From contig RPFO01000017.1 of assembly GCA_009746045.1 (NCBI GenBank), positions 445,001 to 509,000 of the forward strand: a stretch of 64,000 nt of DNA, in the 5' to 3' direction. Numbering within the stretch: position 1 is the first letter of the stretch; the number at the start of each line of letters is the position of its first letter. This stretch comes from Mesostigma viride (lineage: Eukaryota > Streptophyta > Mesostigmatophyceae > Mesostigmatales > Mesostigmataceae). Below are positions 1-64,000 of the stretch, in pieces. The notes below the pieces were generated by a model, which was given only the letters and a program-made list of their open reading frames with translations, was not told the DNA's origin and did not search any database. Position numbers and translations under genes: made by a program.

Positions 1-458
1 TCAGATTCTGGAGTATAGCATCTCGCCAGTGCCCTGACTATCTATGGGTCTAATCCCTTGCAAACCACTTTCTGTATCAGCTGTGAGGGTCAATGCCTAC
101 TAAGAACTTGCTTGGGTGTCTTTCGCACCCGATTCAGGCCGGGGGGGTGGCCTCCTTGTGCAGATGTGCGGACCGGGATGATTTTGGTTTATCTGGGAGT
201 TTGTGAAAATGTGGTCCACTGCATCCAACACATGTATGCATAGCTATGGCGACCCACAGCCTGTGTGTGAAAGGGGAGGCATACTAGGGCCTACCCCTTA
301 CCCATATGCATTGTTGCTGCAGTGGAGCTGACCCGAACTTTCCTCACCTTCGCTTGTGCCCACTGGCTTTGCTTGTGTCTACTGTGTCTGTTCTCCTGCC
401 GGGATACCTCGTGTGCCTAATGCTCCCCTCTTCTTGGCCCCCTCTACCTGTGCGCCAG
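1..458. other. Intron or upstream part of the TRP-like gene; nothing recognised
   Basis: No frame here carries a recognisable domain. A pyrimidine-rich stretch at 421-450 precedes the first acceptor at 457-458, so most of this is probably intron of the channel gene whose earlier exons lie left of the window. Confidence 0.4.
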
Positions 459-3400
459 CATCCTGAACGGCGACGACATCCACTCCACCTTCCGCGGCAT
501 GGACGTGGGCGAGCAGGCGATCGGCCGCATCTTCCTGCTCTCGTTCTGCATCCTCTTCATCTACAGCGTGCTCAACGTGTTCATCTACATCATGGAAGAC
601 GCGGTGGTGCACGTCAAGGACAAGGTCATGCTCAAGAAGTCGGAATCATGGTACGTGCCAACCAGGCACTGCCACCTGGCACAACAACCGGCCGACTGCC
701 CGCTATAAAGGCTCGTCTCTTTTATTGACGGATTTAGCTGATAATTTTGGCCTTTGCAAGACATTGCCTCGAGAACTCTGGCTTTATGGATGGTAGGTGC
801 ATGGATCGGTCTTGCTTGCATGCCTTGAGCCGTGGTTTGCCCCTGGTTTCGTTGGTACTTGGGAAGCCACCGCTGGCATGGGTGGACCGTCAGCCAGATG
901 CCCTGCCCATGATGCCGGACCGTGATGCAGGAAGGCTCCCCTGTTTTGGCGTGCACACAGGTGTTGCCCGCGCCTCCATGTTGGTGCTACTAAGCAGTCT
1001 CCGCATCCATGCATCCTGGGTATGGAGCTATTTATCGAATGGCTGGGGCTCAAGGCTCAGGGTCAGGGTCAGGGATCAGGGTGTTCTATATGGAGGAAAT
1101 AGTGATTGCTTGCTTACCTGCTGAGACCACCGGCTTGACCATGTTGCGAAATATCAATTACTCTGCACTCTTGTGGTTGCGTGTACCAGGTTCACTCAGC
1201 AGGACCAGCTGCTGGACGACAATCTGCTGGAGGAGCTGCTTAAGCCATTAGAGCCACCGGAGCACCGCCCATGCAGGCACCGCCGGCCTGGGGGGGGTGC
1301 CGGTGGTGCTGGTATTGCACCCCATGGCGACGACGCAGCAGGCCACAGCCCGGATGGCGAGCTGCCGCATTCCAATCCCACAAAAGATGGTCGTTCTGGT
1401 GGGGGGGGGGTGTTCTATGATGTCAACCACCGCGGCCTGTATAAGCGTGTGCTGGCAGACGGCGCAAGTGGCGTGTGCAGTAAGTGCGAGGAGGAGGCGA
1501 TAGAGGCTGCCGAGGCGGCGGTGGACGAGGCGGAGGCGGCGTGGCAGCGCCGGCGCATCAGTTACCACAATGACGTGGGGCATCACGGCGGCCTGCACGA
1601 GCCGCTGCTGCACGAAAGCTTTGACGAGCGCGCCGAGGAGGAGGAGGACGAGGAGGCGGGGCTGGGTGCGTGCTGTCTTGGAGTACTCTTGGTGTCATAT
1701 TGTAGGAGTTATAGGGGGGGGGACATACCCCCCAATTTCGGTACTTGAGCGCCCACCTCTTTTTGCCGTCCAGCGCCGTCCGTCACCAGCCAAGTGAAAA
1801 ATGGCTGAGTGCACACCTTTGCCAAAATGGGTCCGTCGTGGCAAAATGAAGTGCAGGCTGGATGTGTGACACGTGGCACTATACGCTAGGGAGGTAGTCC
1901 GCACAGTCAGGACTTGTATCTGACGCCACCTAGATCACTCCCAGATTCGCCATGTGTCCTATAAATTTTGTACCGTAGAATTCCCGTAGTACGTATAGTA
2001 GTATGCGCATAAGTACGTCCACAAGTAGGTCACTCCGTGATGTAAAGCAAAGCGCGGGACCAATATCTATGTATCCCAAGTCTCACGGTGAGTGCGCGCC
2101 TTTCCTGAAACCCTGGCGCCGGGGCGAATTTTGGACTATCCAGTTCTATTTTCCTAGCGCCGTCTCCAGAAATCCAATTTGAGCGCAATCCGTCGTAAAA
2201 ATTCTGGCGCCAGGGCGGTTTAGGAGCTCGCTTGACGTCGGAGCTACTTTGGAGTGGGCTGTTTAGCTGAGACGTCCCCCCCCCCTCCCCCCTTTTTGTC
2301 ATCTGGAGTGATGATGACGATACCGTTAGTGGTTAGTGCATGCATGGTATCAGCGGCGTGGCATCGGGATGGACAATGAGCCAGCCTGTGTGAGCCAAGT
2401 ACTTCTTGTATGAAATTCCGCACGTAGTTTCATACCTGTACAGCTGCCTGAGCAAACAAGCGCTTCCTGCTCCTCCCTACCCAGGCCAGTGCAGCGGATA
2501 CCTGGCTGCTGAGCCAGGGCTGCCTTCTTGGTTGCATCCGTAGGCGGCGTGTGTCTCTTTACGGGATATGCGTTTAAATGAATGAGCATGTTATGTACAT
2601 TCGCGACTTTTTTTAGAGCCTTGCATACAGAAAGCGGTTTGGGCACGCGCTGGCATGGGAGAAGAGAGAGGATTGTGCTCCATCTCTTCAGCACCATGGA
2701 CTCAGCCACGATAGCAGCAATGCTTCTTCGGGTTTTGTCCGCTTCTGCCAATGCCGCGGCCCTTCCTGTGCCGTTGCCCTACGTGGCCTCCATCACCATG
2801 TACTACTACTTTGTTTGCCAAAGCACTTTCTTGTTCCTCGAGTTGCCTTTGGTCTGCTGAACTTCATGTCACTTCGCTTGTTGGTTGTTCGTGTGTTGGC
2901 TGTTGGCAACAAACACCTGCGATTCTCGCCACAGACGTGGAGGGCGGCGAGGTAGTGGACGGCCCCGAGGCCAAGGTCGCAGCGGGCGGGAGCTCCAGCA
3001 GGGGTGGCACGCACGCGAGCGACCGTGGCGGGAGCCAGCACCACGCGATACCGAGCGTGGCCACGGGGGCAGGGCCAGGTGGGGGCGGGGGCGAGACGAG
3101 CGCGGGGGAGGAGATGATGCGGCGGGTGTTGGAGCACACCTTCCTCATACAGGAGCGCATGGCCGAGCGGCACATGGGCAACTTCAACGCCAAGCTGGAG
3201 GTGCGTGGGGGGGAAGGATGACGACCCTGGTGGCTGGGGCAAGGCCCCTGGTGGTTGTGTGTAGTCTGGTTGATGCGCACGACAAGTGGCGCACTGTCCA
3301 GCATAGTTGCCATTTGGAACCATACGAAACACGGCAGGGCCGTGGTTGTGACGCTTATTTGCAGCAGCATCAAGGGATTTTGCCTTGCCATGTCGTGAAT

Positions 3401-6267
3401 AGACAAAGTAATTTTACATAATTTGACAAGTATGCAACTTCTACACAAACATGTTGGGGTTGGTCAGTGGGAGGAAAGAAATGGGAATCGGAGGCCATGA
3501 TGAAAACCCGTGATGCAGGTGGGAGGTTTACATTATTAAAATCGGGGCTGGAAGGTAACCTACTTCAATTCCTCTTTTTTTTTGGTAAGCATGGTGTATC
3601 TTCTGATAAGTTAGTCCATACCTTCCAAGCAACTTTCTCGAACAGGCTGCAAAACTGGCGGGTTTCGAACCTTGAGCTGTACTGTCGGCTCTATATAGCC
3701 CAAGTACAGCATTGATAGCAGCTCTGCCTGCTCGTCACCATAGAGTGCTCTGCGAATACCTGCAAGTTGGTCTACAGGCGTTGATAGATGCAGGTCAAAT
3801 ACATATTGCACATACTTCAAATTTTGTTGGTCTGATAGGATAGTGTTCAGTTGATGGGAAATCCTGGGCTAGCTACCCATTTTAATCAGCCGTCTCTGAC
3901 AAAACTGCACGGGAGTGGTTCCTTTGTTGCTGGCCCCCCAAAATCCGCTGGTTTAATTAACAACAGGTGGTGAGGGAAGATTGGATCTTTGTAGCAGGTG
4001 CTTCCAAACTTACGCATGCCTTGCCTGGGCTACTCCCTTGAGCATAGATAGCGTGTCACATTTGGGGGGGGCATGGATCGAGATGAGGCACAAGAGACTG
4101 GACTATCTGACTGGCTTTCTGCTGCTGCTAACCAACCATACCTGTTGCTTTTTTTTCTTTGCCTGCTGTCTGGAACTTGGTTAGTTGTGACGATCTTCTG
4201 TCCTGCGTTGCTTCCCTTCCATGCCCCCTTTCCCCCCATCTCCACTTTCGGCCACATTCCCACCCCCATCATGTGCATTGTTCTCACCACCTTGTAACTC
4301 TGCATTTGACTTCCCATCGCAAAGCAACTGAGTTTCTTTACCACCAACTTGTCCACCACGGTTAGGTGTGCCCGCTTATCAAGCGGGTGACCCCACATGC
4401 ATGTGCACGTTGGCTGCTTGGCATTGACAAATGATACATGACTGACCAACTAGCGATCCACTTTTACTGACTTCTCCACACCGATTGAGCTTGTTTTTAC
4501 CTAATCATTTAACCAACAACTGGACGCGCGCACACCCGCTGTCAACGCATCCTTTCCAACCCTACCCACCCCCGCTCGCACCCTCGACCCCACAACATCC
4601 CATCCTTACCCATTTCACCCCCCCACACAACTCCCCCAATGCGGTCGCCTGTTGGCTGATTGGGGGCACTGGCCTGCGCAACGCAGTGGCTCAGTAAGGT
4701 AATAGAGGGAAGTGCAGACGATGTTGAAAACATCATGTGCAAAGCATGTAGGGCATTCAAGGATGCAGGGTGCCACTGCTTTGGGAGATGTTGCGACAGC
4801 ATGCGAGCTGTGGACTGATGGCAGTGTCAGCTTCCAATGACCGACTTGTTTCCAAACCGGGCGTTTGCAAAGGCACATTAGAAATGATATGGCACTTCCC
4901 AGCCTGTGTCCTGGCGCCTTCCACGCCCTAGTCCACCGTTGCGGTGCCACCTTTCACATGTAAGCAAGGTTGATAGGTGCCCTCTCTTGCGGATGCAGCC
5001 AAATGGACTAGAGGGAACCACTGTCCTTCCCAGCAAGGAGAAGCAAGGATTAAAAGGTGTCAAAATCTGCCAAAATGGAGCCCCTATGAGAGAATGGGAT
5101 GCAGAATGTATGGAGAGGATATACTTGTTCCAGACAACACAAAAACCGGTGGAATACGATATGTGACTGTGACAGGCTGCGCTGATACCAGGCACGCGCA
5201 CCACACACCACATGCCATCGCACGCCTGGTCATGTGTTGAAACTCAGTCGCATGGGCCCATTCTGGCACTCCTCCCTGCCCTTGTTTTAATCCCCCCTTC
5301 CCTTGCCATAATTTTACCCAACCACACGTGTTTACCTTCGCTTTTTTCACGCCGTCCCCCTTTTGTTCGGCGCCCCCCCACCCCCCCCCCACACCCCCAC
5401 ACCCCACCCCCCCCACCCCCCCCACCCACACACCACATCCAACCAACCAACCATCCCACACACCATTCCATGTGCTGTTCCCCTCAGTCGCTGCAGCGTG
5501 AGCACCTGAGCATGCTGGAGCGCGGGCACCAGGAGATGATGAACGCGATGGAGAAGAGCCTGCGACGTATCGTGGCCGCCGCGCCACCGCAACCGTCGCA
5601 CATCACTGCCAGCACCCAGGCAGGCAACGGGCAGAGATCGCCACGCAGCTGGATGTCGAACGCACCACACTTTGCGCCCGCGGTGACAGGTGGCGGTGGC
5701 GCGTTCAATGGCAGCCCCGGCTCCGACACCGGCTCGGCGCGCTCGGGCGGGTCGGGCGGCCAGTTCAGCTGGCGCAAGCTGCGGGCCAGCCTGTCGCTGG
5801 CAGCCTTTGCGGCCAAAGCAACGGCCGACACGGGGAGCAGTGGCTACACCAGTATCGCCAGTGGCCGGGCCCCTGGGAATGTCCCAGGGAGGTCGCAGAG
5901 TGTCAATGAGAGCAGCAGCGGGTATGCCGGCAAGGCGCATGGCTTGGGTGTGAGGTCCGTTACCCCGCTCCGCGTGGGGTCCGAGGTTGCAGCGGACAGC
6001 AGCAGTAGCGCTGCTGGGGATGGGGCAAGAGATGCCACCAGTGCGAGTGGCAGCGCTCAGCACAGGAGGACGCCGGGGAGGTCGCATTCGCTGGGGCCCA
6101 ACTTTGGCAAGGCCAAGGTGGACACGCTGCTGGCATCCCCTGATGTGGGGGTGGTGCCGCATCAGGAGCAGCGGCGGCGGTCGCGGCAATCGGATGATGC
6201 CCAGGGGGATACGACGATGGGGGATGCCGCACTGCCCAGTGTGGATGTGGCGCTGATCATGCCCTAG
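459..6267 (+). CDS. Mucolipin-type (TRPML-like) cation channel, C-terminal part
   Basis: Four exons join in frame at GT-AG junctions: 459-650, 1190-1665, 2935-3200, 5488-6267, giving about the last 570 residues. Exon 1 opens with a NGDD motif (466-477), which matches the TRPML selectivity filter, followed by one hydrophobic helix (around LFIYSVLNVFIYIMED) that fits S6. Exon 2 is cytosolic, with a leucine-rich acidic stretch (LLDDNLLEELL) and a poly-Glu run. The end of exon 3 and start of exon 4 form a probable coiled coil (from MMRRVLEHTFLIQERM through LSMLERGHQEMMNAMEK). The rest is Ser/Gly/Arg-rich and looks disordered. Family knowledge: TRPMLs are endolysosomal Ca2+/cation channels. The long C-tail is unlike animal members and the N-terminal part is not in the window. 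Polycystin is the main alternative. A TGTAA motif lies at 6271, close to the stop. Confidence 0.55.
1714..2286. repeat. Possible inverted-repeat insertion in TRP-like intron 2
   Basis: A run of nine G followed by ACAT (1714-1726) is mirrored by GACGT followed by a long C run (2271-2286). The enclosed segment contains several GGCGCC-type palindromes and no coding sequence. It could be a MITE whose ends are G/C runs, but homopolymer ends make chance likely. Confidence 0.25.
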
Positions 6268-6800
6268 TCGTGTAATCCTTGCCAGTGTCTTATTAGGCAC
6301 GGTCAGCTACTGAAGCTTGTCGAGGGAGCACCTTTGGGTGTCAAGCACCATGATGGTGGGATCAAGTATGCCAACGAGATGCCAAAGTCGTTTTTTACTT
6401 TGCTGCATGTCTCACTTTTGCACACGCATATCGTGTGGATCAGGTGACCAAGCCAGAGCATTCACGTGACGAGGTGAATTTTAAAGCCTGTCGATCTGGT
6501 TATCTGTGAGGCTGGCAAATGATTGCGACTTTGAACATACCTGGACATAAATTCTTGCAGGGAGTCCCCTAAACTCTGTTGCATGCACGGCAGCGGAGCA
6601 CATGTATGGTTTTGCATGTTGCACATACGAGTCTGGTTGATCATGTAAAAAATATCTATGGAGCAAATAAAAACGTGTGTTGCTAGCAGTTTTGACCGCC
6701 GTAAAAAGCGCATCTGTAGTTTCCAATGCTCCTAGAAATCAAGCGCAAAACTGAATGCATTTGCCTGTGTCTTACATATACTCATTATCATTATTATTTT
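6268..6800. other. Intergenic, downstream of TRP-like gene
   Basis: No gene seen. The right end is AT-rich (ATTATTATTTT near 6790-6801) and abuts the 5'-truncated LINE. Confidence 0.5.
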
Positions 6801-9146
6801 GACTTCCCTGAAAAATGCGCCCACAAGCGCGCCGCAGAGGCGTTCGTCGACGCGTTGGACATCCCGGCCAGCCACGCCCAGCTGTTCGCTGCCGGCCCGG
6901 CATCGGCCCTTTGGCACCTCGCTGACAAGCTGCCCGCGGCCGGGGCCCTACTGCCCCCCCGCCGCCCGCCCCGCTTCACCAGCCTGCACCGGCTCCCCGC
7001 CGTCATCCAGGCCCGGCAAGCCCTGCGCGACAACAGCGACCCCGCCCGCTACGCCCGCCTCAAAGCCGATTACCACTCGGCCATCCGGCAGGCGACCAAG
7101 GAGCAGGAGGCCCTTCATGTCCGAGAGTACTTCGCCCACCTCAAGGACCAGCACGGCAAGTACGCCTGGACCCGCCTGCGTCACGCCCAACGGCCCGCCG
7201 GCGGCGCGCAGCCGGCGCCGCGGACGCTCTCTGGCTCACCGCAGCAGCAGCTCGACCAGTGGTATTCCTCCCAGTCCCGGCTGCTCGGCGCCCCCCCGCC
7301 GCCTCCGCCGCTTGGCCCTCTGGCGGCCGCACGCCTGGCAGTAGCACCTGCGGACGTCCCTGCGCCGCCCACGCCGCCCGCCGCTGAGCAGGACTACACG
7401 TACCCAGCCCTGACGGAACCCCTGGCCGGCCCCAACGAGCTCCCGCCGTTCACCGAGCTCGAGCTGAGCACCGCCGCCAAGCAACTCCGCTTCTATGCCG
7501 CCGTTGGACCTGACCAGCTCCCAGCCCCGGTGATTAAGCTGACGGCGCTCACAGGGTTCCTGCTTGACGTCTGCAACCGGATCCTGCTTGCCGACGCGCC
7601 GCCGATTCCTGAGTGGCAGCACAGCTACCGTATTATGCTGTACAAAAACAAAGGTTCCCCTGACGACCCCGCCAACTACAGAGGAGTGTGCATCCAGAGC
7701 GCCGCACTTAAGTTGTTCATGCGCATGATCCTCAACCGCCTTCGTTCTGCTCTCGACTGTCACCTTGGGGAAAGTCAAATGGGCTTCCGTCCTGGGCGCA
7801 ACACCGTCATGGCCATCTTCGTCGCGCGTCGCCTCTTCGAGGAAATCGCTCTCCTGCAACCTGGTGAGTTTCCCGCAATCTTGATCTTCGTCGACTTCAT
7901 CAAGGCTTTTGATTCTGTCCTCTGGGACGCTCTATGGGCTGTACTTGCTCGCGCTCGCGTCCCCACTGCCCTGATTACCGTCATCCGCACGCTGTATGAG
8001 GGGTCGACCACTTCGGTGCGCACTCAACACGGCATTACCCCACCATGCCCACTGCAGACCGGCGTCTGGCAGGGTTGCGTCCTGTCGCCGTACCTGTTTA
8101 TTATTGTAGTGGATTATGTTATGCGCCAGGCACGTGCTCGCTTTGCTAGCATTGCAGGCCGTGCCCCTGGCCTAGCGATCACGAACGAGCTTGGGGAAGG
8201 GGGGCCGACTAACAAGCAGAATTTACGTCTAGCTGACCTCATTTATGCCGACGACATCACGCTCATCGAGAAGCCGGAGTCTGCCCAACTTTGGCTGGAC
8301 TGCCTGGCGCTCGAGGCTCGGGCGGTTGGTCTAGAAATCAGCCCCAAAACGGAGGCCCTGGCCCTCGGCATGGCAGGGCCCCCACCCACACTCCGCCTCT
8401 TAGACGATGCGGAGGTCAACTACCCTCCTTCAGGCCGCTTCAAGCTGCTCGGCAGTTGGCTTCCCGACTGCGAGGACGACATGACGACACGGATCGGCAT
8501 GGCGTGGGCGCACCTCCATGACCACCGCCGCTGGTGGAGCAACCCCGCCCTACCCCGGATCGTCAAGCGTGACCTCTTCAAGGTCGTCATTCTGACGATC
8601 CTGACCTACGGCGCCGAGACGTGGGCACTGACGCAGGAGCTGGAGCAACGACTCGACGGCGCCGTCACCAAGATGCTGCGCCAGGCCCTTAACATCCCCT
8701 TTGGTTTGCACATTAGTAATGAGGATTTGTACGCTGATTTGCCCTATGTTTCCCACATTATTAGGCACAGGCGCCTGGGCCTAGCCGGGCACCTGGCCCG
8801 CACAGATCAGGTAGATACATCAGATAGACTAGCTGGCACCAAGCCCGCCCAGCCTGGGCGATATGTCCTCACCTGGCGTGCCCCCGGCCGCGCGCGGCAG
8901 GGTCGCCACCCGTGGACTTTTCGTGATAGACTCGGCATGGACATGTGCTACACTAGACGTGACGGGCTCACCCCCGGGCAGCCTCCTGGTTTGTCTGTAA
9001 TATGGAGGCAGATGGTGCGCAAGGATAGATGGCAAGTAGTGATGAAGGAGACCACCCCCAAGCCTGTGGGGGCTCCGCGTGTGACCAAGTATGGCATTCA
9101 TAGCGATTCGGGCCGCGGTGCCCACACCCCTGTAACTAGGACCTAG
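6726..9146 (+). CDS. LINE reverse transcriptase (ORF2 fragment without endonuclease)
   Basis: One uninterrupted 806-codon frame. The first ~25 residues come from flanking DNA. Residues ~26-240 are the basic, Ala/Pro-rich linker usual between endonuclease and RT. RT motifs follow in order: YKNKG..PANYRGVCIQS, the fingers motif QMGFRPGRNT, motif A FVDFIKAFD (388-396, first catalytic Asp at 390), GVWQGCVLSPYLF, and motif C YADD (507-510). A C-terminal region with RHRRLGLAGHLARTDQ follows. All three catalytic Asp are present and there is no stop, so the RT could be active, but without endonuclease this copy should not move by itself. ATG at 6726 is only the first in frame; a natural start is not evident. 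Confidence 0.85.
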   Translation: MLLEIKRKTECICLCLTYTHYHYYFDFPEKCAHKRAAEAFVDALDIPASHAQLFAAGPASALWHLADKLPAAGALLPPRRPPRFTSLHRLPAVIQARQALRDNSDPARYARLKADYHSAIRQATKEQEALHVREYFAHLKDQHGKYAWTRLRHAQRPAGGAQPAPRTLSGSPQQQLDQWYSSQSRLLGAPPPPPPLGPLAAARLAVAPADVPAPPTPPAAEQDYTYPALTEPLAGPNELPPFTELELSTAAKQLRFYAAVGPDQLPAPVIKLTALTGFLLDVCNRILLADAPPIPEWQHSYRIMLYKNKGSPDDPANYRGVCIQSAALKLFMRMILNRLRSALDCHLGESQMGFRPGRNTVMAIFVARRLFEEIALLQPGEFPAILIFVDFIKAFDSVLWDALWAVLARARVPTALITVIRTLYEGSTTSVRTQHGITPPCPLQTGVWQGCVLSPYLFIIVVDYVMRQARARFASIAGRAPGLAITNELGEGGPTNKQNLRLADLIYADDITLIEKPESAQLWLDCLALEARAVGLEISPKTEALALGMAGPPPTLRLLDDAEVNYPPSGRFKLLGSWLPDCEDDMTTRIGMAWAHLHDHRRWWSNPALPRIVKRDLFKVVILTILTYGAETWALTQELEQRLDGAVTKMLRQALNIPFGLHISNEDLYADLPYVSHIIRHRRLGLAGHLARTDQVDTSDRLAGTKPAQPGRYVLTWRAPGRARQGRHPWTFRDRLGMDMCYTRRDGLTPGQPPGLSVIWRQMVRKDRWQVVMKETTPKPVGAPRVTKYGIHSDSGRGAHTPVTRT

Positions 9147-9176
9147 ATAGCTTATACCATCCATTCCATCCCATGT
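6801..9176 (+). mobile_element. Non-LTR retrotransposon (LINE family A), 5'-truncated
   Basis: LINE homology starts abruptly near 6801. The same sequence recurs on the minus strand at 46487-47180, where it continues upstream into an endonuclease-like region, so this copy has lost ORF1 and the APE endonuclease. Its 3' end, just after the reverse-transcriptase stop, is again present at 54825-55026 (about 200 bp, high identity), which places the element end near 9176. A clear target-site duplication was not found. Confidence 0.8.
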
Positions 9177-9611
9177 TCCTCTCCCACTGAGGACTTGCTC
9201 ACGTGACGCAGTCACGTGTCTATTAATTAATTAATTAATTATTTTTTTTATTATTCTACAGGGTTCTTCTTCTTTTCGGTTTTTTCCTTGTGTTGCATGC
9301 CACTCTCACCTCCGTAGTTGAATTATCATTCTCATGCAATTAATATTTATTTAAATATATATATTTTATGTATGTTTTATAATATATACTCATGCATGTG
9401 TGCAATGCATATTGGCGGAACGCTCTCTGCAACAATTCGATCTAATATGAATTCAGTTGTACATTTTCGCCTTTTGCCTTTGCACCGTGTGCAGTTTGAG
9501 CACAAATTCTCAGATCTTTGGATACAAGGCATGGCCAACGTAATTAATTAACTGTGTCACGTGAGCATAAGTCCGGCCTCTGTGGGATGGGAATGGGATG
9601 GAATGGATTAT
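9157..9611. repeat. AT-rich segment bounded by inverted repeats
   Basis: CATCCATTCCATCCCATG at 9157 is mirrored by ATGGGATGGAATGGAT ending near 9609. The similarity runs inward for about 50 bp on each side and includes a CTCACGTGAC core. Inside are a (TTAA)n tract (9222-9243), T-runs and TATA-rich sequence. It could be two LINE 3' ends facing each other or a fold-back element. Confidence 0.4.
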
Positions 9612-9794
9612 GCTACAGTCATCCCCACTTTAAGTTACGATTACTAAGGTTATGGATTCTCCAGATTTTTGGCCTGCAGCTCATTGATGCCTGGAAGCTG
9701 TCGCTCACTCTGGACAGTCACTTGCACCTCTTTCATACAGGCGGGGAATTACTGCTGTATACCACTGCACACGGCATGGTTCATTACACGTTAG
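9612..9794 (+). mobile_element. Partial mariner-type MITE, left end
   Basis: Starting at TACAGTCATCCCC near 9614, the sequence follows the left end of the intact MITE at 30453-30871 (CAGTCAT..., then TTAAGTTACGATT.CTAAGGTTA). No right terminus is visible before the LINE insertion at 9806. Confidence 0.4.
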
Positions 9795-9805
9795 AAGAAA
9801 GTTGT

Positions 9806-10966
9806 CCAGCTACGGCGGGGTTGACCCACCCTACCGCCTGAGGGATCTGATCTAAGCTGATGACACGACACTCGTGGAAACCCCGGAGTCAGCCCAACTC
9901 TGGCTAGACAGCTTATCACTGGAAGCGCGGGCGGTGCAGGGCTTATGATCAGCAAGAAAACGGAGGTCATGGCCATCGGCTTCCCTGCCGGGATAGCCCC
10001 ACCCACCCTCCTCTTGCTGGACGGCAGCCCCGTCCCCCCGGCGACTCGCTTCAAGCTCCTTGGCAGCTGGCTTCCCTCCACGGCCGACGACATCAACACC
10101 CGCATTGGCCAGGCCTGGGCGGCCCTCCGCCGCGCCTCGACAGGTTCTGGACCTGTCGCTACCTGAGTGAGCGACGCAAGCGCATTCTGTTCAAGGCCCT
10201 TGTCCTCAGCATCCTCCTTTATGGCTGCGAGGCGTGGACCCTGGACCAGGCGCTGAGCCAGCAGCTTGACGGCACCGTCACTCGAATGCTCCGTCATATC
10301 CTCGGCGTCCGCTACCAAGAACGCCGCACCCGGGCCGAGCTCTACTGCGAGCTCCCTCTTGTCACCCATACCATCCGACACCGCCGCCTCCTCTTTGCCG
10401 GCCATCTTGCCCGCACAGACCAGGTGAATACCGATGTGGGCCCTGCCGGGGGCTTAAGACGGGCCAACCAGGTAGACACCTCCTCCTATGGCAGGGTCCC
10501 CTTGTCCCATCGCAACCCACTGGCAAACTTGCGCGCGTCGGGCACCGGCGCGGCGCGACCCGGACCTATGTGACACATTTGCTTGAAGATGCAGGGCTTC
10601 TGGGACTATCCGTACTCCGCGCCCGCATGATTGACAAGGAGAAATGGGCTGCCATCTGCGATAAGCACCTTCCCGAGGGGTATGCTCCTGTTTTCTCCCC
10701 ACGGGCCCCGCGGCCCGTTGCTAGCCAGGGTAGAAGTCCGCAGGTGGAGGTTATTGGTCCTGAGGATAGCCGCTACACTACCGCCTCGTCTGCCATTACA
10801 GTAGAGGACAGCTCGGATGAGGATTACATCCCCATCTAGTGCTTAACGGTTGGGGGATGATGCAGACAATATTTGTTTTAACTTTTGTGTAATTATTTTT
10901 CTAATGAGATTAGCATAGTACTCCGTGGCATGCCTTTGCGCATGACACGCAAGTACTTCCTTACTT
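9806..10966 (+). mobile_element. Truncated LINE (family C) insertion with 11-bp target-site duplication
   Basis: The insert is flanked by AAGAAAGTTGT at 9795-9805 and again at 10967-10977. The 3' end is a TTAC-type tail. The sequence from about 10311 to 10966 is nearly identical to 43423-44080, the other family-C copy. A 1161-bp insert beginning in the RT palm is a textbook 5'-truncated retrotransposition product. Confidence 0.85.
9818..10839 (+). pseudogene. Broken LINE reverse transcriptase (family C), C-terminal half
   Basis: It begins in RT motif C: the Tyr codon of YADD is TAA (9853-9855), leaving a stop followed by ADD. Frame changes follow near ISKKTEVMAIG (9945), after the ASTGSGPVAT segment (10166), and at 10525, where four bases are missing relative to the copy at 43640. 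Recognisable blocks are FKLLGSWLPS, LYGCEAWTLDQAL, RHRRLLFAGHLARTDQ and the tail DSSDEDYIPI. Not functional. Confidence 0.8.
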
Positions 10967-10984
10967 AAGAAAGTTGTAATCTAT

Positions 10985-11478
10985 TTCCACGTACATATTT
11001 ATGAGGCCGAGCTCGCCAAGCGCAGCCTCAACGTCATCGATCGTCAAGAACTTCGCCCTGGTGGAAGGTGAGAATTTCGAGAAGATTGCACGTGCGTTTG
11101 ATCGAGAGAGAAATCCTTGGTCGCATGGGCCGTACTAGCTGGTGAGATTGAGCTGGTCGCCCAGACGCCCACCGTCTTCCCCGCGCGCGGGGTAAGGCAG
11201 GGGCGCCCCCGCTTCTTCTCACCTTTAAGAACCCGGCTGACAAGATTAATTCTTTTCTCAGACGCCGCAAGCGGCTCGAGAAGACTCCCTTCACCCTGGA
11301 CAATGACTTGACCCTGGCGCAGCAACACCGGCAACGGGAGCTATGGCCGACCTACCTCCAGCTCCGGCAGACCAAGGCGGGGCAGCCGGTGTACTGGAAG
11401 GGGGCGGCCATCTACGTCGGCCACAAGCCCTGGCACGCGACCCCCGCGGCCCCAGAGACCCCAGACGCCCCAGCTTAG
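10985..11478 (+). pseudogene. LINE ORF1-like remnant
   Basis: Two in-frame blocks remain. One is VKNFALVEGENFEKIARAFD, near 11041-11100. The other starts about 11222 and contains FKNPADKINSFLRRRKRLEK, PFTLDNDLTLAQQ and a GQPVYWKGAAIYVGHKPW-like end, stopping at 11476-11478. This is the pattern of an ORF1p nucleic-acid-binding C-terminal domain (basic helix, then strands). A shift or stop separates the blocks. The family-C LINE landed immediately upstream of it. Confidence 0.5.
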
Positions 11479-12105
11479 GGGACTACATCAGCAGTAGTGT
11501 AGCATAGTTAGACCGTGGCCTTGTACAGGCACTATACCAGCTGACTCATGCCCTTTATTTAGTCATGTACATGTGTGCCCGGCCATGACGCGCTACACAC
11601 CAGATGATGCCTAGCTTTATTTATTTAGTTATGCTGTGCCTACGCAGAGAGCTACTCTCTGCTGAGACGCCATGCCCTAGCTTCTGTATAGCCATGCTGA
11701 TCTTCCACCCCATGACGGGCCCCCCTTAGTTGGGCTGGGCTCTGATAGATCACGGTGGTGCAGGTGCCCTTGGTGCACCTAGAGCAGGTGTAGCTTACAT
11801 CCTACCCTTGCAGGAAGTAGCCCAGACTGTATTAAAGGCCATATGCCCCCTCTCAGGGCTATGTGCCACATGTACTCCCAACGGAGTCATGTTCCTAATT
11901 AATTAATTAATACATATTTTCCAGGCCAGTATTTCCTTGTTAAGGTTTGGAGTTCATGCCGCTGTGCATGCTAGCATGCGTTTGCACAGCACTGCACGTT
12001 CTGATTCTGATTTGGCACGCCGCAAAGGTGATAACCATGTGCGTGCATGTTATTCAAATTCGTACCGGCTTGCCAGCATTAGCAACTTCAGCACCCGCCT
12101 GTCCA
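11479..12105. repeat. Dispersed repeat / element 3' region
   Basis: No gene. Stretches such as CTCTCTGCTGAGACGCCAT..CCCTAGC, GATCTTCCACCCCATG and GGTGGTGCAGGTGC recur in the same order at about 42998-43120, so this is a shared repeat, possibly the 3' region of the ORF1-bearing element. (TTAA)n lies at 11896-11910. TGTAA occurs as the tail of the HisRS stop context at 12106. Confidence 0.45.
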
Positions 12106-15100
12106 TTACAAGGTGGCAAGGCGCTTCTTCATCTCCGCAACCATATCCCCCATGGCCACGTCCTCTTCCACCCGGTCCGCCAGGTTCTTGAATTTTACAA
12201 CACCCTTCTCCAGTTCATCACCTCCAAATATGATCTGCTCAGCATGACAGCGTCCCGCAACGGCACCAGGCATGAATGTACCGATCATGTAAGTAATAAA
12301 GGCTTCGCAATCCCCGCACGTGCGACCACTTTCGTGCTGCCTGGGGACCCGTAGGAGGTCGTGCCGATGATGGAATAGCATGCACGGACCCAAGAACATG
12401 CAATAGACAGCATTCCCCTACGCCCCCCCCCATACCACCACCACCACCAACAACAACCCCTCACCCCCAATAATCTTGACCGTGCCAGAAGGCATCCATT
12501 TTCTCACATCCGACCTATCCCAGGGAGACAGTTGCAGATTTCATGCACATCTGGTGGCCGGGGCCGGCTGGCCATAACACATGGCGGGTCACGACTGAGT
12601 ACCTGCTTCCCACCTGACCATCCACCCATCCACTAGCCAACCTGACTGTACCACATGACCACCTGCTAACGCACTTACAATCTAGCTGACCGCGCACCGC
12701 CAATGCACGAACTATAACGAACTCCCGCTGCTAGCGCACGCACCATCCATGGGATCCCGTTCTCCAGGGCATACGTGAGCTGCTTCTGCATGTTGGGCGA
12801 CGCCGCATAGCCAAACTCGGCCTTGATGCCCGCGGCCCACAGCTGCGCGGCCACCTCCATGCGCTTGGTCAGCATGTCCGCGCCGATGCTGGCGACGAGC
12901 ACTTGGGTCTCGGTGGAGCGCACGAGGGCTGACGCGGCGCGCTCCTTCTCCTCCAGGATGGCAAACACGCGCTCGATGCCTAGCGATACCCCTACCGCGG
13001 GCACCTGGGGGGGGGAGGGGGGGCGTTGGGGATGGAGATGGAGATGACGAACGCGATTGCGATTGCGATTGCGATTGCGATTGCGATTGCGATTGCGATT
13101 GCGATTGCGATTGCGATTGCGATTGCGATTGCGATTGCGATTGTGATTGCGATTGCGATTGCGATGGTGATGGTGATGGTGATAATAAACATCATGCTGA
13201 TAATACCCAGGTGCCAGCACATGCCTCCATTCTCGCGTGCTCAGAAGGAAGGCAGCGATGACTACCACCACAGGGGGTAAAAATCCAGGAAAGAGCAACA
13301 GCAGGCATGGCGGCATGGGCGCCAATAGTGCTAGTGCCCGAGGCTTGCAGGGTGCCTGGAAGGGCTCCCACACCGCAGTCCTAAACCACTCTGCTCTACC
13401 TCAGTCCTAAACCTACTGCAGTCCCTAAACTCCACTCCTAGCAAAACTAGGCCGCACCTGCTTGCCGCTGAACATGCCAACGAGGTTGTCGTAACGGCCG
13501 CCAGCAGCGATGGAGCCCACCTGCAGGTGAAGCCCAAGCATGCCCATACAGCACGATTCATGTGTTCTACTATATCAATGAGACAACCAGCGCAGGCCAG
13601 CAATCGGGAGAATCCGGACCATGGCAACTCGAGCCTGCCGTTATCTTATCCGCATTTTTGAATCGTTCAGGATGATGGATGTGAATGGAGATGGAAATGT
13701 GTAGCCTTGTTCATTGAAATGAATTATGGCTTGCTAACGCTAAGAGCGACTAAATGACCAAGACGGTGGGGCCAGAAACATCTTGCGTGATCAGGGCGTG
13801 AGTTTCGAGCCTAACTGGCCGGGGGTGTCTAGTGGTGAGCACCATGGCTGCGATCGCTGCATGCAGGCGTTATGTATTCAACGGTACCGCGAGCACCAGA
13901 TGATGAAGTAGGGGCACCTACCAACAGGGCAAAACAGGGAACCAACAAACGGGCGCGAGACATTTAACCACATCGGAGGTTTGCCAGCGTGCAGCGATTT
14001 CACCAGTCAATCGGCTGTGGCGCAAAGCAACAGGATGCATATGGGGCCGTCGCATGATGTGCGACAGTGCCAGGTGCCAGTAGCGTCATCCCGTGCGATC
14101 CTGCCTGCGATCCTCTGTAACTCTGTCCATGTATATACAGCGCTGACACTCTGTATGGCTCGGCAGCAAGCCAAGTGCACAGCAGGCGGTGGCCATGGAT
14201 GAAAGAGCTCAGATCTATGCCTGGAAAAGAGGGCATGAGCGCACCACACAGGCTGGTAGAGCAAGGTGCGTGCTGATGACAGCTGGCATCTACGCGCCGG
14301 CCTTACCAGCGACTCCCCCTTGAAGATGGCTTCGTAGATGACTCCGGTGTAGTAGTCCAGGCCCCTTGCCAGGCTGAGGCACGCGCATCCAGGGGACAGG
14401 TAGACAGACCCGCGATTCATTGCACGCGCACGCCAGTTCCATCGGGAACAGGCCTCTCACTAGTTGGGTTAGTGGCGGAAGACAGACTACAATGGCACGG
14501 CGATGGGTCAACACGTTTCCGACGTCAGCCCCCACATGCCCCCCACATCCCCCCCCCACTCCCCCCACATGCCCCCCACATCGTGCATGTTCCCCACCCC
14601 CACCCCCCACCCCCCTTGAACCATCGCCACGGCAAGGCCATGGACCAGGCCATGAGGCCATCCCTGGGAGGACTACACCTGTCCATCCCTGGGCATGCCA
14701 CACAGCACTAGGGACGGACCACAGCGTGCTCTTAAGCCCTACAATGGTTGACGCATGGCTCATGCGGCCGCCGGTGCTCATTTTAGACTTTCTTGCACAG
14801 CCGGCCCCGCCCCGGCAACAAATCGCAGAAGCCGGGGGCCCGGGACAGCCGCAAGGTTCCCGGCGCCTGGGACCATATATTTGAGGGGACCCGAGGGCCC
14901 TTGGAAGCTCAGTTTCTCTGTCAGAAAGTCTATTGGAGGGTCAGTTTGCCTAGCGCCCGCCACAATTTTGGGTGTCAGCCACCAGAAGTTACCAACGTCG
15001 TTCATCTTACACGAAGGTGCAGTGAACTGTCTAGCGCCGAAGTAATACTTGTCGGTCTACCAACCTATCAGCACATCTTCCCTGCCACGGCAATTATAGG

Positions 15101-18100
15101 GCCTGCCGGCGCGCTGGCCCCGCCTCGGCAACTTTCCCGGCCTGCAGGGGCCGGCACCCCGCCGCCGAGGATCCCCCGCGGGGCCAGCACTAAAATGAGC
15201 AGTGGCGGCCATGACCCACGAACGATACCTCCCCACAGCTGGCCTCAGCGCGCAAAACCCCACAGCCAGTCCACCCATTTCGAGCCAACTAAACCAACAC
15301 CGACACCCCACCCACCCCAAAACAAAAAGCAAAGTGTGTTACTTCACCCACCTCATGTCAAGCCAAGCAAGCAAAACCAAGTATAACCCACCTCATGTCG
15401 AACTGAGTGTGCTACCTCACATGCGGCGGATGAAGCCGGAAAAACAATATCTTCACCACCTCATGACGAATCATCTATAACCAAACCCACACCCCACCCA
15501 CCTCATGTCGAACGACAGCTTGTGCAGTGCCTTCATCGCGTCCAAGTACCCAAACAGCAGGCCCATCTCCTCCAACGCAACCCGTGCGCCCTCATGGCCC
15601 GCAAAGGGGCTACCCGGCCCCTGCAGTGTCGCCAGCAGCTCCCGCGGCGCGCCCCGCAGCTGCACAAACGGCTCCAGCTTGTCAGCCACCTCCGCGGGCA
15701 GCCCCTTGTCGGCCACCATCTCGCGGCGCACCTCCGACCAGGGCTCCTTGTCCAGCTTGTCGATCGCGGAGCAGATGGAGCGGAACTTGGACGCTGGCAC
15801 GCCTGCAATGTCCAGCGCCGCGTCCAGCAGCTTGCGGTGGTTGATCTTGATCTGGCGTCGTGGGGGTTGGGGGTTGGCGCGGTTGTTGGTGTGGTTGTTG
15901 GTGTTATTGTTGGTGAGGTTGTTGGTGTGGTTGTTGGTGTGGTTGTTGGTGAGGTTGTTGGTGTGGTTGTTGGTGTGGTTGTTGGTGAGGTTGTTGGTGT
16001 GGTTGTTGGTGTGGTTGTTGGTGAGGTTGTTGGTGTGGTTGTTGGTGAGGTTGTTGGTGTGGTTGTTGGTGTGGTTGTTGGTGTGGTTGTTGGTGAGGTT
16101 GTTGGTGTGGTTGTTGGTGTGGTTGTTGGTGTGGTTGTTGGTGTGGTTGTTGGTGAGGTTGTTGGTGTGGTTGTTGGTGTGGTTGTTGGTGAGGTTGTTG
16201 GTGTGGTTGTTGGTGAGGTTGTTGGTGTGGTTGTTGGTGTGGTTGTTGGTGTGGTTGTTGGTGAGGTTGTTGGTGTGGTTGTTGGTGTGGTTGTTGGTGT
16301 GGTTGTTGGTGTGGTTGTTGGTGAGGTTGTTGGTGTGGTTGTTGGTGTGGTTGTTGGTGAGGTTGTTGGTGTGGTTGTTGGTGAGGTTGTTGGTGTGGTT
16401 GTTGGTGAGGTTGTTGGTGTGGTTGTTGGTGAGGTTGTTGGTGTGGTTGTTGGTGTGGTTGTTGGTGTGGTTGTTGGTGAGGTTGTTGGTGTGGTTGTTG
16501 GTGTGGTTGTTCGTGTGGTTGTTGGTGAGGTTGTTGGTGTGGTTGTTGGTGAGGTTGTTGGTGAGGTTGTTGGTGTGGTTGTTGGTGAGGTTGTTGGTGT
16601 GGTTGTTGGTGTGGTTGTTGGTGAGGTTGTTGGTGTGGTTGTTGGTGTGGTTGTTGGTGTGGTTGTTGGTGAGGTTGTTGGTGTGGTTGTTGGTGTGGTT
16701 GTTGGTGTGGTTGTTGGTGAGGTTGTTGGTGTGGTTGTTGGTGAGGTTGTTGGTGTGGTTGTTGGTGTGGTTGTTGGTGTGGTTGTTGGTGAGGTTGTTG
16801 GTGTGGTTGTTGGTGTGGTTGTTGGTGTGGTTGTTGGTGCATGCCACAAAGCCACCACATACGGAACATGTCCATTTAAATGCCAACATCTCGTCATCTC
16901 GAGGCCACTTGTGGGCGGCAAATTTGCAAAAAAATATCGCAGAAAGCAAAAGGGGTTAGTCTAACCAACAAAATACACCACTAAATACCAGACACGGCTA
17001 CCATATATTACTGTTATCAATCACTGTTATCAAACTATTACTGCTATCAATCACTGTTATCAAACTAGTACTGTTATCAATCACTGCTATCCATGGCGTA
17101 AAACGTAACCGTGGGCGCTTGGCCAACGCATGCCAGAGGGGATCTGTGCATGAACACTGGGCATGCGCGTTGCAAAAAAACTTATCACTTCCTTTGAATG
17201 TTACTGCCCAAACATCCTGGGGTGGTTCTGGCCACCGCAGATGCCAAGCATTTGGCTGTCTTCCCTCGCCCACCCCAACGTCGCAGATGCGCCAACCACC
17301 TCAACGTGCGCGCTGACTTGGGTACTAACATTTTCTCTGCCTCCATTTGCCCACCTCACAGCCGCACATGCCCCACCCACTTCAACGTGGGAAATGAATC
17401 GCGTACTAGCATCTCCTGCCTCGCATGGCCCAGCTCACCGTCACGAATGCCCCACCCACCTCGAAGTCGCCAATGTCCAGCTCGGAGAGGATCTCCGTGA
17501 GCACTTTGAGCACCTCGGCGTCCGGCACCATCACGTTGTACGCGCCCGCCACGTCAAAGTCGCACTGGTAGAACTCGCGGAAGCGGCCGCGGTTCATGGC
17601 CGGGTTGTCGCGCCGGTACACGCGCGCGATGTGGTAGCGCTTGATGTTGCCCACGCTGTGCATCGCCACGTATCGCGCAAAGGGGACCGTCAGGTCGTAG
17701 CGGAGAGACAGCATCTCCCCGCCCTGCGCACGCTCGAGGGACAAGGTTGGGGCGGGGAGACAAGGGGTGTGTTTCGGTGGGGAACAGGTGGGGGAGGCGG
17801 TGAGTCAGGGGGAAGGGGCACGGCACGTGGGGGGATAGCTTTCTGCGTGGACAAACTTTCTGCGGGAGCAAGCAGGTCCCCGGACAAGGGAACTGGGGCC
17901 AACGGACGAGAGGATGAGCATGGCAATTCACAAATGAAGTGAGGCAGGGAAAAGAGCCAAGGCACTTAGCACGAGGGACCATGCGCATTGCGTCAGCCAG
18001 CTCCCTAATTGCTAGCGCGACCTAGCTCGCTTGTGCTCGGTCACGCTAGCACGAGAGAGAGGCTGGCACGAGAGAGACCCCAGGATATGCGTTCCTGGGG

Positions 18101-20845
18101 TATGTGAGCCCCCCTCACCTGGTCGGCCAGGTCGTAGATGAGCTTCGAGTCTTCGCCATACTTGCCCGTGAGCGTCTCCTTGAGCTCGAACACGGGCGTC
18201 TCCAGCGACACCGCGCCGTGCCGCTTGAAGACGGCCACGATCTTGTTAAAGGCGCGCTCACGGATCGCCATCTGGTCGGGCATGAAGTCTCGCGTGCCCT
18301 GAGAGGTGCCGTGCAGTGTGGTGCCGTGTGACAGCAGACACGAGGAGCACAGAGGAGAGAGCCAGGGAGCATGGGGTATTAACAACTACGGCTTCCCAAG
18401 GCATGCCCCCCCCCTCCCCCCCCCCTGCCCCCCCTTTTTTTTGAAGACTTCACGCAGAGCATGGCATGAGCAGAAGTGGGCGGTGGGTGGGTGGGAGGGA
18501 GGGAGGGAGGGAGGGAGGGAGGGAGGGAGGGAGGGAGGGAGGGAGGGAGGGAGGGAGGGAGGGAGGGAGGGAGGGAGGGAGGGAGGGAGGGAGGGAGGGA
18601 GGGAGGGAGGGAGGGAGGGAGGGAGGAGGGAGGGAGGGAGGGAGGGAGGGAGGGAGGGAGGGAGGGAGGGAGGGAGGGAGGAGGGAGGGAGGGAGGGAGG
18701 GAGGGAGGGAGGGAGGGAGGGAGGGAGGGAGGGAGGGAGGGAGGGAGGGAGGGAGGGAGGGAGGGAGGGAGGGAGGGAGGGAGGGAGGGAGGGAGGGAGG
18801 GAGGGAGGGAGGGAGGGAGGGAGGGAGGGAGGGAGGATTTGTGGCGGGCGGTGGGGTGGCCGGACAGGCGGGGGGACACCAACAAGAGGCAATGCAACTT
18901 GACTGTGTGACGGAGGACGGAGGACGGAGGCACTGCCCCACAAGAACACAAGCACACACGCAGTTGGTCTATATATGGCCAAAGCACCCCCCCCATTTTC
19001 CACCTCCCCCTAGTCCCCGAGCATCGCACTTCAGGCTATGTGCATTAGGCCATGTGCTTAAGTTCTGTGCATTACACCATTTCCCTCTCCAGGCCATACC
19101 CTTCATGTCACATGCATCGCCAAGCAACATTTTCCTGATCCAACCCTAGCGGGGTCGCCTTGCCAAGTCGCCAAGCCATGCCCGTGAACCGCGCGCACCT
19201 TGGGGATCTTGGGCTTGCGCCGCGCCGCGTTGCTCAGCAGGCACTCAGACACCGCGTCCACAAACTGCTGCAGCGAGGTAGACCGCAGGCGCAGGCACGG
19301 CTGCGCGGAAGACAGGCCCGCCTCGGTCAGCGCGATCACGCCACCTGTCGTGCCGCCATCCACCGCAGCATCCCCACTCCACGCCTTGGCGAGGTACTCC
19401 TTCAGCATGGCGCTGCCCTTGCCGAGGACAAGGCCCCCAACCGCCCCCTTCCTAGGGGCCGCTTTAGCTGCTCCCCCCTTGTCCTTGTCATCAGCAGTAG
19501 CTGCTCCCTCTGGCTTGGCACTTGCGCTAGCGGGCGCGCCTCCGCCGACACGTGCCGCGATGGCAGCTTCCCTCGCGGTCAGCAGCGTGAAGGATGCCAG
19601 CGCCTCCGCGGCCAGTGCTGATTCCGCTGCCACCACCGCCGCGCCCGCCTGCTTGCCCGCCAAAGTCCCGTCGGTGGCATCCCCGACTGCGCCCAGGGCA
19701 CTCTGCGCCCCGTCCACTAGAGTTTGCAGACGCGGCAGCAGCGCCTGCGCGTCCCCTTGTGCCTCTGCCTTTATCGCATCCAACAGGGCGGCGCACCGCT
19801 GGAGGGAGCCGGTGACGGAGGCGCGCAGCGCATCGGTCAACCGCGCGGCTGACGAGGCAACCAATGGGGCGCCGGCGACCGCCTCCAGCGGTTCGCCAGC
19901 AGCGCCCCCCTTGCCGGCGCCTTTCTCCGGCTTGGGCTTGCTGCCCCGGCCGCCAGCCTTTTCCTCCTTCGGGGCCGCTGCGGCTGCTTCCTTGGCCTCG
20001 GATGCTGCCTCTGCCTGAGGGCCCGCGTCACCGACACCGCCGCTGTTTAGCTCAGCATGGACGTACTGCATCGCCAGACGGGAGGACTCCCTCACGAGGC
20101 TGTGGGTCTGGGGGATGGCCTTGACGGCGGCCGGCGTGCTCCCCCCCTTCTTGTTGTTGCCCACGCATTTGGAGCCCTCAAGCAGCCCGCGCAGGCTCGC
20201 GGCTACCTCGATCTCCGCCTTATGCTTCTGCTTCTTCTCCTCGAATGTTCCAACGGTGGATTGTAGCGCCTCGCACGTGAGCGCCGTGACGGCGTCGGAG
20301 GCGTCCTGTAACACGCGGGTGTCACGGACCGCAAGGGCTGTCGTGCCGACGGGCACGCAGCAGCTGAACTGCAATGCCGCCCGCTCTGCTTCCGTAACTC
20401 CTGGAGAAGACAGGGAAAGCCCAGCCAGTGCGGTTTCCAAGGAAGAACCTGCGCATGCGCCTACGCCGCTAATAAGTGCAATCAAAGCAGCCACGGTCTC
20501 AGCCTCATTGACGCCGGCCGGGAATGAGGGAACAACGCCTCCATTAAGCAAGCCGGCGATATACTTTGGCAATTCTGGCCGAATGCCAGCCCAGCCTTGC
20601 TGCATCAGCTCTACCGTCAATGTAAAAAGAACGGCTCTACATTCACTGTCTGACAATAACACCTTGTTTCCGAGCACATCCGGGGCCGCAGCCGCTATAA
20701 GGGGTTCCGGCTTTGCGTTCAACGCGCTAAGCCCTGCAGGATCTAGCTGAACTGCGTGGCCCAAAACGGCCACGGCGTACACATCGTCAACCGTGAGACG
20801 AGCGTTCCCACGCCCTCCAATAATTACCCGCCCCTTGGCCGCCAT
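12106..20845 (-). CDS. HisRS: Histidyl-tRNA synthetase, cytosolic plant type (complete)
   Basis: Attaches histidine to tRNA-His. Eight exons on the minus strand, all GT-AG and all phases fitting: 20845-19199, 18298-18119, 17723-17460, 15851-15502, 14373-14307, 13520-13458, 13004-12744, 12234-12106 (TAA). The product is 986 residues. Residues 1-~545 form a long N-terminal extension starting [11 protein letters not shown], with an Ala/Lys/Gly-rich linker near 270-330; plant cytosolic HisRS has a comparable extension. The catalytic core then reads KPKIPK-GTRDFMP (motif 1 region), [33 protein letters not shown] (motif 2, in two parts here), [10 protein letters not shown] (HisA), [13 protein letters not shown] (HisB), GVSLGIERV (motif 3), then the anticodon-binding domain (TQVLVASIG onward). 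The extension exon is 1647 bp; the core exons are short. No transit peptide is obvious. Confidence 0.92.
13053..13164 (+). repeat. (GATTGC)n hexanucleotide array, HisRS intron 6
   Basis: About 18 copies of GATTGC, ending in GATGGT variants, inside the intron 13005-13457. Confidence 0.95.
14775..15201. mobile_element. MITE-like insertion in HisRS intron 4
   Basis: TGCTCATTTTAG at 14775-14786 is perfectly inverted at 15190-15201. The 427-bp interior is non-coding and full of GGCCCGGG-type palindromes. No exact target duplication is adjacent, though GCGGCC occurs on both sides. Confidence 0.4.
15344..15512 (-). repeat. Duplicated 5' splice sites, HisRS intron 4
   Basis: The true exon end/donor (TTCGACATGAG|GTGGGT at 15502) is followed inside the intron by further copies near 15454 (TTCGTCATGAG|GTGGTG), 15393 (TTCGACATGAG|GTGGGT, identical) and 15352 (TTGACATGAG|GTGGGT). 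Confidence 0.85.
15881..16839 (+). repeat. 12-bp minisatellite, HisRS intron 3
   Basis: About 80 copies of GGTTGTTGGTGT with a single common variant (GTGA for GTGT), giving two interspersed unit types. Because the period is a multiple of three, long frames run through it on both strands; none is a gene. Confidence 0.97.
17283..17470 (-). repeat. Duplicated 5' splice-site units, HisRS intron 3
   Basis: The donor region of exon 3 (CTTCGAG|GTGGGTGGGGC at 17460) is repeated downstream in units of about 80-90 bp: near 17382 (CACGTTGAA|GTGGGTGGGGC) and near 17302 (CACGTTGAG|GTGGTTGGCGC). The sequence between copies is also related (TTAGTAC/CTAGTACGCG spacer). Confidence 0.7.
18490..18836 (+). repeat. 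(GGGA)n array, HisRS intron 1
   Basis: About 347 bp of GGGA with two one-base phase slips (near 18626 and 18681). The transcribed strand (minus) is TCCC-rich, so the pre-mRNA carries a long C/U tract. Confidence 0.97.
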
Positions 20846-21822
20846 TATCGCAGCGAGTGCAATGGGAGCAATGCGAGTGCCAGTTCGTCACCGCCAGGCA
20901 GACGTCAATAAATACGTCGTGTCGACGAAAGGCCTCCTACTGCCGCCTGCAGCCATCTCAGAGTGCCGTGCCCCCACGTGGCGCCTCGATGGAAACCAAA
21001 AGCTAGCAGTGAGACGGAAACCAAAAGCTAAGCTACACTGGCTATCCGCACTCCACAGGTACACCCGCCCCCCCACGTTTCAGATTGGGGTCCGACCAAT
21101 CCAGGGCTCATGATCTTAAAGAATCTTACTACTGTGATTCGATTCTACTAAGTTCTACTAAATTCTACTACAATTATACTACTAGTAGAGGTCAAATCCA
21201 GGGGCTCATGATCTTAAACCTGAGAATCTTAAACGTGGGGGGGGGGGGGGGGGGGTGTACTGAACCCCCGGCGCGGGAATAAACTCAACTCAACTAAAAA
21301 AAAAAAAAAACTCAACTCAACTCAATTCCGAAGGTAAACTCAACTCAACTTCGCAGGCGTGGTGGGCAACAACAACAACAACAACTTCGCAGGCAAGCCA
21401 AGTGACATGTACGGCACAAGTCACAACGGCCGTACCATCAGCAACAACCATCGGCTCGCTGCCCAGCGCGCCGCGTGCTGGTCCAGGCGGTCGCACTAGG
21501 CGCCCGGTAGCACGGCGCGGCGGCCGCCGCCCGCGGCCGCGGGCCCCGCCTTACTGTCCCTGGCCCGGTTGCCTTGACCTCGAGGCCGGAGGCCCCGAAC
21601 GATATCCCTGCATCAGGGGTGACATCCAGCCTATTTCACGTCCTTCCTAGTCCGTCGTAATATTGTTCAAGATTTGGACGGTCGGAGTGAGCGCTTCATC
21701 TGTCAGTTCAGTTCAGTGTTCTTACCAAAATTGAAGTCACTCATGAATTGCGGCTTCCGTCCGACAACGGTCATGATCGTCGGGCGGCACTGAAATTCCA
21801 AACCCCCACTCACGGAGGAGGG
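20846..21822. promoter_or_regulatory. HisRS upstream region and simple repeats
   Basis: A TATTTAT box (minus strand, 20908-20914) lies about 65 nt upstream of the HisRS ATG. Further out are a two-fold GGAAACCAAAAGCTA repeat (20990-21030), two copies of a GGGGCTCATGATCTTAAA-like segment (21105 and 21205), a G16-type run (21236-21255), A-runs and ACTCA pentamer repeats (21285-21350), and GC-rich DNA to 21600. No gene seen. Confidence 0.4.
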
Positions 21823-22503
21823 TGTTACGTCCCAGCCCAGACACCTAGCCTGAGCTACGTAGCGAAAGATCGATCTACCATGCCGGAAATTAGGAAGATT
21901 CAAGGTGGCCTAATGCAGATTGCGCTTCACGACTGGGGTCGTGAGATATCTGGCACCGCGACTTGATGCCAAGCTAACTAATTAATACACACTTATAATG
22001 GCTAGCAAGACCAATTACAAATGGATAGTTGCCCTAGGTTTAATATGAAGGCGTCATCGCACTTTACATTCATCAAACCAAGAGGACGAGACTCTCGTCC
22101 TCGGACCAATTTCACCTAGGTCTGCCACTATACGCTGGCAAGGGGCGCCGACATGGCGCCGACCTTCCAAAGCATGCAGTCCACACAAGATCCTCGGGTC
22201 GACATCGACCCTCGCCTACAGAATCCACGCATGAGTACAATATCTCAACTAGCTATAAAGTACGCAGCGCGGCGCGACTGCACCGGCCCCTAGAAGATAC
22301 ACGCATACAACAACCTAGGCCCAAAATAACTGGTCCGAATCACACAAACTGTCATAGTTCCATATACAAAAGTCCTGACCAAGGGACAATTCCCTTAAAT
22401 TAAGTCCCGAAATGAGTCCCAAAGTCCTACGGACTATGACAACAAGTCAAACTACATAATTTATTCCATTGTTACGTCCGTCCAAAAGGGCCGGGACGTA
22501 ACA
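21823..22503 (-). mobile_element. LTR of an LTR retrotransposon (3' LTR on minus strand)
   Basis: The segment begins TGTTACG and ends CGTAACA, the TG...CA inverted ends of an LTR, 681 bp. On the minus strand it is preceded by a purine tract (GGGGGGGGAGGAG, complement of 22504-22520), fitting a polypurine tract before a 3' LTR. The matching 5' LTR is not in the window. Confidence 0.55.
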
Positions 22504-22735
22504 CTCCTCCCCCCCCACGGGGGTCGGTAGTCCCTACCGTACAAGAGATAGAAAGGAAACAAGTAAGCTACGCTACTATAAGAGTACTATGTCCCAACCC
22601 GGGCGGTTCACCCGCGGGTTAGTAATACCAATTCCTCTACTAAGAGGTTGATACACAGGACCAACCCTGGCGTAGTAGCATGAAACAGGATGACAGGATC
22701 ATTCCGCTATCCGTCATAAAACTCTCACAACCATC

Positions 22736-23152
22736 TCAGCGACCGCCATTGTTGGCGCGCCGTTGTTGCTGGGTCGCGATAAGGGCCTGACGACCCATGG
22801 GTGTCATACTCTGGATCAGACTACCGGGATACGAGCGCAAGTCTCTCTCGAACGCCACCTGATACGGTGACACCTTCTGTCGGCCGACCCGAGAGAGCTC
22901 CACCCACGTTCCCGCGGGCCACATGGCCAGGAACCCAGCGAAGTACTGAGGGTGAGTAAACATCAGGGTCAAAGCCGACTTATCCACCACCCCACAACGA
23001 TGAACACTGACGAAGTCCACCCCCATCTTGAACACCTCGGTGCGCACGTGTACCTCATCATAGGTAGTCTTTAGGGTCCACGCAAAGTCTGGCGCCGTCT
23101 TGTCAAGGAAAGCGCGCCCATCCACTGGAGCCACGTCCTTAGGGGGCGCCAC
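22736..23152 (-). CDS. Hypothetical protein of the LTR element, possibly Gag
   Basis: A 138-codon frame from ATG at 23152 to a stop 230 bp before the polypurine tract. It has no recognised motif; it is mildly basic at the end (QQQRRANNGGR) and has an aromatic-rich centre (HPQYFAGFLAMWPAG). Position inside an LTR element suggests Gag or a leftover of it. This is inference from context only. Confidence 0.35.
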   Translation of the reverse strand: MAPPKDVAPVDGRAFLDKTAPDFAWTLKTTYDEVHVRTEVFKMGVDFVSVHRCGVVDKSALTLMFTHPQYFAGFLAMWPAGTWVELSRVGRQKVSPYQVAFERDLRSYPGSLIQSMTPMGRQALIATQQQRRANNGGR

Positions 23153-23499
23153 CGGCGTGCCCTATCCCATCCACATAATAATGCACAGTCCATGTAATCC
23201 CGCTCAACCAGTCCGGCCTGAGGTCCTGAGCAGCCTCAAACTTGATGACTCAATGTTGACCATAGTAGGGGTACTATGTCCCAGCCCTTGTGCACCAACG
23301 GGCCAGTGAAACCAGGTCCCCCCAGACTTGCCACGCAAGGGCAACTCTTTATATATAGCCAATCGGGACTGTCAGCAGGAGGGAATATTTTTCATGCATA
23401 CAACTTGATGATCCGGCCGACGAGGTGGCCAGTCATGTATCCCGTCCAGCCGAAACCCAGCCTTACAGCGCGACTGATGCGCGTAATCACATGACGATT

Positions 23500-25640
23500 A
23501 ATTAAGACGTACTACTAGCGTCGACGACGGTGAGGCACAGCATGCAGTGCAGGCCCCGGCCATGCTCAGAAGCGAGGGCGTGCACCAGAAGAAACTGATC
23601 CATCGCCTCACTACCGACAGCTGTACGCGTCATCTCAAATACAGGCGCGCCGTGAGCCAACCGACCATGCAACGTGGCCGTCCCTGGCCGCCGCTGGAGT
23701 GGCTGTATAGCGGGCCGGGGAAGCCCTAGCGTGGCCGCTAGAGTGCGCCTCCCCTGCCGCACCTGCGAACGCATGCAGGTGCCCGCAAGGCCCTAGTGTG
23801 TCCTCTAGAGTGCGCCCCGCCGTCTCTATCCATCGCAGGAAACAGTCAAAGTCGATCAAAACCGGAAACTTGGATAATAAGGCACGTTAAGTGCCCAAAA
23901 CTAGCAGGGCCCCAGCGTGTCCACTGGAGTGCGCCCTGCCGACTCCTCCACGAATCTGCAGTAAGTTAGGCACAACACCACTCCGGCCGACGTGCATGCC
24001 TAGACCGAAGCAGTCGCCGGTCCCCACATTCCTTACTGCTGCACCAATGTGCCTGAACTCCATGCACCACAAGCGGCCGGGGGAAAACTCCTCAGCTCGC
24101 AGTCACACCCTCCGCACGTGACACTCGCACCGTGCAAGAGCACGGTTGATGTTTGCGCAGCTAGGCCCATATATGCATATGTGATGCTCGAGGCCGCCGA
24201 CGTGGACTGCATAGCGCCCGCAATGCCCGCACTTATACAATGCAATGGGCAGGTCGGGGAGTGACACGCCTTGCAGGAACTGTCGTATCAGTAACGTTGC
24301 CCCTGCGAGACACCCTGCTGCTCATGGAGTAGGGCCGAAGCAACCCCGCAGTCCCAAACAAGAGCTCCTCGGGCTCCATCGCGCCTGCATGCAGCACACA
24401 GGTGCTCAAGCACATTATTACAGCGATCGCGGTGGGCCCCGGGGTCAATGCCGCGCACGACCGATCACCGCCTGTCCACCCCGCTTGGCTGTCTTGCCCA
24501 GGAGCCCGATTCCCGCAACAGAAACACGCCCCTATTGGCACTATGTATGCAGTCCCCACGGCGCGCATTGCCACATCCCCCACTCGAAGCTAATTGAAGG
24601 CCTCTCACCCCCCTGTACCAGTGCATGGCCATGGGGTATAGTACATTTTGAAGCCCACACAGCCCGCCCGCCATGCGCATGGAACGCCCGGCTGCTCTGA
24701 GTCCCTCATCCATGCAACCTCGTAGGCGCGCGGACACGAGCCACTTGCAAATCACGCTCGATCGGCCTCCACCAGTGGTGCAAGGAACAACTCCCTACCG
24801 GGCTCAGCCCACAGGAGGGACGCGAACACTGCGCGATGGTAGCCATGCACAGGGTCGCGGGCAGTGACTAGGTGCTCAGACTCCAGCAGCTCGATCCTGC
24901 CTGCCTCTCAGTCTCGGGTCGCCGTTACTACAGTCCCCGTGACTCGCCCTCGACGGCCAGATCCCGCACGTCCCATGTACCTCAGTGCTCTGCCATGGCT
25001 CAGCGCGCGTCAGCGCCGGGTCCGCTCAGAGCGGATGTACCGGCCCAATGCATTGATACCGGGTGTTACTCGGACACCGGCAGTCTGCGGGGCGACAGCG
25101 CCACATCATGTGGCATCGGCACCATGCACGCGCACTGTTGAGGCGGTGAGACAATGACCGGACACTGCCACCGGCTTCTGATGCAACCACGACCGGCACC
25201 AGCGCAACCAGTGCAACCACGACCGGCTGCATGGGTCATCCACCACTACTGCCGGCAGTACGTACGTGCTGTCGCCATGCAACTGCACCGTGCCCGCATA
25301 ATATGCTTGCAGCCCCGGGGGCCCTTACTCCCGACAGTCGCGGCGGACGCGGGCGCGCCCAGCATGCACGGGTACTCGAGCCCGGGAGTGCCCTGACCCA
25401 GCTACTAAGGCGTCGACTCAATGTCGGGGTAGCCAATTAGTTGGCTACCGACAATTCAACAAGGTGCTGTACATCTGTTTGCCGGCCGACCACGATTCAA
25501 TGCAGGCTCCGCCATGCCTGATCGCCCAGTCGCATCGGGGTTGCAACAGCTAGCCTCCATGCACCGTGCCGTCTCCATGCACCGTGCCGCACTAGTTTCA
25601 AAGCGAATTGTCCAGGCCCACACTCCAGCCCCTGTAGGCA
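23500..25640 (-). pseudogene. Degenerate Copia-like retrotransposon interior
   Basis: The minus strand near 24150-24240 reads MQSTSAASSITYAYMGLAAQ, resembling the Copia RNase H signature (T.AASS.EAEYM.LA). Minus-strand 24950-25060 has a RALRYMGRAG-like block resembling the segment before it. No intact frame remains. Three related blocks around GTGTCC.CT.GAGTGCGCC occur at 23730, 23795 and 23910. Confidence 0.3.
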
Positions 25641-27676
25641 AGCCCCCCCACCACCACCAAAGAGGAAGGGGCGCTTTGCTAGCTAGCTGAGTTGAGTAGC
25701 TAGGATTTTTGAAGCTTAGAGTTATTAGCTCAGACTTAGTTAGGTTTCGCGGCTTCGCTCACCCCCACCCATCAGCAATGGAACTGATACGTGCTCACAT
25801 GATCTCCCAACCGGGTCATGTTATAACCACCATTAATTAATTAATTAATTAATTAATTAGACTCGTGCTCCCGTTGGGGAGTCACGGAGCATTAACCCCG
25901 ATGGGTGCCCGGCATCCAGGATGGATGGGTGCCAACAGTCCTACTGTCCATGTTCCCAAGAAAAGTCCTTATTTTAGGACCAGTTTGAATTAAAAAATAT
26001 AATAAAATATGTGCAAAGATCAAATTTTGACCCTGGCATTTTTACCACTGACAGATAACACACTTTTTGAATTTTGGACAAAAACCTGGGTTCAAATAAT
26101 TACATTTAGTGCCTGAATGGACCCTGGCCCATGGCAGGCCTCAAACCGCGAATTTGGTCAAAATGAGAATTTAGGACCAATAGGACCAATTAGTGTCAAC
26201 GCATGACCATGCTATCCACACGGTCCCTTGAGCATCTTACAAGCGCTAGGGGACCCTACGAGGCCTTGGGATGGCGGGGCAGCGTATAACAAGGCCATAC
26301 CCTGCTGTGGCTGCCTCTATATATACGCGTGCTTAACGGTGTCACAGATGGTGCAGGTAATGCAATATACGGTTGCATGGTTGCTGAGGTTGCCCGGCTT
26401 GAACATGGCCCACCCCTTGCGGTAAACTTTCTCTAAGCATATGCCAAACCTTCTTTGACATCACGGACATGCTGGCCACCACCCAGCGATGAAAAAACAT
26501 TGCATTTGCATTGCAACTAACACATGAATGCAGCCAAATCAAGTTACAGAGCAACGTTGTGCTAACATGCAACGCTTTGTGAGCGAATTCAGGGTGCATG
26601 TAACACGTAAACCATATTGTATATACTGTCTGAGAACACCCTGAACGACTGCAGGCCATAGGACCATGGTTTATAACTAACACGTACATGAGTAAAACTG
26701 CTCTTACGCATGTGTGTTTTAGCTGCAGCGGACGACGAAGATAGAGACGTAAAAAATTGTATGACGTAAACCAACTATGTGTGACAGTTATGTGCACAGA
26801 GAGCGTCCCCTCTTTTTAGGCATAGCTTACTGACTCAAAACACCACGACAGCGTTGCCAGTTACACTCATGATCTAGGGCACCCCGGCACGTACCTGCTA
26901 CTTACGTCGCCTCATTCAGATGGTTGCAAAAAAGTCGCTGAAATCCGCAGCGAGGTCAGCTTTCCGAGAGCTGAGCGCACCAAAGCTGGCCAACCGGTTC
27001 AAAAATGATATAAACCACGCTTGTGCTGCGTTCTAGGTCCAAGAAATACCGAAAGTGAAGACCTACAAGGTGCGCTCGCTGCCCAGCCTGAACGTCCCTA
27101 AAACATGGTCGACAATGGAAATCGGGCAAGAATATCACGGCCCAGGCGCTCCCATGTCAAATACTCCGTTTATAAACTCCAGACTATAATCAAAATCGTC
27201 CACAAAAATTTCCTGGCTCGATTCGCACCACCATTGCTAATACACTAACATGTTTGTGCCAAAATCGACCCTCCGCGAGCAGGCGATCTGCGACCCATTT
27301 GTGTTGTGCCGCTGTGCTACAGCGCTACACATAAAAACTTGCGCAGAAAATTTCACAGCCTTTAAGCATAACTAACGACCTTTCGTTTTTGCTACTGGGC
27401 GCCTGAAATGATAAACGCACGTGAAAACGCCGGCCACGATTGTCAGGTCGCCATATCCACCTCAGATCATTCCCGCACCCACTTTTTTGCTCCAAAATCG
27501 GTTATATTTTTGGTCGAGGTACCTACTTTCCCGCCATTATACCCGGTACCCGGGTACGGAATCCGGGTACCATGCCGCCGGTACCACGGGTCGGGTACAT
27601 CATGCCGGGTACGGTCCACATGGGGTACGGTCCATATAGTGACCCCCCCCCCCCGGTACCTCGGTTATAGTAAATT
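25641..27676. other. Intergenic region, no gene seen
   Basis: Contains (TTAA)n at 25832-25859, and a cluster of GGTACC/CGGGTAC motifs at 27540-27660 ending in a C12 run. No frame has recognisable protein features. Confidence 0.5.
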
Positions 27677-27713
27677 GGTCCTTAATTTAGGACTTTGTCC
27701 TAAATTAAGGACC
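27677..27713. repeat. Perfect 17-bp hairpin
   Basis: Arms 27677-27693 and 27697-27713 are exact reverse complements (GGTCCTTAATTTAGGAC) around a TTT loop. It lies just past the 3' side of LINE B. A partial relative (GTCCTTATTTTAGGACCA) is at 25966. Confidence 0.8.
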
Positions 27714-27785
27714 GTGGGAGGCTTAACACTACCGGTCTAATCTATCTACTACATCAGCTACCTACGACATCTATCTAACAGCATT

Positions 27786-30110
27786 CTAACTACAACATCT
27801 ATCTAGACAGCCTAACGATGCCCTAGGGGAGCTGTCTGGCGTGCCTCCCACGGGTTTGCACACGCGGGCGCTTCCCCACAGGGCCGGGGGGGCTCGTTGT
27901 CCTCTATGACCTGGGCCCACGTACTTGGCCTTGTCCATCATCTTCTTCCAAATCACGGAGAGGCCTAGGCCCCCCATGTCCTCTACTAGCTGTTCTTTGA
28001 AGGTGCGGGCCTTGCGGCGTCTAACATCAGGGGGCCCTGCCCACGTCAGGAGGTGCCGGCCATGCTGAGCTGGTCGCAGTCCTGCGGGGGGGCCGGCCAC
28101 GTGAGGTGTCTACCTGGTTGGTGCGAGCTAGGTGCCCTACAAGCTGCAGGCGCCGCTGCTTAATATGGTGCTGGTGATATATGGCATGCCCTGGTACAGG
28201 TCCTCATTGCGGACATGAGCAGCATATCCTACTCTGAAAATGGAACGCAGCATGTTGGTGACCGCGCCCGGCGTCCAGCTTGCGGGCCAGGTCGGCGGTG
28301 ACTGAGGGTCCACGTCTCGGCCCCATACGTGAGAACAGGAAGGACGAGGACCTTAATTGAACAGGTCCTGTTTCTCGATCTTGCCCAGGGGCTAGCTTGC
28401 GCCACAGGGCCCGGTACTGGCGTAAAGCGTGCCAGGCCTAGGGAGATGCGATGGTCCACATCGACCTCGCAGCTGGGGAGCAGCAGGCTGCCCAGCAGCT
28501 TGACGCGGTCCCGATACAGGACTTGAGAGCCGTCGAGGAGATAGAGGGGTGGCGGTGAGTGGGTGAGCCCAACCGCCAGGGCCTCTGTCTTCTTGCTGAC
28601 CTCAAGCCCCACTGCCCGAGCCTCGATAGCCAGGCAGTCAAGCCATGTCTGCACGTGCCCAGTGTCCTCGAAGAGGGTGGTCATTGGTGGTGTCGTCTGC
28701 GTAGATTCATGATGTCTGCCAGCCGGATCTCCGTGTTCGCTCCGCCATGCCAGAATTTGTTAGCAACCTGCACCCCTGGTTCCCTACCCACGATGCGGGC
28801 AAATCGCTTGCGCGCCTCAGTGAATCATTACGTATTCGACCACATTAATGAACACGGGTAGGGCGACAGCACGCAGCCCTGCCACACACCCTTCTGTAAA
28901 GGGCATGGTGGCGTGGTCCCGTAAGAAGTGCGCACCGAAGTGGTGGACCCTGAAGCATACAGGTTGCGGATGACAGCAATCAGGGGGCGGGGGATCCGGA
29001 ACAGCTCGAGGATGTCCCAAAGCGCAGGCCAGAAAACAGAATCGAGCGCTTTGATGAAGTCCACCAGCACAAGGTGCAAAGGGGACTCACCAGGCTGAAG
29101 GCGTTGCAGTTCCTCCACCAGTCGGCGAGTAGCAAAGAGCGCCTGTACTGTGTTGCGACCTGAACGGAAGCCGTGCTGAGTCTCGCTGAGGTGACCGTCC
29201 AGGGCCGTGCGCAGGCGGTTCAGGATGAGCCGCATAAGAAGCTGGAGGGGGGCACTTTGGATGCACACCCCTCTGTAGTTGCCGGGGTCGGCTGGCAACC
29301 CCTTGTTCTTGTACAGCATCGTGCGAAAACTGTGTTGCCAGGCCGGCCGCTGGACGTGGTTGCGACTTCTGCTGTCGACGGTCGACAGCAGAAGGCGGTT
29401 GCAGATGTCCCGGGAGAGCAGCATAACACGGTCCTGTGTCCTCGAATTCGGCTGCAAGTTTTACAACTGCGGCAGGAATCTCGTCAGAGCCGGTGGCTGC
29501 GTCATAACGCAGGCGCTGGACCGCCTCCGTGACCTCGCGAGAGGTGAAAGGAGGCATGTCAGACGGGTCGCCAAGTAGGCCGACCAGCGGGGTGACTACT
29601 AAGGTAGTCCGCCGCTGACCTAGGCGGGGGCGGGGGCCCAGCGGGGCCGGCCAGGGCCGGGCCGGGTGGGCGGCGGCCCGGCTGGGAGCAGGGGCGGGGG
29701 CGGCACAGCTGTCTCCACGACCTCGGCCGTGGCCGTGGCCCAGGTACGAAGCCGCTTGGCTGGGGCGCCGGGGACGGCGTGGCGGTGGGGCCGGCCGAGG
29801 CCGTCCGGGTGCCCGAGGCGCTTGTACCAGAACCAGGCCCCCTTGCCGTCGTGCTTCTGCTGGCAGCTGCGCAGGTCCTTGACCATCTGCTGAGCATCTG
29901 CCTTCTCAGCCTGCTCGTAGGCGGCCCTCAGAGCTGCTTGCAGCCCAGGTTTGGCGATCGGATCTCTGTTGCGGCGGAGCATCTGCCTGGCGGCGACCAC
30001 TGTCGGTGCGTGACGGTGGACAGCAAGCTGTCGGCGCGGAGGCAAGGTGGGGATCGAGGGTGAGGGCAGCCAGGCGATACTTGGCAGCGACACCGCGGAG
30101 GATCACTGAT
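27786..30110 (-). mobile_element. Degenerate LINE (family B), minus strand
   Basis: In minus-strand order: linker region (30093-29620, with RQMLRRNRDP and GAWFWYKRLGHPDG), RT start (29557: SREVTEAVQRLRYDAATGSDEIPAAVVKL), RT core (29457-28828: YKNKGLPADPGNYRGVCIQS, QHGFRSGRNT, motif A FIKALDSVFW, GVWQGCVLSPY), motif C TACGCAGACGAC (YADD) near 28697 but out of frame, then palm/thumb (28684-28229) and the C-terminal GLSVIWKKMMDKAK block (27980-27900). Several frameshifts; dead copy. Confidence 0.8.
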
Positions 30111-30452
30111 CGAAATATCACCCGGCGGCGGAATGGCGTGTAACTATAACCACCATACCCGACATCATGGCCGAGCGTACAGTCGTCTTGGATAGTCCGG
30201 ATCGACAGCGCGGAGTTGCTATCTGCGATCGACTCCAGACGTGGGCGAGTGAGTCACGCCACTTGCCTTCGCGGACCGTGAGGTATCCGCGTAGAAAAGT
30301 ACCTCATTGGGTACTCGATCCGTGGCATGCATGCCAAGTCCTGAAGTGCATGTTCACGCATTTACTTACTTAGTTGGTAGGAGCTACCGGCCTGAACCTT
30401 GTCCAACTCAACTAATTAATAAACAATCATTCGCCAGGTGCCACTGGTGGTA
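30111..30452. other. Spacer between LINE B and MITE
   Basis: No gene or repeat recognised beyond short AATTAATAA motifs. Confidence 0.4.
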
Positions 30453-30871
30453 CAGTCATTCCCGCGTTAAGTTACGATTCTTAAGGTTACGTTCCCACGT
30501 TAAGTTACGACGCCAAGATTTTGGCAGCGTAAACCTCAGCGCCCACCTTTCCGGAAATATCTGGCCGGAAAAATGGACTTTGGGCGATTTCAATGCTGCA
30601 GCTGGATCGGGCTTGACGAGAGCTGTCGATTGCCGTGTAGAAGTCCGTCAGAGGAGGCGGGGGTGGGCTGCTAGCGTAGTTCTACCACTGAAGTTACTTA
30701 CCCGCGTTAAGTTACGTTCCCGCTTTAAGTTACGACGTCCAGATTTTGGCGGCGATCGTAACTTGACGCGGGAATTAAAAAATTAAATTAAATTATAACA
30801 TGCCTCGGTTGGGAGATCATGTAGCACATATTCCATGATGGATGGGGTGGAGGAAGCCGCGGGAATGACTG
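30453..30871. mobile_element. Mariner-type MITE
   Basis: TIR CAGTCATTCCCGCG at 30453 is exactly inverted at 30858-30871, with TA on each outer side (30451-30452 and 30872-30873), the Tc1/mariner target. The 419-bp interior has no ORF. It holds subterminal repeats of CGTTAAGTTACG (at least four copies, both orientations), plausible transposase-binding sites. A partial copy lies at 9614. Confidence 0.75.
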
Positions 30872-30873
30872 TA

Positions 30874-32192
30874 GTAAAACCAGAGCTTTTAGTGGTAAAA
30901 CTATTGTGAACAGGAACTAGTGGTAGCTAGTGGATCCTAGTACAGATTGATAATGGCACACTCGCTCCACGTCCATGCAGCTGACGGTCAGGCATAGCCG
31001 ACCACATGCACCGACTTCATGGTCATGTTGCTGGAAGCGGACGTGACGCTCCCTGTTCCAATTTTAGATGTGCATGGGCGGCGCGCGTGTGAGCCTGACT
31101 GATCTGACCAAGAAATGAAGATTGATAACACTGGCGATTACTATATGTGTCATTCAACACAAAAAATAATGCAATCTTCAATCTTTGGGGACAAATCAGA
31201 TAAATCACAACGGCAAATGATCTTGAAAGGTCCGAAAAATTCTTGCAAGAATATTGCATGCGTCAATATTGAACAAACTTCGCTGTACACAGCAAGAGCT
31301 CAACAGAACTCTCAATCTCAAAGCACCTGCTTCGAAAAGCATTTCAAGACAATCCCTGGAATTACCCTTTTGAGGTTGTCCGTCATGGATATGCATGTTG
31401 AGGACTGAAGAGGACTCACTGCAGAGAAACAAGCAGCAAAACCACATAAAACACCATTTCACAATTCCATATCAGCCAGAACCTATGCAGAATTATTTTC
31501 CCATCCAACTTATCCGACATTCCCTGCGCCCGTACAATATATCCGACAGTCACGCACATAAAAAGCAGAAAGCAGAACATAAGTGCGAGAAGTTAACATG
31601 GCGCAAAAGCCGCCATGCATCCGAAAAACAACAGGACATGTGGCACCGTTTAAGCACATTAATTACCCGTCCTCCCCTGCAACAAGCAATCTGTCAACAA
31701 TCTACCGGAATACTGGGATAAATAAGTGCTCAAAAACACAGCTCAGATATACAATTGGAAATTTGCATGGGACAAGCAGCATCCCATCCCCTACCGGAAC
31801 GAATCTCAAAACACCAACCTCAAAAACACAGCGACCTTGAGGAACAGGGAGGGGATAGGTATCAGAATATGGCTGCAAGTGACCCATTTAGAGGCGGGAT
31901 GCAGGCGTATAATAGCGATGATACAACCAGACTCAGAAAGACAACCAGACGCAGACGTGTAATATACTTAAATACTAGTATTCATCAATAATGGATACTT
32001 ACACGAGTCATACAGCATCAAAACAATGCAGGGAAAAGAGACAAACAAGAGAAAGTCCAAGCCAGCCAAAGGACGTGCATTATATATTATACATGTATCA
32101 ATACTACACAAATTGGATATCAACGAGATGAGCTGGATGTCATGACATGCCCCCATCTACACATTGAAGGGAAAACCTGCAGCGGTGCCGCG
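30874..32192. other. Intergenic, no gene seen
   Basis: AT-richer than the surroundings. Short frames show no domain. The right part precedes the likely SelW polyadenylation region. Confidence 0.4.
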
Positions 32193-32437
32193 TTACAGAC
32201 TCATCCCCTTTTGTTGGAATGCCAAGTCATTCCTGCCGCAGGACCACAGCCTGCTGTGATAGAAAGCAGCGGTATTAGTAGCCAACAATGTGAATGAGGC
32301 TGAAGTTGTATCGATCATAAGGGAATGGCCAACAATATATAAATGATTCGTCGATCATAACGGTAATGAGCTCAGCCACACCACACTCACGTGAGCTAGC
32401 CGGGCTGCAAGCCTGTGGTGAGGAACCCTGGAGCTCC
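32193..32437 (-). promoter_or_regulatory. SelW 3' UTR with candidate TGTAA signal; SECIS expected here
   Basis: TGTAA (minus strand, 32193-32197), the usual chlorophyte polyadenylation signal, lies about 240 nt after the SelW stop. A eukaryotic SECIS hairpin (ATGA...AA...GA) should sit in this UTR for UGA to be read as Sec. Several ATGA motifs are present (near 32230, 32315, 32355), but I could not fold a convincing canonical SECIS by eye. Confidence 0.35.
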
Positions 32438-35400
32438 CTAAGGCAGGGACTTCAGGATCTCCTGAAGTTTCTCAAAGATGAAGTTGATGTTAGATGAGTC
32501 CACCTGCATTGCCGTCCAGTGTACAGGGCAAACGTCAAGACGTACGCACCGGTTTGTGACAATGTGTTAAGCCTGCAAATGAATCCTGTGCCGCCGTGCA
32601 CCATCGATCCAAGCGTAGACTGCGCCTAGAGGAGATAGCGTGTCGTAGTCCAACCACAAACTGTAAACAAATGCATTACCAGGCCAAGAGCCACGAGGAG
32701 CACAGAGAGCCAACAGGAACTCGCGGGATGCGCACATGGGCAGGTGCGTGTGGAAGCTTCTCCGCGGCAGAAGCAAACACTTTAGATAGGAAAATGCAGA
32801 TTCTGGAGCACGCTCCCTGACGCACGATGCCATGCTGGCCTTAGGGCCTCCCCATCGAGAACTTGCAAAAATCTAGTTACATGGTGGCTAAAGAGAGACC
32901 CTAAGACCGAGGGGGGAGAGGGAGCACACAGGCGCCAAGGTAAACAAGCCAGCAGGCTGGGCAGCTTCACTCCAGCTAACTGCAGTTTGCCATCACGCAA
33001 CCGCTGCCGTGCAGTGTATATCTGCCTGCCCTTTTACCACCTTATAGCCTCACCACATAAGTTAACATTTCTTCTCCGACAAGAGAGCACCCATGACAGG
33101 GACAGAGCGTCCCGCCATAGTTTAGACAGTATATTCCTTCAAAAATGGAGTTGTAGCGCTCAAAATCTCACACATCAAGGGGCCACGACGAATCTTTGAT
33201 GTGGCATGCGCGTATGTCGTGTGTGCCTGGGCCATGTCGCCAAACCGACACGGATGCTTGAAGGAAATTACTACACATACAATAATACTACATGAACTAG
33301 AGCCGACACTCGTGTGGCTACAATGCCTGGACATCCGGGCAAGATCAAGCCAAGGCCAGCCCGCCACCACCGTCCCAGGGTACTGCTTGGCATGGATGGC
33401 ATGTAAGCCAACACCAAACGACAACTCCAGCCTCCCTACCTCTTCTACCGTGAACTAGTTTCCAAGATTGGCAAGAACATAGTGGCGCCCGCGCTTAGCG
33501 CGCACAGCACCGCACACAGATGCCTGGCATGGTGCCCAAGAACAAATGGGAGAACCGCTCCTGGATTCAAGCCAGGAAAGTGGCATTCTACTTAATGCTA
33601 ATTCTTCATACCGCACATTCTTCATAGTGGTACTTTGACAAGGGTGTCACTTACATGGCCACCCCCGTTCTTCTTTGAGTGCAGCTGCACCCTGGAGCCA
33701 TCGGGCAGGATGGCGTCCACCTCTGCAGAGCAAAAGGTGAGTGTGCCATGTGGCATCCCATCCACCCGTCAGAGTCCAATGACCACCACAACGCAAGATA
33801 GAACAACATGATGATCTACGAACAACAGACACGTGTCGGCCTCTTGCATGAGGACACCAAAAACTCTGCCACGCTCCCTCTATTCAGATGTACCCATCTA
33901 GGCAAGCATCCGCCTATCGGGATGTACCCATTTAGGCAACATTTAGGCAAGCATCCGCCTTCTCCCATTTACACAAGCATCCATGACATGCGGACGAGCA
34001 CCAGGGTTTGCACCATGGGTGGAGGACTGCCAGGGTGCGCACTCCCATCCATGACGGACAACCACAAAACCTCCACAAAAGAAACATCCCACCACACCAC
34101 AGGGGAGCAATGGAGGGTTAGTGCGGCCATCGGAGGGAAGTTCGGGTGAGAACGGCAGCAACACCTTGCCAGTCGGCCTCTTGCATGAGGACACCAAAAA
34201 CTCTGCCACGGCAGCAACACTTTGCCAGTCTCAGACATCACGGTGTGACCCCTTGGGTCAGGGAATCATGGACTACTGTCAATCGACACCACATGCAGGT
34301 CTAGGCCCTTCTTTACATGATGAGGCGATGCCGACTAGCCACATACATTGCTACACACACAATCGCCCCCCCCCCCCCCCCCCGAGAGAAAAAAAAAAAG
34401 GAACCAAAAGGAAAACACGACAAAGGGGAAAAAAAGGGGGGGGGGAAATGCTAAAAAAGCACTCCAACCCCTACCCCCCTCCCACCTACCCACACCACCA
34501 CGACACACACATCTGCACCTGTGCAATACCCTGAGCAAGCACGACCAACGGTCACAAAACACGAGGCACGAGGTGGACCACGACGAGCCAGGAAGATCAC
34601 CGCCACGCCTAGCTAGAAAGATTGAACCTGAGGGCTACACTCACAAGGGCAGCCTCACGCTGTCAAAGCCTAAAGAAGCTGCCACGTGGCACCCACTCAC
34701 CAAAGAAACCGCTGACACCTGGGGTGGACTGGGCATCCTGCACAGGGTGGTTGTAGAACCAAGGTGTTGATACAGTAGAGTAGGGGTGGGAGAGGAAGCG
34801 TCTGAGTCGGGGCCATCAGCCGGGCACTCATGTAGTCACATGGCCACGCTTGCGAATGCCACGAACTGCAGCATGTGACATGCCGAGCAGCCGTTTGGCC
34901 TTGCACCCGCTACCACCATCAGTCTCTCGCCAAATCCCTTGCCAAAGTCCCTGGGGACAGGGTGTGTACAGGTGGAACCAGGTGCGACGCTACTGACCCG
35001 AAGAAACACGGGCAGTACAACAATAACTTAGAAACAACAGAGTACTCGTTAAATAGAAGCTACTCGTTCAATAGAAGCTGCGTGCACTCTCAAGGATGCA
35101 TAGCCGTTGGTGGACCGTGTGTTAAGTTTGTAGTATATTCATGGGGTAACCTAGGAAGCATGCCCTGCTGCGGGCTCCAGCCCGCAATGCACCGACCACA
35201 TGAATGCACAGGGATGCCAAGGGAAGAGGGGGGGGGGGGGGGGGGGGCAGGGGGAGAGCCTAGGCTTCCACTCGCTGAGAGGCGAGGGTGCACAACCAGG
35301 AAAAAGATGGCCGGCTACCTGCTGTCGTCCGACATTCGTGGGCATTGTAAGCAACATGGTTGGGCGCCCACACAACGCGCTCTTGCTGTGACAGACGCAC

Positions 35401-37027
35401 ATACGGGGTAGAGAAAAACCAGCGAGGGGCCCCCCTTTCGCCCCACATGATGTCAAGGAGACAACCAGCGCATGATGTGGCTAATTTGTGGGTGGGTGAC
35501 GGAATCAACATGCCATGCCCACCCATGCTTGCTTAGGCCACACGAAACCTGCCTGAGTGGCGAATCGCGGGCACACAGGTTTGCGGCTTCCGTCAGGCCC
35601 TAAGAAACAGGCGAGATTGCTTTGGTATGCACACACATGCTTTGATAGGCACACGCATGCCTTGATCGGCACCCATGATTCCACAGCTGTCTACCTCGTT
35701 AAATCCATCGCAACACCCTTGCAACCACTCAGGTCACAGTGCTGCGGACCCTTTCCTGCCACTCCGCGGAACACAGCACCACATGCAGGACCTCTCAACT
35801 GGAATCGACACACATGAGCCCTTTCATTCAAATGATGGCACCCGAAGCTTCCTCAAGCGATGAAGGTGTGCCCACGTAGCAAGCGATGAAGGCGTGCGCA
35901 CGTATCCAGCGATGAAGGCGTGCGCACGTAGCCAGCGATGAAGGCGTGCGAACGTAGCAAGCGATGAAGGCGTGCGCACGTAGCAAGCGATTAAGGCGTC
36001 CGCACATAGCCAGCGATGAAGGCGTGCGAACGTAGCAGGCGATGAAGGTGTGCCCGCGTAGCAAGCGATGAAGGTGTGCACACGTAGCAAGCAATGAAGG
36101 CATGCCAATAACGTTCCAACGAGGACAGGGCTACCTTCGCTTGCACAGTAAGTTGCGACACATAATATGTAGGCCATGGGAGTCGACCCTGCCACCCACT
36201 CCTCCCATGATGAAAGCTAAATATTGCTTCATCTTCGCCTAGAGCTGCCTGTGCATGGCTGCTGCTGATGAACCCTATTTGGACGAGTTGACGGCAGCGT
36301 CGCTGTCAACTGAGCGGAAGGCAACTTACGAATTCAAATACGCCCGAGCCGAACTTGGCGATCAGGGCATTTTGGAGTGCCCTGACCTTGCTCATATAAC
36401 CTGGGAAAAATAGCGGTGCAGATCCGGCAGATTTACATTAGAAAGAAAGTATGGTTATCACCTGGTGCGCCCGAGCTCAACTGCGACTACCCAGACAACA
36501 ATAAGATATTCAGGACTTTTTTTCTTTTTTTGCAACGGAAGGAGCAAGCGTTGGGAGCGCCGCCCCACTAACGAGCAGCAAACTACGTCCTCGCCTCCTT
36601 GTCGCCCTGCCACATGGCGACAAGACAAAACAAGCCTTACCTCATCCACCGCTGCAGCAAATTTGACCGTGCCGAGGAAGATTGCGCGGTGGGGGTAGTG
36701 CACGCGTCCAATAGCGGTATTGACGCGTTGACATGATGAGTTTGCACCATACGCACGCAGAGCCGAGGAATTCACAAAAGAAGTTTTGCAAACACTTCGT
36801 GATTTGGACAGTGAATCCGGCACCTGCCATATAAAGATGAGACTATTTAGCAAGAAAATCACGTTGGCTGCCTTAGCCGGTGAGGAAGGAGCTGCCTGCA
36901 GCCGCAAGGCAACATCACGAATTCCCAAAACCGAGAACACTGCGGAAAAGTTTCGCAAATCAAGCGTGGGCGAACCAAACGGAAACGCTTACCAGTAGAG
37001 AACAAAGATCTTCAGCTTGGGAGCCAT
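32438..37027 (-). CDS. SELENOW: Selenoprotein W (UGA = selenocysteine)
   Basis: Small thioredoxin-fold (Rdx family) redox protein, cytosolic. Six exons with perfect phases: 37027-36993, 36651-36641 (11 nt), 36400-36330, 34737-34701, 33722-33655, 32503-32438 (TAG). The product is 95 residues. It starts MAPKLKIFVLY; the split codon TG|C plus the micro-exon gives C-G-G-U, so the redox motif is CxxU at residues 12-15, with the Sec codon TGA at 36642-36644. Then GYMSKVRALQNALIAKFG (helix 1), STPGVSGFFEV, LPDGSRVQLHSKKNGGGHVD and a C-terminal helix ending EKLQEILKSLP. The TPxxxGFFEV and HSKKxGxGxVD blocks are SelW hallmarks and the length is typical (85-100). If TGA were a stop, the peptide would be only 14 residues, yet 80 well-conserved residues follow, which argues for recoding. 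Other Rdx members (SelH, SelT) fit less well. Confidence 0.9.
33835..34240. repeat. Direct duplication in SelW intron 4
   Basis: A segment around CTCTTGCATGAGGACACC continuing AAAAACTCTGCCACG occurs at 33840-33874 and 34174-34209. GGCAGCAACAC.TTGCCAGTC is also doubled at 34153 and 34209. Confidence 0.7.
34365..34445. repeat. Homopolymer cluster in SelW intron 4
   Basis: C17-type run, then A-rich and G-runs in close succession. Length is likely variable or uncertain in assembly. Confidence 0.8.
35855..36110 (+). repeat. 26-bp minisatellite, SelW intron 3
   Basis: About ten copies of AAGCGATGAAGGCGTGCGCA plus CGTAGC, with point variants. Intron 3 spans 34738-36329. Confidence 0.92.
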
Positions 37028-37629
37028 GATGAGTTAAGTCGAGAAGGGCAGTACTGGCGATGTCGGACTACCTTAACCTTTCCCTTTCAAGAAGGTGCTT
37101 TCTCGGTCCTTTTAAGGCACGAGCCCCCGTGCCCTCACTCCGTTCGGGATCCGCTTGCCTTAGACGGGAAGTACGCTGGGCAGGCGTTCAGTCAGCGCGC
37201 TTGTCGACTGGTTGCCACTGGGTGAACTGTCTGCAGCGCTGACGCTCCCCGATCACGTGGCCCGGTGGCAACTATTGATTCGCTGTTGACCGATCGGGGT
37301 TGCCACTTGGCATTGTCCACTGAGCCCGTGGCCAAACAGCAATTCTGCGAGTCTTGTCAACGGGAATCGGGAATCTCTCAGGGATATTTACCCTGATTGG
37401 GTAATTCTGGATGGCAGCAGAATGGTAGGGCTAAGGAATAAAAGGACTTTTGTTACTGACTTACTGTATAGAGGAAGATACTGGAGGTCGGACTTCAACA
37501 CCTCCATAGCTCGCAACCTCATTAGCTACAGTAACACGAGAGTAATTGAGGCGTACGACTGCTGCAGCGTTCATAGATATATAAGTTTCACGTTTTTCTT
37601 CCGGAAAACAAGAGCTGTAGGAGAAAACC
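37028..37629. promoter_or_regulatory. Shared promoter region of SelW (-) and fibrillin (+)
   Basis: Divergent start codons are 602 bp apart. A TATA-like GATATATAAG at 37577-37586 lies about 45 nt before the fibrillin ATG. No TATA is clear on the SelW side. Two inverted GATCGG/CCGATC motifs lie near 37245-37300. Confidence 0.5.
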
Positions 37630-40600
37630 ATGGCATTATTTTCCGTACGGCCGGCTGCACTCCTTGTGAAACCTAGCACCGGCACTAGCATTGGACAACG
37701 TTCCTTGCGTCTGCAGGAAAAGCCCCAGAATAAATGCATTACGGTCATGGCAGCGACGTTGCCAAACTCCGCAATGACCGTCCACCGTGCAGCAGTAAAT
37801 AAAGATGTTGGCAGAAGCGAAGCTGTTGAGGCGCTAGAGGCCTTGGAAAAGGCTCCCGTGCCCGTCACAGAGCAGGACGTGCAGGGGAAATGGCAATTGG
37901 TTTTCTCAAGCGCAATGCCATCATTCATGGCGTACATTCCAGGTAATTGCTTGTTGTGCTGAGTACGAAATCAGCTTTAAGCACACTTGGCGGCCTAGTG
38001 GTATATTTGGCCTATATAGCAATAGGGAAGATTCCCATCTGCGAAAGCTGGTTACCTCTCTGCTGGTGTACTCGTGTTCCTCTTAATGCCCGCTGGTGCC
38101 TTGCTCCGACATTCTGGATTGTAGCTAACGTCACCCTGCAATAGCATCGTTATAGAGCAGAATTAGCGCCCCTTCGTCACAAGATAACAACGGGTCAACT
38201 CTGACTTGTACCTCAGCCTCTTAGGGTTCCTAGGTTTGGCCAACGATCGACCTGTTCCAGGTTTGACGCCGTTCCCGGAAATGCGTAGCGTACGTCCGAG
38301 TTCTTAGGATCAACTTTCTACATAATGCGGGTTGTGGCTGCCTCAAGATGCGGGCCTGTGTATCTGATTAGCCCTAAGTGCTGCGCTGAGTCCTATTCAG
38401 ACTGTGGTGTTCAGAGATCTCTGTACAGATAAGTATCACGAAGCACGTAGGCATGGCCTCTGGCCAATGTTCTGGCGAAATAGCACTTTTGCCGTACAAG
38501 CACAGGTATTCCAAGAACGGCCTACCAGGAATGGCCATTTGTATGCCGGTGACGTACATGCTTTCCTTCACTGGAGGCAAGTTTTGCTGCTGAGGACCTT
38601 GGCAGCTACCTTCCTGCTGGCTCCCGTTGCTCCACGCATGGCACTGTGTTAATGGTTGTCATTGGACCCGGCATTGCTTGGCTTTATTGCTTCCGGTCGG
38701 GCCCGGCATTGCTGTGTGTGGTCACTTCCTGTTGAACCTGGCACTTGCTTGGACCCGGCATTGCTGTGTGTGGTCACTTCCTGTTGAATCTGGCACTTGC
38801 TTGGACCCGGCATTGCTGTGTGTGGTCACTTCCTGTTGAACCTGGCACTTGCTTGGACCCAGCATTGCTGTGTGTGGTCACTTCCTGTTGAACCCGGCAC
38901 TTGCTTGGACCCGGCATTGCTGTGTGTGGTCACTTCATGTTGAACCTGGCACTTGCTTGGACCCGGCATTGCTGTGTGTGGTCACTTCCTGTTGAACCCG
39001 GCACTTGCTTGGACCCGGCATTGCTGTGTGTGGTCACTTCCTGTTGAACCCGGCACTTGCTTGGACCCGGCATTGCTGTGTGTGGTCACTTCCTGTTGAA
39101 CCCGGCACTTGCTTGGACCCGGCATTGCTGTGTGTGGTCACTTCATGTTGAACCTGGCACTTGCTCGGACCCGGCATCGCTGTGTGTGGTCACTTCCTGT
39201 TGAACCTGGCACTTGCTTGGACCCGGCAGCGCTGTGTGTGGTCACTTCCTGTTGAACCTGGCACTTGCTTGGACCCGGCGTTGCTGTGTGTGGTCACTTC
39301 CTGTTGAACCTGGCACTTGCTTGGACCCGGCGTTGCTGTGTGTGGTCACTTCCTGTTGAACCTGGCACTTGCTTGGACCCGGCGTTGCTGTGTGTGGTCA
39401 CTTCCTGTCGAACCCGGCACTTGCTTGGACCCGGCATTGCTGTGTGTGGTCACTTCCTGTTGAACCTGGCACTTGCTCGGACCCGGCATCGCTGTGTGTG
39501 GTCACTTCCTGTTGAACCTGGCACTTGCTTGGACCCGGCAGCGCTGTGTGTGGTCACTTCCTGTTGAACCTGGCACTTGCTTGGACCCGGCATTGCTGTG
39601 TGTGGTTACTTCCTGTTGAACCTGGCACTTGCTTTGGCCCGGCATTGCTGTGTGTGCTCACTTCCTGTTGAACCTGGCACTTGCTTGGGCCCGGCTTTGC
39701 TGCGCCCTGGCGTCGGCACTTTTCACCCTGGTTGGCAGTGAACGAGAACATCACCATCTCGACGCGGGACAACCTGATCAAGCTGGAGACGGACGTGCTC
39801 CCGTTCGGCCTGCTCACAATGGGGTTCCAGGGGAGCGTGAGCTGGGAACAGGACGGCAAGATGAAGTTCATGTTTGAGAAGATGCAGGTGCGATAGGTTA
39901 TTCCCGGGGTACTTTTCTTGGTCTCCTATGTATATCTCACTATTCCCTGTCACCTTTCCCTATTTTATCATATCCCTAATGCCCAGGTGTGCGATGTAAT
40001 CACATGGCCATGCTGTTTTGGATTGATGGCCTCGCGTATGGCAGCGAGGTGGCTCAATTGTTTGTGGTGACCTGCACAAGCAGATCCTTGCAAGGCTTGG
40101 GTGGACCTATCGGAGAGTTTGGTGCTGCCAACGCTGATAGCGATGGTATACGTGCCAGTGTGGATCCTGCAGTTGCTCAAATGGCTGGGGCGGTGCCCGT
40201 CTGCCCAGCTTTATGGACTGTGCTGGGGGAGTACAACCCCAGATTATGCCACACGACTGGCGGCATCCTGTGAGTCGTTCACGAATAAGTCCAGCCGCTT
40301 GTTACTATTGAAAGGCCTTCCATGAACAGCCGCGCACGCAACCCCAAGCCACCTTTCCGGCATTCTGAACACCCGGCAGGGAGTACCTACACTCTCCTAA
40401 TCGTGAGTCTGTACAATTCCTATCACGCTAAAGTACTGTTGGCTCCTGGTAGAACGTTGATCCATCAGCTGGCCTCCCCAGTCGGTGGATGTCGCACGGT
40501 GGGGCGTGCGTGTATAAAGCCGTGGTGAATAACTGTTGCTTGTGCTGCCACTCGTGCACCCACGTTGCCACGCGTGCATCGGACCGCGTGTGTGTGTTGC

Positions 40601-40767
40601 GACCCCAGAATCGGTCCCGCCTGGTGCAAGGCGTGATGGAGAAGCCGCGCAAGAACCCGCAGCCAAAGACGTACACCTTCTTCTTCCTCAGCGAGGACAA
40701 GAAGGTGGCGGCGGCCAGGAGTAGCGCGGTGGGGCAGGTGATCCTGAGGAAAGTGGACGCAGCATGA
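37630..40767 (+). CDS. Plastid-lipid-associated protein (PAP/fibrillin domain)
   Basis: Likely a plastoglobule or thylakoid lipid-binding protein. Exons 37630-37942, 39739-39887 and 40609-40767 (TGA) join in phase (1, 0), 206 residues. Residues 1-~45 (MALFSVRPAALLVKPSTGTS..) are Ser/Ala/Arg-rich with few acids, a chloroplast transit-like leader. The PAP domain follows: EALEALEKAPVPVTEQDVQG, KWQLVFSSAMPSFMAYIPV, then the strand-rich NITIST..LETDVLPFGLLTMGF..GSVSWEQDGKMKF, and the C-terminal FFFLSEDKKVAAARSSAVG, close to the usual ARSS signature that ends fibrillins. The domain is shorter than typical (about 160 residues), so a missed exon in intron 2 (39888-40608) is possible. The third acceptor (CCCCAG, 40608) is the least certain junction. 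Confidence 0.7.
38690..39715 (+). repeat. 52-bp minisatellite, fibrillin intron 1
   Basis: About 19 tandem copies of a 52-bp unit containing GGACCCGGCATTGCTGTGTG and CACTTCCTGTTGAACCTGGC. It ends only ~25 bp before the exon 2 acceptor. Variants (GCGTTG, GCAGCG, TCATGTTG) are shared by non-adjacent units, suggesting block duplication. Confidence 0.95.
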
Positions 40768-41455
40768 ACAAGTGCTGACCGCCGGGTTCCATGAACACAT
40801 TCCTAGAGACCGCATGCAAATTGCCTGTCTACAACTTCGCTGTCTACAACTCAAGCGGCATCCACTGGGGACCAAGTCACCGCATAACCATGGCCTCCGG
40901 GTGATAATTATTTTTTTGCATGGCCTCCTGGCCACCATCTAGAGCGTTGAGCCGCTACGAACCGTGGTGGTACAGAGGGTACAAGAAGCCAGGGCGATCC
41001 CAGGAGCTTGGAGGCAGTTGATGACTTGGGTTCACTTCTACCTCCAAGTGTCCCAACTAAGCTGAGAGAATCACATGGACTTGGACTTTTTTTAGATCGA
41101 GACTATTTTTTTAGAGGCTGGCCAAGTTGCTCTGTCCCCAGTACTGGCGGTTGCGGTTGCTGACTGGTTGTCCTGGCACCATACAGGTGGAATATACCCT
41201 TTTTGAGTGCAAGATGTATGCATAGGCCAGTGTTATTGGCATGCCTCTGTCGAGTTGGTACCCCCCCCCCCATTTTGTCATCAACGAACCAGCCCACACA
41301 AGCACAAAGCGATCTATGGCAGGATGCATAACATTGGTGTCTTGCATGCATCGCACCACAAGGGTTGTGGGTTAACACTGGGTATGCCTCTCAGGCTCCG
41401 GGAGAGGCCTTGATATTTTCCCAAACCGGCGCCTCTAAATGTGTTCCAAGAGGAG
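40768..41455. other. Intergenic downstream of fibrillin
   Basis: No gene or clear repeat, apart from a C10 run at 41262-41272. Confidence 0.4.
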
Positions 41456-42920
41456 GGGTGACATTGAGCCAAGCTAAATAGGGGCCGGATCCTGCAGCCG
41501 CCGGTCCAGAATGTCTGGCCCCTATTTCCATACTAGGGGCCCGTGCAGCTACTGGCACCAATTCTAGCTAGCCCCCATCTTTTCGGCCCCTATAGGGGAG
41601 GATCCAGGGGCCGAATTTTTATGCAGCCGCCAGCCCTAGATTTCGGGCCCCCATATTGTACAGCAGGCGCGGCATGCCGTATCATGCCACGTGGCGTCCC
41701 ATCTTGCCATGCCCCGGATGCCAGCTATGTACGGGCCTACGGATGCCTACACAAAAAAACTGTGTCGGCATCCGTCCTCACGCCGCGCCGCGCTATACTG
41801 TCATGCAGTCTGCAGATGTCTTGCCCAGTTCAGTTCAGTTCAGTTTAGTTGGAATCCCACGCCGGTCATATCCAACAGAGATAGTTTGGCGACGTAAGTA
41901 GCTCGGATGGTAACCTTACTAGGGTACTGTGATATGTCTTGCCCAGTAATTGCCTGTCGCCGGAGAGGCATGCCAGTTAACGTTTTTAAACGCAATGTAT
42001 AAGGATATGGTTGCAATGCAGCAATGTGTGAATGTGGTTGGAACGGAGCTTTGTTAAAATCGGATAATGTTACAGCGCTCACACACTTGAGGCTTGTACA
42101 CGAGTTTGCCAAGTCAAGGCAACACACGTGAGGCGGGCTCGCAAGAGATGCCCAATTGGCACTGGCCTATTCTTTATATACTTGTGCACTGTGCTTTGCT
42201 AGTCCTGAGCAGCCTAAGAGGCCTGCTCAGTATTAACACTCCCGGTACAGTATTCACAACCTGTACAGCGCCCAGATCCTATACAGTAGTTCTGCCATAC
42301 AGGCACAGTGACCACAGAGTACAGTCCACAGTGATTATTGCATCTGCACCTAGAAGTCCAGGACTAAGCCTGCGGTACCAACAGACCACAGGTTAAGGTT
42401 CCTATTTCCTGCGTACGACGTATTAATCCAATACCGTCGTAGGTTCAGCACCTAATTCCTGTCAGCCCAGGAATTACTGTCGACCCCATATGTCGTCGGC
42501 AAATATTCACGTCCGACTTAGAAGAACAGCCGGCTCGCGCTCGCGCGCGACCGGGAAGTCGGAACGCCATAACTTTCTTGATACTTGTCGGAATGAACTC
42601 GTTCCGGTGCCGCTGGAATCGCAGAGATATGCCGAATCAGGAACACGCCAATGCGCTTGGCGTTAACTATGCCGGCATCAAGCCACGTGGCGCCTCATCT
42701 TGCCACGTGGTGCCGCATCTTGCCACGTGGTGCCGCAGCTCGGCCACGTAGCGCTGCGCTATTGGGGGCCAGTAATACGGGGCCACCGCCGCCGACCCTC
42801 GTTTTACTCGCCAGCCCCTATTTCAATTCAGGGGCCGGCGCTTACCGCAGCAGTCAGGCCCTTGGACGGGCCCCTAGTATCCAGGAAATTTTGCCTGGAG
42901 ATGTCACCCCTCCTGTTCCA
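41440..42920. mobile_element. Unclassified repeat element with GGGGCC-rich ends
   Basis: The two ends carry the same words in opposite orientation: GTTCCAAGAGGAGGGGTGACAT (in two parts) near 41442 and GATGTCACCCCTCCTGTTCCAAG near 42900. Both flanks contain CCCCTAT/AGGGGCC blocks, and GCCACGTGGCG..CATCTTGCCA occurs at 41690 and is tripled at 42680-42740. No transposase frame. Could be a solo LTR pair or a non-autonomous DNA element. Confidence 0.4.
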
Positions 42921-42989
42921 AGCCTATCTGTTGTGGGCTCTGGACCATGGGGCAGCCTTACTGCATCCGCTATGAGTCAGCCAAGCTTT

Positions 42990-43409
42990 GCCCATGCAGA
43001 CTAGAGCCACTCTCTGCTAAGACGCCATCATGCCCTAGCCATGCTTAGCCATGATCATCTTCCACCCCATGTCCGCAACTTTGCATAGATGCTGGAATAA
43101 ATGGTGGTGCAGGTGCACCTCAGCTGTGCACCCCCGAGTAGGTGGCAGTTTACACCCACCACCTGCAGGTTGTCGCCTAGAATGTATAAAAAACCATATG
43201 CCCGAGCATATCCGATCTGTGTTGAGATCATCCGAGCTGTGTGTTGATATGGTTGTCCGGTTTTACGGTACGTGACGGAGTGTGCACAATATATGAGAAT
43301 TATCATAACTTTTGGCTTCAGTTATGAAATTACACCGGGTTGGTTGCAACAGATCCGTCTTCTCAAGACGAACACGTTGATATAATTTTCGGCAGCCATC
43401 GCCCCAGAT
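42990..43409. repeat. Copy of the 11.6-kb dispersed repeat
   Basis: Shares ordered blocks with 11640-11870 (see that entry), then runs to the family-C LINE insertion site. Probably the leading sequence of the ORF1-bearing element resumed at 44081. Confidence 0.4.
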
Positions 43410-43422
43410 TTCGTAACCTATC

Positions 43423-44080
43423 CGCTGCCAAGAACGCCGCACCCGGGCCGAGCTCTACTGCGAGCTCCCTCTTGTCACCCATACCATCCGACACCGCCGC
43501 CTCCTCTTTGCCGGCCATCTTGCCCGCACAGACCAGGTGAATACCGATGTGGGCCCTGCCGGGGGGCTTAAGACGGGCCAACCAGGTAGACACCTCCTCC
43601 TATGGCAGGGTCCCCTTGTCCCGTCGCAACCCACTGGCCAGCAAACTTGCGCGCTCCGGGCACCGGCGCGGCGCGACCCGGACCTATGTGACACATTTGC
43701 TTGAAGATGCAGGGCTTCTGGGACTATCCGTACTCCGCGCCCGCATGATTGACAAGGAGAAATGGGCTGCCATCTGCGATAAGCACCCTCCTGAGGGGTA
43801 TGCTCCTGTTTTCTCCCCACGGGCCCCGCGGCCCGTTGCTAGCCAGGGTAGAAGTCCGCAGGTGGAGGTTATTGGTCCTGAGGATAGCCGCTACACTACC
43901 GCCTCGTCTGCCATTACAGTAGAGGACAGCTCGGATGAGGATCACATCCCCATCTAGTGCTTAACCGGGTTGGGGGATGATGCAGACAATATTTGTGTAA
44001 TTATTTTTCTAATGAGGTTAGCATAGTACTCCGTGGCATGCATTTGCGCATGACACGCAAGTACTTCCTTACTTACTTAC
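43423..44080 (+). mobile_element. Truncated LINE (family C) with 13-bp target-site duplication
   Basis: Flanked by TTCGTAACCTATC at 43410-43422 and 44081-44093. Contains the C-terminal RT tail in a less damaged frame than the 10.3-kb copy (THLLEDAGLLGLSVLRARM..., ending DSSDEDHIPI at 43957), the 3' UTR and a TTAC repeat tail. Confidence 0.9.
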
Positions 44081-44138
44081 TTCGTAACCTATCACAAAAC
44101 TCGGCACAGGCGGAGTTCATCTTTTCCGGATACCAGCT

Positions 44139-45565
44139 ATGGCGGAATCCCAGCCAGCCGCCTCCCCTCCTCCCGCAGATGGGGAGGAAACCGCGCCCAC
44201 CACCATTTCGCAACTCCTCGCAGATGCGGAAACCTTAGCGACGCAGCCACCGGCTGGCGAGGCGGCCATTAAAGCCCCCTCCAAGGGGCATTGCGCAGGA
44301 CCCGCAGACGAGATGGATAGCCAGGTCCCTCCGCCATCGGCTGCATTTCCCAGCGGGGTAATCCGCGAGGAAGCTCCCCTGGACGACGCTAGCGACGACG
44401 CTGCCTTTAACCAGCGTCTTTCATGCCCACGCAGGTTGTATCAGAGCACGAGTTCTTCTCGCTTACCGTCGTGCAGGCGCAGGCCATCCTGCGCTACATG
44501 GCAGACCACGACATTGCGATCTACGCTCCCGGCAGGCAAGGCGACACCATCTCAGTGGAAGACACTGCCGGCATGGAGGAGCCACAGCTTCGACTTTCTG
44601 TATATTCTTGAGCCACGCGCAGGCCCCAAGCCTCTGGGCACTCATTGCCGCCTACCAAGATGCTGAGCAAGGCGCCAAGGCCAAGGCCCCGCCAACACTC
44701 CTTTAGTCAGCTTCCCCGGAAGCCGACCTGCAACAGCTCAACCAGAAAGTCGCGGCCATGGCCGGCCAGCTCGCCGGCCTGTCGACTACGTACTCTGCGA
44801 CAGGACACCTCGTACGCACCAGTATATATCAAGGAGACAACCAGTATGGCCGAGGTGAAGGCAGCTCTGGCCACCTCGCCCTAGCCGGCAGTCCCATCGC
44901 CTTCCATGCAGCTATGCAACCATGGTACGTGAAGCAGGCTGACATTGCTACCATGATGGCGGACGCTGCCCGGATCGAGGGGGACAGCGGCCCATGCAAG
45001 ACCGCAATTGAATACGAGCAACAATCACACAGTATTGTGGTACATTTCTTTGAGGTAGGAGGTCCCCAGGAAACGGATGTCATGCTTGCACAACGTACGC
45101 CTGCACCAGGCCCTCATCGTGGATCTGCTGGGCAACGACCGCATCCGCATTGAGTTGGCAGCATGGATGGCAGGCCAACCTGGCCCCATCTGGGTGACCT
45201 TCACGAGTGTTGCCAGCAAGGTGAAAGTCCTGCATGCAGGCCCGCAAGCTTCTGGGCGGGAAAGGCAAGCTCAGCATCGACGACCTACTCTCTCCAGCAA
45301 GCTCGCCATCAAGAATGGCATGCTGGGAAGCGAGGCAGCGGTCCAGGCCAGGCACGCCGGCGTTTGCTCCTACGTCCGCCTTGTCAACGACATCCCCGTT
45401 CTTGTCATTGCCGGGAAGCGCACGGACGTGCATGCAAGCTCCCAACAAGCGGCACAAGCCACACCCCAAGCCAGCCCCAGCTGCATCGTCGTCGTCGTCA
45501 ACGCACGTCCCCGGCATGGAGGGCGCCCGGTAAGGGCACACCATCGCGGCCTCGTGGTACAATAG
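44139..45565 (+). pseudogene. LINE ORF1-like pseudogene
   Basis: Starts at ATG 44139 (MAESQPAASPPPADGEE), a Pro/Ala-rich acidic N-terminus. The frame shifts near 44425 to VVSEHEFFSLTVVQAQAILRYMADHDI, shifts again near 44600, and has a coiled-coil-like LQQLNQKVAAMAGQLAGL at about 44730. A central block (ALIVDLLGNDRIRIELAAWMA, in part) near 45110-45180 and a C-terminal KNGMLGSEAAVQARHAG..VLVIAGKR block (45310-45420) fit an ORF1p RRM plus C-terminal domain. At least four shifts or stops. Confidence 0.45.
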
Positions 45566-46486
45566 GCTTTGGGCACAGCCTTTATTAATAAACAAGCCCC
45601 TTTCCATCCCCATGTCGCACCATGCGAGCATGATCGGGATGCAAGGTTGCCAGGCACGCCACGGTCAACCCTCCCGCCGATTTTCCAGCCTCACTCGCCT
45701 CTTGGCCCGCCTTGCATGGTCGGGATGAGGCTCAGTCGACACTCCAGCGACCCCAGCCAGGACATGCAGAGAGGACGCATATCCGCCCTGAAAGAAAGAC
45801 TCCATGCGTTGAAAAGGATTAATTAACCGCAATCGCCACCCTCCTCCCCCCCTGGCACCCCCTCCACCCCCACCCCCACCTCCAGCACTACCCTTCTCCA
45901 CCCCCAGCAGCGGCGTTTAATGCTAGTACAGTAGAAAGCTGAAAATCTGTCGGTGGAAACATGCACGGCATTTACGCAAGAAATGACGGATTTTGCACCC
46001 CCATATTTATTCACCGTCGTCAATGTCGGAAAATTAGAAGCGAAACTCAAAAATCGAAAACGCTAACAACCGGTTTTTAGGATCGAATATTACAATGAAC
46101 AAGCAGAGCTATTGCGTCCAGAATTTTATCTCCTCATGTGACGAGGACCTTGAGACACGTACCACACAGAAATCTGTTTTTTTGCGAAAAATTATTGGTG
46201 CGCTGTGAAAAAAAAACTTGTCCCGTTCAATGCCCTCGTCGTAGTTTTAGCATATATCATTCCAAAATAATTCCATGAGTTCTTCGTGATGTAAGCTTCG
46301 CCTTGACATGCACCTCGAGCAGCTGCAATGACGCAAGTTTCAGAACGCTAGCTGATGCTCGACCGCCATGCATTGGTGTTTTTGTCGTTTTGGCCTCTCG
46401 CGTGGCGGGAAAAATCTAGATCTCGGACGAAAAGCTGACAGTAATTTAGGACAAAGTCTGGCAGGGCTCGATGTGTTGTGATCAGG
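45566..46486. other. Spacer, no gene seen
   Basis: C-rich run with CACCCCC repeats at 45836-45905, then AT-richer unique-looking DNA. No domain in any frame. Confidence 0.4.
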
Positions 46487-47359
46487 GGCGGGTATACGTA
46501 CGCGTAGTCAGGACTGCTCAGCGGCGGGCGGCGTGGGCGGCGCAGCTAGGGACGCCCGCAGGCGGCCGGGCGCCTGGCGCGCCGGGCCGCCAGAGGGCCA
46601 AGCGGCAGAGGCGGCGGGGGGGCGCCGAGCAGCCGGGACTGGGAGGAATACCACTGGTCACGATGCTGCTGCGGCCGGGGAGCCAGAGAGCGTCCGCGGC
46701 GCCGGCTGCATGCGCGCCGCCGGCCGGCCGTTGGGCGTGACGCTGGCGGGTCCAGGCGTACTTGCCGTGCTGACGTCCTGGAGGTGAGCGTGAGTACTCG
46801 CGGACATGGAGGTCCTCCTCAGTGCTCCAATGCAGTGCATGGTCGCCTAGCTGCCGGATGGCCGAGTTGTATTCGGCTTTGATCGAGGCGGGCGTAGCGG
46901 GCAGGGTCGCGGTTGTCGCGCAGGGCTTAATTGCCGGGCCTGGATGCAACGGCGGGGAGCCGCGGTGCAGGCTGGTGAAGTGGGGCGGGCGGCGAGGGGG
47001 CAGCAGCCTGGGCCCGGCCCTGCCGCGGGCAGCTTGCCAGCGAGGTGCCGAAGGGCCGATGCCGGGCCGGCCGGCAGCGGGCAGCTGGGCGTGGCTGGCC
47101 GGCCGGGATGTCCAGCGCGTCGACGAACTCGATCCTCTGCATGCCGCGCGCTTGTGGGCGCGTTTTTCAGGGAAGTCCTCCAGAGCGTGTCGTCAGATCT
47201 CTCAAGCAACTGCAGTGACAGTGCGCAAATCAGGTGGTGCCACGTGCTTACGAAAGTGCGAGGGGATCGAATCACAGGCGGATGCGGGCGGTGACGATGC
47301 GATGATCGGAGCGCACCAGGGGGATCACGTACACGCGAGCGAGTGGCCGAGTGCAGCTA
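46487..47359 (-). mobile_element. LINE family A, inverted 5' segment (endonuclease end to RT linker)
   Basis: The minus strand from 47180 down to 46487 matches 6801-7390 of LINE A (RHAQRP, HGKYAWTR, AAARRP-type linker), with shifts. Upstream it continues into VRSDHRIVTARIRL (47310-47272), the SDH motif at the end of an APE-type endonuclease. It is cut at 47359 by the CACTA-like element. Confidence 0.75.
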
Positions 47360-47770
47360 CACTAGGAGCCGGGTGTTGACAAAGTGTGACAATGCTTGAC
47401 ATGTCAGGTTGACAAAGTGTGACAAAGTGTGACAAAGTGTGACATGTGGTGTGACAAAGTGTGACAAAAGCTATACAAATGTTGACAAAACCATGACATA
47501 TCAGGTCGATTTTACAAGACAATTCTTGACAAATTATCAAGGTGAAAGTGTCAAAAAATGTCACACATTGTCAACGTCACGCATTGTCAACATGAGAGTG
47601 AGATTTTATCACATTTTATCACACCACAATTAGTGACATTTGTGCACATTTATCACAACACAAACGTTGATATATCACAGACAATCCTGAAAATTTATCA
47701 GGACTATAAAACAGACAAAAAGTGACAAAAAGTGACAAAAAGTGACAAAAAGTGACAAAAACCAGTGAAA
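47360..47770. repeat. Left subterminal TTGACA/TGTGACAAA repeats
   Basis: More than a dozen GTGTGACAAA / TTGACAA / AAAGTGACAA words, mostly in one orientation with an AAAAGTGAC tetrad at 47716-47758. Confidence 0.85.
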
Positions 47771-48324
47771 TTTTTCTTTTTATTACAAAATAAGCATTAC
47801 TTAATGCTGACAGCAACAACGATTGTCTCGTAGGCAAAGTTCGGACGGCAGCCCATTGCGTTGCGTGCAGCCCGTTGTGAGCATGACTTCCACGGAAAGC
47901 TCTAAATGCTTGCAAAGAATTTGCAGGCAGCCGCCCGTTGGGTATATTGTGTGCAGCCGTCATTTGCGGATGTCATTTTGATTAAAAGCTCTCGACTCTC
48001 CTGTAAAACACAGAAAAAAGATGCAGAGGTGGAAATAACATCAATGTATACATGGTTGTTGTCAGTTGTGCAACATTAAAGAGGCAGATTACGTTAAAAA
48101 ACCTGTACAAAAACTTCCCTCTCTTGCTGCAAATGCAAAGAAGAAAGCACTGATCTATTTGGAACAAAAAAGGTAGCTGCAGGCAAACATACACTGCGCA
48201 AAGAAAACACCTCATCACACAGATTCAAAGACAAACCTGAGCAACCCGTGCATGGACCCTAGACGAGTCCGCCGGCTACGTCGATGACGACGATGGTGAG
48301 GATGCATATGGCACCAGAACAGCC

Positions 48325-50410
48325 GAGACTTCCTGCAGAAGAAAAACAAAAATTATGAATGTTTATTCGTAGTCAATAACAAATTTATTACGGTATCCAT
48401 TGTGTACGAAATTTGGAGCATATGTTATGTTAATCGATTAGCTGCGCAAGCACACTTCCTTAAGAGGGCATAACGATTGCAAGGTGCTTAAAACCCACCA
48501 CAAGGAATTATAAAGCTGCCCCACCTGCCCCCCATGACAAGGAAAAACTAACCCATTTGCCTACCCCCATGACGCGGAATAATCTCCCCCCATACCTGTC
48601 CCCCATGACAAGGAACAAGCCCCCCTGCCTGCCCCCCATGACAAGGATTAAACCCCCCTGCCTGCCCCCCATGACAACGATTAACGCCCCCCGCCTGGCC
48701 CCCAATACAAGGAATAATTACGCCCCCTACCTGCCCCGGGCATGACAAGGAATCATTGACCCCCCCTGCCTGCCCCCCACGACAAGGAACAACTAACCCC
48801 CGCTACCTGCCCCCCACGACAAGGAATCATTGCCCCCCCCTGTCTGCCCCCCGTGACAAGGAATAATTAACACTCCCTGCCTGCCCCCCACGACAAGAAT
48901 CATCCCCTCCCCTGCCTGCCCCCCACGACAAGAATCATCCCCCCCCTGCCTGCCCCACATAACAAGGAACACTTGACGCCCCCTACATGCCCCCCACGAC
49001 AAGGAATCATTGCCCCCCCCTGCATGTCCCCCATGACAAGGATCAACTACCCCCCCTGCCTGCCCCTAATTACAAGGAAAAATTACCCACGCAGCCTGCC
49101 CCCCATGTGACAAGGATTAGCCCCCTCTGCCTGAACCCCCATGACAAGGGATAATTACCCCCCCCCCGCCTGCCCCCCATGACAAGGAGTTACCCCCCCC
49201 CTGCCTGCCCCCCATGACAATGAATCATTACCCCCCCTGCCTGCACCACATTACAAGGAATAATTAAGCCCCGGCCCCTGCCTGCCCCCCATGAAAAGGC
49301 AATCAACCCCCCCTGCCTGCCCCCCATGACAAGGAGTAACCCCCACCCCTGCCTGCCCCCCATGAAAAGGCAATCAACCCTCCCTGTCCGCAACAAGACA
49401 AATGTAAAAGAAAAACAAAAATGATGAATGTTTGAAAGTAGTCGCCAACAGAAATATAACGCGGTCCATTGCTACAAGATTTAGAGCATATGCTCTGTTA
49501 ATCATGTAGCTACAAAATCGCCATTTCGTAAGGGAGGACAACTGACTGTGAGGTGCTTTCAATCCCATGACAAGAAATTTTTAAGCTTTTCTGCATGCCC
49601 CCATGACAAGGAATAATTAACCTGTCCTGCCTGCCCCCATGGCAAGGAAAAATTATTACCCCCGCCTTCTCCCACCCCACGACAGGAAATCATTTACCTC
49701 CCCTGCCTTCCCCTCATGACAAGGAATAAGAAACCCGTCCTGCCTGCCCCCCATGGACACAAGGAATCGTTAACCCCCCCTGCCTTCCCCCACCCCATGA
49801 CAGGGAATCATTAACCCCCCCTGCCTTCGCCCACCCCACTACAGGGTATCATGAGCCCCCCCTGCCGTCCCCTCATGACAAGAACAATTAACCCGTCCTG
49901 CCTGCCCCCCATGACAAGGAATAAATGTATATGCAATGCGCCTGCCCCCCATGACAAGGAATAAGTAACCCGTCCTGCCTGCCTCCCATGACAAGGAGTG
50001 ATTAACCCGTTCTGCCTGTCACCATAAAAAGGAATAATTCACCCGCCCTGCCTGCCCCCAAGACAAGGAATTACTAACCCGTCCCGCCTGCCCCCATGAC
50101 AAGGAATAATTAACAGGTCCAGCCTGCCCCCATGACACGGAATAATTGACCCGTCCTGCCTGCCCCCATGACAAGGAATAAGTGACCCGTCCTGCCTGCC
50201 CCCATGACAAGGAATTATTAACCCGTCCTGCCTGCCCCTAATGACAAGGAATAATTAACCCGCCCTGCCTGCCCCCATGAAAAGGAACAATTAACCCGTC
50301 CTGCCTGCCCCCCATGACAAGGAATAATTAACTTGTCCTGCCTGCCCCCATGACAAGGAATAAGTAACCCGTCCTGTATGCCCCCATGACAAGGAATAAT
50401 CCTCACCCCT
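48325..50410. repeat. Two tandem units of leader plus 36-38-bp minisatellite
   Basis: Each unit has a ~180-bp leader (48325-48510 and 49395-49570, sharing GAAAAACAAAAATGATGAATGT-like, GAGCATATG and AAGGTGCTT words) followed by ~20-25 copies of a unit containing CCTGCCTGCCCCCCATGACA and AGGAATAATTAACC. The second block differs by the CCCGT variant, so the blocks have evolved apart. Confidence 0.85.
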
Positions 50411-53400
50411 CGGCAAAAATGCCAGGTAAAGGGAGTTAAAAACAACAGGAGGCACTGCATGCGATTCCACCTACAGCACGGTGATATCCTTAGTATAGAC
50501 CCTATGTATGGGATCGTAACCACTACTCACCACAAGTCTCAAGCAGGAGCCAGTCTCAGCCATTCGCGGGTAGGCCGCATGCCCGTCCGACGGTGTCAGT
50601 CACCCGCAAGTACACGCGCAAAATGGAAGAGGAAACGGCAACACAAATGTATACATATGATGACGAGCACGGAAAGCACCATGGTAATGAAAGCATTCAG
50701 AGAATACACATTAAAATCTCTGAAATACGTGGCAAGCTTTACCCGCAACGAAACGGCCCTACACATTCGAGCACGGGATGCTAACTATATTCGTGTTGTT
50801 AGTTAAACCGTACGACAAAAATTCGCTGACCGTGGTGCCGTTGAAGGAGCTTGGCGCGCTCCAGACGTCCTGTTCGAGCTGCGTTACAGCGTAAAGAGCT
50901 GCTTGGCTCAGGACTGCACACGTTTCTCCCTCAATGGCTACCACCATGTCCTAGCTCAGCATACATACATCGACAGTGCACCTACATCGTTACTGATAGC
51001 GGTTGCTGAAGAAATCACATCACTTCGAGGGCCTGCAACATCTCTTATTGCACAATCTTGGATGGCGCTCACTGCTTACATAGAACTTCGGTGAGTGGCC
51101 CCGTTGCTCGAGCCCTCTCTGCCCGGCGGCCGGCGCTAGCCCCAAGCACTAACCGTAGACATGGTTTTTCCTGCGCGCAACACCTACTTCTGCCTTCGTT
51201 GAACGCTGGCCTTTGGCGCAAACTTTGAATTTTGGGAAAGGATGCTGACGGGCAACTGTTGCGCAATGCAGTTTTTCCGGGTACGGCCGCTCCCTGAATG
51301 GTACGGCGATCAAGGACGCGATTACGCCAGCAGCAAGCGATCCCAACCAAGCGATACTGTAGAGTGACGACTGTTTCTCTACCACTGGTAAATACTCGTC
51401 ATAAGTACTTTTACTTAATTTACTGGACGTCATCTGATGGCTGTCGGATGACTGGCATGGCCAGGGCATGGCCACAAACTTACGGACCGCCGATAAGAGT
51501 CAGCAGACTGACAGACGGCCGCAAATGCGTGGACAATACTAATAGACGACGCCAACTATCGTCTTGCGCAAAGTCTTGCAAGCTTGTGCAAGTGATTCCC
51601 GTGGTGGCGACTTGCGACTTGCGCGGGTGTTCCCGTTGAAGCTAAACGATGACAAACGAAAGACGTGCTTGTGCTCCAAGGAAAAGCTTGTGGCCGGGGA
51701 AGGTGGAAGACGGAAGCTACGCCAAGGCTCGCAGCCAAGGTGGGAATTACATGCTGTGACTTTTTCAGCAATGGCGGTATGGTAGGAACGAATAACTACA
51801 TATAAGGAATAGGATCATAGACTCACTGATGACCGTCATGATTTTCTTAGCAATTAAATCGCCGTCCTTGATGAAATTTATCTAGCTAGCTCGGAGGGCC
51901 AGAAGAAGCCATCGGGGGAGAAACACAGCCAGGATCTAGAATTAAGTTGTCATCGATCTGTTCGCTGGTAGGCACAGCGCCATTCGGACATCCAGAAGCT
52001 AACCCACTCTTAACCGTTTGAGGTGAGTAAGTAATTCTTCGTCCGAAATACTGACAGTCTTGCATCGACTTGAACACGCCGTACGCACGTGACATTCTCG
52101 TGCATTGCCCTAGGGCCCACCGCCCATGATGCTACATGGGCCGCCCAGAGTTTCCCGCCAAGTTAGCCATGCTCGCAGTACATTCATTTTCTCCTAGATA
52201 CACAAGGTCAATTGTACTATTCAAACCAAATCTGGTTCAATTCTTATGAAAGGCATCGATATCAAGGAGACAACCAGCGCATGGGAGAATCCGGACCATG
52301 GTAACTCGAGCCTGCCGATGTGTACAGGTTGCGTCACGTGCTTATGAATTAGGTATTTAAATAATGTACAGGTTGAGCGTATCATGTATGCCACGGTCTG
52401 CTATTGCGTCACTTTCCTTCTTTTCACAAACTTCCGTTGTTTAAGCTAACGGTTCTCCATACATTCGTATGTTGCATCTGTGCTGCCATTTCGATGTCAA
52501 TTTCGCGCGTGTACTTGTGATGCCTGATACCGTTGGACTTGCACGTGGCCCCATCGCATGTGGCAGCGGCGTGGTCGGCTGTCCAGCGCGGCCAATTTTT
52601 TTATGGTGAGCAACTGTCATCATTCTTCATCTAGTGTCCATTCACGAAGCTGTAAACATGCTGTGCGTTGCAGCCACCATTGGATGTCCGCATTGTAATT
52701 CAGTCCAGGGGCACCCAAAGGCCTTCGGGACTTGATAATGATGTTTTATCGGTTGCAATTCCCTCATGGGAACGCCTTCTTTATTTGAATATTCAACTCC
52801 GGTTTGTTTGTTTGTTCGTTTGTTTAGTACTTTACAACGGTTCTACTGACTGTGCCGTTTAATAGTTCTTTGTGTTCTGGTATAGCCCAGCCGGCAGCAC
52901 TGTTGTTACCGCCAATGAAGCACAATTGTGAGCCGAAGAATTGTATTTCTTTGTTTTTAACGCTAAAGAGGCACATTGGAGAGCCAAAGAATGTACACTT
53001 TCTTTGTTTGTTTGGTAGCTAGAAAGCAGGCAGGAGAGCACACACGGGAATAATTTGTTTTCTGCATTCTTGTTTTATTGAGCGTTTGTAGGTGGTGATC
53101 CCTCCAGCATTAATAATTGGAATTAAATGTAGCAGTTTGGAAAGTGTATTTTGTGCTTCCAGCTTCTATGCATATTTTTGGAGCCCTGCTTTTAGCTACA
53201 AATCATACGAACTCCTTTGCCGTTGGGAGACTCTTCTGTGAAATCCAGAAGCCTTGGTTGACATGCGTGGCATGGATAGATTTTTTCTTTCTTTCTTGCC
53301 TTAGTAGCGTCTTTTTGCTGATAATCACAGGATTTTTTCACCCACCCCCCCACACCCCCCACACCAAACGACTCCTTTCTCTGTCAACTTTAGTTATGAT

Positions 53401-53700
53401 GCCTTCTACCTCGTTAGATTTTATTCGTACCCTGTACGGGGCATATATTCAGTTGATTGGCCTAACTTTTCCTTCGCATGGATCTGGCGTCAATCTTTCT
53501 TCTTTCTTTCTCAGAGTGCCGTATTCACCATAGTAGTGAGATTGCAAGAAAGTAGATCGTAAAGCATCCTGGCATCTTGGAGAAACTTTACAGCTCCCAC
53601 TTGTTTTTTCGGCAGTTTGCAACGCAACGCTCTTCTCTAGGGATTCCTGGGGTTTCGCTGTTCTCCACATCTTGTGAGGTACATGGGACGAGTTAGGTGA
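50411..53700. other. Transposon interior with unassigned frames
   Basis: No recognised protein. The minus strand has short frames with protein-like composition at 51149-51475 (one hydrophobic segment, AWLGSLAAGVIASLIAVPF) and 50759-50947. They could be exons of a captured host gene or cargo, but no splice chain is convincing. A segment near 52259-52317 resembles part of HisRS intron 5. Confidence 0.3.
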
Positions 53701-53712
53701 GAATACCCGTCC

Positions 53713-53837
<125 letters not shown>

Positions 53838-54419
53838 CGCTATCTCACTTTCTCGGTCCTAAAATCAAGCCATTACTCACAAACAGCCGCGCGACTGCTG
53901 TGCTCTCACGACGTCTCATTACACACAGCTGATTTCGGGTATTCATCTCACTTAAGATCTTTGTGTGTTCCCTTTGCTGCTTTGCCGGATAACGCATGTA
54001 TCCCTTGCATGCAGGCGATCTACCTAACACAACCATGGCGGACACATTGGCCAGCATGGCGGGGAGGGCACCTGCGGACACAGATTTTGTAGGCTCTGAG
54101 CCCTCGTCACATCGCTGTAGCACTGGACATTGTCATGCGATAAATTTCTAGAGAGTCCATTTTTTTCAGCAATGATCGCTGGGACAGCCCTATGACGGAT
54201 GTTATACTGCATTTGTGAGATGCTTGCGGTTGTACATCTTGCACGCCACCCTCGGACTGTGATTGAGTGCACTCTTCATTCATGTGTTTTGTCAGTAAAG
54301 TTTGTCATGCTAATGTAATGCAGAAAACCGCAATTCAGGCAGCAAGGCAGCAGCCATATTGATTTTAATGAAGTAAGTTTACCTGTGCGTGGTGTTGATT
54401 TGTCAGTTTGCTATGCCTT

Positions 54420-54767
54420 TGTTTATCGTGTTGACATTTTGTCATGTTGACATTTGTTGACATTTTTCTTGCGTTTGGCCTGCGTTTGTAAACGTCTTGA
54501 CATTTGTTGACAAATCACCTTGGCTTGTCAGTGTTTTGACATTTGTTGACATATACATAAAGTTGACATGTCAACGATTGTCAACGTTTTGTCAACATTG
54601 TCAACATTCTGTCAAGTTTTGTCAAGCTGTTGACATTTTTTTGTCTAGTTTTGTCACACTTTGTCACACTTTGTCAACAATTTGTCAACAAGTTGTCACA
54701 CTTTGTCAACAAGTTGACAATTGTTGACAAAAATTTGTCACACTTTGTCAACACCCGGCTCCTAGTG
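54420..54767. repeat. Right subterminal TGTCAA/TTTGTCACAC repeats
   Basis: Mirror image of the left subterminal zone, dense with TTGTTGACA, TTTGTCAAC and CACTTTGTCA words. Confidence 0.85.
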
Positions 54768-54822
54768 TAGAACAGATCCTTGATGACGAATGTGCATTAC
54801 AACATAGTCGATGCAGCGCGCG
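54768..54822 (-). mobile_element. LINE family A endonuclease fragment, right of the CACTA-like element
   Basis: The minus strand reads RCIDYVVMHIRHQGSVL. Continuing across the excised element into 47357 downwards gives AALGHSLA and then the SDH block. This is the usual end of an APE endonuclease (IDYV...GSVL...SDH), so the two flanks were once contiguous. Confidence 0.7.
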
Positions 54823-54824
54823 CA

Positions 54825-55026
54825 AGGATCATAGATAGATGGCAAGTATAGTGATGAAGGAGACCACCCCCAAGTCTTTGGGGGCTCCGCGTGTGACCGC
54901 GTATGGCATTCATAGCGATTCGATCGGGCCGTGGTGCCCACCGGCGGCAATCCGGCATGCGCGCAACCCTGTAACTACTAAGGACCTACTAGATAGCTTA
55001 CCTCATATATCCATTCCATTCACATG
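54825..55026 (+). mobile_element. LINE family A 3' end
   Basis: Matches 9020-9176: GATAGATGGCAAGTA, GAAGGAGACCACCCCCAAG, GGCATTCATAGCGATTCG, CTAGATAGCTTA and CCATTCCAT, with small insertions. Opposite orientation to the adjoining endonuclease fragment. Confidence 0.8.
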
Positions 55027-55029
55027 TCG

Positions 55030-55620
55030 CCCAGCAGAATCGCGCCCAGCAGAACCGCGCTTTCGGCCCCAACCTTTCGATCATTCAAGGTCGACGATCA
55101 CGACTGGACCAACACGTCCCCGGCAACTGCCATGCCATTGCCTCTTCTTCGATCGGGGACTACGCCTCGCTTTATGACCTGTGCATCCATCTCGACAGCA
55201 TCAACCGCCTCATCACCCCGGAAGGCAAATGGTTTATAACCGGCCAGGCGCTCTGTTCGGGTGCTCCCGCCCCAAACTCTAGCACACCGTTCTCAACTCT
55301 CTCCTCATGCGCTAGCTCCGATGGCGAGATCTGGGCTCCATCCGTCTCCGCACCCACACTCCGTTCCATCCTTACGGAAGTCCTCCGGCCAGCATGCAGC
55401 ACGTGACCCACCTTGCTGCAGATGTGGCAGCCATGGGAGGCACGCTGGCTACTGAGCTCCCTCCGCATTTCCACCATGCACCGTCGCCCCCACCTCTGCC
55501 CTCCTCGCCTCCACCACCACTGCCGCCTCCACCTCCACTGCCGACATCAAGGCCCAGCTCCTCGACATATCGACCAGCGCATCCACGCCAACACCATCGC
55601 CATTGAGTGCCTGCAAGACA
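55030..55620 (+). pseudogene. LINE ORF1-like N-terminal remnant
   Basis: Reads FRSFKVDDHDWTNTS, then in another frame DDYASLYDLCIHLDSINRLI and EGKWFITGQALCSGAPAP, DGEIWAPSVSAPTLRSILTE. The rest is Pro/Ser/Thr-rich and ends at the peroxidase exon. Assigned to ORF1 by composition and context only. Confidence 0.35.
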
Positions 55621-55629
55621 CCGCAGGCC

Positions 55630-57149
55630 TCACCGGCAGGGGTTGCGGTCGGGCATACCTGGCAGGTCACTGTTGTTGACGAACGCGATCTGCGCCCAGG
55701 GCGGCGTGCCTACCTCGTTGTAGTAGTTGTTGGTCAGGTGCACATTGTCCGCCACCCAGGGGCCATCAAAGCCCGAGTGTGCGCGCGTGGTGCGGCCCAG
55801 GTTGTGCGCGCCAAGCAGGGCAACTGTCTGACGGGGCGTGAGCCCGAACGCCTGCATGACGGCAACACGGGCGCGTTGGCCGATATATCGTAACAGTTGG
55901 CGGGATAACGGGTTAATTGCAACGAGCCAGCGAGGGCACAGGGCCGGGCAGGTGGGGAACAGGCAGGGGACTGCTCAAGACAATCGAGAAAAAGGCGTAC
56001 CCGCTTGTCTTCAACTTTCATCACTCGATGCAAAAACGTACGTTGACCATTATGCATACAGCGCCATGGAGATTAAACGAGCATGAGACCTTGTAGGGTA
56101 GCATGGCACTAGGCCGGATCTTGCAACGTGATAAACACAACGTTAACGGTACCAACCTGCTGGAAGTACCCCATGACCTTAGGCCCATCCCAGTTGGCGC
56201 CTGGCAGGTCCCTGAGTGGCCCTTTGGTGGGCAGATCACCGCAGTCCTGGCGGCCATACTGGTCCAAGCGGAACTTGACCTTGGCCGGCATGCCGTCCAT
56301 CTGGGAGTACCTGGCGCCCTCCAGCCCCGCGATGGCCCAGATATCCGCCCGGCTCAGGTTTGCCTTGAACTGGTCATATACGGGCTCCAGCGCATTGATT
56401 GGGATGAGGAGCCCGTTGTTGTCTGTCCGAAACAGATTAGACGTTTACGTGTAAAGTACCAGCACCATGTCAATATCCAGCCGATTAACGTGGATATATG
56501 AGTCAATTCATACTACCATAATTATAACATATCTTAGTAGTATACGAAGATCGCATGCTTATTTATACTAGTAGTGCAGGGTCAGCCCGGCCGGCCGGCA
56601 GCGCGGCCGTACGTCACGTATCTGCAGCTGGCAGGCAAAGAATAATCGAATAGCGACGTCCGCGTACGAGACATCATATGGTAGCGCGCGCGGCTGTAGT
56701 GACGCTGCATCGTACAAAGTTTACAAATTTTAGCTCGATCATCATGATCACTGCAATTAAATCTAGCTTAGAGCGCGCGGCGGCGCCGGCGCCGGCGCGC
56801 CCTCTCAATTATATGATTTCCCATAAAAAAAGGTCAACGACAATGTAAACGCTGCTCATGCATTGAATGATTGGAACGGAATTTCAATGCAGCAGGGTCA
56901 TGAAAGTGGTCGCGTACCTGGGTTACCCAAATCCACGCACCCATCGCAGCCACCGACGCAATCATGGAAGGACAGGCGAAGAAACTTGGCCGGCAAGTTG
57001 GGCTGGTCAGTAAATAGGCTGCTTATGCTGTCCCGCACCGTCTGGATGAAAGCATCGTCTACGACGGCGTGGCAGCCGTGATAATGGGTAAGTGCTGTCA
57101 CGAACAGCACTAGAAGCCGCACTTTGACAGCAAGTTTCGACTTCGACAT
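55630..57149 (-). CDS. Secreted heme peroxidase (plant/fungal superfamily), 3' part missing
   Basis: Oxidises substrates with H2O2 through a heme. Exons 57149-56918, 56422-56157 and 55851-~55659 join in phase (1, 0). Residues 1-~29 are a signal peptide (basic start, then VRLLVLFVTALTHYHGC). The distal heme site is FLRLSFHDCVGGCDGCVDL (Arg and His present). Then NNGLLIPINALEPVY, ADIWAIAGLEGAR, and the proximal His in GAHNLGRTTRAHSGFDGPW. After VNNSDLPG a donor-like GTATGC (55658-55653) or a stop at 55630 follows. Family members continue about 90-120 residues (second Asp-rich/Cys-rich region), which I cannot find. Retroelement debris begins immediately at 55620, so the gene is either broken or continues across it. 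The 'VGGCDGC' form is common in algae and cnidarians. Confidence 0.8.
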
Positions 57150-57535
57150 TTACATTAATGATCATTAGTGCATGATTATCAGCCGCTATTAAATATACTA
57201 CAAAAAATGAGCCAAAGAAATTGGGTCAAAGTGAGGGAGAAGCCAGATGCCGGCGCACAAGCACGGCGCAGCAAGCGCGTAGGAACTGATGGACAACGCC
57301 TGCCAGGTCAGGATTGCATGCCGGCTGCCATGAATAATGGGTAGGTCGAATCTGCGTTGCCGGCGCGACATGAGACATGGCAAACGGCACTTATACATTA
57401 AAAATATAATTACTTACAGCAGAGTGAAATCACTAGCTCAAACCAAAGCAAACGCCCAGCTATAAACCTATATACAGAGCCATGTCAAAGCTCTATACTA
57501 CGATAAGACCAATGGAAACGCCTAACGGGAGGAAC
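57150..57535. promoter_or_regulatory. Peroxidase upstream region
   Basis: No gene. ATTAAATATA (complement of TATATTTAAT) at 57188-57197 is a possible TATA about 40-50 nt upstream of the ATG. Confidence 0.3.
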
Positions 57536-57858
57536 CTAATAGCCCTGCTGCACCGCAAAATCAGCCCGCGTACGGCGGAGCATGATGTCAGCCATGGCCC
57601 GAGTCAGCGCCACCGACAAGCGCTGACGCCAATATGACGTCCAGGTCCGCGCCGACCATGGGGCCCGCTGGCCCTCCAGGTCCAGCCGGTCCTCCCGGAG
57701 CCGGCAACACTCCTTGAAGAAGGCGGAGGTCAGGGGCCCCATGGCCCCAAACTCCTCCAGGACAAAGGGCACCACACGATGGTGCCCGACGTCGCCGTAG
57801 GCCAGGAGCTTGGCCCGCTCCGCCCGGTCCGCCGTGTAACCTGCCGTCCCTACCAGCC
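57536..57858 (-). pseudogene. Retroelement C-terminal fragment
   Basis: An open frame on the minus strand from just after a TAA at ~57861: GTAGYTADRAERAKLLAYGD, then HHRVVPFVLEEFGAMGPLTS and WRQRLSVALTRAMADIML, stop at 57536. The VPFV.E.FG...RLSVAL.R pattern is that of the C-terminal end of many algal and oomycete non-LTR polyproteins. No RT is attached. Confidence 0.5.
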
Positions 57859-57929
57859 ATTAAGAATGTACTCCAGCACGCAAAATGTACTTCGTACCGA
57901 AGTTTGTCTTTTTATGCTGAAAATTGTCA

Positions 57930-58700
57930 TGCATGATGTTTGCAACCAAAATAGACCTCGTACAAAGTTTGGTATCGATCGGACGTCATCTTGGTGACAT
58001 TTGCTAGCAATAAAGGTACATTTTTGTCATTTTTTGTTAAATTAAATAGTAATAAATAGGAAACAGTACTAAATCACGTCAAACCATCATGGATATTTGC
58101 AAGCAACCTAATTACCACTAGAATAGACCATGCACAAAGTTTGGGGTCAATCTGAACTCAAAATAGTGACGTTTGCTAGCATAAATACTGCATTTTTTGC
58201 CATTTTCAAGCATTTTGCTCAGTGTAAGCTACTAAACAATATCAAACTACGTCATAAAGCTATGAAATATTGGAAGCAACCTAAACACCACTAGATTAGA
58301 CCATGGGCCAAGTTTGGGCTCAGTCTGACGTCAAAATAGTGACGTTTGCTAGCATAAATGGTGCATTTTTTGCCATTTTCAAGCATTTTGCTCAGTGTAA
58401 GCTACTAAACAATATCAAACTATGTCAGAAAGCTATGAAATGTTGGAAGCAACCTAACACCACTAGATTAGACCATGGGCCAAGTTTGGGCCCAGTTTGA
58501 TCTCAAAATAGTGACGTTTGCTAGCATAAATGGTGCAATTTTTGCCTTTTTCAAGCATTTTGGTAAGTATGCCTCAAACTATGTCAGAAAACTGTGAATT
58601 GTTGTAAATAACCTGTTTGCCACTACATTAGACCATCCTCAACTTGTAAGGTCAGGCATAGGTAAAGGTAGTGACATTTGCTAGCACTATATACAAGCAT
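57930..58700 (+). repeat. 172-bp satellite, about five copies
   Basis: TTTGCTAGCA recurs at 58000, 58171, 58343, 58516 and 58677 (spacing 171-173, the last 160). Units share CACTAGATTAGACCATGGGC and TTGCCATTTTCAAGCATTTT. The middle two are most alike; the outer ones are more diverged. Confidence 0.9.
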
Positions 58701-59333
58701 ATTATGCCTCTTTTCGCATATACACATTAAAAATAACAAGACATCATCATATCATGGCCTTAATACAAGGTGTGCAAATGCAAATCACACCAGATCGGAT
58801 GACCAATGATGGGTGGCTGCATGCCATCACATCTACCAGGCTGCAGGGTGAGAGGCCACATCGCTACAAGACAGGAATCCTCGCAATTGCACAACACCGC
58901 TAGTACACTGTGCACATACCCCAAGAGGATTTGGCTACAAGCCATAAAAGTTTGGCCATGCTAACACATTCTTCATCCAAGCAAAATGCAGCCTCTCCAA
59001 ACTCAACTCATTGATTTAAATTCAGCTAGGCCAGGCGTGCATGCTCTACTTGCCGACAACCATGAGTAAACTTGTCTACCACTTCATTCCATGCGCCGGT
59101 AGATGGCACCGTCTCATCTACCAGTCATCCCCGGCTCCCATTCCGCATCCTCCTCTCCCTCTCCCTCTCCCTCTTCCTCCTCCCCCTCCCCCTCCCATTC
59201 TCCCTCCCCCTCTCCCTCCTCCTCCCCCTCCTCCTCCCCCTCTTTCTCCCCCTCTTTCTCTCCCTCTTCCTCCTCCTCCCCGCCTTCACTGTCACTGTGC
59301 ACAGCAGGGACGGCATCGTCTATGTGGGTGCCA
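58701..59333. other. Intergenic with CCTCTC tract
   Basis: No gene. A (TCCTCC/CTCCCT)n pyrimidine tract lies at 59148-59282. Confidence 0.5.
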
Positions 59334-60527
59334 TCACCTGCGTTCACGGTGCCAGCCTAGCTCCTGTGGAAAGAAGCGAGCGCGGCCAAATGCCTCGACT
59401 GGGTGTGGGCAGCCGCACACGAACTGCGTCACCTCCGCCAGGGCATGATAGTCCTCATACTGCCCATCAGCCCACATCGCCTTGATGAGCAGGTGACCTC
59501 CCCTTTCCTGAACCTTAGTGACCCAGCCATGGAAGCGCTCCCTCTTCCTCGCTATCCCCGGAAACAGGGCACACAGGCGCATCCCGATAAGCGCACGTGC
59601 TCCATGCTCGGCAAAGTAGGCATTGCAGTCATCCTTTGCTGCTGCCCTGGCGGCGGTGGCAGTCTTGTAATGCTCAAAGTCAATCTGCGGGTGCTCTTTC
59701 AACGCCGCCACCGTGGCAGCTGACAGTTTGCCGGTACTGATCAGCTCAGGCTGGTGCACCTCTGCCGTACCGCCCACTGTCCAGTGCTGCAGGTGTACAT
59801 CAGAAATGGGGACCGTCATCCCTGCGCTGCCGCCACCTAATGTCACTCTAGAAAACTGGCCCGTCCACGACGGTGCGTAGTAAGGAGAGGCGACAATGCT
59901 GTCACGCTCCGTGCGATCGCCTTCCAGATCAAGGACCTTCACCAGCATGTGTGGTGCCCACGGCATTCCCTGCCCGCAGGTGACGGCTGGCCGCTTAACA
60001 ACGAGTAGGTCGCTGCGTCGTATGAGGCTTCCATTCACCTTGAAGGTGTGCCTGCCGGAAATCAGTGTGCGCAAAGCGGGCGTTGCCGTTGATGTGCTCC
60101 CTCGCGCAGCGGGCGCACATGCGCGGTTGATCTGCGCTTGAATCTCGCGGGCAGGGCAAGCGACGTGTGAGATTACTTGTTTTATGGGCAGCCTCAGTGC
60201 TCGTGTTGCCCGCGCAACCGACTGGTCGCCTGCAGATCGCAGCGGTAAGGGTACCGCCTTGTTCGCTTGCAGTTCACGCTTCTCTTTGAGCTTTTGCTCC
60301 ATGATGTCGAACAGATTCTCGTTGTTGGCACGCACATCCTCCACGGACTTTGGCACCTGCTCAATCCATCCGTCCAGCAACTGCTGCTTCTCAGCGGCGA
60401 CGATGTCAGGAAAAAGGCTGTGAAGGCTAGCGCAGGTACATCTCCTGGCACCGCCCTCGTCCCATTCAAAAAGCGGCACTAGACCAGGACTTCCTTTGGG
60501 GCCTTGCCACGCTCTATGAGGAGGCAC
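59334..60527 (-). CDS. Hypothetical protein with Tudor/chromo-barrel-like segment
   Basis: A 397-codon frame, unknown function. A coiled-coil-like Lys/Glu stretch (ENLFDIMEQKLKEKRELQANK) is near residues 70-90. A middle block (GMPWAPHMLVKVLDLEGD ... ERDSIVASPYYAPSW) recalls BAH-type modules. Near the C-terminus FHGWVTKVQE and LIKAMWADGQYEDYHALAEV resemble the G.V..........W.DG..E....E pattern of Tudor/chromo-barrel domains. It overlaps the next upstream frame by 49 bp in a different phase, so splicing or a frameshift may join them. Possibly an accessory gene of a transposon. Confidence 0.5.
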   Translation of the reverse strand: MPPHRAWQGPKGSPGLVPLFEWDEGGARRCTCASLHSLFPDIVAAEKQQLLDGWIEQVPKSVEDVRANNENLFDIMEQKLKEKRELQANKAVPLPLRSAGDQSVARATRALRLPIKQVISHVACPAREIQAQINRACAPAARGSTSTATPALRTLISGRHTFKVNGSLIRRSDLLVVKRPAVTCGQGMPWAPHMLVKVLDLEGDRTERDSIVASPYYAPSWTGQFSRVTLGGGSAGMTVPISDVHLQHWTVGGTAEVHQPELISTGKLSAATVAALKEHPQIDFEHYKTATAARAAAKDDCNAYFAEHGARALIGMRLCALFPGIARKRERFHGWVTKVQERGGHLLIKAMWADGQYEDYHALAEVTQFVCGCPHPVEAFGRARFFPQELGWHRERR

Positions 60528-61213
60528 CCATAGACAGGATCTCCCTGCGGGGTGTACCCAATGGGCGTGACCCCGTCACAAGCCTCGCCATTAGGCCCTG
60601 TGGGCTGCCACTTGTTCACCGGTGCATTTACCAACGTCTCCGATGCGGCTAGGCGCCAGCGGACATACACGGTCATATCCGGGCCCCAAAACACTTCGAG
60701 ATCGAACACCTTCGAAGAGCGGTGCCTCTCCCTCTCGGCTTCGGTTGCTGGCTCATCATCCAAGTCGGCGGTGGCGCCCGCGCCCGCACCCGCGCCGGCG
60801 CCTGCGCCCCCACCCCCGCCCGCGCCCGCGCGCGCGCCTTGGGTGGCGCCCGCGCCCGCACCCGCGCCGGCGCCTGCGCCCCCGCCCCCGCCCCCGCCTG
60901 GGCCCGCGCCCGCGCCCGCGTCTTGGGTGGCGCCCGCGCCCGCACCCGCGCCTTCTCCCCCGCCCCCGCCCCCGCCCGCGCCCCCGCCCGCGCCATGGGT
61001 GTGGCCCGCGGCTGGCTTCTTCGGAAATGCGTCCATCGATTTCACCCACCGGCCGTCAGCGGTGGATGCACCCTTTCGGCCACGTTGTGACATCAAGCGC
61101 GGCGTCCCCAATAGAACAGTCATGCAATATGAATAATCATTAGTATCAACGATGCGTTCATGCAGGCGTGAACTGTGAAATACAACAAGCATGCAACAAC
61201 GACTCCAGCACAC
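60479..61213 (-). CDS. Hypothetical protein with (GA)n-rich linker
   Basis: Frame of up to 244 codons; a more natural start is at the internal MTVLLGTPRLMSQRGRKG. Residues ~75-150 are almost only Gly and Ala, from a GCGCCC-type tandem repeat (60770-61000). The C-terminal ~80 residues are ordered-looking (SKVFDLEVFWGPDMTVYVRW, TPQGDPVYGCLLIERG). Unknown family. Probably one transcription unit with 59334-60527. Confidence 0.45.
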   Translation of the reverse strand: MCWSRCCMLVVFHSSRLHERIVDTNDYSYCMTVLLGTPRLMSQRGRKGASTADGRWVKSMDAFPKKPAAGHTHGAGGGAGGGGGGGEGAGAGAGATQDAGAGAGPGGGGGGGAGAGAGAGAGATQGARAGAGGGGGAGAGAGAGAGATADLDDEPATEAERERHRSSKVFDLEVFWGPDMTVYVRWRLAASETLVNAPVNKWQPTGPNGEACDGVTPIGYTPQGDPVYGCLLIERGKAPKEVLV

Positions 61214-61368
61214 TTAGTAAATACTGCTCATAATATCTGTGGCACATGCAACATGGTTAAAACACACATGGATGACCTGTATGGCTGCACATGAACTGTC
61301 CACCTAGAGAAGACTAGAAATTCAGCATGATATCAAGAGCCATCCACACAAATATATGTCTTACCGCA

Positions 61369-61495
61369 GCTTAGGGCTTCTTCGGGTTGAGTTGGCGAAT
61401 CGAGCTTGTTGAGCCCTGCTCGAAGTAATGCTCAAATGCGATGCCCAGGCCCGCCAGCACATCATCAAATGTGATTAGTTTCACAGGTGGTCCGA
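61369..61495 (-). CDS. Short terminal exon, unknown
   Basis: The minus strand reads LFGPPVKLITFDDVLAGLGI and then AFEHYFEQGSTSSIRQLNPKKP with TAA at 61369-61371. The composition and amphipathic pattern look coding. An upstream AG (TTAG near 61517) could be its acceptor and 61522-62028 the preceding exon. Not recognised. Confidence 0.35.
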
Positions 61496-61521
61496 AGAGT
61501 TCCAAACGTGGTTGCTAATTT

Positions 61522-62028
61522 TCAGGCAGTGCCTGAAGGCCGCCTCGAAAGTGAAACGCGAAAGTGAAAAGGGGTCACAAACCCTATGTTCATATCCTTG
61601 ACTCCCCCGTCGAGAACGAACCGAAAACCAGCGCCATGAACGAACTTGTGACGAGTAGATGACGACATCGTGGTTATGGCGTCGTACCCCCCCTGGTGCA
61701 GCTGCTGCTTTATCGCCGCCTTCCTGTCCTCTTGCTTCCGCCCGGGCGAAAACCAGGCGCTTCGCAATGCCTGGAGATGTGATATTCTAATGGGCTTCAT
61801 GCACTCGTGGCCGCACTTACAGTCGAACGTCTCGTCGGTCACTAGGCTGCCGGCATGGGTGCTGCCGCTTAGCACTATGGCTGCGAACTTGCGCTTCCCA
61901 TGGTGTCCCATCACCATGATAGCGAAAGCCAGGAAGCAGATAGCCACGATTATGTCCCAGCAAAGCCATAGCACACCTTCCGTTTCGACCGCCATGTCGG
62001 CCACTAGTCCGGATAGCTCAATGTGCAC
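61522..62028 (-). CDS. Hypothetical membrane/Cys-rich protein
   Basis: 168 codons. Residues ~20-42 form one hydrophobic helix (LWLCWDIIVAICFLAFAIMV), then VTDETFDCKCGHECMKPIRI with a C-x-C-x3-C cluster followed by a basic helix (HLQALRSAWFSPGRKQEDRK). Similar Cys clusters before an 'LR..W' helix are common at the N-terminus of algal transposon-encoded proteins. The first 25 codons lie inside the left arm of the large hairpin, and an inverted copy of the same start begins at 62496 (+). Confidence 0.5.
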   Translation of the reverse strand: MHIELSGLVADMAVETEGVLWLCWDIIVAICFLAFAIMVMGHHGKRKFAAIVLSGSTHAGSLVTDETFDCKCGHECMKPIRISHLQALRSAWFSPGRKQEDRKAAIKQQLHQGGYDAITTMSSSTRHKFVHGAGFRFVLDGGVKDMNIGFVTPFHFRVSLSRRPSGTA

Positions 62029-62569
62029 CTGACCTTGACACTAATCGCACAAACAGCCACAATTTTGCAAGCAAGAAGACATGGCTACCTCGGCATTTCA
62101 TGAAATGTACTTCGTGAAATGCATTTCGTGAAATGTACTAAGGAACGTGATTGGCCGGCGTTCGCTCGCCAAATCTCGCAAAATGTACTAAGGCACGTGA
62201 TTGGTCCCGCAAAATGTACTAAGGAACGTGATTGGCCGGCGAAGATTCTGTAGGGAATTTTAATTGCAGCAAACAGAATCTTCGCCGGCCAATCACGTTC
62301 CTTAGTACATTTTGCGGGACCAATCACGTGCCTTAGTACATTTTGCGAGATTTGGCGAGCGAACGCCGGCCAATCACGTTCCTTAGTACATTTCACGAAA
62401 TGCATTTCACGAAGTACATTTCATGAAATGCCGAGGTAGCCATGTCTTCTTGCTTGCAAAATTGTGGCTGTTTGTGCGATTAGTGTCAAGGTCAGGTGCA
62501 CATTGAGCTATCCGGACTAGTGGCCGACATGGCGGTCGAAACGGAAGGTGTGCTATGGCTTTGCTGGGA
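61955..62569. repeat. Perfect long inverted repeat (296-bp arms, 23-bp loop)
   Basis: Arms 61955-62250 and 62274-62569 are reverse complements without an indel (all landmarks sum to 124524). The inner part has nested copies of GTACTAAGG.ACGTGATTGG and of TTTC(A/G)TGAAATG(C/T)A palindromes. A further half-copy of the inner words lies at 62600-62630. RNA read through it would fold into a ~296-bp duplex. Confidence 0.95.
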
Positions 62570-64000
62570 TGATTATCATCGTAGTACATCATATGTATTA
62601 CAGTACATTTCACGAAGTACATTTCATGGAGGCAGAGGGAAAGTTCCTGTTCATGGTGAGTCGGGGTTAGCAATCACGGCAATGTCGATACATGTACTTG
62701 CAGTATATACAAATGCCATAATGTCCTTAGATGCAGCATGAATGTCTATTGTTCGGATTTCTTTTATCACGATGCTTAGGATGCCTTCCGACAGAAATCT
62801 GCTGCGCTACAGGTCGGGAATACCTGAACTTGATATGCGTGGCCAGTGGCCATGGCAGCCGGGGTCGGTAAGAATTAACTTCGATAGCCATGAATAATGC
62901 GGAAAGTGAACGTTGTCCACCCGCTGCACAGGGAAAATGGCTGCACAGGAACGGCCTGACGTGATACTGTCGCAAAGCAGTTCTCATAAGCCGACAATTA
63001 CACATTCGACTTATGATCGATAATCGGCGCAGGCCTTCGACATTCAAGCGCGCATCGAAACGTCGTGAGGATTTCGGACATTTAGATGAAGTTGGATTGT
63101 TTTCGGCCCTCGTATTTGCCATGATCTTGGCCATCCAATCTTTTTGCTTCGTGCACAGTTTGCGTTTGCAGTTAAGCGTAGGTACATGACAAGCTTGCGT
63201 TTGCGTTTGCGTTTGCGTTTGCCTTTGCCTTTGCCTTTGCGTATACATTTGCATGTGCGCTTGCGTTGCCGTTTGCTTATGCGTCCCAATGTATGTCTGG
63301 CTTTGGGCAATTCTATTTCCTTGTCGTTGGGATATGAGTGGGTGCTGGCGGTGGTGTTACTGTCGGCAGGTAGAGTGGCAGTGGCTTCAACTTCTGTTGC
63401 TTTTTCATTGCATTTGCATTTTCATTGGGTCTCTGTAGTTAACAACTGCTTTAAATATCTTTGTTAATAGCCGGCTTCAGCTGTAATTTCGATTGCATGT
63501 TGCTTTTGAATTGCATTCGCACTGGGCACATGCAGTGGGCATTAGGCATTGGTAGTGCAATTACACATGCAGTCACACTTGCAATTGCAATGAAGTTGAA
63601 ATTGAAGCTGCAGCTAAAATTTGCTACGTGCCTACTGGTACAGTCGCATGTGCAGTCAACTTTGTGCTTGTTTATTATTATTATTTCTTCTTCTTATAAT
63701 TTCTTCTTATTATTATTATAATTTCTTCTTGCTTTTCGTAATGTGTGGTGGTTAGAATGGTGATGGCAGGGGCAGGAGCAGGGGCAGGGGCAGGGGCAGG
63801 GGCAGGGGCAGGGGCAGGGGCAGGGGCAGGGGCAGGGGCAGGGGCAGGGGCAGGGGCAGGGGCAGGGGCAGGGGCAGGGGCAGGGGTAGGGGCAGGGGCA
63901 GGGGCAGGGGCAATCATGAGTTGCTTTCGGCCTGGCATGTGCACCAGAACTGGCATATGTGCTCGCAATGCAGCTTGCTACTCTTGTTCCTTTTGTTTGC
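62570..64000. other. Intergenic to window end, simple repeats only
   Basis: GCGTTT/GCCTTT hexamers at 63195-63240, ATT/CTT tracts at 63670-63730, then the GGGGCA array. No gene seen. Confidence 0.5.
63766..63912 (+). repeat. (GGGGCA)n hexanucleotide array
   Basis: About 24 copies with one GGGGTA variant, preceded by GGAGCA. Confidence 0.97.

Follow-up and report, generated by a model that had tools for sequence, protein, structure and literature searches.

The selenocysteine codon of a Mesostigma viride SelW gene very probably lies on an 11-nt micro-exon

Exon joining in the Mesostigma viride window (the whole stretch of 64,000 nucleotides that was analysed) gave a complete SelW gene on the minus strand, at 37027-32438, with the following six coding exons.

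36993..37027, minus strand: SelW exon 1, coding part, 35 nt; MAPKLKIFVLY followed by TG of the Cys codon; donor gtaagc
36641..36651, minus strand: SelW exon 2, the 11-nt micro-exon CGGTGGATGAG; acceptor ctgcag, donor gtaagg
36330..36400, minus strand: SelW exon 3, 71 nt; starts GT TAT after ..tttttcccag
34701..34737, minus strand: SelW exon 4, 37 nt; placed by exon joining, with a boundary common to the public gene model
33655..33722, minus strand: SelW exon 5, 68 nt; holds the conserved HSKKNGGGH stretch
32438..32503, minus strand: SelW exon 6, 66 nt coding; stop TAG

The interval to which the initial annotation had assigned the gene, 36330..37027, is correct to the base but spans exons 1-3 only; the gene extends to 32438. 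All five introns are of the GT..AG type, with the donors gtaagc, gtaagg, gtaagt, gtgagt, and gtaagt in order and lengths of 341, 240, 1592, 978, and 1151 nt. The two introns that flank the micro-exon (341 and 240 nt) are the shortest in the gene. A 26-bp tandem array of 9.7 copies (35854-36105) is located within intron 3, and a 52-bp tandem array (38702-39702; 19 copies, 96% match) lies ∼1.7 kb upstream of the start codon.

The spliced gene has 95 codons in one frame, and its sole in-frame TGA is codon 15. The predicted product is MAPKLKIFVLYCGGUGYMSKVRALQNALIAKFGSGVFEFDAQSTPGVSGFFEVDAILPDGSRVQLHSKKNGGGHVDSSNINFIFEKLQEILKSLP. It scored above the curated cut-offs for both Pfam Rdx (PF10262; 35.5 bits versus 22.6, E 1.1e-8) and NCBIfam SelT/SelW/SelH (TIGR02174; 42.4 bits versus 34.2, E 6.3e-11), and it matched the solved SelW structure 2npb (E 1.9e-8). 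The earlier naming of the gene as SelW agrees with all three of these matches, and at the level of sequence its assignment to SelW (SelT/SelW/SelH, Rdx) is confirmed by the domain scores. A tblastn search of the window revealed no second SelW copy: apart from the five larger exons, every match had an E of at least 0.54. Scans for SelW in viral contigs gave no confirmed relative.

The micro-exon at 36651-36641 reads CGGTGGATGAG and is flanked by ..ttgctgcag and gtaaggcttg. Exon 1 ends in ..CTC TAC TG, followed by gtaagc, and the sequence across the two junctions is ..CTCTACTG-CGGTGGATGAG-GTTATATG.. The joined codons TG+C, GGT, GGA, TGA, and G+GT encode C-G-G-U-G, and the phases 2, 1, and 0 close. 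With the micro-exon in place, a CxxU motif followed directly by G-Y, YCGG(TGA)GY, appears near the N terminus of SelW. Each element that had been described here at the outset, namely an exon 1 ending in TG, an 11-nt segment between CTGCAG and GTAAGG, and an exon 3 beginning GT TAT, was found in place. The description of the UGA as standing alone on this segment was inaccurate: the micro-exon contains the last base of the Cys codon, the whole of Gly-Gly-Sec(UGA), and the first base of the next Gly codon, that is, the redox centre. A length of ≤15 nt, AG/GT borders, and closing phases, the features of a spliceosomal micro-exon, are all present at 36651-36641. When the micro-exon is skipped, TG joins GT (CTCTACTGGTTATATG) and the frame shifts, with a stop after 33 codons; direct joining of exons 1 and 3 removes Sec, as had been predicted.

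A scan for other ways of closing the frame between exons 1 and 3, leaving out sites <40 nt from the ends of the region, returned 75 AG..GT exons of ≤120 nt. Twenty-five of these were free of stops, and CxxC was encoded by 0 of the 25. Six frame-closing exons produced a CxxU with a single TGA; they share one acceptor, 36652, and a GTRAG donor is present in the 11-nt exon alone. Across the 592-nt stretch that separates exon 1 from exon 3, there are just two GTRAG donors: that of exon 1 itself and that of the micro-exon. The claim that only this piece closes the phases and brings out the motif stands in the form that, among the pieces of ≤120 nt tested, it is the only one to do so with a consensus donor. 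Pairing of this donor with U1 was calculated at −10.1 kcal/mol, the second best among the five coding donors. The pyrimidine tract of the acceptor is weak.

To what extent such an exon could arise by chance depends on the stringency of the pattern. The window contains a single match to the pattern YAG-[CT]GG.GG.TGAG-GTRAG, which none of 100 window shuffles reproduced, and a loose 11-nt pattern with a GTRAG donor matched once against 0.04 expected. The region between exons 1 and 3 (592 nt) was also subjected to 20,000 dinucleotide shuffles: an 11-nt exon of the form seen in the family (G-G or G-A) never appeared, whereas a loose AG-CxxUG-GT exon of 11 nt, with any xx and bare AG/GT, appeared in 51 of the 20,000. 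A weaker null was provided by 1500 random 592-nt stretches drawn from the window, the SelW locus itself included: 36 of them (∼2%) allow a YCxxUGY exon with bare AG/GT and the right spacing, and 187 of the 1500 allow some CxxU exon. The micro-exon is more than a chance occurrence, although the broad null is less impressive.

Relatives of the product were assembled as a set of 132 records that includes the best 120 of 859; the queries held the motif, and the set is neither unbiased nor independent. Another protein search for SelW relatives gave 15 proteins. Within the set (best 120 of 859 included), the motif Y-C-x-x-[W/C]-G-Y is present in 106/132 records, 97 of those 106 have W at the Sec place, and exact YCGGWGY, the commonest active site there, is found in 59/132. 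The W at the Sec place would represent a TGA read as Trp by the gene caller. Comparison with SelW homologues favors the micro-exon, which encodes the commonest active site among these 132 relatives, the best 120 of 859 included. The other 26 of the 132 (again with the best 120 of 859) lack the motif; 13 are fragments or mispredictions at the N-terminal side and 13 are variants, five with a second W in place of Cys, five changed beside the motif, and three without the residue at the Sec place. The first five, the SelW-like records P0059, P0085, P0088, P0097, and P0104, read YWGxWGY. If both W residues stand for UGA, these would be SelW proteins of the UxxU type, which is reported from Ostreococcus lucimarinus and amphioxus (PMC7539508). 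The same source counts SELENOW among the algal selenoproteins with the widest distribution. P0003, P0017, and other relatives share with the Mesostigma protein the YCGG(W for UGA)GY motif, membership of the Rdx family, and the HSKKNG stretch. In contrast to the Mesostigma gene, their motif seems to be contiguous in the DNA and read through in one frame. The Mesostigma protein has 4-5 additional residues before HSKKNG (within VDAILPDGSRVQL, exon 33722-33655) when compared with 12 aligned sequences.

Downstream of the coding region, a SECIS-like element and a possible intron were located on the same strand.

31326..31397, minus strand: SECIS-like element (AUGA..AAAA..UGA), Rfam RF00031; its core AUGA starts at 31386
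31419..32390, minus strand: possible 3′UTR intron; begins with the donor gtgagt, 47 nt past the stop, and has the acceptor ttctctgcag

The core is 1051 nt past the SelW stop in genomic DNA. The match to RF00031 scored 23.6 bits against a gathering score of 35 (E 0.12 for a 1.8-kb stretch searched with all Rfam families); with E up to 10 admitted, the 64-kb window contains no other SECIS match. A plain RNA fold of this stretch was no more stable than those of its shuffles (z +0.37). Because the score is under gathering and the fold is no stabler than shuffles, the element is suggestive, not proven, as the putative SECIS of SelW. If the possible 3′UTR intron 32390-31419 is removed, 322 nt would separate the UGA from the SECIS core, which would then lie 32 nt inside the final exon. 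A tRNA search of the window returned none.

The locus is very probably an ordinary, functional M. viride SelW gene in which the C-x-x-U centre is divided over three exons and the 11-nt micro-exon provides Gly-Gly-Sec. Weighing against this reading are the SECIS score under gathering, the weak tract at the acceptor, the ∼2% obtained with the loose null, and a deposited gene model, considered below, in which the acceptor at 36652 is unused. The micro-exon would be included in essentially all productive mRNAs. Constitutive inclusion is assumed because its donor is strong, its flanking introns are the shortest, and no CxxC was found among the 25 stop-free alternatives of ≤120 nt. An mRNA without the micro-exon would be a frameshifted dead end. 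The flanking introns are probably removed one after the other, since an exon of 11 nt is hard to bind at both ends at once; a like view of micro-exon splicing has been put forward (PMC8831610). At the ribosome, the UGA at codon 15 would be read as Sec through the downstream SECIS. Only 1 nt lies between the end of this UGA and the exon 2/3 junction, and the later junctions are 72, 109, and 177 nt downstream. The usual rule for nonsense-mediated decay sets a distance of 50 nt. Control by selenium would thus mainly follow the usual route: when selenium is short, the UGA would act as a stop, and with junctions 72 nt or more downstream the mRNA would be a candidate for nonsense-mediated decay. Ordinary selenium-dependent control of this kind would not require a splicing switch. 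M. viride is reported to have a complete Sec machinery and nine selenoproteins (survey of Archaeplastida, PMC6627142). The terms “SelW” and “SELENOW” are absent from the main text of that survey, and this gene need not be among its nine.

The initial annotation had suggested that inclusion of the micro-exon could act as an on/off switch for the selenoprotein. Regulated skipping of the 11-nt exon, for example during selenium shortage, would shut off SelW, and the resulting mRNA, with its stop after 33 codons, would be degraded. Two features are consistent with this proposal, namely an exon length not divisible by three and the early stop in exon 3 that follows skipping, and there are precedents of related kinds: detained introns are frequent at plant micro-exons (PMC8831610), mammalian Sep15 undergoes skipping of an exon that ends the frame (PMC3316567), and a form of Schistosoma japonicum SelW2 without its first exon is represented by two ESTs, which its authors consider a possible artefact (PMC3828610). 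The proposal is opposed by the strong donor of the micro-exon, by the lack of any CxxC product among the joins tested, by the absence of a second copy in the window, and by the short and frameshifted nature of the skipped product. To our knowledge, constitutive inclusion is the rule for micro-exons whose length is not a multiple of three. The 4-bp micro-exon of MPC1, also not a multiple of three, is reported to be constitutive (PMC9929638). Judged from the splice sites and joins at this locus, constitutive inclusion is likelier than a switch, which we regard as very unlikely.

The sole protein match to the spliced product was the EukProt entry jgi/Mesvir1/8181/Mv24074-RA.1 (95% identity over 91% of the query), a model of 167 amino acids that could be rebuilt letter for letter from the window. 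Its boundaries equal those of the six-exon gene, the donor at 36640 included, save for one acceptor and one added exon.

36843..36860, minus strand: acceptor region of Mv24074-RA.1 (..tgctaaatag), which replaces the micro-exon acceptor and gives an exon of 202 nt, 36842-36641
36462..36486, minus strand: extra 25-nt exon of Mv24074-RA.1, from the rebuilt model

These two differences (36842-36462) add ∼70 residues, and the in-frame UGA is thereby avoided. Gene finders take UGA as a stop, and the micro-exon is therefore necessarily avoided by them; the 25-nt exon 36486-36462 is probably a prediction artefact that dodges the in-frame UGA. Should the model nevertheless represent a real mRNA, the 202-nt and 25-nt exons would replace the micro-exon and a SelW-like protein of 167 amino acids without Sec would be made. 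The open frame, the GT/AG sites throughout, and the deposition of the model speak for such an mRNA. Its style of naming suggests that it originated from the MAKER annotation of PMC7027972, in which homology, ab initio prediction, and transcript evidence were combined, and the pipeline probably behind it thus drew on transcript assemblies. The donor of the 25-nt exon pairs with U1 as well as that of exon 1 (−8.2 versus −8.0 kcal/mol), yet it has no G at the fifth intron base. On the other hand, the model puts ∼70 residues where 106/132 relatives (including the best 120 of 859) have C-x-x-[W/C]-G-Y, which destroys the CxxU, and it gives the SECIS-like element no role. It appears to be a wrong model of SelW, and we strongly doubt that it corresponds to a real mRNA.

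That the gene is a remnant no longer decoded as a selenoprotein, with the UGA a stop or the 11-nt piece an intronic relic, is barely credible: the SECIS match under gathering would fit, but the six coding exons and the splice sites are intact, residues are conserved across most of the protein, and the Sec machinery of M. viride is reported to be complete (PMC6627142).

The preferred reading, a functional SelW gene with the Sec codon on a constitutive micro-exon, can be set against known gene structures. In mammalian SelW genes (SELENOW/SelV), an intron is situated right where CxxU begins, so that exon 1 encodes 9 residues in most mammals, and the SECIS is carried by a last exon of its own, ∼38 nt downstream of the start of that exon (PMC3316567). 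Likewise, the first intron of the Mesostigma gene cuts the Cys codon at the start of CxxU, and the possible 3′UTR intron would put the SECIS core at a similar place, 32 nt into the last exon. The Mesostigma gene differs from the mammalian one in having six coding exons instead of five and an extra intron in the Gly codon after Sec, which shrinks the Sec exon to 11 nt. The micro-exon most likely arose when this Gly-codon intron joined the older Cys-codon intron. Exon sizes of mammalian SelW were not found in the accessible text of PMC8050258 or PMC10855570.

Broken predictions among the fish records give a hint of a small Sec exon in that group. P0009 starts at the codon after Cys, P0016 starts at FTKLK, and in P0010 an apparent pyrimidine tract runs directly into YTKLK, whereas P0011 reads IIY-W-PKFTK, joined as if G came after TG, which could reflect a false acceptor inside the exon. 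All four would fit a Sec exon of ∼25 nt that ends before Y/F-TKLK. The human gene, as we take it to be organized, agrees with a fish Sec exon of ∼25 nt. P0007, which groups with the algal records, reads ..MRI-GYG; if an intron ends at GYG, the acceptor would fit phase 1 only, the phase of the second Mesostigma intron, and the Gly-codon intron may be common to other algae. The Cys-adjacent intron is probably an old feature of SelW, although not a universal one: the entire reading frame of Ciona SelW1 is in one exon (PMC2874816), and in the records read through in one frame nothing points to introns near the motif. Mammalian SelW is interrupted by an intron at this position, and a Sec exon of ∼25 nt is hinted at by the fish records; the Mesostigma gene is thus an extreme variant of a known gene structure and not a new kind.

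In size, the exon belongs to the class of plant micro-exons of 1-15 nt, and like them, it was missed by annotation, as is often the case (PMC8831610; MEPmodeler survey, PMC11096116). Of 45 conserved micro-exon clusters, streptophytes outside Zygnematophyceae and land plants have fewer than 5, and Chlorophyta have none (PMC11096116). The word “selenoprotein” is absent from the main text of PMC8831610 and occurs once in that of PMC11096116, unrelated to micro-exons. A further paper, PMC4378016, which mentions selenocysteine beside a term for short exons, was set aside; as far as its text was available, it concerns a Volvox elongation factor and not a Sec exon. In the part of the open-access literature that was covered, with subscription papers and supplements outside the scope, no description of a Sec codon on an exon this small was found. 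The public Mesostigma model resembles misannotated selenoprotein genes, whose models skip or avoid the UGA piece in almost 22% of the transcripts examined (PMC12822975). Those cases are from vertebrates only, whereas the Mesostigma model brought in two extra pieces.

An extension of the switch idea would hold that in green algae, perhaps more widely, SelW has kept a tiny Sec exon since its splicing is coupled to selenium status. Slow, sequential intron removal would let the nucleus withhold the piece with the UGA, so that Sec-coding or frameshifted mRNA is chosen before translation; the 11 nt of Mesostigma would be the extreme of an old design, with a Cys-codon intron older than the split between animals and green plants. 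This scenario is distinctly improbable.

On the preferred reading, the selenoprotein was hidden from annotation twice, by a UGA read as a stop and by an exon too short to find. The gene presented here would be a corrected one for an early-branching streptophyte. It was in the streptophyte lineage leading to land plants that selenoproteins were later lost. If the Cys-codon intron is truly common with vertebrates, the structure of the SelW gene would be dated very deep. The locus also offers a compact test case for the regulatory use, if any, of a recoded codon on a micro-exon.

Other features were observed elsewhere in the window. A minus-strand open frame of 594 codons (19106-20887) matches the PF00221 domain of aromatic amino acid lyases (E 1.5e-18) and is a candidate PAL-like or HAL-like enzyme. 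The minus-strand open frame at 12678-13400 matches the HGTP anticodon-binding domain (PF03129, E 2e-7) and is perhaps an exon of an aminoacyl-tRNA synthetase. It contains an array of the hexamer GCGATT (13053-13165), which probably explains the sub-gathering micro-RNA matches there. Reverse transcriptase domains (PF00078) at 6720-9143 (E 8.9e-25) and 28831-29460 (E 6.5e-16) mark pieces of retroelements.
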